Positions 1-64,000 of a DNA stretch of 64,000 nucleotides are shown here, in pieces. Position numbers and translations under genes: made by a program. Source of the stretch: Promineifilum sp. (GTDB taxonomy: Bacteria > Chloroflexota > Anaerolineae > Promineifilales > Promineifilaceae); contig JAGOBF010000001.1 in NCBI GenBank assembly GCA_017983515.1, positions 183,192 to 247,191 of the forward strand. The letters are read 5' to 3'. The notes beneath the pieces are model-generated. The model saw nothing but the letters and a program-made list of their open reading frames with translations, did not search any database and had not been told where the DNA came from. How positions within the stretch are numbered: the first letter of the stretch is position 1; each line of letters starts with the position of its first letter.

Positions 1-1060
1 CGAACGACACGGCGTCAAACGCCACGCCCGGCGCGTCCGACGACAGGGTACTCCTGTCCGCGCCGGCCGTCGCTTCGGCCACCTCCGGCCGCAGATCGAA
101 AAACTCGCGCGTGCGGTTCACGCCGGCCAGCGCCCGCTGAATGTAGCTCAGGTGGCGGCGCACCGAGTCGAGCGGCGACTCCAGCAGGCCGACGTAGTAG
201 ACCAGCGTGAAAACCGTGCCGATGGTCATGGCCCCGGCGCGAAACGACAAGGCGGCCAGGCCCATCGAACCGGCCAGCGCCAGGACGAACAACAGCGTAC
301 TCGTCGCGCCGACGATGGTGCTCAGGGTGTAGGTGCGCCGAGTGAGGCGCGCGTGGGTGTTCAGCAGGGGGTAGAGGCGAGCCATGACGTAAGGCGCGCC
401 GCCGTTGGGGATGACGTCCTCTGTGCCGGTGATATGTTCTTCCAAAAAACCGAACAGCTCAGCGACGGCCCGGCTGATGCTCGTGAAAAGCTTCACCATG
501 CGCTCCTGGATGACCCGCAGCAGCGTGACCATGATAATGGCATAGCCCAGCGCCACCAGCCCGATGCGCCAGTCCTTCAGAAATATCAGGGCAATGATGC
601 CCGCCACCAGCAGGCCGTTGCCGATGAGACTAACGACGATCTCCGAAAAGTACTCGGCCAGTTCGCCGACGTCGCCGTCGATGCGCTCGATCAGTTCGCC
701 GGGCGTGCGCAGCTTATGAAAGCCCATATCCAGCCGCAGGACGTGGGCGGTCAGGTCGGCGCGCAGGGCGTTGGTCGTTGCCCAGCCCAGGTCTTCGGTG
801 AAGTAGACGGTGATGAGAAACAGCGCCTTCTGAGCCAGCACGGCGGCGAAAAACAGCGCGGCGAGGAGGGTGAGACGGTTCGCCAAACCGTCCCCCTGAC
901 CGGTCGCCGCATCAACAAAACGGCCGAGTAACTGCGGCGCGAGCAATTGCAGGCCGATGCTCGTCAAGAGCAGGAGGGTCAACAGCGCCACCCGGCCGCG
1001 AAACGGCCGCAGGTAGTGCCCTAACATACGAACAGGTTGAGTGGGAACTGATTGATCCAT
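1..1060 (-). CDS. ABC exporter, transmembrane domain (3' end outside window)
   Basis: About 353 residues are visible from an ATG at 1060; the reading frame stays open to base 1. The protein starts MDQSVPTQPVRMLGHYLRPF and continues with hydrophobic helices and the typical type-1 ABC exporter coupling region (RTPGELIERIDGDVGE at about residues 120-135). This is the permease half of a fused exporter such as the LmrA/MsbA or heterodimeric type. The nucleotide-binding domain would lie beyond the window edge, so substrate and partner are unknown. No Shine-Dalgarno sequence is visible before the ATG, which is odd given the strong one before the leader ORF further upstream (1293-1361). Family call is confident; exported substrate is not known. 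Confidence 0.85.
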   Translation of the reverse strand, partial: MDQSVPTQPVRMLGHYLRPFRGRVALLTLLLLTSIGLQLLAPQLLGRFVDAATGQGDGLANRLTLLAALFFAAVLAQKALFLITVYFTEDLGWATTNALRADLTAHVLRLDMGFHKLRTPGELIERIDGDVGELAEYFSEIVVSLIGNGLLVAGIIALIFLKDWRIGLVALGYAIIMVTLLRVIQERMVKLFTSISRAVAELFGFLEEHITGTEDVIPNGGAPYVMARLYPLLNTHARLTRRTYTLSTIVGATSTLLFVLALAGSMGLAALSFRAGAMTIGTVFTLVYYVGLLESPLDSVRRHLSYIQRALAGVNRTREFFDLRPEVAEATAGADRSTLSSDAPGVAFDAVSF

Positions 1061-1292
1061 ATTCAAGCGTTTTAACCGCAAATGACATAGATAATGCCGA
1101 ACAAGGTGCACGTCCGCAGGCGGCCGACAGGAATCACCACCCGGCAGGTCACCCCGTGAGTGTATTTAGTTGTGGTCGCTACGCTAATCGGGAAGGATGC
1201 GCGAAACCACAGGGCCGGCAACCCTGCGGCCGGGCAGATGCGGATGGGGCGGCCGCGCCATAGGCGGGCCGGAAATCAGCGGTTGGCCGAAT

Positions 1293-1361
1293 CTACCGGG
1301 CGGCGGTTGTGCTCACGGTGCGCCGGGCGGGCTGGAAGGCTGTAATGGATGATGTTTGCAT
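1293..1361 (-). CDS. putative 22-codon leader peptide upstream of the ABC exporter
   Basis: A short ORF, MQTSSITAFQPARRTVSTTA then AR and stop, begins at an ATG preceded by a perfect AGGAGGT at 1369-1375 with a 7-nt spacer. It lies in the same direction as the exporter gene and ends 232 nt before that gene's ATG. Exporters that respond to ribosome-targeting drugs are often controlled by translation of such a leader ORF; that role here is inference. No U-tract terminator was found in the 232 nt between, so any attenuation would be translational, Rho-dependent or based on structure I cannot resolve by eye. Confidence 0.45.
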   Translation of the reverse strand: MQTSSITAFQPARRTVSTTAAR

Positions 1362-1405
1362 TTTAATGACCTCCTCTCGCTAGCTCGAATTTGTTCAACG
1401 CGGGC

Positions 1406-1435
1406 AGTATAGCAAAATACCGCAGTCAGGCGCAA
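1406..1435 (-). promoter_or_regulatory. predicted extended -10 promoter of the ABC exporter leader
   Basis: On the minus strand TTGCGC (1430-1435), an 18-nt spacer and TGC-TATACT (the -10 at 1406-1411, with the extended TGn) precede the leader ORF. Transcription would begin near 1399, giving a leader of about 340 nt before the exporter ATG at 1060. The -35 match is weak. Confidence 0.45.
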
Positions 1436-1600
1436 TAGGGAGTGTTGAAGTCGTTATGGCCGGCCGATCTCCCTTGGCATGTGGCCTGGTTCTCAGGGCT
1501 CCCTATAATGATGGCACTTGGGTGCAGGGCGCAGAGCAGGCAACACAAGGAAACAAACGTCCTCAAAGAATATCTTCACACGCCTGAGTAAAGGTGTTGC

Positions 1601-2512
1601 ATGATTCTCGATACGTTTACCATTCCGGTTTCGCCCCCATTTAGACTGGATTTAACCGCCTGGGCCTTGCGCCGAAGAGCTAAAAACGCCATTGACCGAT
1701 GGGACGGAAGGCAATACGGCCGTGTGCTGATCGCCGGCAATACGGCCATCCATGTTCTGATGGAGCAAAACACGGAAGTAGAACTTTCGGTCACCCTCAG
1801 AAGCGAACGATCCGGCGATCCGGCGCGGCAAGAAGTGGAAACATCTCTGCAAAAAATGTTCTCGGTCGATACCGATCTGGCGGCATTCTATCAACTGGCC
1901 GAAGGAGATGCCCATCTACGCAGCCTGGCGCAGAGGTTTAAAGGGGTCAGGCCTCCTCGTTTCCCCACGATTTTCGAGGGCCTCGCCAACTCCATTGCCT
2001 GCCAGCAGGTCTCGCTCGACGCCGGACTATCGCTGCTCAACAAACTGGCCGAAAATTATGGCCTGAGATTCAGTGACGGAGACGAAACCTACTATGCCTT
2101 CCCCCGACCGGAGGACTTATATCAAATCGCGGCCGATGACATCAAAAAGTTAGGCTTTAGCTACCAGAAAGCACGCGCCATCACTGAACTGTCCGTGAAC
2201 ATAGTCGATCAAAAGCTGACGCTCTCCGGCCTGGATGCTCTATCGAACGAAGAAATCCTTAACATTCTCGTTCAGAATCGGGGGATTGGTCGCTGGAGCG
2301 CTGAGTACGCCCTGCTAAGAGGCTTCGGCCGGATAGACGTTCTCCCGGGCGATGACGTCGGCGCTCAAAAGAATTTAATGGAGCTAATGGGGCTTGAGGC
2401 TCGGCCGAACTACGACCAGATTCAGGCCCTGACCCAACGATGGCAGCCCTATGCCGGCTTTGTATACTTTCACTTGCTGCTGGACAAGCTGCAACTAAAA
2501 GGCCTGCTATGA
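1601..2512 (+). CDS. DNA-3-methyladenine glycosylase II-like, HhH-GPD family
   Basis: 303 residues. The C-terminal half carries the helix-hairpin-helix and Gly-Pro-Asp region of AlkA-type base-excision glycosylases: SIACQQVSLDAG (about 128-139), the hairpin in NRGIGRWSAEYALLRG (226-241), and the LPGDDVGAQ stretch holding the likely catalytic Asp (D251 or D252). The N-terminal 110 residues match the beta-rich AlkA N domain in position. The family excises alkylated bases such as 3-methyladenine. An AAAGGTG motif precedes the ATG. The stop codon overlaps the ATG of the next gene (ATGA), implying translational coupling. Confidence 0.85.
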   Translation: MILDTFTIPVSPPFRLDLTAWALRRRAKNAIDRWDGRQYGRVLIAGNTAIHVLMEQNTEVELSVTLRSERSGDPARQEVETSLQKMFSVDTDLAAFYQLAEGDAHLRSLAQRFKGVRPPRFPTIFEGLANSIACQQVSLDAGLSLLNKLAENYGLRFSDGDETYYAFPRPEDLYQIAADDIKKLGFSYQKARAITELSVNIVDQKLTLSGLDALSNEEILNILVQNRGIGRWSAEYALLRGFGRIDVLPGDDVGAQKNLMELMGLEARPNYDQIQALTQRWQPYAGFVYFHLLLDKLQLKGLL

Positions 2513-3048
2513 CGACCCCTGTTTACACCATCGGGCACTCCACCAGACCTATCGAAGAGTTTCTGGCAATCCTCGACGCCTTCCACATCGAAACGGTTGT
2601 CGATGTCCGGACGATAGCCCGCTCACGTCACAACCCGCAATTTGGCGAAGAAGCGTTAACCGAGAGTCTCGCTCAACACGGCCTGAGTTATAAACGGATT
2701 GAAGCCTTGGGCGGACTTCGGCACGGGGCCGCAACCTCGATCAATAAGGCCTGGCGAAACCCGTCTTTCCGGGCCTACGCCGATTACATGCAGACAGCGC
2801 AGTTTGCGGCCGGCATGGACGAACTTTTGGGAATCGCTAATGAATCGCGAACGGTAATCATGTGCGCCGAGGCCGTGCCCTGGCGCTGCCACCGCTCCCT
2901 GATTGGTGACGCCCTCCTGGTTCGTGGCCTGCAAGTCGAAGATATTATGAGCGAGAAGAGCACCCGACCCCACGTGCTGACCCCCTGGGCGAAAGTTGAT
3001 GGAGAAACAATTACTTATCCAGAGGTTAAAAACGAGGATATCGCCTGA
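2509..3048 (+). CDS. DUF488 family protein
   Basis: 179 residues from the ATG that overlaps the glycosylase stop; a longer upstream frame exists but lies inside the glycosylase gene. The start VYTIGHSTRPIEEFLAIL and the Cys-containing segment CAEAVPWRCHRSLIGDALL (about 123-141) are the DUF488 hallmarks. The conserved Cys and CHR residues suggest a redox, metal or nucleic-acid role, but no reaction is established for this family. Overlap with an AlkA-type gene suggests a link to DNA-damage handling; this is inference from context only. Confidence 0.85.
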   Translation: MTTPVYTIGHSTRPIEEFLAILDAFHIETVVDVRTIARSRHNPQFGEEALTESLAQHGLSYKRIEALGGLRHGAATSINKAWRNPSFRAYADYMQTAQFAAGMDELLGIANESRTVIMCAEAVPWRCHRSLIGDALLVRGLQVEDIMSEKSTRPHVLTPWAKVDGETITYPEVKNEDIA

Positions 3049-3136
3049 GGTAATGCCGCGATTATTCGACGTTGGCCCCCATATCAAAGAAGAAGACACC
3101 GAGTTAGGCAAACTTCCAAGCGCAACAGAGTCTAGT

Positions 3137-4963
3137 TCATTCACTTCCGGGCGGGCAAGGTTCGTCTTCCCCGATTATTGCAAACACATGGGTTTCCTCA
3201 AACCCCGAAAATTCAAATGCGTCGGGAAATGATTTCAGCAAACAAAGCTCGTCCATGGCCAATATAGACGGCCATACCTTGGTGGCGAAATCGTCGTTGT
3301 CCGGTATGGCACTCACTAAAACCAAATCCACTCCCCATTCGCGGAGAATTGGAATCGCCGCGGGGGTGGGCCAGCTACCAAGCTGGGCCTCGACTACGGC
3401 AAGATGAGACGGTTGAAATGACATATAGCCGTTAACGATGGGCTGACCGTGGCGTGATTGACTATACATTGCCAGCTTGTCGATCCAGGGTCGTGGGTAT
3501 TCAATGAGCGCCGTCCCTTCAGGTTGCCCTGCCAACCACTCATCGACAAGGCGGTCATTGACCGATACGGCCGTGAAGTCAGGGTAGGGGATAATTAATC
3601 CTTCGAATATAATCAGCCCCCCCAACGCTATGGCAATGGCAGTACCCCAACGTTCCTTGCCCAGCAGCCAGGCTGTCCCGAAACCGGCCAGCACCGCAAC
3701 GACTAACATCAACGGCACGCCGAAACGTGCCCACACGCGAAGAGATGAGTAGAACGGAAGCCAATGGTAGAGGAGCATGCCGGGTAGCACGATGGGTATC
3801 TGTCCGTGGGGGAGCGGAATCCCTTCAATGAGAGGTGATATGATGGAACTGACCCATGCCGGGGCGGTAATGAGGACACGTTCGCCACGCCACCGCAGCG
3901 TCAGACCCAAACCCAATACAATGCTGATCAAGCCCATGATGATGAAGGGTCGTGTCTTCCGCCAGGGCGTTGTCACTAGCCCAATAATCGCTGCAATCAT
4001 CGCCGCGTAACCGAGTGATACCACATCCCATTCCCCGCGGATTGGGAATACGGTAGAAGTCTGGTTTCGCCAAAGCGGATGCAGTGGATTGGGACTGAAT
4101 AGATAGTCGGAACTAAAACCCAACTGCTCCGAGTCGGCGACCGTAAACTTCCCCCCGTCGGGTAGCATCTCGCGACGGGCGTGCCACGTCAACAGTGCAA
4201 AAGGGGCGATGAGAAGAAAAGTAATGCCGAAAACCCCAAAGAGTCGAATGAACCGGTCACGCCAATTCGCTTCAGAAGGGGCGAGTAAACCCAAACCAAG
4301 CAGTGGAAGTGTGGCGACAAACAAAAAATACCATTGTGAGATGATGGTGGCAGCCAAAAATGTGCCACTTAGAATCATCCATTTCCAGGAAATCGGACGG
4401 GGCACCGATATCAAGCGTAACAGACTGGCCGCCGCATAAGGCAAAAACATCATGCCGATTAGCACTTGTAAGTGACCGCCAAGCCGCAGCGTAAACACAG
4501 GCGCGGCAATATATACACAGCCTGCCAGCAAACCTGCGCCCACTCTGCTCGTCTTCGTTTCGACTAACCAGTACATGCCCAATCCACCCAAAACAAAAGT
4601 TGCCAACAAGGTCAGGTTATAGGTAACGATAGGGCCTAAAAGCGCGGTGAATGGCGATAATAAGAGAAAATACCAGGTTGGTTGTGCGCCCGATGCCGTA
4701 TACCATCCTTTAGGAAAATACACATTAGGCGTATAAAATGGATTGGCACCGGTCTGGAAAACGGCCTTTTTGGCAGAAACCAGTTGCCAAAGGACTTCGA
4801 ATGAATCGTCGAATGGGCGGCCAACGACGTGGCTGTTCAGATGGATGACCAACGGCAAATTCACAATCAGAACCAGGAGTAGAAAAAACAGACCGGGCAA
4901 CAAGAATTTACGGACATTGTTGCCGGAGGGTGGAATTTCCGGTGAAGGGGTAGTGATATCCAT
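3137..4963 (-). CDS. polytopic membrane protein, GT-C/YfhO-like
   Basis: 608 residues with roughly 10-12 hydrophobic helices, beginning near residue 18 (FLLPGLFFLLLVLIVNLPLV). The first extracytoplasmic loop carries GRPFDDSFEVLW, an acidic pair in the position expected of lipid-linked-sugar glycosyltransferases of the GT-C fold. The C-terminal 130 residues after the last helix form a soluble domain ending in ECPCPPGSE-like Cys/Pro residues. Likely role is transfer or handling of a polyprenyl-linked sugar at the outer face of the membrane, but no sugar or acceptor can be named. It ends convergently with the DUF488 gene and lies 15 nt downstream of DUF1697 on the minus strand. Confidence 0.6.
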   Translation of the reverse strand: MDITTPSPEIPPSGNNVRKFLLPGLFFLLLVLIVNLPLVIHLNSHVVGRPFDDSFEVLWQLVSAKKAVFQTGANPFYTPNVYFPKGWYTASGAQPTWYFLLLSPFTALLGPIVTYNLTLLATFVLGGLGMYWLVETKTSRVGAGLLAGCVYIAAPVFTLRLGGHLQVLIGMMFLPYAAASLLRLISVPRPISWKWMILSGTFLAATIISQWYFLFVATLPLLGLGLLAPSEANWRDRFIRLFGVFGITFLLIAPFALLTWHARREMLPDGGKFTVADSEQLGFSSDYLFSPNPLHPLWRNQTSTVFPIRGEWDVVSLGYAAMIAAIIGLVTTPWRKTRPFIIMGLISIVLGLGLTLRWRGERVLITAPAWVSSIISPLIEGIPLPHGQIPIVLPGMLLYHWLPFYSSLRVWARFGVPLMLVVAVLAGFGTAWLLGKERWGTAIAIALGGLIIFEGLIIPYPDFTAVSVNDRLVDEWLAGQPEGTALIEYPRPWIDKLAMYSQSRHGQPIVNGYMSFQPSHLAVVEAQLGSWPTPAAIPILREWGVDLVLVSAIPDNDDFATKVWPSILAMDELCLLKSFPDAFEFSGFEETHVFAIIGEDEPCPPGSE

Positions 4964-4978
4964 TCCTTGTCTCGTCCG

Positions 4979-5518
4979 TCAGTTCTTTAATCTCGCCGCC
5001 AGCTTGACCACCGTCCGCCTGTTCCGCACCGTCGCCGCCATCCCCAACGCCTTCTCCATCGCGCCGCCGGCGAATGACGAATCGCCCACCGCATCGCGCC
5101 GCAGCCAGTAGACCTCGCGGCCGTCCACGTGGAATGCGTCAACCGGGCTGCTATAAGCCAGCAGCCTCTCCCGCGCGTCGTCGTCCGGAGAAGCCCCCAG
5201 AAAGGCGATGAAGAGCGTGTGGGCCGCGTCGCGGTCGGCCTCGCCAAAAGGCCAATGGTCGGCCGCGGCGGCCAATTCGGCCGGCGTGCGGATGAACGTA
5301 TCCACCCGATAGCCGAGAGCCGTTTGCAGTCCATTCTCGATGGAACGCTCCAGCGTGACCCTATCCGTCTCCGGGGAGTCGAAGATCACGTTGCCGCTGG
5401 CGATAAACGTCGCCACGTCGGTGAAGCCCAGTCCCTCGAACAGAGTACGCAGATGATCCATTTTGACAGTGTGGCCGCCGACGTTGATGGCCCGCAGAAA
5501 GGCGACATATTGTGGCAT
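4979..5518 (-). CDS. DUF1697 family protein
   Basis: 179 residues from the ATG at 5518. The start MPQYVAFLRAINVGGHTVKM is the family signature, followed by LRTLFEGLGFTDVATFIASG and a conserved WPF (about residue 93). The family has no proven function. A GTG further upstream at 5584 stays in frame, but its 22 extra residues belong to a decayed oxidase gene (see 5519-5698). GAGGAGGATT just before 5518 serves as ribosome-binding site. The gene probably moved next to, or was exposed by decay of, that older gene. Confidence 0.85.
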   Translation of the reverse strand: MPQYVAFLRAINVGGHTVKMDHLRTLFEGLGFTDVATFIASGNVIFDSPETDRVTLERSIENGLQTALGYRVDTFIRTPAELAAAADHWPFGEADRDAAHTLFIAFLGASPDDDARERLLAYSSPVDAFHVDGREVYWLRRDAVGDSSFAGGAMEKALGMAATVRNRRTVVKLAARLKN

Positions 5519-5698
5519 TATCTGATCAAATCCTCCTCGAACTCCCTCCGCCTCGGCCCGCAGCAGCGCCAGCACGCGCTCCACGCCCTAGGCCGGCGCC
5601 TTCACCACGTCTGTGCCGCGCCGGATACCACCGTCGATCAGCACCTCGATGCGGCCGTCGACAGCGGCCCCCTCTGTGGCGAGACCTCGGTAGTATAG
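5519..5698 (-). pseudogene. remnant of an FMN-dependent 2-hydroxy-acid oxidase
   Basis: One minus-strand frame reads DGRIEVLIDGGIRRGTDVVK and, after an in-frame TAG at 5588-5590, GVERVLALLRAEAEGV. Both are hallmarks of the glycolate/lactate oxidase family C-terminus: the DGGIRRGTDV phosphate-binding segment of FMN, and the last helix. About 25-30 codons that normally link them (the LGARAVxxGRP region) are missing, and nothing recognisable remains upstream of about 5698. This is therefore an internally deleted, 5'-truncated fossil. It continues in the same frame into the DUF1697 start. Confidence 0.75.
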
Positions 5699-5758
5699 CA
5701 TAGAAGGCCGGCCTACATGGACGGACAAACCCTTGCTCAAATCAGCCAGGTCCAAAAC

Positions 5759-7612
5759 TTAAAGCTCACTCGATCGCGTGCTGATCCGCCTGCCCACGTG
5801 CGCCGCGAACTCCGCCAGCGGCACCTCGTTGCGCTGCTCGCCGTCGCGATAGCGCACGGCCAGCGTCTCGGTCGCCGCCTCCTGCCCGCCCACGATAACC
5901 ATGTATGGCACCTTCATCAATTGCGCGGCGCGAATCTTGGCCCCCATGCGCTCGCTGCTCAGATCGACCTGAACGCGGATGCCCCCGTCGGACAGGTTCG
6001 CCGCCACGCGCCGGGCGTAGTCGTGGTGGTCATCGGTGATAGGGATGACCCGCACCTGCTCCGGCGACAACCATACCGGGAAGTTGCCGCCATAATGTTC
6101 GATCAGGAAGCCGATATAGCGCTCGTGCGCCCCCAGTGGCGCGCGATGGATGCAGTAGGGCATCTCCGGCCGGCCGTCGCGATTGGTGAAAGTCAGCTCG
6201 AACCGCGCCGGTTGGACGAAGTCGATCTGGTTGGTTGCCAGTGTGAACTCGCGGCCGACCACGCTCCAGGCCTGCACGTCGATCTTCGGCCCGTAGAACG
6301 CCGCCTCGCCGGCAACTTCCTCATAAGGCACATCAGCCTTGCGCATCACCCGCCGCACGATGTCTTCAGCCTTCAGCCAGGCCGCCTCGTCGTCGGCATA
6401 CTTCACCCCCAGCCCCTTGCGGTCATGCTTGCTGAAGCGCATGACAAAGCGCTCGATCCCGAACAGGTCGAAATAGCGCCGGTACAGGTCGATGACGGCC
6501 ATAAACTCTTCTTCCACTTGCTCCTCGGCGCAGTAGATGTGGGCATCGTTCTGATCGGCGGCGCGCACGCGCATCAGCCCAAACAGCTCGCCGCTTTGCT
6601 CGTAGCGATAGACCATGCCGTACTCGGCCAGCCGCAGAGGCAGGTCGCGGTAGCTGCGCGGCCGGGCGGCGAAGATCTTGTGGTGGAAGGGGCAGTTCAT
6701 CGGCTTCAGGTAGTAGCGTATATCCTCGCGCTCCATCGGCGGAAACATGCTGTCGGCGAAGAAGGGCAGGTGGCCGCTGTGGCGGAACAGATCTTCCTTG
6801 GCGATGTGGGGCGTCGCCACGCGCTGGTAACCGGCGGCATCTTCCATCTCGTGGGCCAGCTTCTCCAACTCCTCGCGCAGGATATTGCCGTTGGGCAACC
6901 ACAGCGGCAGGCCGGGGCCGATCTCCTCGTCCATGACGAACAGGTCCAGTTCGCGGCCCAACTTGCGATGGTCGCGCTTCTTGGCCTCTTCCAGGAGTTG
7001 CATGTGGCGCTTCAGGTCCTTCTTGTTGAACCACGCCGTGCCGTAAATACGCTGCAACATCGGCCGCGATTGATCGCCGCGCCAATAGGCGGCGGCCGTG
7101 CCCGTCAGCGTGAAGGCATCGACCGGGATCAGCCCGGTGTGGGCTACGTGTGGCCCCTTGCACAGGTCTTCGAAGCTGTCGTGGCGATAGGTACTGATGA
7201 CCAGTTCCTCGATAGCCCGTGCCTTGTCCTCCACGTCATCGCCGTACTCGTTGAATTCGCCCTGCAGCAAGCCGTCGATGATCTCCAGCTTATAGGGTTG
7301 ATCCTGGAACAAGTCGCGGGCTTCGCCGGCCGTCACCACCTTGTAGCGCAGGGGATGCTTGCCGGCGATGATCTGGCGCATCCGCTTCTCGATGCGCGCC
7401 AGATCGGCCGGGTTGAAAGTCCGCCGCCGGCCGTCCTCATCCTCGCCCAGATCGAAGTCGTAGTAGAAGCCGCCATCGATAGGCGGGCCGATGCCCAGCT
7501 TGGTCCCCGGAAATAGTTCCAGCACGGCCTGGGCCATCACATGGGCCGCCGTGTGCCGCAGTTTGTATAAATCCGACTGCTCGTATGGCTCTGCGCTATC
7601 CATCGGTTGCAT
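5759..7612 (-). CDS. thrS: threonyl-tRNA synthetase, TGS-less, copy 1
   Basis: 617 residues. It lacks the N-terminal TGS domain of typical bacterial ThrRS (about 640 residues) and starts directly in the editing domain. Editing residues are present (RHTAAHVMA with the HxxxH pair; DLCKGPHV). The catalytic core has the zinc ligands of ThrRS: MNCPFHH, NDAHIYC and IHRAPLG. The motif 2 loop reads RVRAADQNDAH, unlike the usual RVRGFTQDDAH, and motif 3 reads LGAHERYIG instead of LGSxERFIG. The C-terminal anticodon-binding domain is complete. It charges tRNA-Thr. There is no T-box upstream; the 144-bp gap to copy 2 holds only a dispersed repeat. Start ATG at 7612 follows GGAG. Confidence 0.9.
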   Translation of the reverse strand: MQPMDSAEPYEQSDLYKLRHTAAHVMAQAVLELFPGTKLGIGPPIDGGFYYDFDLGEDEDGRRRTFNPADLARIEKRMRQIIAGKHPLRYKVVTAGEARDLFQDQPYKLEIIDGLLQGEFNEYGDDVEDKARAIEELVISTYRHDSFEDLCKGPHVAHTGLIPVDAFTLTGTAAAYWRGDQSRPMLQRIYGTAWFNKKDLKRHMQLLEEAKKRDHRKLGRELDLFVMDEEIGPGLPLWLPNGNILREELEKLAHEMEDAAGYQRVATPHIAKEDLFRHSGHLPFFADSMFPPMEREDIRYYLKPMNCPFHHKIFAARPRSYRDLPLRLAEYGMVYRYEQSGELFGLMRVRAADQNDAHIYCAEEQVEEEFMAVIDLYRRYFDLFGIERFVMRFSKHDRKGLGVKYADDEAAWLKAEDIVRRVMRKADVPYEEVAGEAAFYGPKIDVQAWSVVGREFTLATNQIDFVQPARFELTFTNRDGRPEMPYCIHRAPLGAHERYIGFLIEHYGGNFPVWLSPEQVRVIPITDDHHDYARRVAANLSDGGIRVQVDLSSERMGAKIRAAQLMKVPYMVIVGGQEAATETLAVRYRDGEQRNEVPLAEFAAHVGRRISTRSSEL

Positions 7613-7660
7613 GATAGGTTCTCCACTCCAGAGACAAAACCCGGATTAGAAAAAGAGGGT

Positions 7661-7698
7661 TCATCCGCCGATTTCGCCGAGTACGCAGATTTTCAGGA
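7661..7698. repeat. dispersed intergenic repeat, CCGCCGATTTCGCCGA/GCAGATTTTC type
   Basis: This copy lies between the two thrS genes. It resembles other gap sequences at 12228, 21850, 29311, 41232, 42764, 49223 and 58831, all built on AATCTGTG / ATCCGCGAA words. Confidence 0.5.
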
Positions 7699-7756
7699 AC
7701 GCGTTCTTCAAATCTGCCTGCTCTATGAATGACGCTTCTTCATCCGGTTGCATGGG

Positions 7757-9586
7757 CTACAACTCCACCGAACGCGCGGCGATCAAGCCTGACACGTGCT
7801 GCACGAACTCGGCCAGCGGCTGCGCGCCGCGATCGTCGTTGTCGCGCGTGCGCACGGCCACCGCCCCGACCTCCTCCTCCTTGTCGCCGACGACCAGCAT
7901 ATAGGGCGTCTTCTGGAGTTGGGCGGCGCGGATCTTCTTGTTCATCCGCTCGCTGCTGTCATCAACCGTCGCGCGAATGCCCGCCGCCTTCAATTCGGCG
8001 GCGACCGCCCGGGCGTAAGCCACGTGCCGGTCGGCGATGGGGATCACCGTCGCCTGCACCGGCGACAGCCACAGCGGGAACGCGCCGTTGAAGTGCTCGA
8101 TGAGGATGCCGACGAAGCGCTCCATGCTGCCAAACGGCGCGCGATGGATCATGACCGGGCGGTGCTTCTGGCCGTCCTCGCCGGTATATTCCAGGTCGAA
8201 ACGCTCCGGCAGCAGGAAGTCCACCTGCACCGTGCCCAACTGCCACTCGCGCTTCAGCACGTCGCGGAAGATGAAGTCGAGCTTGGGGCCATAGAAGGCG
8301 GCCTCGCCCTCTTCAATCGTGTAGTTAAGACCCAGCTTGTCGGCCGCGTTGCGAATGGCGGCGATGCCCCGCGCCCACATCTCCGGCTCGCCGGCATACT
8401 TGTCGCTCGCCGGGTCGTTGATACCCAGCCGGGCGCGAAAGTCGCTGAAACCAATCGTGCCAAAGACGTACTGGATCAGATCGACGACGGCGATGAACTC
8501 CTCCTCCAGTTGTTCGGGGGCCACGAAGAGATGCGAGTCGTCGACCGTGAAGCCGCGCACGCGCGTCAGACCCGTCAGCTCGCCGCTCTTCTCGTAGCGG
8601 TAGACCGTGCCGAATTCCGCCAGCCGGTAGGGCAAGTCGCGGTAGCTGCGCGGCTCGCTGCGATAGATCTCGATGTGGTGGGGGCAGTTCATCGGCTTCA
8701 GCAGGAACTCTTCCTCGTCGACCTTGATCGGCGTGTACTGGCTGTCCTTGTAGTAAGGATAGTGGCCGCTCTTTTTATAAAGGTCCAGGTTGCCGATGTG
8801 GGGCGTGATGACCGGCAGATAGCCGCGCTCCAGTTGGGCCTGGCGCAGGAAGCTCTCCAGCGTCTCGCGCAGCACCGCGCCCTTGGGCAGCCACAGCGGC
8901 AGGCCGGAACCAACCAGCGGCGAGATGTGGAATAGCGCCAATTGTTTGCCCAGTCGGCGGTGATCGCGCAGCTTGGCCTCCTCCAGCCGTTGTAGGTACT
9001 CGTCCAATTCAGCCTTGTTGTGCCAGGCCGTGCCGTAGATGCGCTGGAGTTGCGGGTTGTGCTCGTCGCCGCGCCAGTAGGCCCCGCTCGTGCGCAGCAG
9101 CTTCACGGCGTTGGCCTTGATGTCGCGCGTGCGGCCGACGTGCGGCCCACGACACAAGTCGACAAACTCACGCTGGCGATAGATACCCACCTCGGCCGCT
9201 GGTTCCGTCGTCGGCTCGCCGTTCTCGTCCACCTTGCCCGCGGCCAGATTTTCGATCAGTTCCACCTTATACGGTTGGCCCGCGAAATAACTCAGCGCCT
9301 CGCCGACCGGCATCGTCGTGTGCTCGAAGGCGGCGTTTTCGCGCAGAAGCTCCTGCATCCGCGCCTCGATGCGTTCCAAATCCTCGGGCGTGAACGAACG
9401 CGGTTTGCCGCGCTCGTCCAGGCCCAGGTCGAAGTCGTAGTAGAAGCCGTCTTCCACGGGTGGCCCGATAGCCAGCCGCGCTTCCGGGAAGAGGCTCACC
9501 ACTGCTTCGGCCATGACGTGGGCCGCCGAGTGGCGGATACGATATAAGTCCGATTCGATATAAGGAATATTGCCGTTGTCTGCCAC
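7757..9586 (-). CDS. thrS: threonyl-tRNA synthetase, TGS-less, copy 2, T-box controlled
   Basis: 609 residues from a GTG at 9586 (AGAGGT ribosome-binding site). A longer open frame to 9775 reads through the T-box leader and is not coding. Like copy 1 it has no TGS domain and begins with the editing domain (RHSAAHVMAEAV; DLCRGPHVGRTRD). The core is canonical: RVRGFTVDDSHLFV motif 2, MNCPHH, and HRAPFGSMERFVGIL motif 3. The anticodon-binding domain ends in VEL, as in copy 1. This copy looks like the standard housekeeping enzyme, because its active-site motifs fit the family better and it carries threonine-responsive control. It lies 144 bp upstream of copy 1 in the same direction. Confidence 0.92.
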   Translation of the reverse strand: MADNGNIPYIESDLYRIRHSAAHVMAEAVVSLFPEARLAIGPPVEDGFYYDFDLGLDERGKPRSFTPEDLERIEARMQELLRENAAFEHTTMPVGEALSYFAGQPYKVELIENLAAGKVDENGEPTTEPAAEVGIYRQREFVDLCRGPHVGRTRDIKANAVKLLRTSGAYWRGDEHNPQLQRIYGTAWHNKAELDEYLQRLEEAKLRDHRRLGKQLALFHISPLVGSGLPLWLPKGAVLRETLESFLRQAQLERGYLPVITPHIGNLDLYKKSGHYPYYKDSQYTPIKVDEEEFLLKPMNCPHHIEIYRSEPRSYRDLPYRLAEFGTVYRYEKSGELTGLTRVRGFTVDDSHLFVAPEQLEEEFIAVVDLIQYVFGTIGFSDFRARLGINDPASDKYAGEPEMWARGIAAIRNAADKLGLNYTIEEGEAAFYGPKLDFIFRDVLKREWQLGTVQVDFLLPERFDLEYTGEDGQKHRPVMIHRAPFGSMERFVGILIEHFNGAFPLWLSPVQATVIPIADRHVAYARAVAAELKAAGIRATVDDSSERMNKKIRAAQLQKTPYMLVVGDKEEEVGAVAVRTRDNDDRGAQPLAEFVQHVSGLIAARSVEL

Positions 9587-9912
9587 AATTACCTCTGTAA
9601 ACAAAAAACGCCGTCGCCCCATATTGGGGCGACGGCGGTCGCGATTCCACCCAACTTCGCCGGACGCGAACATCCGGTGATCTTGATTTGGCCGATAACG
9701 GAGCCTGCCGGGCCGTCTTATTGGGTGGGCAGACGTTCTGTCTGCCCTGGGAGGCAAACCATTGGTTCGCCTCAACCGTTCAGTCGGCCGCTCCCGGGTG
9801 GTTTTCGTCGCCTTTGTTCGCGGCGGTCGCTCTCAGCCGATGGCGATCCGCTCTCTGGCGCGTGGTTGGCGATTACTCGTCCCGGTCAACGCGTTGAACT
9901 ATAGATATGTAA
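9587..9912 (-). ncRNA. T-box riboswitch leader (threonine) of thrS
   Basis: On the minus strand the leader contains AGTAA, CAGAGAGC and GCTGAGAGC, which match the stem I AGTA, AG-bulge and GNTG motifs. Two ACC triplets follow at 9797-9802 in AAAACCACC, a plausible Thr specifier. Stem-loops lie at 9752-9772 (AGGCGAACC/GGTTTGCCT) and 9727-9747 (GGGCAGAC/GTCTGCCC). The T-box core GGGTGGAATCGCGA is at 9639-9652, followed by the terminator. Uncharged tRNA-Thr would stabilise the antiterminator and turn on ThrRS synthesis. Confidence 0.9.
9603..9636 (-). terminator. T-box terminator hairpin
   Basis: A perfect 11-bp stem GCCGTCGCCCC/GGGGCGACGGC (9610-9636, 5-nt loop) is followed by TTTTTTG on the minus strand. 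Its upstream arm abuts the T-box core, as expected for mutually exclusive terminator and antiterminator. Confidence 0.9.
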
Positions 9913-9918
9913 CAACTG

Positions 9919-9946
9919 ATTATAGATCGCTGCGCCTGATTGTCAA
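9919..9946 (-). promoter_or_regulatory. sigma-70-type promoter of the T-box/thrS transcript
   Basis: Perfect TTGACA (9941-9946) and TATAAT (9919-9924) with a 16-nt spacer on the minus strand. Transcription would begin near 9912, just before T-box stem I. Confidence 0.85.
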
Positions 9947-10061
9947 GACTGGAAAGAAACACCTCGGGAGCCTGGAGCGTGGCCGATTCAAACATCGCAT
10001 CACCTCCCAATCTCTAATCTCTTCCCACTACGGGCCTCACCCAAACACCAACCACGTCAGC

Positions 10062-11312
10062 CTACGAACCCCACCGATAAACTTCCGGCACCGGAAATAC
10101 CCCTTCCCAGACCACGTTGCGGAAGTAGTTGGGGTCGGTATTGCCTTCGGTATTGATCAACAGGACGCGAGATTTCTCGTCCAGCCGAAGCTGTTCTCTG
10201 AGCGCCGCCGCGCCCGAATACCCCATAATGAATGTCAGCGCGCCCAACGTGACAGCCCCGGATTCTCCGGAAATCACCAATGGGTCGCCCTTCAGGGGCA
10301 CGCCATACATACGCATCCCCTTGGCCGCCACGTAATCAGGGACGGTCACGAAGAAGTCGGCACAATCCCTTAGGATTTCCCAGGCCAGCGGGCTGGGTTC
10401 GCCACAGGCCAGACCGGCCATAATCGTGTCCAAATCACCCGACACGGAATGCGGCCGGCCATCGTCGATCATCATCGAATGATAGAGGCAGGCGGCCGTG
10501 CGCGGCTCCACAACGACCGAAATGGGCGCATCAGCCCCAAACAGCTTTTTGTAGAAAGCGATCACCGCCGCCGCAAAAGCGCCCACGCCGGCCTGCACAA
10601 AAATATGGGTCGGTCTGACAATGCCTTGCGCCGCTAACAGCTCCTGAGTCTCGGCCAGCAGGGTGGTGTAACCCTGCATCACCCACATAGGCACATCCTC
10701 ATAGCCGGGCCAGGAGGTATCGGAGATCACCTGCCAACCATTGGCCCGCGCGTCCTCTTCACATTGGCGCACGGCGTCATCATAGTTGCCGTCTACCACC
10801 CGCACCTCGGCGTCATATTCGACAATGGCTGCAATCCGTGCCTGGGAGGTATTCTTGTGAACGTAGATGACACAGGGGAAGCCCAATTTTCGCGCCCCCC
10901 AGGCCAGCCCCTTGCCGTGGTTGCCGTCTGTGGCGCTGGTAAAGGTGATATCGCCCAGAGCGGCGCGGACCTCGTCAGACATCAGTTCGGCAAACGACAG
11001 CCGGGGACGGCCGACCTTCTGACAAATAAACCGGTAGATGGCAAAGGAGCCGCCCAGCGCTTTGAAGGCGTTGAGGCGCATCCGTGCCGATTCATCTTTG
11101 ACCCAGATGCTGCCGAGGTTGAGGCGCAAAGCCAGACTGGATAACCGTTTGAGCGGGGTCATCTCATAGCCCGGTATTTGCGAGTGGTAGGCGCGGGCCT
11201 CTTCTGTTATTCCGCCGGGCAGCAAATGATTGACGGCCGCGCTCTCCGCCTGGGCATTCGCGTGCCGGTTTTTCATCCAGATAAGGGGTGTTTCATCAAT
11301 ATGGTTCATCAT
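10062..11312 (-). CDS. dpaL: diaminopropionate ammonia-lyase
   Basis: 416 residues, close to the usual 400. PLP enzyme of fold type II that splits 2,3-diaminopropionate into pyruvate and ammonia. Visible signatures are NAFKALGGSFA with the Schiff-base lysine K84, the substrate/PLP loop SATDGNHGKGLAWGARKLG, and GESGAVTLGAL near the C-terminus. There is no neighbouring amino-acid transporter or regulator, so its physiological substrate source is unclear. It appears to be a single-gene unit. Start could be either Met of the initial MM pair. Related threonine dehydratases and diaminopropionate lyases share the fold, but the overall pattern fits DpaL best. Confidence 0.85.
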   Translation of the reverse strand: MMNHIDETPLIWMKNRHANAQAESAAVNHLLPGGITEEARAYHSQIPGYEMTPLKRLSSLALRLNLGSIWVKDESARMRLNAFKALGGSFAIYRFICQKVGRPRLSFAELMSDEVRAALGDITFTSATDGNHGKGLAWGARKLGFPCVIYVHKNTSQARIAAIVEYDAEVRVVDGNYDDAVRQCEEDARANGWQVISDTSWPGYEDVPMWVMQGYTTLLAETQELLAAQGIVRPTHIFVQAGVGAFAAAVIAFYKKLFGADAPISVVVEPRTAACLYHSMMIDDGRPHSVSGDLDTIMAGLACGEPSPLAWEILRDCADFFVTVPDYVAAKGMRMYGVPLKGDPLVISGESGAVTLGALTFIMGYSGAAALREQLRLDEKSRVLLINTEGNTDPNYFRNVVWEGVFPVPEVYRWGS

Positions 11313-11461
11313 CGTTATTATAGTCGTCTATATCGCAGTGTAGGCTCCATCTATGATAGTTTACTCGCACTAGTGAAGCGGTTCAATCGGGGATCATCTT
11401 ATAACATCATTCGTTCATGGTAAGATACCTGTCCAGTTAACATTGATGGAGGGTCTGGTTT

Positions 11462-12127
11462 ATGGATCATGCTAAACGTGTGAGCGGTGAGAAATGGCGC
11501 GACGCGGCCCGCGCCCGCATGTACGACGCTACGTTGGCCGAACTCCGCGGCCGCCACGGCACCGAACAAGTCTCATTCAACTATCGCTGGGAGCACGTGA
11601 CGACGGTCGTCACACTGGCCCTGCGGCTGGCCGAACTGACCGGCGCGGACGCCGAGATCGTCGAGGCCGCCGCCTGGCTCCATGACATCTGCAAATATAG
11701 CGACGGCAACCGCCACCCCATCGCCGGAGCCGCCTATGCTCGAGCCTTCCTGCCCACGACCGACTTCCCGCCGCAGAAGATCGCCGCCGTGGCCCAGGCC
11801 ATCGCCGACCACATGGGCCTCTGGCGTGATGAGCCGCTGACGGTGCTGGAGGCGCAGGTGCTGTGGGATGCCGACAAGCTGGCCAAGATCGGGCTGACGG
11901 CCGTCTTCCACTGGACGGGCGGGTGGCTGGCCGGCGGCGAGATGCGCACGCTGGCCGGCGTCATCGCCCGCGGCCGCGACGCTGAGTGGCAGTCAAAGAC
12001 GGTGGCCTCGATGCACACCAAGCCGGCCCAACGAGCGGCCGCGGCGCGCCTGGCCGCCTATCACGATCTCTACGACGCACTCGAACGAGAGTTGACCGGT
12101 GCAGATCTCGTAACACCGGTTTCTTAA
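11462..12127 (+). CDS. HD-domain phosphohydrolase
   Basis: 221 residues. The metal-binding H...HD...D pattern is present: H45 in YRWEHVTT, H74-D75 in AAWLHDICKY, and D136 in LWDADKLAKIG, with an extra ADHMGL histidine at about 117. Soluble intracellular metal-dependent phosphohydrolase, probably acting on a nucleotide or phosphorylated metabolite; the substrate cannot be read from sequence. GGAGGG precedes the ATG. The last codons and stop lie in one arm of a long inverted repeat (12116-12177), so the C-terminus was partly shaped by that repeat. Confidence 0.85.
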   Translation: MDHAKRVSGEKWRDAARARMYDATLAELRGRHGTEQVSFNYRWEHVTTVVTLALRLAELTGADAEIVEAAAWLHDICKYSDGNRHPIAGAAYARAFLPTTDFPPQKIAAVAQAIADHMGLWRDEPLTVLEAQVLWDADKLAKIGLTAVFHWTGGWLAGGEMRTLAGVIARGRDAEWQSKTVASMHTKPAQRAAAARLAAYHDLYDALERELTGADLVTPVS

Positions 12128-12177
12128 CCCGTTCCGTCCATCGGTTCCATCTCAGAGACCACCGGTTAAGAAACCGG
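12116..12177. repeat. inverted repeat with perfect 14-bp arms at the end of the HD gene
   Basis: CCGGTTTCTTAACC (12116-12129) and GGTTAAGAAACCGG (12164-12177) are perfect complements. The left arm contains the stop codon of the HD gene. Related AACCGG words occur at 22995-23090, 25222 and 58203-58232. Confidence 0.8.
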
Positions 12178-12183
12178 CCCCAC

Positions 12184-12228
12184 AAAAAAGAGGTTCGACG
12201 CACGGAACTGCGTCGAACCTCCTTTTCT
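12184..12228. terminator. bidirectional terminator between convergent genes
   Basis: A 13-bp perfect stem GAGGTTCGACGCA/TGCGTCGAACCTC (12190-12202 and 12209-12221), flanked by AAAAAA on the left and CTTTTCTT on the right, sits between the HD gene and the bactofilin-like gene. It can end transcripts from both sides. Confidence 0.85.
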
Positions 12229-12250
12229 TAATCCGCGAAATCCGCGAATA
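12228..12250. repeat. dispersed repeat, ATCCGCGAAATCCGCGAA type
   Basis: A short near-tandem ATCCGCGAA unit in the gap. It is one member of the family listed at 7661-7698. Confidence 0.6.
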
Positions 12251-12258
12251 GGACTTTC

Positions 12259-13437
12259 TTATGCTTCTACCGGCGGCAGCGTGCCCAGCACGGCATCCAC
12301 CTTGTCCGCGTCGAGGCCGTCGCCGGGCGAGCCGGCTTGCGGCCGTCGCGGATAGGGCTTCATACCGAACTGCGTCAGGGCCACGGCTCCCAGCCCAATC
12401 CACGCTACGATGAGAGCCAGTAATGCTCCGCCGATGCCGAACGTGACCAGACCCAGGATACCGGTGATGAAGGTCAACAGCGCCGTGCCCAGCGCCGCCG
12501 AGCGCACGATACGCTCGCTACCCTTGCCGCGTCCGAACACCCGCATGCCCAGCCACGTCCCCACGGCGATCCAGCCCAGGAAGCCGCCGGCCACCAGCGC
12601 CAGCCCCAGCAGGAACATGATCGGAAAGCCCAGCAGACCGATGCAGACGAAGGTCAGGACGACGGACACCGGGATGAGCAAGACGATGAGTGAGGGAACA
12701 GCCACCGCCGTCAGCGCCCCGGCCATGCCGCTCACCAGCGACTTCTCCCGCGCCGTGTCGGTGATCCGGCGCAGCTGGTTGGGCATCACAGCCCCCGTCA
12801 GCAGACCCAGGAAACCGAACAGCAGGCTACTGGATACGACGGCCAGCAAGCGGGCAAAAAAGCTGCCGCCCCGGTCATAATGCTGAGAGGGCACGATCGG
12901 AAAAGCGGGATCGGCCGGTCTCGCCGGAATTTCGGGCCTAGACGGCCCTCCGGGCATAGCCGGCATCGTCGGCATGGGTGGAGCCTGGTCCGGTGCGCCG
13001 AACCCCGGCCGGTTCTGGAAATCCCGCAACCACGGCCCTAGCTCGGGCAGCGGCGCTATGTCCAGATTCTGGATGGCCGTGCAGTTACCCACGGTGCGAC
13101 CGTCGGCCCCGTCGCCGAAAAACCCGCCGTTCAACAAGACACATTCACCGGAGATAGCGGCGTCGGCTCCGGCCACCAGATCGCCGTTAAACAGCGTCAG
13201 ATCGCCGTTCACCTGCCCAAAGACATGAACATCGCCGTTGAACACGGCCACGTCACCGTTGACCACCGCCCCGGATCGAATTTCCAGGTCGCCGTCGAAA
13301 ACCACGACGTCATTATTGACGACTTCGTTGGCCTCGATGACGGTGTCGGAAAGGGGGCCGGCAAAGGCCGCCGAGGACAACGCAACCATCAGCAGTATCG
13401 CCAGTAGAATCGGTATGAGGACACTTCTCTTCTTCAT
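12259..13437 (-). CDS. membrane protein with bactofilin-like beta-repeat ectodomain
   Basis: 392 residues. A signal peptide (residues 1-26, ending SSAAFAG) is followed by a repetitive segment of about 90 residues with units like VVNGDVAVFNGDVHVFG and VNGDLTLFNGDL, typical of polymer-forming bactofilin-type beta helices. A Pro-rich linker (about 155-195) leads to four or five membrane helices (about 205-365) and a short cytoplasmic tail. It is the last gene of a unit with an anti-sigma and an ECF sigma gene. A role as the envelope component that the sigma module monitors or controls is inference. No enzyme motif is present. Confidence 0.75.
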   Translation of the reverse strand: MKKRSVLIPILLAILLMVALSSAAFAGPLSDTVIEANEVVNNDVVVFDGDLEIRSGAVVNGDVAVFNGDVHVFGQVNGDLTLFNGDLVAGADAAISGECVLLNGGFFGDGADGRTVGNCTAIQNLDIAPLPELGPWLRDFQNRPGFGAPDQAPPMPTMPAMPGGPSRPEIPARPADPAFPIVPSQHYDRGGSFFARLLAVVSSSLLFGFLGLLTGAVMPNQLRRITDTAREKSLVSGMAGALTAVAVPSLIVLLIPVSVVLTFVCIGLLGFPIMFLLGLALVAGGFLGWIAVGTWLGMRVFGRGKGSERIVRSAALGTALLTFITGILGLVTFGIGGALLALIVAWIGLGAVALTQFGMKPYPRRPQAGSPGDGLDADKVDAVLGTLPPVEA

Positions 13438-13487
13438 TTCACTATTCCTTGCAGATATTGTTTCCGCTACTCCTGCGTCCTGTATAA

Positions 13488-14039
13488 CTAATTACGTGAA
13501 GCGACCCTCGCCGGTTGCAAAAGGAGTCGCTGGAAAACGCCACCCCACAGGAGGACAAGACCCGCAAGGATAATAAACCAGCCGATCAGGATGGGTTGTT
13601 CGATGACGAAGCGCCCCGCGCCGACCATCAGCGCCTCGATGACCGTGGTCGCCGCCCGCCCCGCGCCGGCCAGCGACGACCAGACGCCACCCAGCAGCGC
13701 CGGGCTGCTCAGAACGGGCGCATAGCGCGCGGCCAGGAATAGGGCGACCAACAACGGCACAATACCGCTCAGCAGCAGGATCGTATAGATCGTGCCCAGG
13801 GCGGCGCGGCGCGCCTGGCGGTTGGGCAGCCGGGCTAACGTGCGGCCGGCGAAATCAATCGCCGGCATCAGGATCGGCGCCTGCCGGAACAGCAACTCGA
13901 TGGCCGTCAGCGTCCGCCATTCCCGGCTACAGTCAAGACACGTGCGCAGGTGAGTTTCCAGCTCGATGTGCTCATCGGCCGCCAGCTCACCATCGAGCGC
14001 GTCCATCATCATCAGGTAATATCTATCTTCGTGCTCCAT
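13488..14039 (-). CDS. zinc-finger anti-sigma factor
   Basis: 183 residues. The N-terminal 50 residues carry H30-x3-C34-x2-C37 (ETHLRTCLDCSREW), the zinc-binding anti-sigma (ZAS) motif. Two or three hydrophobic segments follow (about 88-110, 115-140, 150-172). The usual mechanism is sequestration of the partner sigma factor at the inner face of the membrane until a signal releases it. The gene starts 67 bp after the ECF sigma gene and ends 50 bp before the bactofilin-like gene, all on the minus strand. Confidence 0.85.
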   Translation of the reverse strand: MEHEDRYYLMMMDALDGELAADEHIELETHLRTCLDCSREWRTLTAIELLFRQAPILMPAIDFAGRTLARLPNRQARRAALGTIYTILLLSGIVPLLVALFLAARYAPVLSSPALLGGVWSSLAGAGRAATTVIEALMVGAGRFVIEQPILIGWFIILAGLVLLWGGVFQRLLLQPARVASRN

Positions 14040-14106
14040 CTCTTCTCTCCGTGAATCGGCTAGGCGCCGTCTCGGTTTTTCTGCCCATGTTTGCCCATGT
14101 CGACCC

Positions 14107-14715
14107 CTATACCGCCACCTCCGCCTCCAGGGCGGGGGCCATGCCGCGTTCCATCCCGGCCTCGGCCAGGATGCGCCGCGCGCGAAACAGTCTTGACTTC
14201 ACAGCGCTGACGGTCGACGTCTGAACCTCGGCGATCTCTTCATACGACATGTCGTACCAATAACGCAAAATGACCGCCTGCCGGTACTCTTCGGACAGTT
14301 CGCCCAATAAACCCTTGACCAATGCTTCCCGTTCCTGGGCCAGGAACGCCGCTTCCGGCCCCTTGTTGTTGTCGCTGTGCAGCGCCGGGTGGGGCGGCAG
14401 CGGTTCGTCAATCGACAGCAGCACAGCCCGTCGCTTGCGAATCTGGTCAATACAGTAATTCGACGTGATCGACAGCAGCCAGGTGCTGAATTTGTGGGCC
14501 GGGTCGTAGCTATTCAGCCGGGTATAGGCCCGGATGAAGGCCTCCTGCGCCGCCTCTTCCGCCTCGCCGGAATTGCCCAGCATGCGATAGGCAAGGTTAT
14601 AGACCGGCCCCTGATAGGCCTCAATCAACTGGCCGAAAGCATCTTTATCGCCGCGTCTGGCTTGTTCCAGCCAGACCTGCTCATCGTTCAACGTGCCAAT
14701 CTCCTGACTATTCAT
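14107..14715 (-). CDS. ECF sigma factor, sigma-70 family
   Basis: 202 residues. Region 2 spans about residues 25-95 (FGQLIEAYQGPVYNLAYRML and DPAHKFSTWLLSITSNYCID, the latter being the promoter-melting part). Region 4 spans about 135-185 (LSEEYRQAVILRYWYDMSYE and the helix-turn-helix VQTSTVSAVKSRLFRARRIL). It directs RNA polymerase to a stress or envelope regulon. It is first in a likely three-gene unit with its anti-sigma and a surface-repeat membrane protein. I could not identify an autoregulatory promoter with confidence in 14716-14945. Confidence 0.9.
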   Translation of the reverse strand: MNSQEIGTLNDEQVWLEQARRGDKDAFGQLIEAYQGPVYNLAYRMLGNSGEAEEAAQEAFIRAYTRLNSYDPAHKFSTWLLSITSNYCIDQIRKRRAVLLSIDEPLPPHPALHSDNNKGPEAAFLAQEREALVKGLLGELSEEYRQAVILRYWYDMSYEEIAEVQTSTVSAVKSRLFRARRILAEAGMERGMAPALEAEVAV

Positions 14716-14945
14716 TACTCTATACGGAAGTGACCGCCCAAGGTTTCACCGGGTTGCCGGCGCGTCGGGCCGGTCATCATCATGCCCATCATACACCACA
14801 ATGAGCCGTAGTTGAGGTAATCTAATTTATAGCGGCACTGTGCCCAGGCGATGCCGATATGCCCGCCGGCCGATATGCTGTTAAAATCCATTCAAACCTG
14901 ATCGTCCGGCGGGCCGGCCCATCGACCCGCCGCCTAAGTTGCCCT

Positions 14946-15776
14946 ATGACCCAAGTGGAAAAGAGATCCTTGCCCTCCAGCCTCTATACGGAAGAGTACT
15001 TCCTGACGGCGTGCGAAGGGTATGACGTATTCATCGAATCGGAGGGGGCGCATCTGTCGCGGCGGCTGCACGACGCCTTCGCCCTGGCCGACGTGCGGCC
15101 GGGTATGCGCCTGCTCGACGTAGGCTGTGGGCGCGGCGAGATCTTGCGCCACTGCATGCGCCTCGGCGTCGAAGCCCACGGCATGGATTACGCTGTGGCC
15201 GCGGCCCGGATGTCGCGCGAAGTAGTGGCCGCCGAAGTCGAGCGCGCCGCCGCCGAAGGCACGCCGTTGGTCTCGCAGCCGGGCGTGCTACAGGCCGACG
15301 CCAAAATCTTGCCCTTCCCCAGCCATTACTTCGACCGGGTGCTGATGTTCGACGTGGTGGAGCACCTCTTCCCGTGGGAACTGCATCAGGCCTACCTGGA
15401 GATCGCCCGCGTGCTCAAGCCCGGCGGCCGTCTGGTCATCCACACCGCCCCCAACCGCTGGTACGATGCCTACGCTTACCCGTGGGTGCGCCGGATTCGC
15501 ATTCTGCTGGGTCAGGGCGCGTCCTACCCCAAAGACCCGCGGGCCATCACGCCGGTTAATCAGGACGTCCACGTCAACGAACAAGACCTGCTGCGTATGC
15601 GCGGCGGCCTGAAGCAGGCCGGCTACACCGGCATCAAGGTCTGGCTCGATTCGCCGCCGCAGAACCGCACGGAGTCGCCGGTCATGGCCGGGCTGCGCCG
15701 CGTGGCCTTCGACATCCCGCCGTTCCGCTGGTTCTTCGAGCGCGAAGTCTTCGCCATCGCCGAACCCGGCCCGTAG
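14946..15776 (+). CDS. class I SAM-dependent methyltransferase
   Basis: 276 residues from ATG 14946; an upstream frame from 14859 encodes about 29 extra residues of unlikely composition. The SAM-binding motif MRLLDVGCGRGEILRHC (about 55-71) and motif ADAKILPFPSHYFDRVLMF (about 118-136) define a Rossmann methyltransferase. The RVLKPGGRLVIHTAPNRW segment is typical of methyltransferases acting on small molecules or glycans. The next gene, a GT-C glycosyltransferase, begins 37 bp downstream, so methylation of a glycan or lipid-linked sugar is a reasonable but untested idea. Confidence 0.85.
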   Translation: MTQVEKRSLPSSLYTEEYFLTACEGYDVFIESEGAHLSRRLHDAFALADVRPGMRLLDVGCGRGEILRHCMRLGVEAHGMDYAVAAARMSREVVAAEVERAAAEGTPLVSQPGVLQADAKILPFPSHYFDRVLMFDVVEHLFPWELHQAYLEIARVLKPGGRLVIHTAPNRWYDAYAYPWVRRIRILLGQGASYPKDPRAITPVNQDVHVNEQDLLRMRGGLKQAGYTGIKVWLDSPPQNRTESPVMAGLRRVAFDIPPFRWFFEREVFAIAEPGP

Positions 15777-15813
15777 GGGCCGGCCGTGTGCCCGCCCAGG
15801 TGACGAATGACGA

Positions 15814-17943
15814 ATGGCCAATGACGAACAGCCGGCCGGGAACGGTTGGCTTCGAGCAGCGCTCTTCAGTCGGCCGTCGGCCGTCGTTCTCCTCATCCTC
15901 CTGGCTGCCTTCGCCTTGCGCGTCTGGCATCTGACCGGCCTGCCGCCGGGCCTGACCCACGACGAGGCCAACCACGGCCGCGAGGCCATCGGCATCCTCA
16001 ACGGCGTTTACCTCTACTTTTTTCCGCTCAACTACGGCAGCGAGCCACTCTACAGCTACACGGTGGCCCTGTTCATGGCCCTGCTCGGTCGTGGCGTGCT
16101 GGCGCTGCGTCTGGTCAACGTCGTCTTCGGCACGGCGGCCATCGCCCTGACTTACGTCTGGGCTTCGCCCCGGCTCGGCCGCCCGGTCGCCCTGCTGGGC
16201 GCGGCGCTGATGGCCGTCTCCTTCTGGCCACTGGCCTCCAGCCGCGAGGCGCTGCGGGTCGGGATGCTGCCTTTCTTCATGGCCCTGGCGGTCTATGCCT
16301 TTTGGAGAATGACGCATAACGAACTCCGAATGACGAATGAAAATACGAGCGCGGTCCGCGAACCAGGGTTCCTGAGAGCCGGCCGACAGTCTGCGCCTGC
16401 CTCTACACGCCTCACTCGACACTCGTCATTCGTCATTCTCTTCGGTCTGGCTGTCGCCCTGACGCTCCACATCTATCTGGCGGCCCGAGTGAGCTGGCTG
16501 CTGTTCCCGGCGTTTCTGGCCTATCTGGCGCTGATCGACCGGGCCGCCTTTCGTCGCCTGTGGCCGTCGGCGCTGGCCGGGCTGTCGCTGGCGGCGGCCT
16601 TGGTCGCGCCCATGTTCCTCTATTTGCGCGCCCACCCGGAGATGCAGACCCGGCTGGACATGCTCGACCGGCCGCTGCAAGACATCGCCGCCGGCCGTTT
16701 CGGCCCCATCTGGTTGAACGTTCGCGACGCGCTGCTGGCTTTCGTCTGGCCCGGCTTCGGCGACCAGTTCCTGGCCTACAACATTCCCGGCCGGCCGGTG
16801 CTCGATGCCGTCTCGGCCGTATTCTTCGTGGCCGGCGTGCTCGTTTGCCTGGGGCGTTGGCGGCGGCCGGTCTACGCCTTTCTGCTGATGTGGTTCCTGA
16901 CGGGTATCATCCCGTCGCTCGTCACCGGCCCCACGGCCAACACCACCCGCAACATGGCCGCGCTGCCGGCCGTCTACCTGATCGTGGCCGTGGGGGCGGT
17001 CGCAGTAGTGGGGTGGCTGATGAGCCGAGTGACGAACGGCAAGCGCTCGTCATTCGTCACGGGTCGCTCGTCGCTCATCACGCTCCTGGTGCTGTGGGTG
17101 GCTTTCGTCTCGGCCCGCGATTACTTCGTGCGCTGGGGCGATTCGGCCGCGGTGCGCGGGGCCTATCAGCACACGTTGGTCGAATCGATCCGCCATCTGC
17201 AAGCCAACTATCCCGCCGCCGATCCCATCCTCTTCTCCACCATCTATCCCGGCCCGGCCCATGACTCATCCATCGCCCGGGTCGTGGCCGCCGCCAGCCC
17301 GCCCATCGGCGAAACGGCGCGCTGGGTCGATGCCCGCTACGCCTTGATTCTCCCGCCGGCCGCTACGCTGGCCGTCATCCCCTACTCCACGTCGCCCCAC
17401 CCGGTTTTCATCCCCCTGTTGGGGGCGCTGGAGACAGTCGATCTGCGTCCCGACGATCTCGATCCACGCTTCACCGTCTACCAGATCGATCCGGGCCAGA
17501 GTCGCGCGCTGCTGCGCTCACTGCCCGCCGGCCCGGCCGTCAACTTCAATGGGGCCATCGAACTACTCGGCGCGCGCTGGCTACAGAACAGCGTCCGTCC
17601 GGGTGCGACGGCCGAACTGCTGACTCTGTGGCGTGTGCTCGATCCCGCGCGGGCCGGGCCGGTCGTGCCCCCCAGCTTCACCACCGACGCCGTCCTGTTC
17701 ACCCATGTAGTGGACGGCGCGGGCGGCCTGCTGACCCAACGTGACGCGCTGGACGCGCCGTCGTGGGCCTGGCAGTCCGGCGACCTGATCGCCCAGGTTC
17801 ACCCGCTGACCGTCCCAACCTCGGCCGCGCCGGGAGCTTACGCGGCCGTCGTGGGCTTCTACGACCGCCAATCGGGCGCGCGTCTGCCGGTGGTCGGCGG
17901 CGGCGACACGGCCGCCGCCCCCCCGCTGCTGATCAGCCCCTAG
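15814..17943 (+). CDS. GT-C (ArnT/PMT-like) glycosyltransferase A
   Basis: 709 residues with about 11-12 membrane helices. The first extracytoplasmic loop has THDEANHGREAIGIL, the acidic motif of dolichyl/undecaprenyl-phosphate-sugar-dependent GT39/ArnT-like enzymes. Residues about 560-705 form a soluble C-terminal domain with beta character (GATAELLTLWRVLDPA; YAAVVGFYDRQSGARLP) that recurs in the genes at 21977, 24189 and 26324. Two repeat insertions break the membrane region, at residues about 167-209 and 405-422, without destroying the frame. The likely start codon itself sits in a GACGAATG repeat, so the true N-terminus is uncertain. Confidence 0.75.
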   Translation: MANDEQPAGNGWLRAALFSRPSAVVLLILLAAFALRVWHLTGLPPGLTHDEANHGREAIGILNGVYLYFFPLNYGSEPLYSYTVALFMALLGRGVLALRLVNVVFGTAAIALTYVWASPRLGRPVALLGAALMAVSFWPLASSREALRVGMLPFFMALAVYAFWRMTHNELRMTNENTSAVREPGFLRAGRQSAPASTRLTRHSSFVILFGLAVALTLHIYLAARVSWLLFPAFLAYLALIDRAAFRRLWPSALAGLSLAAALVAPMFLYLRAHPEMQTRLDMLDRPLQDIAAGRFGPIWLNVRDALLAFVWPGFGDQFLAYNIPGRPVLDAVSAVFFVAGVLVCLGRWRRPVYAFLLMWFLTGIIPSLVTGPTANTTRNMAALPAVYLIVAVGAVAVVGWLMSRVTNGKRSSFVTGRSSLITLLVLWVAFVSARDYFVRWGDSAAVRGAYQHTLVESIRHLQANYPAADPILFSTIYPGPAHDSSIARVVAAASPPIGETARWVDARYALILPPAATLAVIPYSTSPHPVFIPLLGALETVDLRPDDLDPRFTVYQIDPGQSRALLRSLPAGPAVNFNGAIELLGARWLQNSVRPGATAELLTLWRVLDPARAGPVVPPSFTTDAVLFTHVVDGAGGLLTQRDALDAPSWAWQSGDLIAQVHPLTVPTSAAPGAYAAVVGFYDRQSGARLPVVGGGDTAAAPPLLISP
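16311..16438 (+). repeat. in-frame dispersed repeat inside GT-C gene A
   Basis: ACTCCGAATGACGAATGAAA at the left and CTCGTCATTCGTCATTC at the right bracket about 40 codons within the coding frame, in a loop between membrane helices. A degenerate AACCAGGGTTCC element lies in the centre. Confidence 0.75.
17028..17080 (+). repeat. second in-frame dispersed repeat inside GT-C gene A
   Basis: GTGACGAACGG and CGTCATTCGTCAC flank AAGCGCTCGT in a partly palindromic arrangement. It encodes about 18 residues (RVTNGKRSSFVTGRSS) that interrupt two hydrophobic helices. Confidence 0.7.
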
Positions 17944-18082
17944 ACCGGCCCGCCGGCCCCGGACACCCCGGGCTCAAGGGCGAAACCATTTCTTTTGCGA
18001 CCTTGCCCGCCGCGCCCTTGCGTCAACTTCGCCCCCACTCCCTGCTTTGGAAAGCAAGCCCGTCTGCGCTATGATTACCCTC

Positions 18083-19051
18083 ATGGCCCGCAAGAAGTCG
18101 CCCGAAGAACTGAGCGCTGCCGAGCTGGAACGGCTGCTCTACGCGCGCCGCCACGTAGAACGGGAGCAGCGCCTGCGCCGCGCCCAGGCCGAGGGCCGCA
18201 TCGTCATCCCTGACCCCGACCGCGAGCCCTCCGCAGCCAACCCGGCCCTGCCGCCCGTGGAGGCCTCGCTGCCCGCCGCGCCCCGGCGCTCATTCTGGCG
18301 CTGGCTGGCCGATCGCGGCCTCTTGCTGGTCGAGATCCTCGCCGCCGTGGCCCTGCTGACCATCGTCGTCAGCCTGTGGACGACCAACAGCCGCCTCAAC
18401 CGCGAACTGGCCGCAGTGCAGGCCGCGCAAAGCCAGGCCCTGGCCTTGCCCACTGCCACGCCTCCCCCGAGCATCGGCGTCGTCCTGTTGCCCGGCGGCC
18501 ATCGCCCCCCGGTCGACGGCCAGGCTCCCCAACCGGGTGAAGCGGGCGGCATTCCCGAACACCTGTTGCCCATCGTCAACGCCTACGTGCCGCCGCCCAT
18601 CCCCACGCCCGGTCCCGAGACGGCCCGCCGCCTGGAGATTCCGGTCCTCAACGGCGACTATCCCATCGTGCAGGGTGACGACTGGGAACAGCTCAAGCAG
18701 GGCATCGGCCAATACGTCGGCAGCGGCCGCCCCGGCAAGCCCGGAAATGTCGTCCTGTCGGGCCATAACGACATCTACGGCGAGCCGTTCCGCTATCTGG
18801 ATCGTCTGAAGCCGGGCGACGAGATCATCGTCTCCACCGAACGGCAAACCTACACCTACGTTGTCAACGAGGTGCAGGTCGTCGACCCCACCGACGTGTG
18901 GGTGATGGGGCCGACCGACAATGCCCAGGTGACGCTGATTTCCTGCTACCCCTATCGCGTCAACACCCGCCGCATCGTTGTCTTCGCCGAACTGAGCGAC
19001 GGGAGCGCGACAACGAGCAACGACGTGGCGGCCGTGGCCCCCTCGCATTGA
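18083..19051 (+). CDS. sortase (class D/E-like)
   Basis: 322 residues from ATG 18083. The cytoplasmic N-terminus is rich in Arg and Glu (RRHVEREQRLRRAQAEGR), followed by one membrane anchor (about 75-105) and a low-complexity stretch, then the sortase barrel. Catalytic residues are all visible: His in LSGHNDIYG (about 226), Cys in TLISCYPYR (about 287), and Arg in NTRRIVVFAEL (about 296). Sortases join surface proteins to the cell wall or to each other at a C-terminal sorting motif. No obvious LPXTG-like substrate gene lies next to it. A -10-like TATGAT only 8 nt before the ATG hints at a leaderless message; weak evidence. Confidence 0.9.
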   Translation: MARKKSPEELSAAELERLLYARRHVEREQRLRRAQAEGRIVIPDPDREPSAANPALPPVEASLPAAPRRSFWRWLADRGLLLVEILAAVALLTIVVSLWTTNSRLNRELAAVQAAQSQALALPTATPPPSIGVVLLPGGHRPPVDGQAPQPGEAGGIPEHLLPIVNAYVPPPIPTPGPETARRLEIPVLNGDYPIVQGDDWEQLKQGIGQYVGSGRPGKPGNVVLSGHNDIYGEPFRYLDRLKPGDEIIVSTERQTYTYVVNEVQVVDPTDVWVMGPTDNAQVTLISCYPYRVNTRRIVVFAELSDGSATTSNDVAAVAPSH

Positions 19052-19123
19052 CATGGCTCTCGACGACCAGCCCCCACGGGGCTATACTTCCAGACAGATT
19101 TCCACCTCAAAACAGGATTGATC

Positions 19124-19414
19124 ATGACAAAAAAGAGTAATCGCCCAAAAGCAAAGTCCTCGGCCAAGACCACGGCCAAAGCAAAGACAAATGACATCGT
19201 GACGACCGAGGTTATCCCCGCGCCGCCGCCGCTGCCGTCTCCATCCCGGCCCTCCCGCACGCCCAAGCTGTCGCGCAGCCAGATCGCGGCCGAACGCATT
19301 GAGGACGAATACGCCTACATCGCCGATGATCTGCGGCGCGTGTTTCTGCTGGCCTTGGCTATTTTCGCTCTGTTGATCGTACTGAATATCGTCATCAGCC
19401 GTATCGGTATCTAA
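19124..19414 (+). CDS. small basic protein with one C-terminal membrane helix
   Basis: 96 residues. The N-terminal half is Lys/Ala-rich and Pro-rich (MTKKSNRPKAKSSAKTTAKA, then PAPPPLPSPSRPSR), followed by a charged stretch and one hydrophobic helix (about 75-93, FLLALAIFALLIVLNIVISR). The family is unrecognised. It lies 72 nt after the sortase gene on the same strand, so co-transcription is possible. AGGA sits 6 nt before the ATG. Composition suggests a tail-anchored, nucleic-acid- or phospholipid-contacting protein, but no function is claimed. Confidence 0.6.
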   Translation: MTKKSNRPKAKSSAKTTAKAKTNDIVTTEVIPAPPPLPSPSRPSRTPKLSRSQIAAERIEDEYAYIADDLRRVFLLALAIFALLIVLNIVISRIGI

Positions 19415-19536
19415 AGCGGCCGCAGGCCACCGTGCTCATCTGCGGCCGAGCAAGAATTAAACACGGACAGGACACCGATGCGACGGATAAAACGCATTGA
19501 AGACTGGCCTACTGATCAGGAAGGGAGGTATTTCTC

Positions 19537-20109
19537 ATGACAAAGTATAACGGCAAAAGCGCCAACGTCTGGTTGTGGACAATCATTAGAGGTCTCATCG
19601 CCCTGGTGCTCGGACTCTATCTGCTGGTGGGCGCCAACAGCTCCGCCCCTTTGCTCGTCGGCTACGCGCTGGCCGGCTATCTGACCGTTTCAGGGGCCAT
19701 TCAGACGTTTTCCAGCATCTTCAATCGGGATGCGCCCGGCTCCGGCACTGACAGGCTGCGCGGGCTCGTAGGCTTTGTCGGCGGCGGCGTGCTCCTTCTG
19801 CTGGCCTATTTCGACATCCTTTCGCCGTCGGCCTCCTACATCGTGCTGGCCGTCCTGCTGATCGCCTATGGCGCGCTGGGGCTATTCGAAGTGTTGTTCG
19901 ATCGCGGCCCCAAGTCGTTTAGCTGGATGCCGCTCATTATCAACCTCCTGCTGGTGGCCCTGGGCGTGCTGGCCTTCGTCTTCCGGGCGCGAGAGCTGAA
20001 TCTGCTGACCTGGGCCGGGGCGCTCCTGTCGGTCATTGGCCTGGCTTTGCTGATCTACGGCTACTTCATTCAGAAGCGCAGTAGCCCGACGGCCGCCGTC
20101 GGAGTGTGA
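19537..20109 (+). CDS. HdeD-like/DUF308 membrane protein
   Basis: 190 residues with six hydrophobic segments in paired array, start WLWTIIRGLIALVLGLYLLV. Pattern and length fit the HdeD/DUF308 family, whose E. coli member is tied to acid resistance; the biochemical role is unknown. GGGAGGT precedes the ATG. A second family member lies at 36513-37055. It is followed by a 216-nt gap with the infC promoter. Confidence 0.75.
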   Translation: MTKYNGKSANVWLWTIIRGLIALVLGLYLLVGANSSAPLLVGYALAGYLTVSGAIQTFSSIFNRDAPGSGTDRLRGLVGFVGGGVLLLLAYFDILSPSASYIVLAVLLIAYGALGLFEVLFDRGPKSFSWMPLIINLLLVALGVLAFVFRARELNLLTWAGALLSVIGLALLIYGYFIQKRSSPTAAVGV

Positions 20110-20209
20110 TCGGCCGGGCAGTGACCATACGCGGTTGCTGGCACGCTGGCGACTGGCCTTCTGTCTAACTGACGTCTTTATAGCTCTGATCGCCCCGGGG
20201 CACGCCCTG

Positions 20210-20238
20210 TTGACTGACCATTTACCCTGTGGTATCAT
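20210..20238 (+). promoter_or_regulatory. promoter of infC operon
   Basis: TTGACT (20210-20215), a 17-nt spacer and TATCAT (20233-20238). The leader of about 80 nt before the infC start includes a near-perfect inverted repeat AACGGCGGCC/GGCCGTCGTT (20286-20305). Confidence 0.75.
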
Positions 20239-20325
20239 TGGAGCTTAGGCTATAGGCCTATATTTTGTTGTCGGCTTAACATGAGGAACGGCGGCCGGCC
20301 GTCGTTCGCCAAATGAGGGTAGTAG

Positions 20326-20934
20326 ATTAAAAGAGTAAGACGTCCACAAGTAACCAAAGCCATCACCATTGATTATCGTATCAATCGGCAGATCAGAGCA
20401 CGTGAGGTGCGCCTGATCGACCACAATGGTGAAAATCGGGGCGTTCTGCCCTTCTTCGAGGCGCTGCGCATCGCGGAAGACGCGGAACTGGATTTGGTTG
20501 AAGTGGCCCCGAACGCCGACCCGCCCGTGTGCCGCATACTCGATTTCGGCAAGTTCGTCTACGAACAAACCAAGAAAGAGCGCGAGGCGCGTAAGCATCA
20601 GAAGAAGATCGAGATCAAGACGATTCGTCTGTCGCCTCGGACGGGTGATTACCATAAAGATATCGGCGTGCGTACCGCGCGCAGGTGGCTCGAAGAGGGC
20701 AAAAAAGTCAAGTTCATGGTCCGGTTTAAGTCGCGGGAGATTTCCTACCCGGAGATCGGACAAAAGGCCTTGCAGGATATCGCCGAAGAATTGAGCGATA
20801 TCGCCATCGTCGAACAGCAGCCGACGCTGGAAGGCTGGCGCATGACTTTGACGCTGGCCCCAGAGGGCGCCACGCCGCAGAAAAGCCAGGCCGGCTCTGA
20901 GACGCCCAAAGAGCCGGAAGCAACCCAAGGATAA
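20326..20934 (+). CDS. infC: translation initiation factor IF-3, predicted AUU start
   Basis: 202 residues. The IF-3 N-domain (DYRINRQIRAREVRLIDHNG), linker helix (KKEREARKHQKKIEIKTIRL) and C-domain (FKSREISYPEIGQKALQDIA) are complete. An in-frame GTG at 20407 would cut off the conserved INxxIR segment. Upstream the frame is open only to stops at 20320-20325. Between these there is no ATG, GTG or TTG, but ATT 20326 has GAGGG at a good distance; ATC 20362 and ATT 20368 have no such site. AUU is the known autoregulated start of E. coli infC, so an AUU start here is likely. IF-3 discriminates against non-initiator codons on the 30S subunit. Confidence 0.9.
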   Translation: MKRVRRPQVTKAITIDYRINRQIRAREVRLIDHNGENRGVLPFFEALRIAEDAELDLVEVAPNADPPVCRILDFGKFVYEQTKKEREARKHQKKIEIKTIRLSPRTGDYHKDIGVRTARRWLEEGKKVKFMVRFKSREISYPEIGQKALQDIAEELSDIAIVEQQPTLEGWRMTLTLAPEGATPQKSQAGSETPKEPEATQG

Positions 20935-20937
20935 AAG

Positions 20938-20958
20938 AAGCCCTTCGGGGCTTTTTTT
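20938..20958 (+). terminator. intrinsic terminator between infC and rpmI
   Basis: AAGCCC-TTCG-GGGCTT followed by a run of T, 3 nt after the infC stop. The gene order implies an operon, so this is either a partial terminator that sets the ratio of IF-3 to L35/L20 or an attenuator. Confidence 0.85.
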
Positions 20959-21030
20959 TGGCAGAAGCCGGCGACGAGGACGAGCTCCCGCCGGTTCACG
21001 AGATTAAACTGAAGAAAGGGATGTAAAATC

Positions 21031-21276
21031 ATGCCAAAGAAAACGAAGAAATACAAACTCAAGACGTACAAGGCGGCCTCGAAGCGCTTCCGCGTGACCG
21101 GCACCGGCAAGATCGTCCGCACCAAGGGCGGTAAAAGCCATTTGCGCCGGCGCAAGTCGAAGCGTTCGAAGCGTCTGTTCTCCGAAATGATCGTCGTCAC
21201 CGCCGCCGGTGACCGCCGCCGCATCAAGCGTATGGCGCCGTATCTCAAGAAGTACAAGGCCAACCCGCCGGCCTAA
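21031..21276 (+). CDS. rpmI: ribosomal protein bL35
   Basis: 81 residues starting MPKKTKKYKLKTYKAASKRF, the family start. Basic throughout, with KSHLRRRKSKRSKR (about 35-48) binding 23S rRNA. Slightly longer than the usual 65 because of a C-terminal tail (APYLKKYKANPPA). GAAAGGGATG precedes the ATG. Part of the infC-rpmI-rplT set, the usual bacterial order. Confidence 0.95.
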   Translation: MPKKTKKYKLKTYKAASKRFRVTGTGKIVRTKGGKSHLRRRKSKRSKRLFSEMIVVTAAGDRRRIKRMAPYLKKYKANPPA

Positions 21277-21366
21277 TGTTTTTATTGTTGATTTGAAAAA
21301 ATCGCTGCCTGGCCTCGCGCCCCGCGTTGAGCGTCCAGGCTACCCTGAAATGCGAGGTAAAAAGAA

Positions 21367-21720
21367 ATGCGCGTAAAAGGTGGTTTTGTAACCCGCCGTC
21401 GACATAAGAAGATTCTCAGCATGACCAAAGGCCAGTGGGGCACGCGTTCCAAGCTGTTCCGCCGCGCCAATGAAGCCATGATGAAGTCGTACTGGTATGC
21501 CTACCGCGACCGTCGCAACAAGAAGCGCGACTTCCGCCGCTTGTGGATCACGCGAATCAACGCGGCGTCGCGGCTGCACGGGCTGTCCTACAGTCGCTTC
21601 ATGCACGGCCTCAAGGCCGCCGAAGTCAAGCTGGATCGCAAGGCATTGGCCGATTTGGCCGTGCGCGATGAGATGGCCTTCGCCGCCGTCGTCGACATCG
21701 CCAAAAACGCTTTGGCTTGA
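21367..21720 (+). CDS. rplT: ribosomal protein bL20
   Basis: 117 residues starting [20 protein letters not shown], with [20 protein letters not shown] (about 58-77) near the core. Binds 23S rRNA early in 50S assembly and in many bacteria represses its own operon at the leader. GCGAGGTAA precedes the ATG. An intrinsic terminator follows at 21756. Confidence 0.95.
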
Positions 21721-21755
21721 TCCCCAACCCTGAGTAGATACGCTCTACCTTCCCG

Positions 21756-21785
21756 CGCCGCACGCTCGTCCGTGCGGCGTTTTTG
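21756..21785 (+). terminator. terminator of infC-rpmI-rplT
   Basis: CGCCGCACG/CGTGCGGCG stem (21756-21764 and 21771-21779) followed by TTTTTG. Confidence 0.9.
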
Positions 21786-21849
21786 TTTACTTTCGGAGCA
21801 AGAAGGGTGAACCCCAGATGACGCAGCTTTAAGAAACGCTTCTAAATAG

Positions 21850-21874
21850 TCTGTGTAATCTGCGATATCTGTGG
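21850..21874. repeat. dispersed repeat, CTGTGTAATCTGCGATATCT type
   Basis: Member of the AATCTGTG family in the gap between rplT and the next glycosyltransferase. Confidence 0.55.
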
Positions 21875-21976
21875 CTTGTGCTTCCTCCCCTCTCCATCCG
21901 TGCGCGGATAGACGGCTGATCGCCCGCTTAGCGTAGTTGCGACCCTCCACACCCGCCGGTATCATCAACCGTTAGC

Positions 21977-24196
21977 ATGGCACAGACCGCATCAGACAAT
22001 CGGGCGTCGACCCCCGCCGCGCTCCAGCTTCGCCGCACCGGGCTGATTCTGCTCGTCCTCCTGACGGCCGCCGCCTTGCGCCTGCTCGCCCTCCCGTCCG
22101 CTCCTCCCCGGATGACCGGCATCCCGCCCGGAATGACCCATGACGAAGCCGATCATGGTCTGACCGCCTGGCAGATCGTCAACGGCGCGCGCGAGGTCTA
22201 TTTCCCCGTCGGCTACGGCCGCGAACCGCTCTACGACTACGCCACGGCGCTGGTCATGTCCGGAACGGGGCCGACGATCCTGGCCGCCCGACTGACGTCG
22301 GTCTATTTCAGCCTGGTGATGATCGCCGCCGTCTATGCCTGGGCGCGTCGCGCGTTCGGCCGGCCGGTGGCCCTGCTGGCCGCCGCCGGGTTGGCCGTCG
22401 GCTTCTGGCCGGTCATGGCCGGGCGGCAGGCCCTGCGGTCGATTGCCCTGCCGGCGGTCTTCGCCTTGGCGTCATTATTCTTTTGGCGGGCTATGACGGC
22501 TGGCAGCAATTCTCTCCGGCCCTCCCTCGCCCCTGCTTCGCGGCGGCCTCTCGTCCTTTTTGCTGTCGCCGGCCTTCTCCTCGGCCTTGCCTTCTACACC
22601 TACATTCCCGCCCGCATCATGTGGCCGGCTCTTCCGGCGCTGGCCGTCTACCTGGCATTTACGCCCCGGGCCGCCGCTACCCGTGGCCGCCTGCTGGGCG
22701 GAACAGTGCTAACATTACTCATGGCCGCGGCCGTCGCCGCGCCGCTATTCGTCCATCTGGCGAATAACCCCGGCCTGGAGGTGCGCATTGACGAACTGAG
22801 CGCGCCGCTGCGGGCCGCGGCCGATGGCGACTTCACGCCGCTCTGGGCCAACGCTCGCGGCGCGCTGCGGCTGTTCACCCTCGAGGGCGACCAGACCTGG
22901 CGCTACAATATTCCCGGCAAGCCGTTTCTGGGGCCGCTCATGGGTCTTCTGTTCTACCTGGGCCTGCTCGTCGCCGGCTGGCTGGCGATTCGTGCTCTCG
23001 GAACCCCGGTTACTTCCGAAAAACCGGGTTTCTATCCCGAACGCCCTGAAAACCGATTTCTCGCGGAAAAACCCGGTTTCCATCCGGCCGCCGCCGGGCC
23101 TGGTGCGTTCCTCGCCCTCGTCTGGCTGGCGCTCGGCTTTGCCCCGGTGCTGGTCACCGGGCCGGGGCTGAGCATGACTCAGGCCATCGGCGTGCTGCCG
23201 GTGCTCTACGTCTTCCCGGCGCTGGCGCTGGCGGCCGGCTATCGGGTAATTGTGAAAGTGACGGCCGCCCGCCGCCCGCCGGCCGGAGCAACGAATGAAG
23301 GTCATTCAGTGGACAATGATCAGTGGCCAGTGATCGGCGCTCTCGTCGCCCTGGCTCTGTTCGCGACGGTTGGCGCGCTGACCGCCCGCGACTACTTCGG
23401 CCGTTGGGCCAACGCGCCGGAAGTGCGCGTGCAATACGAGACGACGATGGTAACCGCGCTGCGCTATCTCGACCGGAACAACGGCGGTGACGCAGCCATC
23501 TCCACCATCACCCCCGGCCGCTACCACACCCCCGCCGTCGCCCTGCTGACACTCCACAATCCCGCCGTTCGCCCGCGCTGGTTCGACGGTCGCCAAAGCC
23601 TCATCCTGCCCGGCGCTTCCGGGGGCACCCTGGTCATCCCCGGCTTTGCCCCTCTCCCGGCCGAATTACAGCCCTATGTGCTCGATGCGACCCTGGTCGA
23701 CGAGCTGCCCCTGCGCCCCGACGACCTCGACCGGCCGCTGCGGATCTACGCGCTCGACCGGCCGGGCATCGACGTCGCTTCCCAGATGACGCCGCTACGG
23801 CCCGACAGCTCGCGGACATCCATTCAATTTGGGGATCATGCCCTCTTGTTGGCTTACGATCTTGCCCCGGCTGAAGTCCATCCGGGCGACACGTTGGCGC
23901 TGGTGACGGTCTGGCAACTCGAGCAGCCCTTGCCAGATGCCTCGCTCTTTGCCCACGTCGTCGGCCCCGACGGTCGGCCCATCGCCGTGGCCGACAGCCT
24001 GGGCGCGCCGGGCGAGTCGTGGGTAAGCGGCGACATTTTGCTGCAATTGCACACTCTCCTCATCCCTCTCGATGCCCCGGCCGGGGAGTACCCGCTGGTC
24101 GTGGGTCTCTACACCCGGCCGGACGGCGCGCGACTGACGACGACGGATGGCCAGAGCATGGCCACCCTGACGAGGGTGACGGTGACGCATGAATGA
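21977..24196 (+). CDS. GT-C glycosyltransferase B
   Basis: 739 residues with about 11 membrane helices. THDEADHGLTAWQIVNG in the first large loop has the GT39/ArnT-type acidic pair. Hydrophobic helices follow to about residue 430, and the C-terminal 150 residues form the soluble beta-rich module (DTLALVTVWQLEQPLPDASL; GLYTRPDGARLTTTDG). Frame-preserving repeats lie at residues about 340-373 (EKPGFYPERP ... EKPGFHPAA) and 439-453. The next gene starts 8 nt before its stop, so translation is coupled. Likely substrates are polyprenyl-phosphate sugars; the acceptor is unknown. Confidence 0.75.
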   Translation: MAQTASDNRASTPAALQLRRTGLILLVLLTAAALRLLALPSAPPRMTGIPPGMTHDEADHGLTAWQIVNGAREVYFPVGYGREPLYDYATALVMSGTGPTILAARLTSVYFSLVMIAAVYAWARRAFGRPVALLAAAGLAVGFWPVMAGRQALRSIALPAVFALASLFFWRAMTAGSNSLRPSLAPASRRPLVLFAVAGLLLGLAFYTYIPARIMWPALPALAVYLAFTPRAAATRGRLLGGTVLTLLMAAAVAAPLFVHLANNPGLEVRIDELSAPLRAAADGDFTPLWANARGALRLFTLEGDQTWRYNIPGKPFLGPLMGLLFYLGLLVAGWLAIRALGTPVTSEKPGFYPERPENRFLAEKPGFHPAAAGPGAFLALVWLALGFAPVLVTGPGLSMTQAIGVLPVLYVFPALALAAGYRVIVKVTAARRPPAGATNEGHSVDNDQWPVIGALVALALFATVGALTARDYFGRWANAPEVRVQYETTMVTALRYLDRNNGGDAAISTITPGRYHTPAVALLTLHNPAVRPRWFDGRQSLILPGASGGTLVIPGFAPLPAELQPYVLDATLVDELPLRPDDLDRPLRIYALDRPGIDVASQMTPLRPDSSRTSIQFGDHALLLAYDLAPAEVHPGDTLALVTVWQLEQPLPDASLFAHVVGPDGRPIAVADSLGAPGESWVSGDILLQLHTLLIPLDAPAGEYPLVVGLYTRPDGARLTTTDGQSMATLTRVTVTHE
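22995..23090 (+). repeat. in-frame AACCGGGTTTC repeats in GT-C gene B
   Basis: Two copies of an EKPGF-encoding element (GAAAAACCGGGTTTCTATCC and GGAAAAACCCGGTTTCCATC) lie close together. Each is a palindrome of the AACCGG type seen in other gaps. Confidence 0.75.
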
Positions 24197-26327
24197 CCTG
24201 ACCCTCTATCGGCCCGCCCCGCCGGCCCATCCCGGCCGCGAATTATTGCGCGCCCTCGTCCGTCGTCCGGCCACATGGGCCGTCCTCATCACCCTGCTGG
24301 GCTTCGGCTTGCGCGTCTGGGCGCTGGAGCGCGTGCCCCCCGGCTGGCGCGACGACGAGCTAATCGAGACCCTGGTCATCTCACAGAACATTCTCGACGG
24401 TAACCTGGCCTTCTACTACCCCGACGCCTCCGGCCACGAGGCGCTCTACCACGCCCTGAATGCCATTTTCCTGGCCTTTTTCGGGCCGACCGGGCTGGGC
24501 ATTCGCCTGCTATCGGCTTTTCTGGGGACGTTGGCCGTGTCGCTGACCTACGCGCTGGGCCGGCGCATGTTCGGCGCGGCCGTCGGGTTGTCGGCGTCGG
24601 CGCTGCTGGCGGTCGCCTTCTGGGGCCTCATGTACTCCCGCGTCGGCATCCGTCACAGCCTGACGCCGGTGCTGGCCTTGGCGGCGTTCTACTGGTTCTG
24701 GCGGGCGATGGCGGCCGAGAGGGGCAGCAGGGGCGACAGGGCGACCGGGCGACCGGGCACTCAGGTTCTCCCCCGCGCGCTCTCGTGCTTCCTAGCCGCC
24801 GGCCTCTTCCTCGGTCTTGGCTTCCATGCCTACTTCGCCTCGCGCGGCGCGCCGCTCATCCCGGCCGCGTTCGTGGTCTACGTGCTGCTGGTCGCTCCGT
24901 CTCTCCTGCGCAGTAAATGGCCGGGACTGGCGCTCATGGCCGGACTGACGGCGCTGGTGGCTGCCCCGCTGCTGCTGGCTGTGGCCGTGCAGCCGGAGGC
25001 CGAAGGGCGCGTCGGCGAATTGGCCCTGCCCCTGGTGGAGGCAAGGGCGGGCAACTTCGGCCCGATCATCGACCACGCCGTCGCCGCGCTGACCATGACC
25101 CACGCCGGCGGCGACCCGGAATGGCTCTACAACATCCCCGAACGGCCGATCTTCGGCCCGCCCGGCGCGATCTTTTTCTGGGTGGGCGTGGCCCTGGCCG
25201 GATGGCGGGCGTTCCGACCCCTCAAAAACCGGGTTTGGCGTACAGGAGTGCGCGCCGAAGAACTCGCTGTCTGGCCCGACAACAGCGAGCTGGCCGCCGC
25301 CTTCCTGCTCATCTGGTGGCTGGTCGGCATTTCCCCGGCCGTGCTCAGCGTCCCCCCGGCCAGCATGGGCCACGTGATCCTGGCTCAACCGGCGTTCTAC
25401 CTGCTGGCCGCTCTACCCATCGGCGCATTGGCCGGTGGATCGCGCCGGCCCGTCTCCTGGCGCTTGGCGCTGGCCGGGTCGGCTGCTGTGAGCCTGTTCG
25501 CCGCTACGGCCTTGCGCGACATACCGGCCTACTTCGTCGAATGGCCGTCGCGCGGTATGGTGCGCTTCCTCTATCATGCCGACGTCGAGGACGTAGCCGA
25601 CTTCATCCGGCGCGATCCGGCCGCGCCCTGGCCGGTCGATTTCGGCATCACCGGCCCGCTGGCTGGCCCGTGGAACCGCATCGCCCTGGAGCTGGCCTTG
25701 GGCGACGCCGGCGTGCGGCCGCGCTGGTACAATCCGGAGCGGGCCTTGCTGCTCTGGCCCGACGTCAGCTTCAGTGGCTACCCGGCCGTCGACTCGCCCT
25801 ACGCAAGCGTGTTCGACCCGCTGCCGCAGGACGCGCTGCTGCTCGGCGGCTACACCCTGGCCCGCGTCGCCCCCAGCGTCACGCCCATGATGGGCGCGGG
25901 CCAGCTCTGGCTCAGCGAGGCCCCGGTCTGCTTCGCCAATGGTCTGTGCTGGACGTCGGCCGGCTACAATCCCACCAGCGGCGTGCTGGAACTGGAATGG
26001 CGCGTCGCCGGCGATTTGGCGCTGCCCGATATGCCCCTCATCAGCAACCCGCCGCCGCCGGGTGTCTACGCCGGGCTGCGCCTGTCGGTCTTCGCCCAAC
26101 TACTCAATGCGAACGGCGACTTCCTGGTCGGCGACGACGGCCTGTGGGTAGACCCCGAAACGTTGCGCGACGGCGATGTCTTCCTCCAGCGTCACTACCT
26201 GCGCCCGCCCGACGGCTCATCCCCGGCGGCCATCGTGTTCGGCCTCTACGATCCGATGACCGGCCAGCGAATCCTCCTCGCCGACGGGCAGGATCACCTG
26301 CCACTCGATTGGATGGGGCAGCCATGA
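24189..26327 (+). CDS. GT-C glycosyltransferase C
   Basis: 712 residues, 10-11 membrane helices. The first loop has WRDDELIETLVISQNILDGN, the acidic pair of the family. The C-terminal 140 residues resemble the soluble module of gene B (GDVFLQRH; IVFGLYDPMTGQRILL). A low-complexity insertion rich in Arg and Gly (ERGSRGDRATGRPGTQ, residues about 177-192) and a LKNRVWRTGVRAEEL segment (about 344-358) look like repeat-derived loops. It overlaps gene B by 8 nt and gene D by 4 nt (ATGA), so the trio is probably one transcript. Confidence 0.75.
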   Translation: MNDLTLYRPAPPAHPGRELLRALVRRPATWAVLITLLGFGLRVWALERVPPGWRDDELIETLVISQNILDGNLAFYYPDASGHEALYHALNAIFLAFFGPTGLGIRLLSAFLGTLAVSLTYALGRRMFGAAVGLSASALLAVAFWGLMYSRVGIRHSLTPVLALAAFYWFWRAMAAERGSRGDRATGRPGTQVLPRALSCFLAAGLFLGLGFHAYFASRGAPLIPAAFVVYVLLVAPSLLRSKWPGLALMAGLTALVAAPLLLAVAVQPEAEGRVGELALPLVEARAGNFGPIIDHAVAALTMTHAGGDPEWLYNIPERPIFGPPGAIFFWVGVALAGWRAFRPLKNRVWRTGVRAEELAVWPDNSELAAAFLLIWWLVGISPAVLSVPPASMGHVILAQPAFYLLAALPIGALAGGSRRPVSWRLALAGSAAVSLFAATALRDIPAYFVEWPSRGMVRFLYHADVEDVADFIRRDPAAPWPVDFGITGPLAGPWNRIALELALGDAGVRPRWYNPERALLLWPDVSFSGYPAVDSPYASVFDPLPQDALLLGGYTLARVAPSVTPMMGAGQLWLSEAPVCFANGLCWTSAGYNPTSGVLELEWRVAGDLALPDMPLISNPPPPGVYAGLRLSVFAQLLNANGDFLVGDDGLWVDPETLRDGDVFLQRHYLRPPDGSSPAAIVFGLYDPMTGQRILLADGQDHLPLDWMGQP

Positions 26328-28684
26328 GCGTCGACGAAGTTACTAATCCCGAATTCCGAATGACGAATGAACCGCGCGCGGCCGCCGGCGGTCAATGGCC
26401 CCTGCTCGCTATCCTGATCGCCTTTCTGCTCCTGGGATTCGCCTACAGCGCCATCAACCCCCTGCACGAGGCCACCGACGAGCTGCGCCACTACCGCTTC
26501 GTACAGCATCTCATCCAGCGCCACTCGCTGCCGGTGCAGGGCGAGGCGGGTGGGCTGGACTGCACCGTGCAAGGCCATCACCCGCCGCTCTACTATTTGG
26601 CTGCTGCTCTGGTCACCGCCGGCATCGATACCGGCCGCGACCTGTGTTATCAGCCACCGGTCAACCCTTTCTGGGCCTACCGCTATTGGGAGGTCGGCCG
26701 CGACAACAAGAACCAATATCTCCACGGCCCCGACGAGGCCTTTCCCTGGCGCGGCGAAGCGCTGGCCGCGCATCTGGCCCGGGTGGTCAACCTGCTGTTC
26801 GGAGCGCTGACCGTGTGGCTGACGTGGGCCACGGCGCGCGTCATCTGGCCCCGTCGCCCATCGTTGGCCGCGGGGTCGGCGGCCTTCGTGGCCTTCAACC
26901 CCATGTTCCTTTATATGGCCGCGGCAATCAACAACGACGTCGTGGCCGCCGCCGCCGGCGCGGCCGTCATCTACGCCTGCGTCCGGCTGCTGCGCGATGA
27001 ACGCGGCCTGTCGTGGCGCTGGGGCGTGTGGCTGGGGGCGCTCTACGGCCTGGCCCTGATGAGCAAGTTCAATCTGGCGGCCATCATCGTCGTCATCGAG
27101 GCCGCCGTCACCTGGGTGGCCTGGCGGCGCGGCCAGTGGCGGCTGTGGCTGGCGGTGAACCTGCTGATCGCCGGCATGGCCGGGCTGATCGCTGGATGGT
27201 GGTTCGTTCGCAATCAATTGCTCTACGGCGAGCCGACTGGCTTTGAGAAGTTGACCGAACTGTGGGGCGTACGCGATCCGCGCGACAGCTTCCGGCTGGC
27301 CCTGTCGGAACTGCCCTACGCCTGGTCGAGCCTCTGGGGTCGTTTCGGCTATGGCCAGATCCCCCTGCCATCGTGGATCTACGCCGCCCTGTTCGGCGTG
27401 CTGCTGGCATCTGTGGGCGGCTACGTAAGAGGGGGTGTGCGGCGCAGAAAGAAGACGGCCGAGAAAGGGTCAGCAAGCGTTCCCCTGCTGCTCCTCGTCC
27501 TCAACGTAGCCCTCTTCTTCGCCGTGCTGTTCAACTACCTGCTGGTCAGTCCCGCCGGGCCGATGGGTCGCTTTTTCTTCCCTGCCCTGTCGTCGCTGGC
27601 AATACTGATGTTCTACGGCCTGACCTTGCTGGTGAACGGTAAAACTGAAGTGACGCAAGGCAAATTACGAACGGCGAACCAATCGCCCTCTTCACGGGTC
27701 ACTGATCGTTGGCGACTGGCCGTCATCACCAATCTATTGCTGCTGGCCCTCTCCCTGGTCGCCCTGTTCGGCTATCTCCGACCGGCCTACGCGCGGCCGC
27801 CGTCCTTCGCCGCCGCTGCCTCGCTGCCCAATCCGGTCGATGTCCGCTTCGATACGTTTGTCGCCCTGCGCGGTTACGCGGTCGATACCGAGCGCGTGCG
27901 GCCGGGCGAGCCGATCGGCATCGAGCTATACTGGGAAGTGCTGGGCACGCCGCCGGGCGACTATCTGCTCTTCGTCCACCTGATCGACGACGAGACCGGC
28001 GCGCTGGTGACCCAACGCGACACCTACCCCGGCCTGGGCAACTTCCCCAGCAGCCAATGGCGGCCGGGCGACCGCTTCGTCGAGCGCCTGCGCGTCTACC
28101 TGCCCGAGACGGCTTACGCGCCGGCCGCCGCCGCTCTCCGCATCGGCCTCTATGCCCCCGAAGGCTACCGGTTGGGCATCACCGACGGCGCGACCGGCGC
28201 GGGGCTGGGCGACGCTTTTCCCATCGGCCGCGTCGCCATCGATGCCCGCACATCCGACGAGGCCACCATCCCCAATCCCGGCCGCTACAACTTCGAGAAT
28301 CGCCTCCGGCTGCTGGGCTATGGCTACGGCGCGCGCGTTCTGGCCCCCGGCGCGCCGGCCGGTCTGACGCTCTATTGGGAGGCGTTGCGGCCGTCGCCGG
28401 GCGACTACGAGGTCCAGATCCGGCTGCTCGACGCCGGCGGCAACGTCCTCGCCACGCAGCAAGCCCGGCCGGGCAACGGCGCGCGCCCCACGACGGCCTG
28501 GCCGCCGGGTGAGGTCGTCGTGGAGACCTACCAGATTCCATTCGACGCGCCCGCGGGCACCTCCATTACACCGGAGATCATCCTGATCGATGCCGCCACG
28601 GGCGCGCGCCTCAATTTGATCGGCGACGACGGCCGCTGGCTCTTCGACTACCTTCGCCTGTCGCCCATCGTCATAACAGAATGA
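26324..28684 (+). CDS. GT-C-type membrane protein D with two C-terminal beta modules
   Basis: 786 residues from ATG 26324, which overlaps the stop of gene C; a longer Arg-rich frame upstream is noncoding. The N-terminal 17 residues derive partly from a GAATTCCGAATGACGAATG repeat. The first loop has LHEATDELRHYRFVQHLI, a GT-C/DUF2142-like acidic motif. About 11 helices follow, with a repeat-derived loop at residues about 442-464. The C-terminus carries two copies of the module (about 505-640 and 650-780; YWEVLGTPPGDYLLFVHLID and YWEALRPSPGDYEVQIRLLD), an internal duplication absent in its neighbours. Role: probable lipid-linked sugar transferase or carbohydrate-binding partner of B and C. Confidence 0.7.
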   Translation: MSVDEVTNPEFRMTNEPRAAAGGQWPLLAILIAFLLLGFAYSAINPLHEATDELRHYRFVQHLIQRHSLPVQGEAGGLDCTVQGHHPPLYYLAAALVTAGIDTGRDLCYQPPVNPFWAYRYWEVGRDNKNQYLHGPDEAFPWRGEALAAHLARVVNLLFGALTVWLTWATARVIWPRRPSLAAGSAAFVAFNPMFLYMAAAINNDVVAAAAGAAVIYACVRLLRDERGLSWRWGVWLGALYGLALMSKFNLAAIIVVIEAAVTWVAWRRGQWRLWLAVNLLIAGMAGLIAGWWFVRNQLLYGEPTGFEKLTELWGVRDPRDSFRLALSELPYAWSSLWGRFGYGQIPLPSWIYAALFGVLLASVGGYVRGGVRRRKKTAEKGSASVPLLLLVLNVALFFAVLFNYLLVSPAGPMGRFFFPALSSLAILMFYGLTLLVNGKTEVTQGKLRTANQSPSSRVTDRWRLAVITNLLLLALSLVALFGYLRPAYARPPSFAAAASLPNPVDVRFDTFVALRGYAVDTERVRPGEPIGIELYWEVLGTPPGDYLLFVHLIDDETGALVTQRDTYPGLGNFPSSQWRPGDRFVERLRVYLPETAYAPAAAALRIGLYAPEGYRLGITDGATGAGLGDAFPIGRVAIDARTSDEATIPNPGRYNFENRLRLLGYGYGARVLAPGAPAGLTLYWEALRPSPGDYEVQIRLLDAGGNVLATQQARPGNGARPTTAWPPGEVVVETYQIPFDAPAGTSITPEIILIDAATGARLNLIGDDGRWLFDYLRLSPIVITE
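26341..26370 (+). repeat. repeat element in the start of GT-C gene D
   Basis: AATCCCGAATTCCGAATGAC followed by GAATGA supplies residues TNPEFRMTNE of the protein. Same family as 15800-15830 and 16311-16438. Confidence 0.75.
27649..27714 (+). repeat. in-frame repeat inside GT-C gene D
   Basis: Mosaic of GTGACGCAAGG, AATTACGAACGG, and GGGTCACTGATCG words read in frame between helices. The last word also recurs in gaps such as 23307-23336. Confidence 0.6.
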
Positions 28685-28788
28685 CGCGTCGCCACCACCA
28701 TAGGACGAAAGTCCCGGCCCTTGTCGCGTTGCATGATATTGCCCCGCATTTGCCACCTTGATCGTAGGTTAATCGTTGCCTGCCTCCG

Positions 28789-28816
28789 TTGACAGGGTAG
28801 GGGGGCCTTGTATACT
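28789..28816 (+). promoter_or_regulatory. promoter upstream of the SWIM-type mini-protein
   Basis: Perfect TTGACA (28789-28794), a 16-nt spacer and TATACT (28811-28816). Transcription would start near 28823, well before the hairpin at 28871. Confidence 0.75.
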
Positions 28817-28870
28817 TAGTATATGGTGCTGAAAATAATTACAGCAGCCGACCGCAAAGTAACCTTATCT

Positions 28871-28903
28871 ACGCACGCCTGACCGCGTGCGTTTTTTGTT
28901 TTT
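28871..28903 (+). terminator. leader terminator or attenuator upstream of the SWIM gene
   Basis: ACGCACGC/GCGTGCGT stem with a 6-nt loop and TTTTTTGTTTTT. It lies between the promoter at 28789 and the gene start at 28950, so it would release an RNA of about 80 nt unless antitermination occurs. Control signal unknown. Confidence 0.8.
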
Positions 28904-28949
28904 ACCGTCTCAGAGGGTCGTTCAAGTCAATACAGAGGAGATACACGAC

Positions 28950-29198
28950 ATGGATTATGGGATGATCGGCAAGATTGAAAAGGCGAAGTTCTATGCGGAA
29001 GAACGCGATTTGCGCATTACCTTTCAATCGCTGGAGGCGAGTATCCTGGGCGACAACGATGTCACCCATCAGGTAACGTATGACGACGGTCAATGGCATT
29101 GTGACTGCAACTACTTCGGTTCGCATCAGGTTTGCAGCCACACCATGGCGATGGAGCGTGTCCTCGGCAATATGGTCGAGATGGGTGTTCCCGCCTAG
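28950..29198 (+). CDS. small SWIM-type zinc-finger protein
   Basis: 82 residues from ATG 28950 (AGAGGAG ribosome-binding site); a frame from 28887 would begin inside the leader hairpin. The C-terminal half has CDC-x8-CSH (C51, C53, C62, H64), the CxCxnCxH zinc ligand pattern of the SWIM domain that binds DNA or proteins. The N-terminal half is a small beta-rich stretch (KAKFYAEERDLRITFQSL). No partner gene is evident. An intrinsic terminator follows, so it is a single-gene unit. Confidence 0.75.
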   Translation: MDYGMIGKIEKAKFYAEERDLRITFQSLEASILGDNDVTHQVTYDDGQWHCDCNYFGSHQVCSHTMAMERVLGNMVEMGVPA

Positions 29199-29230
29199 CC
29201 GCCTCAACCAACCACCCAAGATATCCGCAA

Positions 29231-29266
29231 CGTGCCCTGTTTCTGCGAAAAACAGGGCACGTTTCC
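29231..29266 (+). terminator. terminator after the SWIM gene
   Basis: CGTGCCCTGTTT/AAACAGGGCACG stem (29231-29261) followed by TTTCC. Confidence 0.85.
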
Positions 29267-29310
29267 TTATAATAGGGGCATGAGAAAAGAGAGCCTGGCC
29301 GCAGAGAAGG

Positions 29311-29366
29311 CGGATTTCGCGGATTGAAGAACTCATGCTTGAAATCGGCCTGATCTGCGGATAAAA
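29311..29366. repeat. dispersed repeat pair, CGGATTTCGCGGATT and GATCTGCGGATAAAA
   Basis: Two short members of the intergenic family in the 29267-29403 gap. Confidence 0.55.
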
Positions 29367-29403
29367 CTTTTCTTCGTTCGACTTCGATTGTTTGGAGGCT
29401 TCG

Positions 29404-29724
29404 ATGACCTATGTGACACGGCCGGCCAACCATGCCGGCGCGCGGCCCGATAAATTCTACAAGACCACCCTCTTTCGTGGCGACGCGCTTATGCTCGGCC
29501 TCAACTGCCTGGAGCCGGGGCAAACCCAGGCGGCCCACGACCATGCCGATCAGGACAAGTTCTACTTCGTCGTGGGCGGAACCGGCCGCTTCCAGGTGGG
29601 CGACGAGCTGTTCACCGCCCGGGAGGGCGAACTCGTCTGGGCCCCGGCCGGCGTCATCCACGGCGTCACCAACGACGGCCTGCTCCGCCTGACCCTGCTG
29701 GTCGGCATCGCCCCCGCACCATGA
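29404..29724 (+). CDS. cupin-domain protein
   Basis: 106 residues from ATG 29404 (GGAGG site). A single small cupin barrel: metal ligands H45, H47 (AAHDHADQDKFYFVV) and H86 (PAGVIHGV), with the second motif GELVWAPAGVIHGVTN. Substrate is not evident; such mini-cupins act as isomerases, oxygenases or small-molecule binders. The last 4 nt overlap the CPBP gene start, implying coupling. Confidence 0.85.
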   Translation: MTYVTRPANHAGARPDKFYKTTLFRGDALMLGLNCLEPGQTQAAHDHADQDKFYFVVGGTGRFQVGDELFTAREGELVWAPAGVIHGVTNDGLLRLTLLVGIAPAP

Positions 29725-30356
29725 AAGACGGCCGCATCACCCTGGGCGGCGTCGAGTTCGACGTCCGCCTGACCTTGCTCATCATCTTCTGCACCCTCGT
29801 GCCCATGCTCGACTACTACGGCCATAGCCCCACCGGCGTCAAAGCCTGGGATCGCTTCATCTTCTACTTTCTGGGGTCGGCGCTGTTCATCTGGGCCGTC
29901 TACCGCGAACCGCTGTCTAACTTCGGCTTCGGCTGGGGCGATTGGCGGCGCGGGCTGCTCTACACAGCCGTAGCCTGTGGCGCGATGGCGCTGATCCTAT
30001 GGTTTGCCGCCCGCTCCCCGGCCATGCAATCCTTCTATCAGGGGCGCGCCCCCGACGGCTTGGGCCGGGCCACCGTTCTCAACGGTGTGGAGCTGTTCGG
30101 CTGGGAATTCGTCTGGCGGGGACTGGCGCTCTTTGCCTTCGCCCGCGCCTTCGGCCCTGGCCCGGCCATCTTCCTGCAAGCCGTGCCCTTCGCCTTCATG
30201 CATCTGGGCAAGCCGGAGATCGAGACCCTCAGCACCATTTTCGGCGGCGCGGCCTTCGGCTACATCGCCTGGCGGACGCGCTCGTTTGTCTACCCCTGGC
30301 TCATCCACTGGTTCGTCGTCACGTTTACCCTGCTTGTCACCACCGGCGCTATCTAA
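29721..30356 (+). CDS. CPBP-type intramembrane protease-like protein
   Basis: 211 residues with five or six hydrophobic segments. Three CPBP motifs are visible: FGWEFVWRGLALF (E129-x3-R133; the first Glu of the usual EExxxR is Trp128), FAFMHLGKP (H161) and LIHWFVV (H196). Members with a full set act as Rce1-like membrane proteases or bacteriocin-immunity proteins; loss of the first Glu makes activity uncertain. Translation is coupled to the upstream cupin. Confidence 0.75.
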   Translation: MKDGRITLGGVEFDVRLTLLIIFCTLVPMLDYYGHSPTGVKAWDRFIFYFLGSALFIWAVYREPLSNFGFGWGDWRRGLLYTAVACGAMALILWFAARSPAMQSFYQGRAPDGLGRATVLNGVELFGWEFVWRGLALFAFARAFGPGPAIFLQAVPFAFMHLGKPEIETLSTIFGGAAFGYIAWRTRSFVYPWLIHWFVVTFTLLVTTGAI

Positions 30357-30424
30357 ACCTCTCGTTCCCCATTCGATGACACCCCGCCCCACATCGGGTA
30401 AAATGACTCCGGAGGTATTCCCGC

Positions 30425-32890
30425 ATGACTGAAATGGATGGTAAGTATTTTCTGGGCAAGGTCTGGGATCCCCAGACGGGCGACTTAACCGATGAGACCC
30501 TGCGCTACGATTCCGAGGATCTGACGACCCACGCCGTCGTCGTGGGCATGACCGGCTCCGGCAAGACCGGCCTGTGCGTCGGCTTGCTGGAAGAAGCGGC
30601 CCTCAATCAGGTTCCGGCCCTGATGATCGACCCCAAGGGCGATCTGACCAACCTGTTGCTGCATTTCCCCGGTCTCTTGCCGGGCGACTTCCAACCGTGG
30701 ATCGACGCCGCCGCGGCCCGGAAAGAGGGCAAGACGGAGGAACAGGCCGCGGCCGAGACGGCCGACATGTGGCGCAACGGCCTGGCCGAATGGGGCATCG
30801 GCCCCGAACGCCTCCAGAAGCTGGCCGACAGCGTCGACTTCACCATCTATACCCCCGGCTCCACCGCCGGCGTCCCGCTCAGCGTCCTGGCCTCCCTCGG
30901 CGCGCCCGCCCTGCCGTGGGAAGGCAACGAGGAAGTCCTGGCCGAACAGATCAGCGGCATGGTGACGGCCCTGCTCAGCCTCACGGGCCTGAAGGACATC
31001 GACCCCGTCCAGAGCCGCGAACACATCCTCCTGTCCAATATTCTGGCCGACGCCTGGCGCCAAGGCCACAACCTCGACCTGGGCGAGTTGATCATGCGAA
31101 TCCAGACGCCGCCCTTCGCCAAACTCGGCGTGCTCGATGTCAACTCGTTCTTCCCGGAGAAAGACCGCTTCGGGCTGGCCATGCGCATCAACAGCATGCT
31201 GGCCTCGCCCAGCTTCCAGACGTGGATGGAGGGCGAACCGCTCGATGTGCAGGCCCTGCTCTACACGCCCGACGGCCGGCCGCGCCACTCTATCTTCTAC
31301 ATCGCCCACCTCAGCGAAGAAGAGCGCATGTTTTTCGTGACGCTGCTCTACGCCAACATCGAGACGTGGATGCGCGCCCAAAGCGGCTCCACGTCGCTGC
31401 GGGCCATCGTCTACTTCGACGAGATCTTCGGCTACATGCCGCCCCTGGGCAATCCACCCTCCAAGACGGGCATGCTGCGCATGTTGAAGCAGGCCCGCGC
31501 TTTCGGCGTCGGCATGGTGCTGGCGACACAAAACCCGGTCGATGTCGATTACAAGGGGCTGTCAAACGCGGGCACGTGGTTCATCGGCAAGCTGGGCACC
31601 GAGCAGGACAAGGCCCGCCTGCTCGACGGCCTGACCAGCGCCACCGCCGGAGCCGTCGACGTGAAGGAACTCGACCGCCTCATCTCCGGCATCGGCAAGC
31701 GCGTCTTTCTGATGCGCAACGTGCACGATAAAAAGCCGCTGCTCTTCCAGACGCGCTGGGCCATGAACTATCTGGCCGGCCCGCTGACCCGCACCCAGAT
31801 ACCGGCATTGAACGCGCTGAGAGGCGCCGGCCGAACCGCCGCCCCCGCGCCCTCGCCGGTCAGGCCGGCCGCCCCCGGCACGCCGGAGTCCACCGGCACG
31901 ATCACCCGGCCGCCCGTGCCCAGCGGCGCAGGGGAATATTTCCTGCCGGCCAATCTGACGCTGAGCGAAGCGGCCGAAGCCCACCGCTACCCCATCGACC
32001 CCGGCGCGCGCGAGTCCGGCATCGTCTACCGTCCGGCGCTGCTGGGCCAGGCCGACGTGCGCCTGACCAACGTCAAATACGCGCTCAATACCGACATGAC
32101 CTGGACGGCGCTCATCTACGAGTCGGACCTCACGCCCCCCGTTCGCTGGGAGGACAATCACAACCCGCCGGTCGACGACCGCAAGCTGGAACGCGCTCCG
32201 ATCCACGACGCGCGATTTGCTTCCCTGGCCGGCCCGCTGGCCGACGCCAAGATGCTGCGCGCGCTGGAAACTGACTTCGTCGACTACGTCGTGCGTAACG
32301 GCGCGGTCACCATTCGGGCCAACGCCAAGCTGAAGGTCTATGGTGGGCCGGAAATGAGCGATGCGGATTTTGCCAAGCTGTGCGAGGATGCCGCCGACGA
32401 CCTGATGCAGGTTGAACTCGACAAGGTGAAAGCCCGCTTCGAGACCCGGCTGAAGTCGGTCGAAGAGAAGATGAAGAAAGAAGAGCGCGAGCTGGCCGAA
32501 GATGAGGCCGAATTCAAATCGCGCAAGGGCGAGGAATACGCCAAACATGCCGAGACGCTGCTGAGCTTGTTCGGCGGCCGTCGCAAGAGCCTCTCCTCTT
32601 CGCTATCCAAACGGCGCATGGCCGAGAAGGCCAAGGCCGACATCGAAGAGTCAGAGCAGGCCATCGCCGACATGCAGGAGCAGCTGGGCGACCTGAAGAG
32701 CGAGATGGAAATGGCTCTCGATGAAGTCGAGGCCAAGTACGACGCCCTCATTGCCGATACGAAAGAAGTGCCGGTTGCTCCCAAAAAGACCGACGTGCGC
32801 GTGGGCATGTTCGGCGTGGCCTGGGTTCCGCACTACCTTGTGGAGAGCGGCGGCCGCACGCTGGAAATCCCCGCCTACGCCGCCGAGTGA
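30425..32890 (+). CDS. HerA/FtsK-type P-loop ATPase with C-terminal coiled coil
   Basis: 821 residues. Walker A is GMTGSGKTG (41-49), the signature MIDPKGDLTNLL follows, and Walker B is IVYFDEIFGYMPP (about 329-341). The ATQNPVDVDYKGLSNAGTWF stretch is typical of HerA-like DNA-pumping ATPases. After about residue 470 there is a Pro/Ala linker, then a domain without known signature and a long charged coiled coil (about 660-790, KEERELAEDEAEFKSRKGEE). GGAGGT precedes the ATG. No NurA-like nuclease is adjacent, so it may act alone in DNA or protein translocation. Function unproven. Confidence 0.8.
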   Translation: MTEMDGKYFLGKVWDPQTGDLTDETLRYDSEDLTTHAVVVGMTGSGKTGLCVGLLEEAALNQVPALMIDPKGDLTNLLLHFPGLLPGDFQPWIDAAAARKEGKTEEQAAAETADMWRNGLAEWGIGPERLQKLADSVDFTIYTPGSTAGVPLSVLASLGAPALPWEGNEEVLAEQISGMVTALLSLTGLKDIDPVQSREHILLSNILADAWRQGHNLDLGELIMRIQTPPFAKLGVLDVNSFFPEKDRFGLAMRINSMLASPSFQTWMEGEPLDVQALLYTPDGRPRHSIFYIAHLSEEERMFFVTLLYANIETWMRAQSGSTSLRAIVYFDEIFGYMPPLGNPPSKTGMLRMLKQARAFGVGMVLATQNPVDVDYKGLSNAGTWFIGKLGTEQDKARLLDGLTSATAGAVDVKELDRLISGIGKRVFLMRNVHDKKPLLFQTRWAMNYLAGPLTRTQIPALNALRGAGRTAAPAPSPVRPAAPGTPESTGTITRPPVPSGAGEYFLPANLTLSEAAEAHRYPIDPGARESGIVYRPALLGQADVRLTNVKYALNTDMTWTALIYESDLTPPVRWEDNHNPPVDDRKLERAPIHDARFASLAGPLADAKMLRALETDFVDYVVRNGAVTIRANAKLKVYGGPEMSDADFAKLCEDAADDLMQVELDKVKARFETRLKSVEEKMKKEERELAEDEAEFKSRKGEEYAKHAETLLSLFGGRRKSLSSSLSKRRMAEKAKADIEESEQAIADMQEQLGDLKSEMEMALDEVEAKYDALIADTKEVPVAPKKTDVRVGMFGVAWVPHYLVESGGRTLEIPAYAAE

Positions 32891-32909
32891 GAATAGCCGC
32901 CAATCCCTT

Positions 32910-34280
32910 TCAACAATCCACGTTTGGCGGCCGTGCCTCGGCCCAGCGGCGCTCGAACTCTTCCAAATACAACTTGGCGATACCCGCGTCGGCCAGGATG
33001 AGGAAATTCTCGTCGTTGCTGGCGGCCGCATTGTCGGAGAAATTGAGCGAGCCAGTGACGACAACCATGTCGTCGATGATGATGACCTTGTGGTGGAGCA
33101 TCCCCGCGTTGCCGTCCTGCCGCACGTTCGCCCCCGCGCAAAAGAGGGGCGTCAGCTCGCTGTAGATCGTCTCGCTGCCGAACGTCTCGAAGATGCCGCG
33201 CACGTCGACGCCGGCCGCCGCCCGCTCGCGCATAACCGCCCCCAACCCGTCGTGAGTAAACGAGAAGGCCATGAAGCGGATGTTCCGCTCGGCCAGACCC
33301 GCCAACTGAACAAGCGCCGCCATCGGGTCGTCCTCCGGCGCGAAGCGGATGATGAACGGCCGCCCGTTGCGGTCCAACACGTCCTGGCCCGATTGCGCCG
33401 GGGAGCGCGGGCCGAAGCGGCCGTCCCACATCTCCTCGAACTCGGCCCCATAAATGGCCGCCACTTCCGGCGACTCCACCACCACGATATTGTTGTTGTT
33501 GCGAAAAATATCGTTGTGCGTCAGATTCATCGACCCGGTCCAGACGATGTGACTATCGATAATGACGAATTTGTTATGCATCAGACCCGAACGCAGGTCG
33601 TCACGCACGGCAACCCCGGCATTTTCCAGCAAGGCGAACTGCCCCCGGCCCGGTTGGCCGTCGGCGTCGATGCCGTGCTCGTCGTCGGTGATCCAGCGCA
33701 CGTCGACGCCGCGCGCCTGGGCACGGGCCAGCGCCTCGGCGATGGGCGTCAGGTCTGTCTCGAAAACGGCCAGATGAATCGAAGTCTGGGCGGTGTCGAT
33801 ATAGTCGATAAGCTTGTCCAGAATGTAGAAGCCGTTGGCCTCGTTGCCCGATTTGCCGGGACTGAACAGCACGGCCCACCAGCCGCCGTCGTAGCCGATA
33901 TCGCGCGGCAACTCCACCGCCTGGCCGGGCAGCGTCGGCGCGGGGTTGGACAGCAACGTGGGCAGGGGAACGGGGCCGGCCGGCCGGGTGCCCAGCGGCG
34001 TCGACGTGGCCAGCACATCCGGCGTCGGCGGCGGGATGGTCGGCGGCCGTGGCGACGGCCCGACCAAAGGCGTGGGCACGGCAAGCGTGGGCACGGCAAG
34101 CGTGGGCACGGCAAGCGTGGACAGGGGGACGCGACTGAGGTTGGGGCTAGGCGTATGCGTCACGACGTACGGCTCGGCGGCCACGTCGCACCCGCCCAGC
34201 AGGGCCACGATCAACAGAAAGAGGAATCGCCCTTTTGGCCGCGCCCGATCTTTGACCGGCCGATTCGCTAAACGATTCAC
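32910..34280 (-). CDS. phospholipase D-like lipoprotein
   Basis: 456 residues. The signal peptide ends in the lipobox LLGGC (Cys31). A Pro/Thr-rich linker of about 60 residues contains three LAVPT units encoded by a 15-nt tandem repeat. Two HKD motifs follow: HNKFVIIDSHIVWTGSMN and HHKVIIIDDMVVVTGSLN. The fold suggests a phosphodiesterase or nuclease acting outside the cytoplasm on phospholipids or DNA. It lies 3 nt after the unknown gene at 34284, on the same strand, and convergent with the HerA-like gene. Membrane-anchored location argues against joint action with the ATPase. Confidence 0.85.
   Translation of the reverse strand: MNRLANRPVKDRARPKGRFLFLLIVALLGGCDVAAEPYVVTHTPSPNLSRVPLSTLAVPTLAVPTLAVPTPLVGPSPRPPTIPPPTPDVLATSTPLGTRPAGPVPLPTLLSNPAPTLPGQAVELPRDIGYDGGWWAVLFSPGKSGNEANGFYILDKLIDYIDTAQTSIHLAVFETDLTPIAEALARAQARGVDVRWITDDEHGIDADGQPGRGQFALLENAGVAVRDDLRSGLMHNKFVIIDSHIVWTGSMNLTHNDIFRNNNNIVVVESPEVAAIYGAEFEEMWDGRFGPRSPAQSGQDVLDRNGRPFIIRFAPEDDPMAALVQLAGLAERNIRFMAFSFTHDGLGAVMRERAAAGVDVRGIFETFGSETIYSELTPLFCAGANVRQDGNAGMLHHKVIIIDDMVVVTGSLNFSDNAAASNDENFLILADAGIAKLYLEEFERRWAEARPPNVDC
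34071..34115 (-). repeat. three 15-bp tandem repeats in the phospholipase D gene
   Basis: Three exact copies of CGTGGGCACGGCAAG plus a partial copy, encoding LAVPT units in the linker of the lipoprotein. Copy number could vary by slippage. Confidence 0.9.
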
Positions 34281-34283
34281 GGG

Positions 34284-34883
34284 TTATGAGCGCCGGGCGT
34301 TCAGCTGCTCGATAAAACGCCTCAGCAGAGCGATCTGTCCGGTGGGCTGGTCGGCCAGCGCCGGCCATTGCCGCCGCACCTCTTCTACGGCTGCCCCGTC
34401 CGGCGGCCGGAAGCGGTCGCCCAGCGCCACGGCCCCCTGCTGCAACCACTCCTCAATGGCGACCGGCTCCGCGTCCGGGCCGGTTGCCCGGGCCGCGGCC
34501 ATCATGAGCCGCCGCACGGCGCGAACGCGCGGCTGGAGGATGTCCTCGGCGACAGCATCGTCCAGACCACCGGTATCGGCGACGACGATCTGCGCCATGT
34601 CCAATCCCAGTGCCAGCAGCGCCGCGGCCGCTTCGCCGGATAGCCCCTCGGTCAGGCGGGCGTTGCCCCGCAACGCATCGTCGATACGCCGCCGGCGCGC
34701 GGCCAGCGCCGTATCCGCCGAAAGCAACGCTCGCCCCGATGCGTCCCATTCATCCCAATTGGGGGGCAGCGCCGCGGCCGACTGGCCCGCGGCCGCCTGT
34801 TGCATCATCCACTGTACAGCCGCCGGTGGATCGGCCGCTTCCGGCGTTTCCTCGAATTCGTTTGGTCTATCTTCGTCGTGCAC
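34284..34883 (-). CDS. unknown cytoplasmic protein
   Basis: 199 residues, no signal peptide, acidic N-terminus (MHDEDRPNEFEETPEAADPP) and mostly helical, Ala/Arg-rich body (ALAARRRRIDDALRGNARLT). No recognised domain. It precedes the phospholipase D lipoprotein gene by 3 nt, so the pair is likely one transcript; their functional tie is unknown. Confidence 0.6.
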   Translation of the reverse strand: MHDEDRPNEFEETPEAADPPAAVQWMMQQAAAGQSAAALPPNWDEWDASGRALLSADTALAARRRRIDDALRGNARLTEGLSGEAAAALLALGLDMAQIVVADTGGLDDAVAEDILQPRVRAVRRLMMAAARATGPDAEPVAIEEWLQQGAVALGDRFRPPDGAAVEEVRRQWPALADQPTGQIALLRRFIEQLNARRS

Positions 34884-34948
34884 GGCATTCTCCTGCTGTT
34901 AATACGGATCGATGTCTGATTGTATGGGAAAGCGGGCGGGTCGCAAGC

Positions 34949-34982
34949 CAAAAAAAAGGCCTCCCGCAGAGCGAGAGGCCTC
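34949..34982 (-). terminator. terminator of the Thr/Pro-linker secreted protein gene
   Basis: GAGGCCTCTCGC...GCGGGAGGCCTT stem (minus strand) with TTTTTTT after it. One G-U wobble in the stem. Confidence 0.85.
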
Positions 34983-35008
34983 ATGAGTCGAATGCGAATC
35001 GTTATTCC

Positions 35009-36208
35009 CTAGCCGGGCCAGGCCACTTCCAGCGCGTGGCACCTGCCACGGGTCAGCCAGCCGTAGCTCGTATCCGGAGCCGGGTTGAGGATGGTCATCT
35101 CGATGGGCGGAGAGCCGTCGCCCTGGACGAAGAAGACCTGCACGTGAACCGATGGATGGCTAATGTCGAGGTCCTGAATCCAGCCGCTGTCCGTCCAGCC
35201 CTCGTCGGCCCACCAGGTAGCCAGCACGCGGCCGCCCGTTTCCTGGACGACGAAGGTGCCGCGGCGCGCCACGTCGGGCCCCATTTCGAAGTCGATGCGC
35301 AGGCAGGAGTCCAGGCGGGCCGGCCGGGTCGGAGTCGGCGTGGCCGTGCCCTCGAAGGGGCCGGGCGGCGGCTTCACGGTCGGCGTCGGCGTCTGCGTCA
35401 TGGTCGGCGTAAACGAAGGCGTCATGGTAGCAGTCGGCGTGATCTCGGTCGTGGCCGTGGGCGTCGCCGTCTCGGTCATCGTGCCAGTCGGCGTCGCCGT
35501 GATCGTGCCGGTCGACGTCGCCGTGGGGGTGGACGTGGACGTCGGCGTGGCCGTCAGCGTCGAGGTCAACGTGACGGTCGGCGTCATCGTCAGGGTGGCG
35601 GTCATGGTTGCCGTCGCCGTCGGCGTCGCCGTAGAGGTCTCCGTCACAGTCGGCGTCATGGTTGGAGTCGACGTCGTTTGGTTCCCGCAGATGGTAATCG
35701 CCAAGCCGACGCTGTCATTGGCGAAGAAGGTTATCTCACCATCTTCGGGCATGACGAACGAGCCATAGGTTACCATGCCCTGCGGGACAGTATGCACGAG
35801 CGCACCGTTGACATAGAAGTGATTGATACGATCATCGACGTCATCGTCGATCTGCACGTAATCAATGACGCAACCAATCTGGGAAGGCCCAAAGCTCACC
35901 CCTTCACCATAGAGAATGACTTCTCCACCGGGAGTGAACTCGAAATCCCAGACGCGTTCGCCCGCCTTGGCCGTATAGTTGGGGCCGGGCAGCTCCTTGT
36001 AATCGTTGCGCCGATATTTGATCACAAAGGTATGATCGGGGTTGATCGTAAGGGGGCCGCCGGCTTCCCCAAGATACTCAACCCGAGGCAGAGAAGGAAC
36101 TTCCTGCTGCGGGGCATTACCAGGGGTGATTGCCGGGGATCCCATCATGCTTGCCCATGCCACTATGAGCAGGGCGATGAATCCGAGAAAGGCTATGGTT
36201 TGTTTCAC
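35009..36208 (-). CDS. secreted protein with long Thr/Pro-rich linker
   Basis: 399 residues from a GTG at 36208 with GGAGG before it. A signal peptide (about 1-26, FLGFIALLIVAWASMM) is followed by a beta-rich domain of about 130 residues, then a linker of about 110 residues consisting almost only of Thr, Pro, Ala and Met/Leu (TATPTATATMTATLTMTPTV and similar), and a C-terminal domain of about 100 residues (DSCLRIDFEMGPDVARRGTF). Such linkers are often O-glycosylated, which ties in with the GT-C genes. No catalytic motif seen; a structural or adhesive role is possible. Confidence 0.7.
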   Translation of the reverse strand: MKQTIAFLGFIALLIVAWASMMGSPAITPGNAPQQEVPSLPRVEYLGEAGGPLTINPDHTFVIKYRRNDYKELPGPNYTAKAGERVWDFEFTPGGEVILYGEGVSFGPSQIGCVIDYVQIDDDVDDRINHFYVNGALVHTVPQGMVTYGSFVMPEDGEITFFANDSVGLAITICGNQTTSTPTMTPTVTETSTATPTATATMTATLTMTPTVTLTSTLTATPTSTSTPTATSTGTITATPTGTMTETATPTATTEITPTATMTPSFTPTMTQTPTPTVKPPPGPFEGTATPTPTRPARLDSCLRIDFEMGPDVARRGTFVVQETGGRVLATWWADEGWTDSGWIQDLDISHPSVHVQVFFVQGDGSPPIEMTILNPAPDTSYGWLTRGRCHALEVAWPG

Positions 36209-36432
36209 TGGGCCTCCAACCTATCTTAGTGAGGGTTGCCGTCGATTGAATAATCGTGCTTACTATAACTCACTAAGCAGTACTATGTCTACCACTACTT
36301 TAGTTTATGGTAATCAACCATTCTTACAATGAACCTGACGTGAATCTTCTGAGTCAGGATAATTCGGCTGAGTAAGGGACTAGCGGCCGGTCGTCTGCTT
36401 GGTTATTCCGGCCGGATTTGGACAGGAGAGGG
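36209..36432. other. AT-rich gap upstream of the secreted protein gene
   Basis: Lower GC than the surroundings, with two CTCACTAAG words at 36223 and 36267. No coding frame is convincing and no promoter could be fixed by eye. The HdeD-like gene terminator borders it at 36433. Confidence 0.4.
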
Positions 36433-36471
36433 AAAAAAGGCCTCCCGACTTTGCTGAACGACGGAAGGCCT
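36433..36471 (-). terminator. terminator of the HdeD-like gene
   Basis: Minus-strand AGGCCTTCCG...CGGGAGGCCT stem (one C-A mismatch) followed by TTTTTT. Confidence 0.8.
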
Positions 36472-36512
36472 CTATCACTAGACTGTGACCCTGGCTGAAA
36501 ACATTATCGGGA

Positions 36513-37055
36513 TCAGGTTGTTTTCAGGCGGAAGGCCAGGACGATGGCCGAGATGCCGCCGACCAGCGCGAAGGCGCCCAATACCCACGGCAATGTCGCC
36601 ACGGCGATCATGGTGTTGCCCAGCAGGATCAGGCCGAAGATGACGTTGAGCACGCCCAGCAGGCCGATGCCCAAACCCCCGCCGCGGAGGGCCTGCACAA
36701 TGTTGACCACGCCCAGCATGAGCGCCTGGATGCCCAGTATGATCACGACTGCAAAGCCAAACGCCAGCGTGCCGGCCAGCGGATGATTGAGAATAAAGAT
36801 ACCGGCCCAAATTCCAATAATGCCGCCAAGCAGTTTCAGGCCCCACGCCGACCGATCAATGAAGATGCTGACAATTTCCATGATGCCGGAGATGAGCCAA
36901 TAGATGGCCAATATCTGCGCCAGCGCCAGCGCCGTCGCCGCGGTGTTGGTGAATAGCAGAATGCCGATGACCACCAGGGAGATACCTTGAATAAACGGTA
37001 TCCACCAGGGCATTGCCCGTTGTTGTTGTCCGAAAGCTGCGGTTGCTGTTGTCAT
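36513..37055 (-). CDS. HdeD-like/DUF308 membrane protein, second copy
   Basis: 180 residues with six hydrophobic segments in pairs, ending LVGGISAIVLAFRLKTT. Family as for 19537-20109. AAGGAGAA precedes the ATG. Upstream AT-rich DNA (37056-37149) may hold its promoter. Function of the family is unproven. Confidence 0.8.
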   Translation of the reverse strand: MTTATAAFGQQQRAMPWWIPFIQGISLVVIGILLFTNTAATALALAQILAIYWLISGIMEIVSIFIDRSAWGLKLLGGIIGIWAGIFILNHPLAGTLAFGFAVVIILGIQALMLGVVNIVQALRGGGLGIGLLGVLNVIFGLILLGNTMIAVATLPWVLGAFALVGGISAIVLAFRLKTT

Positions 37056-37149
37056 TTCTACGATGTTCTCCTTGCATGAATAAAAAAACTTCCCGGAACT
37101 CGGGCTGCGGTAGAGTATAGTAAATTACTTTATGATAAACAAGTGAGCG

Positions 37150-38058
37150 TCAGGCGCGTTCGTCCCGTGGCAATCTCATTTTGGCGTCGATAAACTCCTG
37201 ATGGCTCAGTTTCAGGCCCAAAGCGATGAGGCGAATCTGCTCGATTTCATCGAACGAAGCCTTCTCATCGGCCCCGGCCACGGCGAACAGCGCATCCAGG
37301 AAGTCCCGCCGTTGTTCATAGGTCGTCATCTCAGAAAACTCGCGCGTCAGGCGGTAGAGGTCGAGTTTCTCGCCATTCGCCAGGGCCACCTCAACCACAA
37401 ATGCCGCCGACTCCGGCGCAAGCGCCCAGGCCGATTGCAACGCCGACACCATCGCCGCCCGTTCTTCGGCGCTGACGTCATCTGCCACGCGACCCACCAA
37501 CGCCAATAGCCCGCCAGCCAGCCCCAGCCGCCGCAGCTCATCGTCGGCAATCTCCCAGGTTACATTTTCCGTCGCCAACCGCTGCCGCATCTTGTAGTAG
37601 ACGCGATTGCGCACGAAGTCGTTGAGATAGGCCTCGCGGCTGGGCGCGCCGGCGGCCGCCTCAGCGCGCCGGCCGACCAGCATCCGGCTCAACGAACCCC
37701 ACAATCCCACGTCGGCCGTCTCCAGCAAACGCTTGATGTCGTCCACTACGCCTCGCTCGCGCTCCGACACCTCGCCATCGGCCTCGATCATGTCGTCGAG
37801 GGCCTGCAAAGCCACCGTCCGCGCCTCCGCTGAGGTCGTCAGTTCGCGCAGCCGGGCCACCAGACGCTCGCGTTCCGGCGCGTCAACCGACGCATCAAGA
37901 TAGATGTCCAGTTCATCCCAGTCGCGCGCGCCGACAGCCGGCAGCCGCCACAGCAAATCCTTAAGGCTGTTCACCTCTTCTTCGGCGATCTCCCCGTCGG
38001 CCCAGGCCACGGCGATCAAAACCTTGCCCAGTGTCATGATCAATTCATTGTTTGCCAT
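37150..38058 (-). CDS. TerB-like domain protein
   Basis: 302 residues, all soluble. The start AWADGEIAEEEVNSLKDLLW and the middle stretch DDMIEADGEVSERERGVVDD (about residues 86-105) match TerB/DjlA-N acidic helical repeats, whose DGE acidic pair may bind metal. A third, degenerate copy may lie near residue 265 (AVAGADEKASFDEIEQIRLI). The family is linked to tellurite resistance and membrane-associated stress complexes, but role here is open. It starts 24 nt after the glycogen phosphorylase gene on the same strand. Confidence 0.7.
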   Translation of the reverse strand: MANNELIMTLGKVLIAVAWADGEIAEEEVNSLKDLLWRLPAVGARDWDELDIYLDASVDAPERERLVARLRELTTSAEARTVALQALDDMIEADGEVSERERGVVDDIKRLLETADVGLWGSLSRMLVGRRAEAAAGAPSREAYLNDFVRNRVYYKMRQRLATENVTWEIADDELRRLGLAGGLLALVGRVADDVSAEERAAMVSALQSAWALAPESAAFVVEVALANGEKLDLYRLTREFSEMTTYEQRRDFLDALFAVAGADEKASFDEIEQIRLIALGLKLSHQEFIDAKMRLPRDERA

Positions 38059-38082
38059 CGCTTTCTCCAGACAAGTGGGTGC

Positions 38083-40548
38083 TCAGCGAACCGGCAGCGG
38101 CTCCACCTTCCAGATGTCTGCGGCATATTGCCGCATGGCCCGGTCGGACGAGAAAAAGCCGCAGCGCGCCGAGTTCAGGATCGATTTGCGCGTCCAGCCG
38201 TCACGGTCGCGGTAGGCCTTCTCGACTTCGTCCTGGGCATCGACGTAGGCCCGATAGTCGGCCAGCACCAGATACTCGTCGCGATCCAGGAGCGAGCGAA
38301 TGATCGGCTCGAAGAGGGTCGGATCGCCGTTAGAAAACGCGCCGGCGCTGATCTGATCGATCACCTGCTTCAATTCGGGATCGGCCGCCATGTACGCCTG
38401 GGGCGCATAGCCCTTGGCCTTCAGGTCAAACACTTCCTCGACCGTCAGACCGAACAGGAAGAAGTTGTCCGGCCCCACGCGCTCGCGTATCTCGATGTTG
38501 GCCCCGTCCAGCGTGCCGATGGTCAGCGCGCCGTTGAGGGCGAACTTCATGTTGCCCGTGCCCGATGCTTCCTTGCCGGCCATAGAGATTTGCTCGGACA
38601 CATCGGCCGCCGGATAAATAATCTGCCCCTGGGTCACGTTGAAGTTGGGCAGGAAGATCACCTTCAGCAGCTTGTCGGCCGCCGGGTCCTCATTCACGAC
38701 CGCGCCGATGGAGTTGATCAGCTTGATGATGAGCTTGGCCATATAGTAGCCGGGCGCGGCCTTGGCCCCGAAGATAAAGGTTCGCGGCACGATATCGAGG
38801 GTCGGATCCGCCTTCAGCCGGTTGTAGAGGGTGACGATGTGCAGCGCATTCAGTAGCTGCCGCTTGTACTCGTGCAGACGCTTCACCATGATGTCATACA
38901 TCGAGTTCGGATCGACGACCACGCCGGTCTCGGCCAGGATGTGAGCCGCCAGGCGAACCTTGTTGGCCGCCTTCACCTCTTGCCAGGCCGCGCGGAAAGT
39001 CGGGTCGTCGATGTGGGTCTCCAGCGTCGCCAGCCGATCCAGATCGGTCAGCCACCCTTCGCCCAGCCGCTCGGTCAGCAGCGCCGACAGGAGCGGGTTG
39101 GCCAGGCGTATGAAGCGCCGGGGGGTCACGCCGTTCGTCTTGTTGTTGAATTTCTCCGGCCAGACATCGTTGAAGTCGCGGAAAACACGCTCTTTGAGCA
39201 GCTGCGAATGCAGGTCGGCCACACCGTTGACCGAGAAGCTGCCGACCACGGCCAGATGCGCCATGCGCACTTGCCGGTCGCCGCCGTCCTGGATGAGCGA
39301 CATCCGCGCCAGACGATCATAGTCGTTGGGATACTGCGCGCTGATCTCGCTCAGAAAGCGCCGGTTGATCTCGTTGACGATCTCCATGTGGCGCGGCAGC
39401 AATCGCTCGAACAGGCTGACCGGCCACCGCTCCAGCGCTTCGGGCATGAGGGTGTGACAGGTGTAGGCAAACGTGTTCCGGGTGATGTCCCACGCCTCGT
39501 GCCACTGGAGATCGTACTCGTCGATCAGCAGGCGCATCAGCTCCGGAATGGCGACCACGGGGTGAGTGTCATTGAGCTGGATGACGACTTTGCGGGCCAG
39601 GTCATCGATAGGATTGCCGCAGCGCAGGAAGCGGGCAATGATGTCGTGGAGCGAGCAGGCCACGAAGAAGTACTGCTGCCGCAGGCGTAACTCGCGCCCC
39701 TGCGGCGTGTTGTCGTTGGGATAGAGCACCTTGGAGATCGTCTCGCTGCGCACCTTGTGCTCCACGGCGCTGGCATAGTCGCCGATGTCGAAGAGGCGGA
39801 AGTCGAACTCGGTCGTGGCCCGCGCCCGCCACAAGCGCAGGAAATTGACTGTGGTCGTGTTATAGCCGGGCACGAGAATATGGTGCGGCTCGCCCATGAC
39901 CTGTTCGGCCGGCTGCCAGCGGCCGCGCACATGACCGTGCTCATCCTCGTAATGTTCGGCATGGCCGCCGAAGCCGACGGGAATCATGTCGTCGGGCTGG
40001 GCAAACTCCCACGGATAGTCGAGCGCCAGCCAGTCGTCGGGCTGCTCCACCTGATAGCCGTCGCGTATCTCCTGGCGGAAGATGCCGTATTCGTAGCGGA
40101 TGCCGTAGCCAATGGCCGGGATGTCGAGCGTCGCCAGCGAGTCGAGGAAGCAGGCCGCCAACCGTCCCAGGCCGCCGTTGCCCAAACCCGGTTCCACATC
40201 GTGCACCAGGACTTCTTCCAGAGGGTGGGGCGATCCCTTCAGTGCCGCCTCGGCGATCTCGCCGGTCTGGGTATAGAGCAGGTTTTGGGGCAGCTGCCGG
40301 CCGAGCAGATATTCGGCCGACAGGTAGTAGACAAAGCGTGGGTTGACGGCGTAGCGCATATCCACCGTGCGGCGAAAGCGCTCCACCATATGATTGCGCA
40401 CCGTGCGCGACAGGGCCATGTACATATCGTAGTCGCTGGCCGACTGGACATTGGCCCCGCGAGCGTAGTAGAGGTTATCGACCATGTATTGCCGGAACGC
40501 TTCCGGCGTGCGGCCGGTTCGTTCAGTGGTCGGTTGCTGGATTTCCAT
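38083..40548 (-). CDS. glgP: glycogen/starch phosphorylase
   Basis: 821 residues from ATG 40548 (GGGAGA site); a second ATG at 40620 adds 24 residues with poor spacing. Uses phosphate to release glucose-1-phosphate from alpha-1,4 glucans. The PLP lysine lies in [20 protein letters not shown] (about residues 645-664), and glucan-binding [20 protein letters not shown] (about 103-122) is conserved. Length is standard for the family. No glycogen synthase or branching enzyme lies nearby, so it may serve storage mobilisation or recycling of external dextrins. Confidence 0.95.
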
Positions 40549-40653
40549 ATGAATTCTCCCGGTGGAAAGCGAGTCCCCCGACCATCCGGTCGGAAAACCG
40601 CTTTCACCTTGCTCACTCATTCCCTTCCAGAATGAGCCGATAATGATCGCGTC

Positions 40654-41163
40654 CTAAAATGATGGCTGGGAATCGTCATTGGCGGCGGCGAAGAAAGCCT
40701 GTAGCCGAACTTCTTCATCGGGCGCCATCGTGGTGCGAATGATTTCGGCGTCGAAGTCAGCCAGCAGACGTAGCGCTTTGCTGCCTTCCCAATTGTCAAT
40801 CAGGAGGAAGAACGCCGAATGGCCCGGCCGAACTTGTTCGCCGACTTCGTGGATAAAATCATCGTCGATGCCGATGTCGGTTAACTTGCCGGCCAGTGCC
40901 CCGGCAATGCTGCCCACGGCCATGCCCAACCACGGCGACAGAAAGATGAGGCCGATGAGCGCCCCCCAAACCACGCCGCCCAGTGCGCCCGCGCCGATCA
41001 GATCAAACGCCTGCCGGATGCGCACCGAGCCGTCGGGGAGACGCTCGACGACAGCCGCGTCTTTCACATTGACCAGCTCGAACGCCCGCAGATCGTCCAG
41101 CGCGTCACGCATGGCGTAAGCGCCGTCCAGCGTCGGCATGGCAAAGACGATCATGTGATTCAT
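40654..41163 (-). CDS. DUF1269 membrane protein
   Basis: 169 residues from ATG 41163; a longer frame upstream consists of translated repeat DNA. The central Gly-rich hydrophobic region (about 58-95, ALGGVVWGALIGLIFLSPWL) is flanked by two soluble domains. Family members are of unknown function; some sit beside potassium or stress genes. It lies between nuoN and glgP in the same direction, with gaps of about 100 bp, so it may be cotranscribed. Confidence 0.75.
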   Translation of the reverse strand: MNHMIVFAMPTLDGAYAMRDALDDLRAFELVNVKDAAVVERLPDGSVRIRQAFDLIGAGALGGVVWGALIGLIFLSPWLGMAVGSIAGALAGKLTDIGIDDDFIHEVGEQVRPGHSAFFLLIDNWEGSKALRLLADFDAEIIRTTMAPDEEVRLQAFFAAANDDSQPSF

Positions 41164-41231
41164 GGGGTAAAAGAAAATGAATCCATAGATATAACGGATT
41201 ACCCGGATTCTACGCAAATTTGTTGAATCGG

Positions 41232-41256
41232 TGCAATCTGCAAAATCTGTGGATGT
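41232..41256. repeat. dispersed repeat, AATCTGCAAAATCTGTGGAT type
   Basis: Best-preserved member of the intergenic family between nuoN and the DUF1269 gene. Confidence 0.6.
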
Positions 41257-41258
41257 GC

Positions 41259-42740
41259 CTATCCACCGGCGGCCAGGGTCTGCACGCTCTGCATAACCGC
41301 CTGCCGGGCCAGATCGAACCACGTGCCGGGCAGGATGCCTAACAGCAGCGTCGCCAGTGCGGTGATGACCACGGCCGAGACCAGGGCCGGCTTCAGTACC
41401 ATTTCGCCCTCACCCTCATGCATGTACATGAGGAAGACCACCCGCAGATAGTAGTAGCCGGATATGACGCTGGTAGCAATGCCGATGAGCACCAGCCAGA
41501 ACAATTCGGCCTGCACGGCGGCGTTGAAGATGAAGAACTTGGCCGCGAAGCCGCCCGTCGGCGGGACACCGGTCAGCGACAGCATGAAGAAGGCCATGCA
41601 GATGGCTACCCACGGATAGCGCTTGGCCAATCCCCGGTAATCGTCGAGCATAACCCCTTCGCCTTCCTTACGCTCCACGGCCACGGCAATGGCAAACGCC
41701 CCCAGGTTGGTGAAGGTGTAGGCGAACATGTAGAACAGCGCCGCACTGATACCATCGGGATTATCGAAGGCGGCGGCCACGGCGATCAGGATATACCCCG
41801 CGTGGGCGATGCTGCTGTAGCCGAGCATGCGCTTGATGTTGGGCTGCATGATCGCCAGCAGGTTGCCGACGATAAGCGTCAACGCCGCCAGAACCGAGAT
41901 GGCCGTAGTCCACGTCTCGCCCAGGGTGGGCAGGGCGACCATGAGGATGCGCAGCAGCGCCGCAAAGCCACCGACCTTGGCCCCCACTGACATGAAGGCC
42001 GTGACGACCGTCGGCGCGCCCTCATACACGTCGGGCGTCCACATGTGGAACGGGGCGGCGGCGACCTTGAAGGCGAAGCCGACCAGCACCATGGCCGCGC
42101 CGGCCAGTAACAGCAGCGTCGTGCCGCCCTCGGCCGCCGTCACAATGCCGGGCAACGAGGTCGTGCCCGTCGCGCCGTAGATCAGGGCGATGCCGTAGAC
42201 GAAAATGGCCGACGAGAATGCGCCGACGATGAAGTATTTCAAAGCAGATTCTTCCGACTCCGGCCGCGGCCAGGCCAGCCCGGCCAGGATGTAGAGCGGA
42301 ATCGACAGCAGCTCCAGGGCCATGAAGATGAGGATCAGATCGTTGGCCATACCCATCAGCATCATGCCGCTCAGCGAGAACAGCATCAGCATGTAGAACT
42401 CCGGCCGGTCGTGGCCGGTGCGCTGCAAATAGTTGACCGACAGCAGCACGGTCAGGATGCCGGTGATGGTGAAGATGACGTTCAGGGCCACGGCGAAGTT
42501 GTCGGCCACCACCATCGGGTGGCCGCCGGCCACGCTGAAAGCGGCCCGTCCGCCGTCCCACAAGGCAACCGAGGTGATCAGCGCCCCCACCAACCCGATG
42601 ATGGTCAGCACCGGGGCAGCGGGGCGGGTGCGATCTTCGCTCAGCAGCAAGTCGAGTATCATCAGCAAGATACCCGTGCCGGCCACAAACAGGAAAGGCC
42701 ACAAGACCGAATAATCAATGAAGGGCGGTTGAAACTCCAT
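41259..42740 (-). CDS. nuoN: NADH-quinone oxidoreductase subunit N
   Basis: 493 residues from ATG 42740 (GAGG site). One of three Mrp antiporter-like proton-pumping subunits of complex I, with 13-14 membrane helices and the signature ALELLSIPLYILAGL. A proton-channel lysine lies in GFAFKVAAAPFHMW. Unlike the usual order it is separated from nuoM by four non-nuo genes over about 4.8 kb, but keeps the same direction. Confidence 0.95.
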   Translation of the reverse strand: MEFQPPFIDYSVLWPFLFVAGTGILLMILDLLLSEDRTRPAAPVLTIIGLVGALITSVALWDGGRAAFSVAGGHPMVVADNFAVALNVIFTITGILTVLLSVNYLQRTGHDRPEFYMLMLFSLSGMMLMGMANDLILIFMALELLSIPLYILAGLAWPRPESEESALKYFIVGAFSSAIFVYGIALIYGATGTTSLPGIVTAAEGGTTLLLLAGAAMVLVGFAFKVAAAPFHMWTPDVYEGAPTVVTAFMSVGAKVGGFAALLRILMVALPTLGETWTTAISVLAALTLIVGNLLAIMQPNIKRMLGYSSIAHAGYILIAVAAAFDNPDGISAALFYMFAYTFTNLGAFAIAVAVERKEGEGVMLDDYRGLAKRYPWVAICMAFFMLSLTGVPPTGGFAAKFFIFNAAVQAELFWLVLIGIATSVISGYYYLRVVFLMYMHEGEGEMVLKPALVSAVVITALATLLLGILPGTWFDLARQAVMQSVQTLAAGG

Positions 42741-42763
42741 ATAGATCCTCACAAAAAAAGCAT

Positions 42764-42790
42764 CCCCAGATTACACAGATTTCAGGGATT
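42764..42790. repeat. dispersed repeat, CAGATTACACAGATTTCAGG type (reverse orientation)
   Basis: Member of the AATCTGTG family at the edge of the molybdopterin oxidoreductase gene; its last bases overlap the stop. Confidence 0.6.
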
Positions 42791-44969
42791 AGGCGAATTC
42801 TAAATCGGCGTAATCGGCGTAAGCTGTGGTTTCTCCATCTTCTGCCCGGCGCAGCCAGACGCGATTGCTGTGGAACGTGCTCTGCCCGGCGAAGTCGCCC
42901 AGAGCGTCGGACGTCGTCCAGTTCACGTTGCGGCCGCCGCCTGAGCCGCCGGTCGGCTTGTTCCAGCGCCCCTTGGGCGAAGCTACCACGCCGGGCCGCA
43001 CGCCGTCGGTGACGACCGCCCGCAATGTCACGCCCCCCCGTCCATTTTCCACGACGACCGGTTCGCCGTGCCGGATGCCGCGCGCGGCGGCATCGTCGGG
43101 ATGAATCTCGATGAACGGCGTGAGCTCGCTGCGCAATTGGCTCGGCCCGTTCGCCAGGCTGCTGCTCACGAAATGATGCGCCGCGGGGCTGATCAGACTC
43201 AAGGCATCTTCCGGCCGGTAGCGGCCCCTGTCCGGCAGGGCGCCGGCCTCTCCGTCGTCGAACTGGCCGCTGTAGCCGGGCAGCGGGTCATGGCCGTCGG
43301 CCGCCAGCTGGCCGGAGTATAGTTCGACTTTGCCGCTGGGAGTCGGGAAATAACCGTCGGCAAAGGGCACGGCCTCATCGAGCGCCAGTGGAATCTGGTC
43401 TTCGCGCTTCAACCGGGCCAGGGTGATGCCCTCCAGTCGCGGATTATGGCTGGCCGAGGCCGTCAGCACCTCATCGATGACCTCGTCCACCTCCTGCCGC
43501 AGCCATTGCTCGTCGAAGCCCATCTCGGCCGCCAGCAGGCGCATCACGTCCCAGTTGCTCTTGCTCTCGCCCAACGGGGCGATGGCCGGGTGGTTGTAGC
43601 GCAGCAAGGTGTGGCCGTAGCCCTTGTGCAGGTCGGCCTGCTCCAGATTCGATGGGGCCGGGAGCACGATGTCGGCCATCTCGGCCGTGTCGGTCATAAA
43701 CAGTTCGTGGACGACGGTGAACAAATCGTCGCGCCCCAGCCCGGCATGGACGAGGGCGGCATTGGGGGCAATGGTGGCCGGGTTGGAGCCGAAGACGTAG
43801 AGCGACTTGATCGGCGGGTCGGCCGCTTCGCCGGTCAGTGCCGCGCCGAGCCGGTTCATGTTGATCAGCCGGCCGGGCGGCGGACATTCGCCCCACTTGT
43901 TGACCGCCTCTCCGTCCCACTTCAGATAACCGCTGGTGCTATAGGCCAACCCGCCGCCGCGCGTGCCGTATTGTCCGGTCAGCGCCGGCAGCGTCAGGAC
44001 GGCCCGCACCGTCTGGCCGCCCATGCGGTTGCGCTGCAGGCCGTCGGCCATCTTGATCAAGCCGGGCTTGTGGCTGGCATACAGCCGGGCCAGCGCAACC
44101 ACCTCGGCTACCGGCAGCCCGGCGATCTCGGCCGCGCGCTCCGGGGGATATTCCATGATCCGCGCCCGCAGTTCCGGCCAGCCGGCGGTATGCGCGGCCA
44201 GCCAGGCTTCGTCATGCAGCCCTTCGGTCACGATGACGTGGGCCAGGCCGAGAGCCAGCGCGCCATCGGTGCCGGGGCGCGGGGCAACGTGGATGTCGGC
44301 CGTGCGCGCCGTGCGCGTCTGCCTGGGGTCGATGACGACCACGGTGCAGCCGTTGCGTTGCGCGGCTTTCAGGTGGGGCATGAAGTGGGGGGCGGTGGAG
44401 GCCGGGTTGTGGCCCCAAATGATGATGATCTTGCTGTAGGCGACGTCGGTATAGGGCACGGCCCAGCGCGCGCCGAGTGTGGCCTCGACGGCGTATTCGG
44501 CCGCCGCCCCGCAGATGGCCCGGTCGAGCTGGCTGGCCCCCAGACGGTTCCAGAAGCGGCCGCTGCTGACGCCCATGTTGACCAGCCCCAGCGTGCCGCT
44601 ATAGCTGTAGGGCAGGATGGCCTCGGCCCCGTGCTCGGCGATGATCCGCCGCCAGCGGTCGCCGATCTCGCCAATCGCCTCGTCCCAGCTAATCCGCGCC
44701 CACTCGCCCGCGCCCTTCGGCCCCACGCGCCGCAGCGGATGCGTCAGCCGGTCGGGGTGATAGACGTGGTCGAGGTACGGCCGCACCTTGCCGCACAGCC
44801 AGCCGTTGGTGATGGGGTGGCCGGGGTCGCCATAAAAAGCCACCGCCTTCCCATCGACCACCTCGACGATTGTGCCGCAGGTATCGGGGCAGTCGTGGGG
44901 GCAGGCGCCGTGGATGAGGGTGATGTCCGTGGATGAGTTGCTGTCGGTCGCCAGGATTGAGTCGATCAA
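42789..44969 (-). CDS. molybdopterin-dependent oxidoreductase, formate-dehydrogenase-like
   Basis: 726 residues if the TTG at 44969 (AAGGGG before it) is the start; another TTG at 45044 is possible but lacks a site. A single [4Fe-4S] cluster is bound by CPHDCPDTCG and WLCGKV (residues about 18-51). The Mo/W-bis-MGD domain follows, with Cys in LDRAICGAAAEYA as a possible metal ligand; DMSO-reductase family members use Ser, Cys or Sec. C-terminal MGD-binding motif HHFVSSSLAN is seen. The exact substrate is not readable. It lies between serA/deaminase and nuoN, hinting at electron input into the quinone pool, but has no membrane partner nearby. Confidence 0.85.
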   Translation of the reverse strand: MIDSILATDSNSSTDITLIHGACPHDCPDTCGTIVEVVDGKAVAFYGDPGHPITNGWLCGKVRPYLDHVYHPDRLTHPLRRVGPKGAGEWARISWDEAIGEIGDRWRRIIAEHGAEAILPYSYSGTLGLVNMGVSSGRFWNRLGASQLDRAICGAAAEYAVEATLGARWAVPYTDVAYSKIIIIWGHNPASTAPHFMPHLKAAQRNGCTVVVIDPRQTRTARTADIHVAPRPGTDGALALGLAHVIVTEGLHDEAWLAAHTAGWPELRARIMEYPPERAAEIAGLPVAEVVALARLYASHKPGLIKMADGLQRNRMGGQTVRAVLTLPALTGQYGTRGGGLAYSTSGYLKWDGEAVNKWGECPPPGRLINMNRLGAALTGEAADPPIKSLYVFGSNPATIAPNAALVHAGLGRDDLFTVVHELFMTDTAEMADIVLPAPSNLEQADLHKGYGHTLLRYNHPAIAPLGESKSNWDVMRLLAAEMGFDEQWLRQEVDEVIDEVLTASASHNPRLEGITLARLKREDQIPLALDEAVPFADGYFPTPSGKVELYSGQLAADGHDPLPGYSGQFDDGEAGALPDRGRYRPEDALSLISPAAHHFVSSSLANGPSQLRSELTPFIEIHPDDAAARGIRHGEPVVVENGRGGVTLRAVVTDGVRPGVVASPKGRWNKPTGGSGGGRNVNWTTSDALGDFAGQSTFHSNRVWLRRAEDGETTAYADYADLEFA

Positions 44970-45197
44970 GGTGGAGACCCCTTTTGGGCCGCGCAATGGG
45001 CGCGATTTAAGGGTGATTATGGCTGAGAAACAGATAGGCGTCAATCAGCTTGGTCGATGTTGTTGCTATTCCCAACGAGGTGATTAACGCGGTGGAAATT
45101 TCTTGTGCCTTCTCCACGCCCCAAACACTGGGAGCGCCTGCCGCCCCGGCCGGCAGCGTGCAGATGTTCGAGGGGTCGGCCGTCTCGCCGGCCGGCC

Positions 45198-45668
45198 TTA
45201 TCCCCAGAACCCCGCGTGCACCTGTAGAGCCTCTTCCTCCAGAACCGGCCCGAGGACTTCAATGGGCTTGCGGCCTTTGGCGAACAGTTCCCGGCTGGGC
45301 AGATAGAGCACATCCGGCGTTTCCTCGCCCACGAGCGCGTTGAGGCTGTTCGTGCTCAGGCCGAAAACAACCCGCCGCACGTTGCTCCAGAAGATGGCCC
45401 CCGCACACATGGGGCACGGTTCGGTGCTGGCATACAGCGTGCAGCGGGACAGAAATTCCGGCGAATAGGCGCGCGAAGCTTCTCGGATCAGGTTGGTCTC
45501 GGCATGCCCCGTACAGTCATGGTCAGTAACGACCGTGTTCTCGCCTCTCAGCAAGACGTGGCCCCCGTCATCGACCAGCAAAGCCCCGAACGGGTGATTA
45601 CCCTTTGCCCGCGCCTCGGCCGCGACCTGGAACGACAGGCGAATGAACTTCAGATCCGTTTCGTCCAT
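45198..45668 (-). CDS. nucleoside/nucleobase deaminase (CDA fold)
   Basis: 156 residues from ATG 45668, overlapping the SerA stop in TGATG; a GTG 3 nt earlier is also possible. Zinc motifs are HAETN (the catalytic Glu) and EPCPMCAGAIFWSN (PCxxC). The nucleoside deaminase clade fits best, with the tRNA adenosine deaminase/guanine deaminase type as main rival. The substrate cannot be told. Coupled to serA. Confidence 0.8.
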   Translation of the reverse strand: MDETDLKFIRLSFQVAAEARAKGNHPFGALLVDDGGHVLLRGENTVVTDHDCTGHAETNLIREASRAYSPEFLSRCTLYASTEPCPMCAGAIFWSNVRRVVFGLSTNSLNALVGEETPDVLYLPSRELFAKGRKPIEVLGPVLEEEALQVHAGFWG

Positions 45669-46624
45669 CACGCCTCAGTGAGATTAATGACATTGCGATA
45701 GGCTACGCCGCGCAAGGCATCGGCCATCTGCTCGACTATCTCGATTCCCACGCGCTTCTGCGCCTCCTGGGAACTGGCCCCCAGATGCGGCGTGTCAATC
45801 ACATTCGGCAACCCGATCAACGGGCAGTTCGTCGGCGGCTCTTCCTGATAGACGTCCAGACCGGCGGCGGCCACCTTGCCGCTCTTCAGGGCCTCGGCCA
45901 GCGCCTGTTCCTCGATCAGCTTGCCCCGCGCAACGTTGATGACGATGACGCCATCCTTCATGGTCGCGATGGTATCGGCGTTGATCATGCCCTTTGTTTC
46001 CGGCGTGACGATGGCGTGGAGCGTAATGATGTCGCTCGTCGCCAGCACATCTTCCAAAGGCAACAGCTCAACGTCCAGTTCTATGCCGGTTTCCGTCGGC
46101 ACGTAGGGATCAAAGGCCACGACCTTCATGCCGAAAGCCTGGGCACGCCGGGCCACCAGACGGCCGATGTAGCCGAAACCGATGATCCCCAGCGTTTTCT
46201 CGAATAGTTCGGTGCCCACAAACTGCGACCGCGCCCATTCGCCGGCCACAAGCGAGTTGTGGGCCTGCACCGTGCGGCGCGAAGTAGCCAGCATCAGGGC
46301 CAGCGTCTGTTCGGCCGTGGCCACGCTGTTGGAGTGGGGCGTGTTCATCACCTTGATGCCATGTCGCGTGGCGGCCTCCACGTCGATGTTATCGACGCCC
46401 ATGCCGGCCCGCCCCACAACCTTCAGCCGCTTTCCCGCGGCGATGACGTCGGCGTCGATTTGGGTGTCGCTGCGAACGATGACGCCGTCATAGTCACCTA
46501 TGATCGCCAGCAGGGCTTCCTTGCTCAACCCGGTCTGCATGTCGTAAGAAATATCTTCCATCTGAGCCAGCCGATCCAGACCGGCCTGCCCTAATTTGTC
46601 GGCGATCAGAAGTCTATAAATCAT
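45668..46624 (-). CDS. serA: D-3-phosphoglycerate dehydrogenase, short type
   Basis: 318 residues from ATG 46624 (GGAGGAAC site). A longer open frame to 47008 reads through the phosphoesterase gene and is noise. NAD-binding GIIGFGYIGRLVARRAQAFG (about 145-164) and the catalytic Arg/Glu/His set (VINVARGKLIEE; DVYQEEPP; TPHLG) are present. The C-terminal ACT and intervening regulatory domains of many SerA are absent, so serine feedback is not expected. Related hydroxyacid dehydrogenases (e.g. glyoxylate reductase) are alternatives. First step of serine synthesis from 3-phosphoglycerate. Confidence 0.8.
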   Translation of the reverse strand: MIYRLLIADKLGQAGLDRLAQMEDISYDMQTGLSKEALLAIIGDYDGVIVRSDTQIDADVIAAGKRLKVVGRAGMGVDNIDVEAATRHGIKVMNTPHSNSVATAEQTLALMLATSRRTVQAHNSLVAGEWARSQFVGTELFEKTLGIIGFGYIGRLVARRAQAFGMKVVAFDPYVPTETGIELDVELLPLEDVLATSDIITLHAIVTPETKGMINADTIATMKDGVIVINVARGKLIEEQALAEALKSGKVAAAGLDVYQEEPPTNCPLIGLPNVIDTPHLGASSQEAQKRVGIEIVEQMADALRGVAYRNVINLTEA

Positions 46625-46665
46625 AAGTTCCTCCGGAAGGTTAGTTGTGCCAGCCCCGCTGCGAC

Positions 46666-47517
46666 TCAATCCTCCAAACTCTCCGAATCGTTCTCTTTGG
46701 TCCGCCGCACCGGCTCCCCTGCCAACCGCGCAAACGGCCGCTGCTGCACGATCGTCTGCTCCGGCAAGCACTGCACGAAGTTGAACGCCGGCATGGCGTC
46801 GTGGTCGGCGCGGATCATCTCTACGGTTGGCCAGGTGGTGAAGCCGGCGAAGGTGCTGGCAGCGGCGCAATACAGGACACCGTCGCGCACCGTTTGCATG
46901 GAGTTGTGGATGTGGCCGTAGAACACGCCGCGCAGCCGGCCGCGCGCCGGAAGCAGCGCCTGATGCATATCCTCGCCGTTGAAGATGAGCATATTGGCGT
47001 CCATCCACGGCGCGTTGAGCCGCAGGGCCGGGTAATGGGTGAAGATCGACAGCGGCGGGCCGTCGGGCGTGGCTTCGCGCCGCAATACGTCCATCTGCTG
47101 TGCGGAAAGCAGGCCGCGAGGGTCGATCTCATCCGGCCCGCGGGCGTCGAGCACCAGGAAGCGCTCGCCGCGCACCTCAAAAGTATAGGACAAGGTATCG
47201 GTTCCCGGCTGGCAGTCCTTTTTGGGCCCCATCGCCATGTAGCGATGGATGTCGGCCGAGCGGTCGTGGTTGCCCGTGCAATAGTAGACCGGATAGTCGA
47301 GGGCGGCGAATGTCTCGGCCGCCAGCCGGTAGGCGGCCTCGGTCGGGTGCGTGGTCACGTCGCCGGTGTGGATCACGAAGTCCGGCCGCGTCGGCAACTG
47401 GTTGATCATATCGATCACGTGCCGGGCATAGGGCAGCGACCGGTGTCCTTGCCGGGAATACTCCGCCGTTGGGCCGAAGTGGGTGTCGCTGAGGTGGACG
47501 AAGTAGACCGGTTCCAT
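46666..47517 (-). CDS. calcineurin-like metallophosphoesterase
   Basis: 283 residues. Metal ligands are visible in order: HLSDTHFG, IHTGDVTTH, CTGNHDR, FTHYPAL and YGHIHNS. The pattern is close to CpdA-type cyclic nucleotide phosphodiesterases and related phosphatases. No signal peptide. It is the first of four non-nuo genes after nuoM, all on the minus strand. Substrate unknown. Confidence 0.8.
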   Translation of the reverse strand: MEPVYFVHLSDTHFGPTAEYSRQGHRSLPYARHVIDMINQLPTRPDFVIHTGDVTTHPTEAAYRLAAETFAALDYPVYYCTGNHDRSADIHRYMAMGPKKDCQPGTDTLSYTFEVRGERFLVLDARGPDEIDPRGLLSAQQMDVLRREATPDGPPLSIFTHYPALRLNAPWMDANMLIFNGEDMHQALLPARGRLRGVFYGHIHNSMQTVRDGVLYCAAASTFAGFTTWPTVEMIRADHDAMPAFNFVQCLPEQTIVQQRPFARLAGEPVRRTKENDSESLED

Positions 47518-47526
47518 GATCGAAAG

Positions 47527-47569
47527 ACGAGATACGGATAAAGAGGCGCGCTCCTTACCCGTATCTCGT
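47527..47569. repeat. inverted repeat with perfect 11-bp arms
   Basis: ACGAGATACGG (47527-47537) and CCGTATCTCGT (47559-47569) in the 72-bp gap between nuoM and the phosphoesterase. There is no T-run, so it is not an obvious terminator; it could be an RNA stability or processing element. Confidence 0.6.
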
Positions 47570-47589
47570 ACCTTGTATGTGGCATTTTA

Positions 47590-49113
47590 TCAGGGTATCA
47601 GCGTCAGCACCGCGCTGTTGATATCAGTCACCAACGTATTGACCGTGCTGCTGATCAGCTTGAAATAGGGAGACGGCGCGATACCGATCCAGAAGATGAC
47701 CACCAGGAAAGCCAGCAGGATCGCCAGTTCGCGGCGATTCAGGGGGCGCAAGCTCTTGACCTCTTCGGTTTCCGCCGGGCCCATGAACAGGCGCTGGAAG
47801 AACCACAGGAGATAGACCGCGGCCAGAATGACGCCGGTGGTGGCGAAGGCGGTGTAGATCCACGGGATGGGCGCCAGCGACTCCGCGCCCATCGAGCCGA
47901 GCAGGATGGTGAACTCGCCGACAAAGCCGTTGAGCCCCGGCAAGCCCATGCTCGACAGGACGACGATCAGCGACAGAGCGCTGAAAAGAGGCATGATCTT
48001 CCAGACACCGCCGTAGGCCGACATCTCGCGGGTATGGGTGCGCTCATAGAGCACGCCAACCACGAAAAACAGCGCGCCGGTGCTCAAGCCGTGGTTCACC
48101 CCTTGCAGAATCGCGCCCTGGATGCCGGCATTGTTGAGCGTGAAGATGCCCAGCGTCACAAAACCCAGATGGCTGATGCTGGAATAGGCGACCAGTTTCT
48201 TGGCGTCTTTCTGGGCAAAGGAGACGATGGCCCCGTAAATGATGCCGATGATCGCCAGCACGGCGATGAGCGGCGCATACTTATGAGCCGCCTCGGGGAA
48301 CAGCGGCAGGTTGAAGCGTACGAAGCCATAGGTGCCCATCTTCAGCAGAATGCCGGCCAGGATGATGGAGCCGGCCGTCGGGGCCTGGGTGTGGGCGTCG
48401 GGCAGCCAGGAGTGGAACGGGAAAACCGGCACCTTGATCGCAAAGGCGATGAAGAAGCCGATGAACAGCCAGTTCTGAACCCCGGCGAAGGCCGCTCGAC
48501 CGGCTATCAGTTCGGGCAAGGCAAAGGTGCCGTTAGCCAGGCCCATATACAGAATGGCGAGGAGCATCAGCAGCGACCCGGCCATCGTGTAGAGAAAGAA
48601 CTTGATCGAGGCGTAGACGCGCTGTTGGCCGCCCCAGATGCCGATCAGGAAGTACATCGGCACCAGGGTGAACTCCCAGAATACGTAGAACAGGAACAAG
48701 TCCTGGGCCAGGAAGACACCCAGCATCCCCGTCTCCAGCAGCAACATGAAGATGTAGTACTGCTTGATCTGCTGCTCAATGGCCGTCCACGACGCGGCGA
48801 TGGCCAGCAGGGAGATGAACGAGGTCAGCAGGATCATCAGAATGCTGAGGCCGTCTACGCCCATGAAATAGCTAATGCCCCATGAGGCAATCCAGTCCAC
48901 GCGATCGACGAGCTGCAGCGCGGGGTTGGCCGAATCGAAGCGAAACAGGATCAGCAGCGTCCCCAGAAACGTGACGGCCGAGGTAGCCAGCGCGATGAGC
49001 TTGACCGTCTCATTCGATCCCCGTCGTGGTGGATTCACCAGTAATATCGCCACAACGCCCACCAGGGGAAGGAAGGTGACAATCGTAAGTATCCAGTTCA
49101 TTATTTTCCCCAA
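47590..49113 (-). CDS. nuoM: NADH-quinone oxidoreductase subunit M
   Basis: 507 residues, 14 membrane helices, antiporter-like proton-pumping subunit. Key residues: the Glu in FYVFWEFTLVPMYFLIG, and lysines in FAIKVPVFPFHSWLPDAHTQ. It starts 143 nt after nuoL; the gap holds a dispersed repeat. Confidence 0.95.
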   Translation of the reverse strand: MGKIMNWILTIVTFLPLVGVVAILLVNPPRRGSNETVKLIALATSAVTFLGTLLILFRFDSANPALQLVDRVDWIASWGISYFMGVDGLSILMILLTSFISLLAIAASWTAIEQQIKQYYIFMLLLETGMLGVFLAQDLFLFYVFWEFTLVPMYFLIGIWGGQQRVYASIKFFLYTMAGSLLMLLAILYMGLANGTFALPELIAGRAAFAGVQNWLFIGFFIAFAIKVPVFPFHSWLPDAHTQAPTAGSIILAGILLKMGTYGFVRFNLPLFPEAAHKYAPLIAVLAIIGIIYGAIVSFAQKDAKKLVAYSSISHLGFVTLGIFTLNNAGIQGAILQGVNHGLSTGALFFVVGVLYERTHTREMSAYGGVWKIMPLFSALSLIVVLSSMGLPGLNGFVGEFTILLGSMGAESLAPIPWIYTAFATTGVILAAVYLLWFFQRLFMGPAETEEVKSLRPLNRRELAILLAFLVVIFWIGIAPSPYFKLISSTVNTLVTDINSAVLTLIP

Positions 49114-49222
49114 CCTTTTATCAAGTATTTGTTATCGAGTCCAGTCATGACCCGCTTCGATCTCTTACAGGCAATGTGCTCAGAAATGCCACAAACTTCT
49201 CCGGTGCGCCTCTGAAAAAACT

Positions 49223-49244
49223 GCACAATCTGTGAAATCTGTGG
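49223..49244. repeat. dispersed repeat, CAATCTGTGAAATCTGTGG
   Basis: In the gap between nuoL and nuoM; a near-consensus copy of the family. Confidence 0.65.
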
Positions 49245-49256
49245 TCGCCTTCTCTC

Positions 49257-51482
49257 TTAGTTAGCCATCACCAAAAAATAGACCAACAAACCCACCGTGC
49301 CCAGGAACACCGCCAGCGCGTAAGTGCGCGCATAGCCGGTCTGCGTCATCCGCAGCGCCCCGGCCAGTCGCCTTGTCAATGCTCCCGCGCCGTTCACCAA
49401 CCCGTCCACACCCTGCATGTCGAGGACGTTGGCCGAGAAGTCGGCGAAGGCGACGAACATGTCGCGGATGATCCGATCATGGATGAAGTCGTGCCAGAAT
49501 GCCCAGTCAACCTTGTAGGCCAGCCAGGCGGCAAAACGATTAAAGAGCGGGACAAAACCCTTTGAATAGAGCGAGTTGAGCGGCAGAACGCTCCACCACC
49601 AGATGGGTGTGCGCGCCAGCCGGTCAGGCTCATGATAGGTTTTCGGCCGCCCGCGATAAGTCAGATAAGCCAGCGCCAGCCCGCCCAGAGCCAGGAGCAA
49701 CGACGTCCCGGCCACCACCGGCGAGAACACCACCGGCGTGTGCGGCAGATCGACAACGCCCTCCTCCGACAGTTCAAAGGCCGGGATGGAGTGCTCTTCC
49801 CACTGCTCCAGCAACAGCCAGAACCCGGTCGGGTGCAGGTCATTGCGTTCGGCCTCCGCCTTCGACAAGTAAGGCACGTTGAGCAAGCCGCCCAAAATGG
49901 CCAGAACGGCCAGGACGATCAGCGGCCGGGTCATGAGCGGCGGACTTTCGGCGGCGTGCTCGGCCGCCGCGTGGCGCGGCGCGCCGAAGAAGGTCATGAT
50001 CAGCTGGCGTCCCACATAGAACGCCGTGCCCAGCGCCGCCAGAGCCAGCACGATGAAGATCGGCGAGTTATGGGTCTGGGCGTGCAGCAGGATCTCGTCC
50101 TTCGACCAGAACCCGGCCAGCGGGAAGATGCCCGCCAGGGCCAGCGAGCCGATCATGTAGACGATGTAGGTCGTCCGCATCCGATGGCGCAGCCCACCCA
50201 TATAGCGCATGTCCTGCGGATCAAATCCGTCATCCTCGGGCTGGGCCCCGTGACCCTCATCATGTCCATGGGCCGCTTCGTGATGCCCATGCTCCATGCC
50301 GTGGATGACCGAACCGGAGCCGAGAAACAGCAGCGCCTTGAAAAAAGCGTGGGTGACCAGGTGGAACATGGCCGCCACATAGGCCCCCATGCCCGCCGCG
50401 GCCACCATGAAGCCCAGTTGACTGACGGTGGAGTAGGCCAGCACCTTCTTGATGTCGTTCTGGCTGAAGGCGATCAGTCCGGCGAAGAAAGCGGTCAACG
50501 CACCGACCCAGGCCACCAGGTCGGGCGTCGAGATAAGACCAAAGATCAGGTCGCCGCTGGTCCGCACGATTTCATAGAGGACATTGCTGCGGACGAGCAG
50601 ATAGACGCCGGCCGTCACCATCGTCGCCGCGTGGATGAGGGCGGAGACGGGCGTGGGGCCGGCCATCGCGTCGGGCAGCCAGGTGTAGAGGGGAATCTGG
50701 GCCGATTTGCCGGCCACGCCCAACAGGAACAGGGCGGTGACAGCCGTCAGTACCGTGGTGATGGGCAGGCTCACGCCGCCGAACGGAACCATGCGCCCGG
50801 CCTCAAAGAACCGGACCGCGCCCTCGAAGATGGGCTTGTAATCGAGCGTGCCGAACGTCCAGAACAGCAGGAACATCGCCAGCAACACGCCGAAGTCGCC
50901 AATGCGGTTCATCACCATCGCTTTGCGGCCGGCGGTGGCGTTGGCCGGCAGGCCGTTCTTGTCCAACCGGCCGAACCAGAAGCCAATGAGCAAATAGGAG
51001 CACAACCCCACACCTTCCCAGCCGACAAACATGACCAGATAGCTGCTGCCGCTCACCAGAATGAGCATGAAGAAGATGAACAGGTTGAAATAAGTAAAGA
51101 AGCGCGAGAAGTCGGGGTCGCCGTGCATGTAGCCGATGGCGTAGATGTGGATCAGCGAGCCGACGCCGGTGACGATCAGCATCATCGTTACCGACAGCGT
51201 ATCCACTTGCAAGGCCCAGTTCACCTGGAAAGCCGCCGCCGGAATGTCGATCCAGTTGAACAGCGGCACAAACCAGGCCTCGAAACCGTTCGTCGCCAGA
51301 CTGATGAAAAGCGTGACGGACACGACGAACGCCCCCAGGACCATCAACGTCGCCAGCCAGCCGGTCAATCGCTCGCCGCTCTCGCGATTGGCATCGACGA
51401 AGCGGCGGCCGACCAGACCGTTGATCAACAGGCCGGCCAGCGGCAAGATTAAAATAAGTGGGGCCAGAGAAAATGTATTCAT
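49257..51482 (-). CDS. nuoL: NADH-quinone oxidoreductase subunit L
   Basis: 741 residues; antiporter-like subunit with the lateral helix at the C-terminus. GVGLCSYLLIGFWFGRLDKN and TWLPDAMAGPTPVSALIHAA are hallmarks. A His-rich loop (HGMEHGHHEAAHGHDEGHG, residues about 395-415; DNA 50240-50300) is unusual for NuoL and could bind a metal. It follows nuoK by 56 nt. Confidence 0.95.
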   Translation of the reverse strand: MNTFSLAPLILILPLAGLLINGLVGRRFVDANRESGERLTGWLATLMVLGAFVVSVTLFISLATNGFEAWFVPLFNWIDIPAAAFQVNWALQVDTLSVTMMLIVTGVGSLIHIYAIGYMHGDPDFSRFFTYFNLFIFFMLILVSGSSYLVMFVGWEGVGLCSYLLIGFWFGRLDKNGLPANATAGRKAMVMNRIGDFGVLLAMFLLFWTFGTLDYKPIFEGAVRFFEAGRMVPFGGVSLPITTVLTAVTALFLLGVAGKSAQIPLYTWLPDAMAGPTPVSALIHAATMVTAGVYLLVRSNVLYEIVRTSGDLIFGLISTPDLVAWVGALTAFFAGLIAFSQNDIKKVLAYSTVSQLGFMVAAAGMGAYVAAMFHLVTHAFFKALLFLGSGSVIHGMEHGHHEAAHGHDEGHGAQPEDDGFDPQDMRYMGGLRHRMRTTYIVYMIGSLALAGIFPLAGFWSKDEILLHAQTHNSPIFIVLALAALGTAFYVGRQLIMTFFGAPRHAAAEHAAESPPLMTRPLIVLAVLAILGGLLNVPYLSKAEAERNDLHPTGFWLLLEQWEEHSIPAFELSEEGVVDLPHTPVVFSPVVAGTSLLLALGGLALAYLTYRGRPKTYHEPDRLARTPIWWWSVLPLNSLYSKGFVPLFNRFAAWLAYKVDWAFWHDFIHDRIIRDMFVAFADFSANVLDMQGVDGLVNGAGALTRRLAGALRMTQTGYARTYALAVFLGTVGLLVYFLVMAN

Positions 51483-51504
51483 TCTCGCTCTCCAGGGATG
51501 CTAA

Positions 51505-51540
51505 AACTCGTCACTCGGAATTCGTAACTCGACACGTATC
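51505..51540. repeat. dispersed repeat between nuoL and nuoK
   Basis: CTCGTCACTCGGAATTCGTA followed by ACTCGACACG, of the GAATTCGTAA family seen inside the GT-C genes. Confidence 0.6.
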
Positions 51541-51850
51541 ACCCCTTGAGCAAATTAATTTCGTCGATATTGATGCTCTTCTTGGAGCGGAAGATAGCCA
51601 CGATCAGCGCCAGACCGACGGCCACCTCGGCCGCGGCGACGGTGATCACGAAAAACACCAGCACCTGGCCATCCAGATTGCCCAGATGGCGAGCAAAGGC
51701 GACAAACAGCAAATTGGCGCTGTTCAGCATCAGCTCGATAGACATGAACAGGATGAGCGCATTGCGCCGCAAGAGAACACCCAGGGCACCGATCACGAAC
51801 AGGATGCCGCTGAGAGCGATGTACCAGTTGATATCGACCGTGTTAGGCAT
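51539..51850 (-). CDS. nuoK: NADH-quinone oxidoreductase subunit K
   Basis: 103 residues from ATG 51850, three membrane helices. The Glu in [13 protein letters not shown] and the second in [11 protein letters not shown] are the family's proton-path acids. Its start lies 8 nt inside nuoJ. Confidence 0.95.
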
Positions 51851-52370
51851 TGGTTTTCCCTCGCTTTTTGGTGTGCCCAAAGATGACGACGCCGATGATG
51901 GCCGCCAACAGCAGTACACCGGTCACCTGGAACGGAAACACGTAGGATTGGAACAGCACCATGCCCAGGGCCTGGGGGCTGGCCTCGACCATCGGGCTGA
52001 GCGCCGTGCTGCCGACGTTGTTCTGCAGCAGCAGATAGCCAAAAACGCCGATCAGCACCAACCCCAGGAACACGGCCGCGTAACGATGGTAGCGCTCGCT
52101 GCCGCGCACCGTGTCGGCCGCTCCACGCAGTTTGTCCGCACCCAACAACATGATCACAAACAGGAACAGCACGACGATGGCCCCGGCGTAGACGATCATC
52201 TGGACCATGGCGATGAACGGCGCATTCAAGACCAGATAGAACACGGCCACGGTTATGAAGTTGAGCACCAGATAGAGCGCGCTATGCACGGCATTACGGC
52301 TCAGCAACATGCCCAGGGCGGCGGCGACGGCGACGGCCGCCAGGATAATAAAAGCTATCGGATTGATCAT
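51843..52370 (-). CDS. nuoJ: NADH-quinone oxidoreductase subunit J
   Basis: 175 residues, five membrane helices, with [20 protein letters not shown] (about 59-78), the helix that shapes the E-channel. The end overlaps the nuoK start by 8 nt. Confidence 0.93.
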
Positions 52371-52388
52371 AAAGCCGCCTCAGTTCAA

Positions 52389-52889
52389 TTATTTCGGGTT
52401 TTCCATATCCGGTATTGACCGCGTATACGTGCCCGGCTGGGTGGCTTGCGGCGTCGGGATGCCGTTCACCGGAATGTCCACCAGCAACATCTCCTTGGTA
52501 TACAGCGCGCTGGCGCGGTCATAGTAGCTCAACTCGTACTCATGCCCCAGCACAATGGCCTCGGTGGGGCAGGCATCCTCGCAATAGCCGCAGAAGATGC
52601 AGCGCAGCATGTTGATCTCGTAGACGCGGGCATAGCGTTCGCCGGGCGAATAGCGCTCGGTGTTGGTATTCTCGGCCGCTTCCACAAAGATCGCGTCGGC
52701 CGGGCAGGCAGCAGCGCACAACGAGCAGCCGATGCAGCGCTCCAGCCCGTTGTCGTAGCGTTTTAACTCATGGCGGCCCTTGAACCGCTCGCGCACCGGC
52801 CGCTCCACATCCGGGTACTGGATAGTCACCGGCGGGATGAACAAGTGCTTCAGCGTAGTGCCCATGCCTTTGAGAATCTCACCAATCAT
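52389..52889 (-). CDS. nuoI: NADH-quinone oxidoreductase subunit I
   Basis: 166 residues. Two 4Fe-4S ferredoxin motifs, [12 protein letters not shown] and [12 protein letters not shown], carry clusters N6a and N6b of the peripheral arm. A short N-terminal hydrophobic-amphipathic part docks to the membrane. Gap to nuoJ is 18 nt. Confidence 0.95.
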
Positions 52890-52975
52890 GCGTGGTCTCC
52901 TTGTCTGGCCGTATCAAATGGTTGGGGTGCGAGCCGATTGTCTCGACGCGTCCCCAGCCCGACACGCCGGCCAAA

Positions 52976-54079
52976 TCAGCCTGAAAAGAACAGTTTCACC
53001 GCATCGATTACCGGGCTTAGCGTCCCTTCCTCGGCCATGACGATGAGCACAGCCGTCACTATGAAATTGAGCACGGCGATGGGCAACAAGGCCTTCCAGC
53101 CGAAGCTCATTAGCTGATCATAGCGGAAGCGCGGCAGCGTGGCCCGAACCCAGATCATCACGAACAGGCTGGCGACGATCTTCAGGATAATGTAGACAAA
53201 CCCCAGCCACGGGAAGCGGTCGACAAACGGCCCACCGTAGCCGCCCAGAAAAAAGGTGGCGAAAATGGCGCTCAGCGAGATCATCTTCATGTACTCGGCC
53301 ATGAAGAACATGCCGAAGCGCATGCCGGCATACTCCACGTTGAACCCGGCCGACAGCTCCTGCTCGGCCTCCAGCAGGTCGAACGGCGCGCGCTGTAGCT
53401 CGGCCAGCGCGGCGATGTAGAACACCAGCGCCGCCAGCGGTTGGATGAAGACGAACCACACCGGCCGTTGGGCCTCGACGATCTGCCCCAGATCCATCGA
53501 GTCAGCCATCATGATCGGGATGAGCACGATGATGCCCAAAGCCAACTCGTAGCTGATCATCTGCGCCGAGGCGCGAATGCCGCCCAGCACCGAATACTTG
53601 CTGTTCGACGCCCACCCGGCCAGTACGACGCCGTAGACGCCGATAGACGTGACCGCCAGGATGAACAGCACGCCCACGTTGACCCCCGGCGCGACGGCGA
53701 AATAGGGCGTGAACGCCCACGGGCCGAGCCGGAAGGCGGGCGCCCAGGGGATGACGGCCAAAATCAGGATGGCCGGGATGACGGCCAGCATCGGGGCCAG
53801 ATTATAGATGACCTTATCAACCTTGGCCGGCGTCGGGTCTTCCTTGAAGAACAGCTTCACCGCGTCGGCCGCGGGCTGGAGGAAGCCGCCCAGCAGCCGC
53901 TTCTCGCCCCCCCGCCAGGGAAGCGGGATGTACCCCGCTCGATTGGGGCCGACGCGCGCCTGCAGCCGAGCCAGCACCTTGCGCTCCAGAAGCGTCGTGT
54001 AGGCAAAGCCGGTGATGACGGCGAAGCTGATGATGAAGCCGATGATCAAGGCGCGTATGGCGATTTGACCGGGAGTCAT
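52976..54079 (-). CDS. nuoH: NADH-quinone oxidoreductase subunit H
   Basis: 367 residues from ATG 54079 (AGGAAC site); 8-9 helices. ERKVLARLQARVGPNRAGYI and AELQRAPFDLLEAEQELSAG form the quinone-chamber acidic loops. Standard size for the family. Confidence 0.95.
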   Translation of the reverse strand: MTPGQIAIRALIIGFIISFAVITGFAYTTLLERKVLARLQARVGPNRAGYIPLPWRGGEKRLLGGFLQPAADAVKLFFKEDPTPAKVDKVIYNLAPMLAVIPAILILAVIPWAPAFRLGPWAFTPYFAVAPGVNVGVLFILAVTSIGVYGVVLAGWASNSKYSVLGGIRASAQMISYELALGIIVLIPIMMADSMDLGQIVEAQRPVWFVFIQPLAALVFYIAALAELQRAPFDLLEAEQELSAGFNVEYAGMRFGMFFMAEYMKMISLSAIFATFFLGGYGGPFVDRFPWLGFVYIILKIVASLFVMIWVRATLPRFRYDQLMSFGWKALLPIAVLNFIVTAVLIVMAEEGTLSPVIDAVKLFFSG

Positions 54080-54257
54080 AGGCTGTTCCTCAAAGATAAT
54101 GTCTTCGGATTCGATAATTAATAAGCGGTTACCCAGGCATCCTGCAGTTCGTAGCCAGCACCTTTCGTTGCTTTCTGGCAAGACGGTGCTTTAGCGCCAT
54201 CTCCAAACGCGGCGAAAGTCGCTGACCACGAACGAAGGCAGGGTGCTATTCATCTTC

Positions 54258-56858
54258 TTAATCGGCCGCCACCATCTCGAGTGCGTGCCGCCGGCTGACG
54301 ATGGCCGGCTCGAAGCCAACCGGCCGCGCGCCGGGTATGCCGGCCAGCAGCCCCAGGCCTGTCGGCACCGACGGGCTGACGACCGCCACCACGTCGTGGC
54401 TCTCGCCGCCCACAGTCACCGTCAACGGTTCGCCGTCGACGAAGTTGACCGCGTCCAGCGGATTCAGATGCAGCGCCGGCCGCGCCATGCGATCGGCCAG
54501 CAACTCGGTATGATTGATCAGCGTCCCCGCCGTATAGAGCATGGGGATACGCATGATGCGGAAGCCGCCGCCGTCGACGCCCAGCGGCACGTCGCCGGGC
54601 AGCTCGAAGCTCGCCGGTCGCGCCGACTCGGCCGCCGCCGGCCACTGAACGCCCAGTCCCTGCTCATTGTTATAGGCCGTGCCGCCGTAGTAGAAGTCCG
54701 TGGCGCCGATGATGGGCCACTGCGGCTCGACGTGGCCCAGAGCGCGATAGTCCAGCCCCTTATACTGGGGCACGGCCTTGGCGATCTCGTTGAAGACCAG
54801 CCCGGCCGCAAACGGCGGCTTGCCCAATCCCACGCGCTCGCCGATATGAGCCAGGATTTGCCAGTCGGGCCGGGCCTCGCCCATGGCGGCGATGGCCGGG
54901 AAATAATGCTGCACGCGCCGCTCGCCGTTGGTAAATGTGCCCTCGCGCTCGGCCCAGCTTTGCGCCGGCAGCACCACGTCGGCCAGCGCCGCCGTCTCGG
55001 TCAGGAACAACTCCTGCACCACCAGGAACGACAGCGCGCCACGGCCGTCCATCAGGCCGTCGCCCACCGGATCGGCCCCCAGCACGTAGAGCGCTTCCAC
55101 GCGGCCATCGGCCGCTCCGGCGTAGATGTCGGCCGCGTCGCGCCCGGCCGTCGTCGCTGCATAGCCGGGGCCAAACGCTGGATGGATGCCCATGTCCCAC
55201 GCGCCTTGCGTGTTGGCGTGGGCCCAAACGGGCACGAGGCCGTTGTTCATCATGCCCGCATGCATCGAGGTGGGCACAGCGTCCTCGGCCGAATCGACCG
55301 GCGCGCCCTTCAGTAACAGCAGGTTGCCCAGCAATCGGGCCAGCGTGTCGGTCTCGTCGTAGCTCAACCCTTCGGCCCCATAGAAGATGACCAGATTGGC
55401 GGCATCGCGCAGCATGGCCGACACGGCCGCCGGGCTGCCGGGGACGGCATTGGCGTCGTTCAATTCCAGCAGATCGCGCACGGCCGGCAGCGCGCCGCCC
55501 GGCAAATAGTGCAACAGATGGCTGGCGAACTTGTCCAGCCGGGTCGGCCGGGCATTGAGCACGACCAGCGCCGCGCCGCGCTCGGTGGCCTGCTTCACGC
55601 GCAGCCACCACACCGGCGCTTCTTCGTGCAGATCGGCGGCCACCACTACGATAGCGTCGCCCGCCTTCAGGTCCTTCAGGTTGCTCTCGCGGCTCAGGCC
55701 CACCTGGGCCACCACGTCGCCGCCGGCCATTCGCCGGTCGGCCAGGTCGATGTTGCCGCTGCCCAGCCCCTGCCGGAACAGGCGTTGGAACAGGAAATAA
55801 TCCTCGTTGCTCAGTCGCTCGCCGGCAATGCCCGCCACGTGGGCCTGATGCTGTTGCAGCTTGCCGGCCACAAAATCGAGCGCGTCGTCCCACGATACCG
55901 GCTCCAGACGGCCGTCGCGACGCACCAGGGGCTGCGTCAGCCGGTCGGGCGCGTCGGCGAAGTGGTGGACGAAGCGCCCCTTGTCGCAGATCCAGATCTC
56001 GTTGACGGCCTCGTTCTGCCGGGGCATGATGCGCTTGATGACGCGCCGCCCGCCCGAGGCTGCCTCGCGCCGGGTGCTCATCGTCGTGTTGCAGCCGACG
56101 GGGCAATGGGGACAAATGCTCGCCACCGGGTTTAACTCCCACGGCCGGGCCTCGAAACGGAAGTCCGAGGTGGTCAGCGCCCCCACCGGGCAAATGTCGG
56201 TCGTGTTGCCGCTCCAGTAGCTATCGAAGCCCGGTTCGGTAAAGGTGACGATCTCCAGGCGACGTCCGCGATTGTGAAAATGGATGACCGGGTCATCGAC
56301 GAGCTCGGCCTGGAAGCGGGTGCAGCGGGCGCACTGGATGCAGCGCTCGCGGTCCAGGACAATGAGATCGCCCAGCGGCACGCGCTTGGCCAGCCTCATC
56401 TTGTCGCGGAAGTCGATGCGCGCTTCGTCGCGCCCATAAGCCATCGTCAGATTCTGCAACGGACACTCGCCGCCCTTGTCGCAAATGGGGCAGTCGAGCG
56501 GGTGGCTGGTCAGGATGAACTCGATAACGTCCTTGCGAGCGTCTTCGACCGGTATGGTCTGCGTGCGCACAACCATGCCTTCGGCGACGACCACGGTGCA
56601 GCTGGTCTGCAAGCCCTTGCCGAAGTTCAGCTTCACGGAACCGTCGGCGTTGAGCACTTTCTGCCCCGTGGCCCGGTCGACGACCGGCAAGCCGATCTCC
56701 ACCAGACACATGCGGCACATGCCCACCGGATTCAGCTTGGGATGGTAGCAGAACACGGGGATATCGATATCGATTTTCTTAGCGGCATCGACGACCAGCA
56801 TTCCCTTGGGGACGGAGGTCTCAACGCCGTCAATGGTCAAGGTCACCATGTCACTCAT
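54258..56858 (-). CDS. nuoG: NADH-quinone oxidoreductase subunit G
   Basis: 866 residues. N-terminal 2Fe-2S domain (CYHPKLNPVGMCRMCLVEIG), then HPLDCPICDKGGECPLQ, CIQCARCTRFQ with CPVGALTT, and the extra N7-type set CPHCPVGC ... WICDKGRF, and a molybdopterin-oxidoreductase-like C-domain without Mo. The extra cluster set is found only in some bacterial NuoG. Electrons pass along this chain from NuoE/NuoF to the quinone arm. Gap to nuoF is 55 nt. Confidence 0.95.
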   Translation of the reverse strand: MSDMVTLTIDGVETSVPKGMLVVDAAKKIDIDIPVFCYHPKLNPVGMCRMCLVEIGLPVVDRATGQKVLNADGSVKLNFGKGLQTSCTVVVAEGMVVRTQTIPVEDARKDVIEFILTSHPLDCPICDKGGECPLQNLTMAYGRDEARIDFRDKMRLAKRVPLGDLIVLDRERCIQCARCTRFQAELVDDPVIHFHNRGRRLEIVTFTEPGFDSYWSGNTTDICPVGALTTSDFRFEARPWELNPVASICPHCPVGCNTTMSTRREAASGGRRVIKRIMPRQNEAVNEIWICDKGRFVHHFADAPDRLTQPLVRRDGRLEPVSWDDALDFVAGKLQQHQAHVAGIAGERLSNEDYFLFQRLFRQGLGSGNIDLADRRMAGGDVVAQVGLSRESNLKDLKAGDAIVVVAADLHEEAPVWWLRVKQATERGAALVVLNARPTRLDKFASHLLHYLPGGALPAVRDLLELNDANAVPGSPAAVSAMLRDAANLVIFYGAEGLSYDETDTLARLLGNLLLLKGAPVDSAEDAVPTSMHAGMMNNGLVPVWAHANTQGAWDMGIHPAFGPGYAATTAGRDAADIYAGAADGRVEALYVLGADPVGDGLMDGRGALSFLVVQELFLTETAALADVVLPAQSWAEREGTFTNGERRVQHYFPAIAAMGEARPDWQILAHIGERVGLGKPPFAAGLVFNEIAKAVPQYKGLDYRALGHVEPQWPIIGATDFYYGGTAYNNEQGLGVQWPAAAESARPASFELPGDVPLGVDGGGFRIMRIPMLYTAGTLINHTELLADRMARPALHLNPLDAVNFVDGEPLTVTVGGESHDVVAVVSPSVPTGLGLLAGIPGARPVGFEPAIVSRRHALEMVAAD

Positions 56859-56913
56859 ATGGTCACTCTCTCAAATCCTTGTTCTAGTCACTCATTGCGC
56901 CAGACTCGCTCGC

Positions 56914-58194
56914 TTAGCGCGTCGCCACCGTCGCGCCCTTCTTCACTTGTCCATTTGCCCCGGCCGCCACCTTCGCCTTGTACTCCGGCAGGAAATGGCG
57001 CAGCGACGAAAGCACGGGGTTCGCGGCGAACTCGCCCAAGGCGCACAGAACCCGGCCGGGCATGTTTCCGGCCACATCTTCCAGCAATTTGATGTCGGCC
57101 TCGGTGCCGCCGCCGTGGTAGACGCGCTCCAGAATCTTTTCCAGCCAATAAGTTCCCTCGCGGCAGGGCGTACACTTGCCGCATGACTCATGGCGGAAGA
57201 AGTGGGTCATCTTCAGGTTGGCCCAGACCATGTCGGTCGTCTCGTCCATCACGATGAGTGAGGCCGATCCCATAACCGAATGGTAATCCGTCAGACCTTC
57301 GTAGCTGCACGCTGCGTCGAGCGCATCCTCGGTGATGATGGGGCCGGAGCCGCCGCTGGGCAACATGGCTTTGAACGCCTTGCCGTCCTTCACCCCGCCG
57401 GCCAACTCCAGCAGTTGGCGATAAGTCGTGCCCAGAGGCACCTCATAGTTACCGGGGTTGGTGACGTGGCCGCTGAGGCAGACGATCTTCATGCCCGGGC
57501 TTTCGGGTGTGCCCATGCTCTTGAACCAGTCCGGGCCATTGACCAGAATGGCCGGCACGTTGGCCAGCGTCTCGGTGTTGTTGACGACGGTCGGCTTGCG
57601 ATAGAGGCCCTCGACGGCCGGGAAGGGCGGCTTCGACCACGGCTGCCCCAGATTGCCGGCCAGGGACTCGATCAGTGCCGTCTCCTCGCCGCAGATGTAG
57701 GCTCCCGCGCCGTAGTGGGTGTAGAACTCGACCGAGAACTTGCTGCCCAGAATATTGTCGCCGATGATGCCCGCCCTTCGGCACTCGAGCAGCGCCTCTT
57801 CAAAGGCATAGGCGGCATCCATGAACTCGCCGCGCAGGTAATTGAAGACCAGGTGGGAGTTGACGGCATAGGCGGCGATGAGCGCGCCTTCGATCACCTG
57901 ATGCGGGTTGTGCTCGATCAGCTCCCGATCCTTGAATGTGCCCGTCTCCGACTCATCGGTGTTGATCAGCACGTAAGTATCCGTCGCATTCTTGGGGATG
58001 AAGCTCCACTTCGCGCCGGTGGGGAAGCCCGCTCCCCCGCGCCCGCGCAAGTTCGCCGCCTTCATCAAGTCAATGACCTCGCCGGGCGTCATCGACAGGG
58101 CCTTCTTTAGCCCCTCATAGCCGCCGTGTTGGCGGTAGACATCCAGCTTGTGCAGATCGGGTATATCGCGATGTCGTAGCAATACGTAGGCCAT
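56914..58194 (-). CDS. nuoF: NADH-quinone oxidoreductase subunit F
   Basis: 426 residues from ATG 58194. NADH-binding GRGGAGFPTGAKWSFIPKN, FMN-binding GAGAYICGEETALIESLAGN, SLBB domain, and N3 cluster CGKCTPCREG are all present. Accepts hydride from NADH. Gap to nuoE is 37 nt. Confidence 0.95.
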   Translation of the reverse strand: MAYVLLRHRDIPDLHKLDVYRQHGGYEGLKKALSMTPGEVIDLMKAANLRGRGGAGFPTGAKWSFIPKNATDTYVLINTDESETGTFKDRELIEHNPHQVIEGALIAAYAVNSHLVFNYLRGEFMDAAYAFEEALLECRRAGIIGDNILGSKFSVEFYTHYGAGAYICGEETALIESLAGNLGQPWSKPPFPAVEGLYRKPTVVNNTETLANVPAILVNGPDWFKSMGTPESPGMKIVCLSGHVTNPGNYEVPLGTTYRQLLELAGGVKDGKAFKAMLPSGGSGPIITEDALDAACSYEGLTDYHSVMGSASLIVMDETTDMVWANLKMTHFFRHESCGKCTPCREGTYWLEKILERVYHGGGTEADIKLLEDVAGNMPGRVLCALGEFAANPVLSSLRHFLPEYKAKVAAGANGQVKKGATVATR

Positions 58195-58231
58195 ATCTCT
58201 CACCATACCGCCGGTTCCTTAACCGGCGATC

Positions 58232-58765
58232 CTAATCCATACTTGTGTAGCCGATGATCCGCTCCACCACAGACGGCTCAGTATCTCCCGCGGCTGCCTT
58301 GGCCCGCAGATCGGTCAGCAAGCCCTCGAACTTCGTCTCATCCAGGTTCTCGTAGAACTTCAGGTTACACTGGAGCATCGGCGCGCGGTCACAAGCCCCC
58401 AGGCACATGACCGTCTTAAGCGTGAACAGGCCGTCGTTGGTCGTGCCCTCCACGGGAATGTCCAGCTTGCGCGAGGCCATCTCGACGAATTCATCCGCCC
58501 CCCGCAGGGCACAAGCCAGGTCGTTGCAGATCTCCAGCACATACTTGCCAGTCGGCTCTTCGTAGAACAGCGAGTAGAAACCGGCCAGCGACAGGATGTG
58601 GGTCGGGTCCAGATCAAGGATGTCGGCCACCTCGCGCATGGCCGCGTCGCTCATGTAGCCGTACTCGTTCTGGGCCAGATGCATCAAGTGCAGTACGGCC
58701 GATTTCTTCTGCGGAAAACGGGCCAACAAGGCGTCGATTTCGTCAGCATATTTGTCTCGTAACAC
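58232..58765 (-). CDS. nuoE: NADH-quinone oxidoreductase subunit E
   Basis: 177 residues from a GTG at 58765 (GGAG site). Thioredoxin-like fold with a [2Fe-2S] cluster at CNDLAC and CLGACDRAP. Functions with NuoF and NuoG in NADH oxidation. Confidence 0.93.
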   Translation of the reverse strand: MLRDKYADEIDALLARFPQKKSAVLHLMHLAQNEYGYMSDAAMREVADILDLDPTHILSLAGFYSLFYEEPTGKYVLEICNDLACALRGADEFVEMASRKLDIPVEGTTNDGLFTLKTVMCLGACDRAPMLQCNLKFYENLDETKFEGLLTDLRAKAAAGDTEPSVVERIIGYTSMD

Positions 58766-58830
58766 AATTTACTCCAGAGGATTAATCCGCAGCGTTAGCA
58801 GAGTGGGCCGATCAACGTCCTGAAAATCCT

Positions 58831-58850
58831 CTTAATCTCCGAATCTGTGG
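58831..58850. repeat. dispersed repeat, CTTAATCTCCGAATCTGTGG
   Basis: Member of the AATCTGTG family in the nuoD-nuoE gap. Confidence 0.55.
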
Positions 58851-58861
58851 GCGACACTCTC

Positions 58862-60136
58862 TTATCTATCGATCTCACCCAGCACGATGTCGATGGAGCC
58901 GATGACGGCCACCAGATCGGCTATGAAGCTGTTGTTAGACATCAGCGGCAATGCCGCCAGATTGATATAGGACGGCCCGCGAAAATGGACGCGAGCCGGT
59001 TTGCTCGTGCCGTTGCCCCGCAGATAACAGCCGATCTCGCCGCGCGGCGATTCGATTACCTGATAGACGTAGCCTTCCGGCGCGGTAAAGCCGGCCGTCC
59101 ACAGCTTGAAGTGGTGGATGACCGCTTCCATGCTGCGGCCGAGGTCGGCCCGCGGCGGCGGCACGACCTTGTGGTCGTCGATATTAACCGGGCCGGGCTT
59201 CAGCCGATCGAGGCCCTGGCGGATGAGGCGCAGGCATTCGCGCATCTCGCGCATCCGGCAGCGGTAGCGAGCGTAGACATCGCCCTCTTGCTCCACCGGC
59301 ACCTCGAAATCGTAGGTCTCGTAGCCGCAATAAGGCATATCGCGGCGATTGTCCCAGTCGATGCCGGAGGCGCGCAAGATGGGGCCAGACAGCCCCCAGG
59401 CGATGGCCTGGTCGCCGGAGATGACGCCGACGCCCTTGGTGCGCTCCAGGAAGATGGGATTCTTGTCCAGCAGGGCTTCGTAGTCGGCGATCTTGGCCGG
59501 CATGAAGTCAAGCAGTTTGCGCACTGCCGGCTCGAATTCTTCGGGCACGTCGCGCCATAGACCGCCCGGCCGGAAATAGCTGACCATCATGCGCTGCCCG
59601 GCCACCATCTCGAAGATGTCGAGAATGTATTCGCGCTCGCGGAAGCAGTAGAGGAAGACCGACATGGCCGCCAGGTCGAGCGCCGACGTGCCCAGCCACA
59701 CCAGATGGCTGGCCAGACGCGACAATTCGGCCAGGATGAGGCGAAGCGTCTCTGCGCGCGGGGTGATCTCGACGCCCAGCAACTTCTCAACGGCCATAAT
59801 GTAGACCATGTTGTTGGTCATGGGTGTCAGGTAGTCCATCCGGTCGGTCATGACCAGGGCCTTGGTAAAGGTCTTGGACTCCATGTTCTTTTCGATGCCG
59901 GTATGAAGAAAACCGATGTCGGGCGCCAGATTGACGACCGTTTCCCCGTCCAGCTCGACCAGCACGCGTAAGACGCCGTGGGTGCTGGGGTGCTGCGGCC
60001 CCATACTGAGCAGCATGTGCTCTTCGGCGTCGGCGATCTGCATCCCCGTGCCGACCTTGGCACGCAGCTCTTCGACGCTGAGTTCCTGTATGCTGTCGCT
60101 TGCTTGCGGAATCATAAATCCCATATCGAACTCCAA
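58862..60136 (-). CDS. nuoD: NADH-quinone oxidoreductase subunit D
   Basis: 424 residues. GPQHPSTHGVLRVLVELDGE and HTGIEKNMESKTFTKALVMT are the 49-kDa family motifs near the quinone-binding cavity. Standard length. The upstream gap to nuoC holds repeat words. Confidence 0.95.
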   Translation of the reverse strand: MEFDMGFMIPQASDSIQELSVEELRAKVGTGMQIADAEEHMLLSMGPQHPSTHGVLRVLVELDGETVVNLAPDIGFLHTGIEKNMESKTFTKALVMTDRMDYLTPMTNNMVYIMAVEKLLGVEITPRAETLRLILAELSRLASHLVWLGTSALDLAAMSVFLYCFREREYILDIFEMVAGQRMMVSYFRPGGLWRDVPEEFEPAVRKLLDFMPAKIADYEALLDKNPIFLERTKGVGVISGDQAIAWGLSGPILRASGIDWDNRRDMPYCGYETYDFEVPVEQEGDVYARYRCRMREMRECLRLIRQGLDRLKPGPVNIDDHKVVPPPRADLGRSMEAVIHHFKLWTAGFTAPEGYVYQVIESPRGEIGCYLRGNGTSKPARVHFRGPSYINLAALPLMSNNSFIADLVAVIGSIDIVLGEIDR

Positions 60137-60160
60137 ATCAGAAATTAGGAATCACGAATC
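60131..60160. repeat. dispersed repeat between nuoC and nuoD
   Basis: AATCAGAAATTAGGAATCAC followed by GAATCAG; the family also appears at 60745-60800. Confidence 0.55.
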
Positions 60161-60206
60161 AGGCCTGTCGCACAAGGTGCTTTCACTCCCAATTCGTAAC
60201 GCTTAA

Positions 60207-60728
60207 TTATTCTTTGGCATACGGCTTCTTGGCGTCGATCTCCTGCCAGTTGAAGGAGAACTGCACCTCTTCGTAGCCCAGCGGATAATCCTTGCGCAGC
60301 GGGTGGCCTTGCCAGTCTTCGGGCAAGAACAGCCGCCGCAGGCTGCCGTTGCCGGCAAAACGCACGCCCATCAAGTCCCACACCTCCATCTCCAGCCAGG
60401 TGGCGACGGGCCACACATCCGCCATGGTGGGCGGGCCCTCGTCGGGGTCTTCGACCGCGACGCGCAGCCGCAGCCGGTGCTTGTTGGGCATAGACAGGAG
60501 ATGATAGCTGACGGCGAAGCGCGGGTAGTCGGGCAGATAGTCGTCGGCCACAATGTCGGACAGGAAGTTGTAGCGCAGATCCGGGTCGTCGCGCAGCAGC
60601 CGGCAGGCGTCGACGATCTTGTCCCGGCGGATGTAGATCGTGCGCTCGCCGCCAAAGTCGCCCGTGCTCTCCACGGCCTCGCCCAGCGCCGCCCGCAATT
60701 TGTCGGTTACCATGTCGTCGCGTGTCAT
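60207..60728 (-). CDS. nuoC: NADH-quinone oxidoreductase subunit C
   Basis: 173 residues from ATG 60728 (AGGAG site). The 30-kDa subunit motif WLEMEVWDLMGVRFAGNGSL and the following RLFLPEDWQGHPLRKDYPLG are clear. The GNG is where many relatives have GHP. It is not fused to nuoD, unlike in some proteobacteria. Confidence 0.95.
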   Translation of the reverse strand: MTRDDMVTDKLRAALGEAVESTGDFGGERTIYIRRDKIVDACRLLRDDPDLRYNFLSDIVADDYLPDYPRFAVSYHLLSMPNKHRLRLRVAVEDPDEGPPTMADVWPVATWLEMEVWDLMGVRFAGNGSLRRLFLPEDWQGHPLRKDYPLGYEEVQFSFNWQEIDAKKPYAKE

Positions 60729-60744
60729 ACGAAACTCCTGATCC

Positions 60745-60800
60745 AGCAGGAATTGCGAATTAGGAATGGAGAACCCGGATCGCAATTCCTCATGCCTGAT
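60745..60800. repeat. dispersed repeat between nuoB and nuoC
   Basis: GGAATTGCGAATTAGGAATG and CGCAATTCCTCATGCCTG give a partly inverted arrangement in the gap. Confidence 0.6.
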
Positions 60801-60806
60801 TCTCTG

Positions 60807-61289
60807 CTAGGCCCAGTCCGTGATCTTGTCGTTGCGAATCTTCTCGTGCAGGGTCATGATGCCGTCGAGCAGCGCTTCGGGGCGCGGCGGGCAGCCGGCC
60901 ACGTAGACATCGACCGGCACGATCTCGTCCACACCCTGGACAATAGCATAATTATTGAAGACGCCGCCGCACGAGGCGCAATCGCCCATGGCGATGACCC
61001 ACTTGGGGTAGGGCATCTGATCGTAGAGGCGGCGAATGACCGGGGCCATCTTGCGCGAGACGCGCCCGGCCACGATCATCAGATCCGACTGGCGCGGCGA
61101 CGGCCGGTTCAGCTCCATGCCGAAGCGCGACGCATCATAGTGGGCAGCCTGGGTCGACATCATTTCGATGGCGCAGCAGGCCAGGCCGAACAGCAACGGC
61201 CACATGGCGTTGGTGCGGCCCCAATTGACCACGTCTTCCAGGCGATAGGTGACCACACCCAGATTGCCGAGTTTTTCTTCTACTCCCAT
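60807..61289 (-). CDS. nuoB: NADH-quinone oxidoreductase subunit B
   Basis: 160 residues from ATG 61289, which lies 10 nt inside nuoA. Four N2 cluster ligands: the tandem pair in LACCAIEMM, and the Cys of GDCASCGG and VAGCPPRPE. Confidence 0.95.
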
Positions 61290-61645
61290 TCCAGGACTCC
61301 TTTCTTCCAGACCCACAGGTCGCCGACGATGAACATGACCATGAAAATGAGCATGGCCGCCAGCCCGAAGTAGCCGAGGTTGCGAAACGTGACCGCCCAC
61401 GGCACGAGCAGGATGATGTCGACATCGAAGAGGATAAATAACACAGCGATGCGATAGAACTTGATCGGCAGGCGGCGCTGGGCCTCGCCGATGGGTGTCA
61501 TGCCCGACTCATAAGGCGCCAGCGCGCGGTTGCCCAGCCGCTTCGGCCCCAGGTTCACCGACAGGATGGGCAGCAGCAGCGCAAAGAACAGGGCCACGCC
61601 GAGCAAAACGGCGATGGGCAGGAAATCGATGAGTGTTTGTTCCAT
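61280..61645 (-). CDS. nuoA: NADH-quinone oxidoreductase subunit A
   Basis: 121 residues, three membrane helices. [20 protein letters not shown] is the family signature. First gene of the complex I run; a weak promoter (TTGGCG, 18 nt, TATGAT on the minus strand) may lie in 61700-61730. Confidence 0.93.
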
Positions 61646-61748
61646 AAATCGCGCTCTGTGGTTCCGTGTAAGATTGCCAAACGTATGGCCGACCAACCTG
61701 ATGAAATCATAATCTCACCCGGCCGGATGCGCCAATAAATACAATATT

Positions 61749-61773
61749 AAGGGAGAAGCAGGACTTCTCCCTT
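61749..61773. repeat. perfect 10-bp hairpin upstream of nuoA
   Basis: AAGGGAGAAG/CTTCTCCCTT with a 5-nt loop, in the divergent gap between nuoA and the toxin-antitoxin pair. No T-run follows on either side. Confidence 0.6.
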
Positions 61774-61846
61774 GATGTGAATTCTATCACAAGTAGGGAG
61801 CAGACCAAAAAAGGCATTTTAATCGCGGTTCAACATTCGTGAGTAT

Positions 61847-61919
61847 TCAAGGGGTTTCCTTGACCTCGCCAACGCTCCTTGACAGCCAAAAACTCCTTGA
61901 ATTATAATGTATCAAGGAG
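61847..61919 (+). promoter_or_regulatory. operator/promoter of the AbrB-PIN pair
   Basis: TTGACA (61879-61884), 18-nt spacer and TATAAT (61903-61908). CTCCTTGA half-sites at 61875 and 61893, mirrored by TCAAGGAG at 61912-61919, flank and cover both promoter boxes; TCAAGG/CCTTGA lies at 61847-61863. The distal arm includes the ribosome-binding AAGGAG. This is the pattern of an autoregulated antitoxin operator. Confidence 0.8.
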
Positions 61920-61927
61920 AAAATGTT

Positions 61928-62182
61928 ATGGGAATACGAGCCACGATAACGGGCAAAAATCAGATCACCATTCCCGCGGCAATCGTCCGCGAACTGCAAT
62001 TGGAGCCGGGAATGCAGTTGGAGTTTGAAATAGGGGAAGAGCGGTCAGTCACCATGCACCCGGTCTTGTCACGCGGGGAATTAGCTCGTCAGATTCAGGG
62101 TAAATGGAAACATCTCTTTCCGCCAGACTCTGATCCGATCGGTGATCTCATTCGGCAGCGAATTGAAGAGGATTTTGATTAA
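61928..62182 (+). CDS. AbrB/MazE-type antitoxin
   Basis: 84 residues from ATG 61928. The swapped-hairpin DNA-binding fold is shown by MGIRATITGKNQITIPAAIV (about 1-20) and LEPGMQLEFEIG. The C-terminal tail (IGDLIRQRIEEDFD) would contact the PIN toxin. Ends 2 nt before the toxin gene, as in VapBC pairs. Confidence 0.85.
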   Translation: MGIRATITGKNQITIPAAIVRELQLEPGMQLEFEIGEERSVTMHPVLSRGELARQIQGKWKHLFPPDSDPIGDLIRQRIEEDFD

Positions 62183-62184
62183 AG

Positions 62185-62595
62185 ATGCTCACTCACCTTT
62201 TGGACACGTCAGCATGGGTGGCCCATATTAAAGATGAAGTGGGTGGAGATGAGATCACGGGCCTGTTCGATGATAGCGAAGCCCAAATCGGCATTTCGGC
62301 ATTAAGTCTTGTCGAAATCCACGGGGTATTAAAAGTGATTGGCAGAGAGGCCGAATTGGTTAATATTGTCGAACAATATCGGTCTCTTTTCGCTCAAATT
62401 GTTCCGGTTGATGAGGCTGTAGCCTTTCGCGTGACTACGTTACAGCAAGACACATCACCGCGACTCCCCGGCGTCGACGCCATCATCGCCGCCACGGCCG
62501 CCTTGCAAGGCGCGATCCTCGTCCACCGCGACGCGCATTTTCTGGCGATTCCCGATGAGTGGGTGAAGCAGCAATATTTAGGTAGTGACGATTAA
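62185..62595 (+). CDS. PIN-domain toxin, VapC-like
   Basis: 136 residues. The PIN acidic quartet is present: D7 (LLDTSAW), E44 (SLVEIHG), D98 (PGVDAIIAAT) and D116 (VHRDAHF). Metal-dependent RNase held inactive by the antitoxin. The target RNA is unknown. Confidence 0.85.
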   Translation: MLTHLLDTSAWVAHIKDEVGGDEITGLFDDSEAQIGISALSLVEIHGVLKVIGREAELVNIVEQYRSLFAQIVPVDEAVAFRVTTLQQDTSPRLPGVDAIIAATAALQGAILVHRDAHFLAIPDEWVKQQYLGSDD

Positions 62596-62655
62596 TACCC
62601 TGGTCTTTCTGAGGAAACCCTAGCCCTACTCGCCAAACAATCCGATGCTGGCCTT

Positions 62656-63510
62656 CTACTTCTCTGGCTTGCGAATTGTGACCGGCTCATTAAAGCTACT
62701 CCACTGTGTTTCCCCGGTAATATACATGACACTGCCGCTTCCATCGCCAAGTTTAGTACGAACTGATTCACCAACGAGCCGCGGGGATGCGTAAAGATCT
62801 GCTATGATTGCACTGTAATCGGCGGATTGAAACGTCCATCCATCTCGGAGCCTATCTTGCACTTCCTGGTACCCATAGGCACTCCCGCTATCGAAACCGG
62901 CCTGGAAAATCCACTGAGGAACATTATGAAAAACCATCCGCCAGGCACTTGTGCCGTTCAAATTAACTTCCGATAACTCGCAATAAGAGTCTTCTGGCGT
63001 GGGGCCACTTTTTACCCACGGCACATTCTTAAAATTGCCGTAAAATAGTGGGCCCTCCCCCATCAGACCGTCGGCCATGCTATTCCAATCGGGTCCGGTT
63101 GAGATACTTTCCCATGCGCCATCATTGTGACGAACGAAGGCATTTCCATTCAGTCGAACCCAGTCACTCTTATGGGATGTGTCGAAGTAAATGGTGATTG
63201 CAGAATCCGTATCCGCGACTTGACCATTTTTCAAGGTCACTGTGTCCACATGTTCACTATATAGTTCGCGAGGCGCTCCTTCTGAACGCTCTATATAGTT
63301 CCACTTGTGGACCACGTATGAAGTCATATCCTCAATGCTGTAGACAGCAGTTGTGATGGCTCCCTCCGGGCAATTGTGACTTACGCTTTCTCCGGTTGGA
63401 AGAGCGGTAGAACTCACCGCAGTTAAGTTTCCACCCGACGTGCATCCTAACAAGCCTAACATCAGCAAAAGCCATAGTGAACTGATGTGGTTTCTTTGAT
63501 TCACGTTCAT
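62656..63510 (-). CDS. secreted lipoprotein of unknown function
   Basis: 284 residues from ATG 63510; a GTG at 63504 has better spacing to GGGGAG. The signal peptide ends at the lipobox LGLLGC. The mature part has beta-strand-rich stretches (YVVHKWNYIERSEGAP; ITIYFDTSHKSDWVRLNGNA) resembling LolA/LprG-type lipoprotein folds, but this is a guess from pattern, not a match. No neighbouring operon. Confidence 0.55.
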   Translation of the reverse strand: MNVNQRNHISSLWLLLMLGLLGCTSGGNLTAVSSTALPTGESVSHNCPEGAITTAVYSIEDMTSYVVHKWNYIERSEGAPRELYSEHVDTVTLKNGQVADTDSAITIYFDTSHKSDWVRLNGNAFVRHNDGAWESISTGPDWNSMADGLMGEGPLFYGNFKNVPWVKSGPTPEDSYCELSEVNLNGTSAWRMVFHNVPQWIFQAGFDSGSAYGYQEVQDRLRDGWTFQSADYSAIIADLYASPRLVGESVRTKLGDGSGSVMYITGETQWSSFNEPVTIRKPEK

Positions 63511-63602
63511 CTCCCCATATCGTGCCCCAATGTCACTACTGGCTAAGCCCAAAGCGTCACGTCGCTAGCGCATTTATGCCACCCCGTAATTTGATGCCCT
63601 TC

Positions 63603-63977
63603 TTAGGAACGCCACCCATCCTGTAGCAATGTGTAGTCGCCAAAAAAGCTTTCGACGTATTGCTCGGATTCCTTTTGTCTCTGCTGCGCCTCGTCCGGCG
63701 TCTTGAACTGTTGCTCAAGCGTATGGAACCGCGGCAAATCGATGGTGCTCTCAAGTTCCTTGAGCGTTTTTTGGGCCTCGTTTGCAGCCCGTCGGTTGCG
63801 CGCAAGTTGTACCAAACCAACAATTCCCGCAATCCAAGCGGCAAACCCGATAAGTACCCCGAGTTCCACGCTAATCATAGCCAGCACAATCCCGAGCGCG
63901 AATAAACCAAGGGAGATTAGACAGCCCTTATTTTGCCTGATACCGTTGACGTCGGGCGCAGTTTGTTCGGCACGCAA
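63603..63977 (-). CDS. small membrane protein with coiled-coil tail
   Basis: 124 residues from a TTG at 63977; the frame stays open to the window edge, so the true start may lie beyond it. Two membrane helices (about 22-60, LGLFALGIVLAMISVELGVL) are followed by a charged helix (RNRRAANEAQKTLKELESTI). Family not recognised. Confidence 0.45.
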   Translation of the reverse strand: MRAEQTAPDVNGIRQNKGCLISLGLFALGIVLAMISVELGVLIGFAAWIAGIVGLVQLARNRRAANEAQKTLKELESTIDLPRFHTLEQQFKTPDEAQQRQKESEQYVESFFGDYTLLQDGWRS

Positions 63978-64000
63978 GCGACTCGCGTTATCGGCATGAT

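Follow-up and report, generated by a model that had tools for sequence, protein, structure and literature searches.

Three overlapping genes of the Chloroflexota bacterium Promineifilum sp. (genes B, C, and D) and a fourth gene upstream (gene A) encode membrane glycosyltransferases of the GT-C type, and all four proteins end with a similar soluble domain. What is this domain, and what would enzymes of this kind use it for? The window analysed here is the whole stretch of 64,000 nucleotides from contig JAGOBF010000001.1, and positions are counted from its first letter. The genes and the hairpins around them (the latter from a consensus scan only) are as follows.

15814..17943, + strand: gene A, 709-aa membrane glycosyltransferase of GT-C type, paralogous to B and C; PF02366 at 26.8 bits, above the cut-off
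21755..21780, + strand: terminator-like hairpin in the rplT-B interval
21977..24196, + strand: gene B, GT-C glycosyltransferase, 739 aa, ArnT-like core; PF13231 at 27.4 bits
24189..26327, + strand: gene C, GT-C glycosyltransferase, 712 aa; PF13231 at 35.4 bits; 8-nt overlap with B
26324..28684, + strand: gene D, 786-aa GT-C glycosyltransferase from a different subfamily; PF02366 at 2e-10, PF13231 at 3e-10
28871..28892, + strand: terminator-like hairpin 3' of D

Four GT-C genes

All four genes are intact reading frames, and the overlaps given by the first-pass annotation (8 nt between B and C, 4 nt between C and D) are confirmed by the coordinates, the second being an ATGA. Each protein exceeds the curated cut-off of PMT (PF02366) or PMT_2 (PF13231) and has 8-10 transmembrane (TM) peaks. 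The acidic catalytic motif of GT-C enzymes is found in the loop after TM1, which is the first extracytoplasmic one (residue 50-60), as HDEA in A and B, DDEL in C, and TDEL in D, and D56 is invariant across 13 B-type proteins. While A, B, and C are paralogs over their full length (29-36% identity; 36% across about 700 aa between A and B by BLASTP, E 6e-94), D belongs to a different GT-C subfamily.

Matches to gene C are present in all 20 family genomes. C-type and D-type genes adjoin in at least nine of these 20, and the other side of C is usually occupied by a B-type gene, indicating that the B-C-D unit is conserved in much of the family. In other Chloroflexota, 33 relatives of D align from its N-terminal part onward, most of them over the full length.

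A C-terminal module in five copies

The common tail that had been noticed in these proteins, and described as a domain of about 140 residues, corresponds to a homologous module of about 125 residues at the C-terminal end of A, B, and C, which the tail of D contains in each of its halves. Homology was tested by comparing local alignment scores with those of shuffled sequences. The two copies in D (D1 and D2) are borne out with z = 26.7, and the other pairs give z = 27.3 (A/B), 17.3 (D1/A), 13.6 (D1/B), 8.9 (B/C), 7.8 (A/C), and 6.0 (D1/C). By this test only the D2/C pair is not significant (z 1.7). BLASTP is concordant with these scores, and an iterated HMM recovers all five copies with E from 1e-16 to 1e-36. 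They are listed here with their iE-values from the HMM and with the state of a conserved set of columns, the face, described below.

17524..17916, + strand: A module, iE 5e-31; face intact (F,H,Q,D,Y,R)
23807..24172, + strand: B module, iE 3e-33; structural match to the Wzt carbohydrate-binding domain (CBD) 8dky
25920..26309, + strand: C module, the most diverged, iE 1e-16; face F-Q-G-D-Q-G-Y-R kept in orthologs
27824..28198, + strand: D module 1 (D residues 501-625), iE 9e-37; face intact (FHQD-E-GYR)
28268..28648, + strand: D module 2 (D residues 649-775), iE 1e-33; D1-like fold, face degenerate

The pattern YWE...PGDYLLFVHLID that was ascribed to all these tails occurs literally in D1; A, B, C, and D2 have diverged versions of it. 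The first-pass annotation could not name the family, and indeed no Pfam or NCBIfam model matches the module at threshold, either on whole proteins (both libraries) or on 43 separate modules (Pfam). No prior description of the module was found in the literature searched.

Distribution of the module

The module is common to A-D as proposed but not special to them, since a profile search matches it on many further GT-C proteins. In the host genome (2.8 Mb, 69% complete), 27 proteins together carry 46 copies according to the iterated HMM, as counted from the search tool and from retrieved stretches of genome. Complete chains have one to three copies, every one of them after the last TM peak, and the distance between the last copy and the C-terminus is mostly 5-20 residues. 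Of the 29 PMT_2-matching frames in this genome, 22 have the module; the others are for the most part short frames (476-561 aa).

Each of three genus mates contains 50-53 copies (E 1e-5), and 48 of 121 genomes in the phylum have a module match. Proteins with four copies also exist. The taxonomic range beyond Chloroflexota was judged from the best 79 loci only among GTDB species representatives; these are Chloroflexota by title or by our placement of names, and mostly Anaerolineae and unclassified Chloroflexi. Searches of plasmids and viral contigs found no relatives.

Hosts of the module include PMT/PMT_2, TMEM260-like, and PTPS_related membrane proteins, and three loci (L196, L160, and L077) where the chain is without a recognised GT-C core. 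Because the host families differ, its behaviour is that of an accessory domain which moves between extracytoplasmic contexts. Its extracytoplasmic location is suggested by the topology of GT-C proteins together with the lipoprotein and DUF3485 hosts described next.

L196 (2375-4420) encodes a DUF3485 protein (EpsI/exosortase-associated type) with three C-terminal modules, a connection to systems of exopolysaccharide or exosortase type. The lipoprotein-like chain of L160 (2891-4375) has two modules, the last with an intact face, and is possibly a secreted sugar-binding lipoprotein. L077 encodes a short chain with one TM peak. Another host, a 1321-aa membrane protein (L170, 635-4597), has two modules with both faces intact and does not have any Pfam match. 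Three short ORFs that were candidates for free-standing modules were set aside. One (L078, 6635-7411), which resembles ThiC at its start and continues into a module, seems to be misassembled or chimeric, probably a chimeric contig. The other two (L079, 7594-8379, and L154) may be frame-broken.

Probable relationship to the carbohydrate-binding domain of Wzt

Two structure models are available. Gene B (AF2, 13-row alignment) is predicted with pLDDT 78.8 and pTM 0.81, the blocks of its module mostly with pLDDT 83-93 and one with 69. Residues 489-786 of D (AlphaFold, 89 aligned tandem segments) are predicted as two beta-sandwiches with pLDDT 93.8. D1, D2, and B have a common strand order and spacing, so the predicted folds do not differ between the genes, in models covering B and the D tail; A and C align with B over their full length.

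When B is compared with the PDB, its core matches the GT-C enzymes (ArnT, OST, and PMT) with Z 20-26: ArnT 5f15 has VIA Z 26.2 (residues 17-595), followed by archaeal AglB (25.8), OST (25), and Pmt (22). The identity of B to ArnT (GT83), AglB, and PMT enzymes is 10-15%. Nothing in ArnT (5f15, 5ezm) is aligned to the B module, as the aligned range stops at residue 595. For the module by itself, the CBDs of Wzt lead the matches (2r5o at E 2e-3 and 8dky at E 3e-3 by Foldseek; also 6o14). The 8dky structure, which contains 3-O-methyl-mannose, superposes on the B module over 113 residues with an rmsd of 2.8 A. With this match the modelled B module has the Wzt_C-type beta-sandwich fold. The VIA Z of 8.0 is modest, however, at a level described as common by the tool, and since Ig-like folds occur very generally, the fold by itself tells little.

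The tandem model of D has generic Ig-like top matches: RbmA, Ig-like domains of GH2, arrestin, and transglutaminase. RbmA, a biofilm scaffold of Vibrio cholerae, has the top Foldseek rank and also consists of two tandem beta-sandwich domains. It is, however, a secreted protein that is not part of an enzyme, and the match has TM-scores of only 0.3-0.4 and an rmsd of about 10 A over both domains.

Sequence profiles were compared as well. With the Pfam model Wzt_C (PF14524), four of the 43 modules match below an E-value limit of 10 (the best with 0.0013), and two whole proteins reach 17-20 bits (best 20.3). No module exceeds the cut-off of 30.4 bits. The module hosts are also GT-C proteins and not the ABC ATPase found in Wzm/Wzt transporters. 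With scores below the cut-off and a different context, the module is not filed under PF14524. When 458 collected module hits are aligned by hhalign, profile to profile, with the Aquifex sequence plus 16 Wzt_C domains from relatives, the result is E 1.9e-6 and probability 90 over 93 columns. The controls give E 4e-4 and probability 35 (GH2 Ig-like) and E 0.02 and probability 2 (reversed Wzt_C); all these E-values are for single pairs and are not database-corrected. BsuPI (PF12690), meant as a second Ig-like control, has no members in 30 relatives. Profile matches of the modules to PDB sequences are weak: immunoglobulin constant regions (0.015), a mouse protein (0.019), beta-glucuronidase (0.06), and RbmA (0.3). 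The hhalign comparison is suggestive of the module and Wzt_C being distant homologues, the GH2 control being weaker but not nil.

Wzt CBDs themselves exist in the host genome. A true Wzt_C domain above the cut-off is found at C6:102235-102636 (L113) and a weaker one at C7:79716-80000, so that CBDs of exporters and modules of GT-C proteins coexist in one genome.

A candidate sugar-contact face

Comparison of terminal or single modules with internal ones distinguishes the columns F52, H54, Q65, D67, G108, Y110, and R117 (also D88). These columns were found before the contact residues of Wzt were consulted. In the host genome, F52 is present in 11/13 terminal or single modules vs 4/17 internal modules, H54 in 10/13 vs 3/17, D67 in 12/13 vs 6/17, and Y110 in 12/13 vs 3/12. 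The fold residues L17, W39, W80, and G83 are about equally frequent in both classes, and columns 51, 53, 55, 107, and 109 are hydrophobic in both. This alternation with hydrophobic neighbours suggests that the face columns point away from the core on one sheet.

In the Wzt-CBD of A. aeolicus, the sugar lies on strands 3, 4, 6, and 7 and is contacted by Asn313, His350, Leu300, Thr346, Ala348, and Trp362 (PMC9445017). The hhalign alignment places Leu300, Asn313, Thr346, Ala348, and His350 at module columns 54, 67, 106, 108, and 110 (the numbering of Aquifex Wzt was verified at 11 residues). When the 90 columns are ranked by gain of conservation in terminal over internal modules, these five rank 5, 2, 62, 3, and 1, respectively, so that four of the five contacts stand out. 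Random sets of five columns equal the ranks of the five pre-listed contacts with P ~1e-5. Note that the module set used for this statistic was not chosen by motif: the GTDB loci had been picked by the pattern YxVFxHL, and conservation statistics therefore come from the host genome and the HMM-found loci. The residues themselves differ, as expected for a different ligand: Asn313 corresponds to Asp in the module, His350 to Tyr, Ala348 to Gly, and Leu300 to His. The column of Thr346 (106) is not conserved, and Trp362 is outside the aligned stretch.

Most proteins keep a single intact face. Among 13 multi-module proteins of the host genome, ten have one intact face, two have two, and one has none; in 11 of the 13 the last module has an intact face. 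The face is conserved in 11/13 terminal and in 11/13 single modules of this genome. In the HMM-found set from other genomes (n=32), 19 proteins have one intact face and ten have two. Many internal copies have a variable face and preserve the fold residues.

Gene D is an exception in the place of the intact face, which is on D1 and not on the last module, but not in the number. The D1 face, FHQD-(E/D)-GYR, is kept in every ortholog with a complete module. That of D2 is degenerate in all orthologs covering it and different in nearly each one (QRTQ, QWTD, EAQW, etc.). The duplication in D is real, but with D1 kept and D2 variable its copies seem not to be equivalent. Orthologs of B have the face F(H/Q)(Q/V)D and those of C have F(Q/H)GD, His replacing the first Gln of the C face in two of them.

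Proposed role of the module

The first-pass annotation had suggested a carbohydrate-binding or acceptor-recognition domain, and sugar binding is the part of this suggestion that gains support, from the Wzt CBD fold, the profile similarity, and the conserved contact columns. The module is probably an extracytoplasmic, Wzt-CBD-like sugar-binding domain on GT-C glycosyltransferases, sugar binding being deduced from sequence and predicted structure. Similarity to the Wzt CBD (PF14524; E. coli 2R5O, A. aeolicus 8DKY) includes the beta-sandwich, a similar length, B's best module-level PDB match, the profile similarity, and the selective conservation of aligned contact columns, and we infer that the module functions like a CBD of this type. 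Wzt_C, however, forms the C-terminal end of an ABC ATPase in the cytoplasm, while the module is on apparently extracytoplasmic parts of GT-C enzymes, in one to four tandem copies, below the Pfam cut-off, and with different contact residues.

As a class, GT-C membrane glycosyltransferases take their sugars from lipid-linked donors on the outer side of the membrane. A Wzt-CBD-related beta-sandwich appended to their C-terminus would be outside the cytoplasm, where one module per enzyme may hold a glycan, probably the acceptor or the growing product, near the active site. Holding the glycan would raise its local concentration or set acceptor specificity, as the C-terminal carbohydrate-binding module (CBM) does in EmbC. 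Degenerate copies such as D2 could be spacers or modules with diverged ligands. Mycobacterial EmbC is likewise a GT-C glycosyltransferase with a C-terminal carbohydrate-binding domain, and Trp mutants in this CBM lose acceptor binding and LAM extension (PMC3044687). Subdomain II of EmbC is, however, a lectin-like CBM, and the module has no sequence or fold match to it among the matches listed; the absence of this CBM from the fold matches carries no information.

A wider and clearly more tentative proposal is that this family reads the surface glycans of Chloroflexota on dozens of GT-C enzymes per genome, each with a single working sugar-reading face beside degenerate copies, and with acceptor specificity evolving by duplication of modules and change of the face independently of the core. 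Carbohydrate-binding tails on GT-C enzymes are already known. New with respect to the literature and libraries searched are the module, its expansion, and its likely relationship with Wzt.

The alternative with most weight, though somewhat unlikely, is a generic Ig-like docking domain whose face binds an envelope protein, the GT-C core, or a neighbouring module and no sugar. Ig-like folds are often protein-protein domains. The resemblance of the D tandem to arrestin, transglutaminase, and RbmA folds is in line with docking, and a single conserved face per protein is also compatible with a single docking site. Intact faces on the three chains without a GT-C core (L077, L160, and L196) argue against docking to the core, but not against docking to other proteins. 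Together with the position of the intact face on D1, they indicate more than a surface for docking to the core or at the C-terminus. In addition, what the module of B matches best is a domain that binds sugar and whose contact columns are aligned with it.

Quite improbable is recognition of a protein or peptide acceptor by enzymes that would be protein O-mannosyltransferases or OST-like. It is true that the cores match PMT, TMEM260-like, and STT3 models and structures of OST and PMT, but these GT-C Pfam names are also given to enzymes whose acceptors are lipids or glycans. In the PDB the B core is closest to ArnT, which has lipid A as its acceptor, and nothing specific indicates peptide binding. 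A rigid stalk or spacer made by tandem duplication, without a specific ligand, would suit the many internal copies with a variable face and preserved fold residues, but is very improbable given the selective conservation of one face in terminal and single modules and across the D1 orthologs.

If the sugar-binding reading is right, a tail that is very common on the membrane glycosyltransferases of some Chloroflexota gains a name and a binding face that can be tested, and the sugar-reading domain of an exporter is linked to enzymes building surface glycans. The module HMM could then annotate the tails of many proteins for which only the GT-C core is recognised at present, and the choice of acceptor by GT-C enzymes could be tested in a laboratory host by removing or swapping the module.

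Neighbouring genes

The gene rplT (L20) is located 256 nt 5' of the start of B, with infC further upstream. There is no obvious polysaccharide cluster around B-C-D. A promoter-like site (28789-28816, consensus match only) exists between D and the hairpin at 28871-28892, and given this order the hairpin may belong to another transcript. A short ORF past the hairpin (28951-29198) encodes a CxC...CxH pattern (CDCNYFGSHQVCSH) that is SWIM-finger-like by eye; it has no Pfam match.

Directly 3' of gene A is a gene for a sortase-domain protein (18047-19051), and a methyltransferase gene (14859-15776) is upstream of A. Gene A and these two possibly form a small cell-surface cluster. Another protein, encoded on the minus strand at 35009-36208, has a long Thr/Pro-rich linker of low complexity (TPTMTPTVTETST...) and is likely surface-exposed.

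Follow-up and report, generated by a model that had tools for sequence, protein, structure and literature searches.

In the window, a 64,000-nt stretch of a Promineifilum genome (Chloroflexota) analysed here as a whole, an intrinsic terminator stands between a near-consensus promoter and the gene for a SWIM-type zinc-finger mini-protein. How might transcription pass this terminator, and what would decide whether it does? A clue lies in an element absent from the initial annotation of this DNA, a short reading frame, probably leaderless, that lies between the promoter and the terminator.

Anatomy of the leader and its spread

The promoter, TTGACA-16-TATACT, occupies 28789–28816 on the + strand and agrees with the consensus at 11 of 12 positions. 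In a consensus scan of 27500–30500, no other + strand promoter-like site was found before 30376, and none between the terminator hairpin and the SWIM gene. An ATG lies 6 nt past the last base of the −10 box and opens a 19-codon frame (28823–28882, +; MVLKIITAADRKVTLSTHA), recognized by translation and by its spacing and stop position in relatives. Its stop codon, TGA at 28880–28882, is sited in the loop of the terminator. Transcription is predicted to start at 28823, the A of this ATG. As the ATG stands where transcription is expected to begin, the nascent RNA probably begins with AUG, and from this spacing we infer that the frame is leaderless.

The terminator is a hairpin of 8 bp with a 6-nt loop (28871–28892, +), found by terminator scan, folding and class comparison. 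The scan placed TTTTTGTTTT directly 3' of the hairpin, and the U-tract (TTTTTGTTTTT), recognized from the sequence and the scan, extends over 28893–28903 (+). Folding of 28868–28895 gave −13.8 kcal/mol (z −5.05), with 0 of 200 shuffles as good. A simple terminator scan over 3 kb was not above chance (1 found vs a shuffle mean of 2.2); the terminator is significant because of the comparison across class loci, not because of the 3-kb scan alone.

The SWIM gene (28950–29198, +) has 82 codons and is preceded by a Shine-Dalgarno sequence, AGAGGAG (28934–28940, +), read from the sequence; similar AG-rich sites were seen by eye in relatives. The assignment of the 82-aa product draws on its relatives, on a sub-threshold match to Pfam SWIM (PF04434; 17.7 bits vs a cut-off of 19.6, E 0.0026) and on the residues C51, C53, C62 and H64, which form a CxC(n)CxH pattern and are invariant in 20 aligned proteins (the window's and 19 others). 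The predicted fold is a confident model (pLDDT 90.0). It had no match in the Protein Data Bank at E ≤ 0.001, and NCBIfam returned only a far sub-threshold Snf2-family match. The promoter, the U-tract hairpin and the mini-gene were thus all found where the initial annotation had placed them.

On the 3' side of the SWIM gene, a long hairpin with a 13-nt loop (ACGTGCCCTG...CAGGGCACGT; 29230–29262), which the scan did not report, is perhaps the gene's own terminator. A resembling hairpin was seen by eye in two other loci (L004 and L005).

Relatives of the SWIM protein were found in 89 of the 98 nearest genomes, in 209/249 genomes of the class and in 70 of 91 phylum-sampled genomes, that is, in 59 of the 80 outside the class. 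A tandem pair of SWIM matches in one frame of about 170–175 codons was observed in L089 (genome G074), L115 (G246), L167 (G257) and genome G210. Neighboring genes were compared in 80 named loci, the clusters being named by eye. They include a CPBP/Rce1-like protease (19), a YbhN-like membrane protein (19), an FAD oxidoreductase-like protein (18), a cupin (9) and glycosyltransferase-like genes; Pfam supplied the assignment of the cupin and the Rce1-like protein that neighbor the window's SWIM gene. The neighborhood in these 80 loci gave no pointer to a target of the SWIM protein.

For the class comparison, 191 loci were reduced to 180 by removing 11 (8 repeats and 3 loci from the pattern search), and 178 of these have at least 100 nt upstream, the other 2 being shorter. 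A promoter scoring at least 11 was present in 145 of the 178 and absent from 33, compared with 0 of 534 dinucleotide shuffles. Between promoter and gene, a terminator hairpin with dG ≤ −10 was found in 143 of the 145 loci against 63/435 shuffles; the hairpins were picked by folding, so they are paired by construction and the shuffle counts serve as the control. The hairpin sequences vary between families. The promoter–terminator–SWIM arrangement occurs widely across the class.

The short frame and the position of its stop codon

In the window's family, 43 of 46 loci had both promoter and terminator when 320 nt were considered. A tabulation over about 300 nt covered 41 of the 46, four being without promoter or terminator and one too short. 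An ATG is found 5–8 nt past the −10 box in 43/43 family leaders, and the spacing is 6 or 7 nt in each of the 41 tabulated. The frame that it opens has 10–21 codons in 38 of 43; in 39 of 43 its stop lies between −15 and +20 nt relative to the first G-C pair of the hairpin, compared with 0 and 9 for the other two frames. Among 28 non-redundant leaders the count was 26, the other frames giving 0 and 6; shuffling the sequence between start and hairpin of the same 28 gave 6.9 ± 2.0, with a maximum of 14 in 500 rounds. As exceptions, two of the 41 loci have the stop 35 nt beyond the start of the hairpin and one has it 51 nt beyond, so that the frame reads through, while in locus L012 it is 16 nt upstream of the hairpin. 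The distance from stop to U-tract has a median of 26 nt in 39 family loci and 30 nt in 52 others. Its narrow spread was dropped as evidence, the loci having been preselected for a stop near the hairpin.

The encoded peptides vary between genera. In close family leaders, the substitutions at codon positions 1, 2 and 3 numbered 95, 86 and 71 of 451, respectively, and this spread points to no protein-type constraint on the peptide. The richest five-residue window held two identical residues in 35 of the 43 family peptides and three in 8, a rough measure, as the arg leader described below also reaches only three (by eye). No clustered residue recurs across the loci of these 43. Selection appears to act in the main on the frame and its stop position rather than on the peptide sequence, and the leaders form a natural series in this respect.

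Outside the family, starts were picked by Shine-Dalgarno score or as an ATG 5–8 nt past the −10 box, blind to the stop, and this rule is crude. It left 9 of 100 loci without a start; among the 91 chosen starts, 85 are led by a Shine-Dalgarno sequence and 6 are ATGs 5–8 nt past the −10 box. The stop was at the hairpin in 52 of the 91, compared with 9 and 19 for the other frames. After removal of redundancy the count was 43 of 78 (35 not), against 7 and 17 in the other frames and 24.1 ± 3.1 (maximum 35) in shuffles of the 78 loci. Outside the class, 59 phylum-sampled genomes matched, and 40 of these were taken in. A terminator was found by script in 23 of their 40 leaders, with a Shine-Dalgarno-led start in 20 of these; 12 of the 20 frames stop at the hairpin vs 1 and 6 in the other frames, counts that carry no shuffle control. 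In several leaders the stop codon was seen by eye inside a hairpin arm, as CAC-TAG or CAC-TGA in GGCACTAGG-type stems. As judged from these sequences, the other families mostly have Shine-Dalgarno-led versions of the predicted arrangement, and it is also present in other classes.

Proposed attenuation and its alternatives

The DNA elements of a ribosome-mediated attenuator are present in the window: promoter, short frame, intrinsic terminator and gene. These elements, the stop position and their conservation are read from the sequence. We consider it fairly probable that the leader is a ribosome-dependent transcription attenuator placed before the SWIM gene. The RNA would start at the A of the ATG at 28823 and open with the leaderless 19-codon frame. 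With no ribosome close behind, the hairpin at 28871–28892 would fold, the polymerase would halt in the U-tract and an RNA would be released, whose length, given the predicted start, would be about 77 nt. If a ribosome loaded on the 5' AUG has reached the stop codon while the polymerase is at the U-tract, it would cover the 5' arm and keep the terminator from forming, and the SWIM gene would be transcribed. The sequence of the peptide would not matter; what would count is the length, the frame and the position of the stop. Such a switch would report not one amino acid but the coupling of transcription and translation (a slow polymerase, or ribosomes that are abundant or slow to be released).

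The geometry of the leaders is consistent with this proposal. A terminating ribosome, with the stop codon in its A site, is estimated to mask half or more of the 5' arm in 34 of 43 family leaders and a smaller part in 9, assuming a leading edge 10 nt past the stop codon; a leading edge of up to 12 is given in the part of PMC4833913 drawn on here. In E. coli, as described in the portions of PMC4824070 used here, the ribosome represses a terminator a few bp past a stop codon almost completely, uncoupling translation abolishes the repression, and the effect is gone beyond about 27–30 nt, with some sequence dependence. Since the SWIM leaders lie mostly inside this repressed zone and half or more of the arm would be covered in 34 of 43, a close ribosome would be expected to give read-through. 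According to the same portions, a terminator lying in the first 100 bp of a gene is usually spared this repression, since the ribosome still lags behind; polymerase pausing, as at pyrBI, is an exception (PMC4824070). Termination is therefore the likely default in the SWIM leader, and a polymerase that slows or pauses, or rapid leaderless initiation, would be the likely inducing condition. We infer that the frame is translated, that its ribosome occludes the hairpin directly and that the response has this sign.

A small hairpin lies within the short frame (28825–28849, +; GGUGCUG...CAGCA-G-CC), as found by folding. It is visible by eye in the genus, being identical in loci L001–L005 and shifted in L006, and is weakly supported over 30 family loci, where the frame itself is a little more strongly folded than shuffles (mean z −0.62 ± 0.18). 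The small hairpin might possibly pause RNA polymerase. In addition, the RNA ahead of the 3' arm showed a small gain in stability over shuffles in 29 of 43 leaders (mean −9.4 vs −8.4). These two small excesses make a minor structural role within the frame possible.

The alternative that survives best is an attenuator of the whiB7 or antibiotic-leader type, in which ribosomes stalled by drugs or starvation within the short frame or at its end would block the terminator and induce the gene, and the SWIM protein would be a stress-response regulator. It shares the anatomy of promoter, short frame, terminator and small metal-binding protein; whiB7 is induced upon ribosome stalling in its uORF, as stated in the part of PMC13236596 used here, and uORF-dependent attenuation is described at a small DUF1127 gene of S. 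meliloti in the corresponding part of PMC12218461. Nevertheless, the family peptides share no residue cluster (at most three identical residues per five-residue window, in 8/43), no RNA structure was found that competes for the 5' arm, and direct masking of the hairpin would require a stall at the stop or in the last codons. We regard it as unlikely.

Control of the terminator by RNA alone, or by a trans-acting antiterminator (ligand or protein) with the frame being incidental, is very improbable. A terminator in the leader is a usual expression platform of riboswitches, which fits this alternative, as does the weak excess structure in the leader. However, the initial annotation had recognized no riboswitch pattern, and indeed no Rfam family matched at gathering score in the window, only sub-gathering matches being found near the leader. 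Pairing of the terminator 5' arm with upstream sequence averaged 0.33 over 43 family leaders, below the 0.43 of shuffles, so a competing RNA antiterminator is not supported; none was evident in the fold of the window's leader either. By eye, the segments between promoter and hairpin are unlike between genera, whereas the frame and its stop position are conserved. A ribosome is more likely to act as the antiterminator than a competing RNA structure. That annotation had proposed that either an RNA of about 80 nt is made alone or an antiterminator gates the gene. Its reading is partly borne out: both are likely, as the two outcomes of one attenuator, and what it lacked is the short, probably leaderless frame.

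A separate leaderless micro-protein gene in the short frame, the SWIM gene being served by read-through or by another promoter, is hardly to be expected. Promoter, start, stop and terminator do make a complete tiny transcription unit, and some ordinary terminators overlap the preceding gene, by the account in part of PMC4824070. Against this, the peptides vary between genera with no third-position excess of changes, the stop falls at or inside the hairpin, 143 of the 178 class leaders have the unit ahead of the SWIM gene, and the scan gave no promoter-like site between hairpin and gene. A conserved micro-protein is unsupported by the codon-position changes. An amino-acid attenuator of the trp/his type was rejected, as the SWIM leaders lack its three defining features: no one-amino-acid codon cluster was found in the 43 family peptides and no antiterminator pairing exclusive with the 5' arm in the 43 leaders, and the stop is not more than 20 nt before the hairpin, the frame overlapping it by 12 nt in the window and ending within −15 to +20 in 39 of 43.

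For the ribosome-dependent attenuator, a further step is tentative and rather doubtful: that it is an ancient, phylum-wide and sequence-blind coupling sensor, a minimal frame with its stop codon fixed at a terminator arm and leaderless in one family, which induces SWIM as a general regulator, the counterpart in Chloroflexota of WhiB7. If the coupling-sensor reading is true, SWIM would be turned on when polymerase slows or ribosomes crowd. A widespread mini-protein would gain a concrete and testable control circuit, and, if occlusion holds, the leader would be a minimal natural reporter of transcription–translation coupling outside model bacteria.

Comparison with known attenuators

Searching the genome for TTGAC-n-NTANNNT-N6/7-ATG gave 15 sites (8 and 7 per strand), compared with 0 and 1 for the reversed-pattern control. 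Besides the SWIM leader, 14 sites remain, and four of them look like leaderless leader peptides whose codon clusters match the amino acid of the downstream gene: THHHHP before hisG, RRPRPP before argC, AAAA before alaS and LLLGALL before leuS. Each is followed by a terminator and then by the gene. The His leader, L281 (MLLTCASTGWLGRPTHHHHPMVVERCPG), lies on contig C21 (63689–63727, +), the Arg leader, L279, on C17 (55930–55967, −), the Ala leader, L272, on C2 (38807–38844, +) and the Leu leader, L274, on C10 (56021–56060, −); the last two are attenuator arrangements for tRNA synthetases. Gene names come from NCBIfam matches to the first 250 residues, with argC and hisG scoring above the curated cut-off and alaS (E 4e-102) and leuS (E 4e-100) below the full-length cut-off. 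In the fold of L279, the last part of the argC leader frame is base-paired with the terminator 5' arm. Two genes for HTH-type regulators, L273 (contig C3) and L277 (C13), ArsR-like and PadR-like by eye, have their own ATG 6–7 nt past a −10 box and are possibly leaderless. Leaderless leader peptides are thus suggested at several genes of one Chloroflexota genome.

The four amino-acid leaders share with the SWIM leader the promoter-N6/7-ATG and the terminator before the gene. In contrast to the SWIM frame, which overlaps its hairpin by 12 nt, they have codon clusters matching the gene and stops 23–48 nt before the hairpin (hisG 38, argC 28, alaS 48 and leuS 23 nt). Terminators of amino-acid attenuators are stated to keep more than 20 bp from the stop codon in the part of PMC4824070 drawn on here. 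An attenuator RNA that opens with the ATG of its leader frame, as predicted for SWIM, is also described for trpL of S. meliloti, with the RNA 5' end at the ATG and a leader of 14 aa (the relevant part of PMC7298713), and leaderless polycysteine leader peptides are reported from mycobacteria. The trpL and polycysteine leaders respond to an amino acid, while the SWIM leader has no recurring residue.

Among the matches listed in the open-licence literature on SWIM proteins, leaderless transcripts and leader peptides in Chloroflexi and Anaerolineae, no description of the SWIM-leader arrangement was found. Leaderless leader peptides and ribosome-mediated attenuation are both already known; the comparison suggests that the SWIM variant is apparently new.

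The protein encoded by whiB7/wblC of Actinobacteria is presumably unrelated to the SWIM mini-protein. In the attenuators ampC and pyrE of E. coli, the leader ribosome directly occludes the terminator, as proposed for the SWIM leader; they differ in controlling other genes in another phylum and in not being leaderless. The whiB7/wblC leaders resemble that of SWIM in having a short frame and a hairpin before a small metal-binding protein, and their induction passes through ribosome stalling, as given in part of PMC13236596, while no competing structure was found in the SWIM leader.

At pyrBI of E. coli, a closely following ribosome prevents the terminator, so that coupling counts and not a codon cluster, as set out in parts of PMC5021804 and PMC4824070. 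Its leader frame, pyrL, is described there as 135 bp long and as containing its terminator, while the SWIM frames of the window's family have mostly 10–21 codons and stop at the hairpin. The SWIM leader differs further in being predicted leaderless, in preceding a gene not concerned with pyrimidines and in having no U-rich pause stretch in the window by eye. The anatomy of the SWIM leader is that of ribosome-mediated attenuation, and its proposed logic is closest to that of pyrBI.
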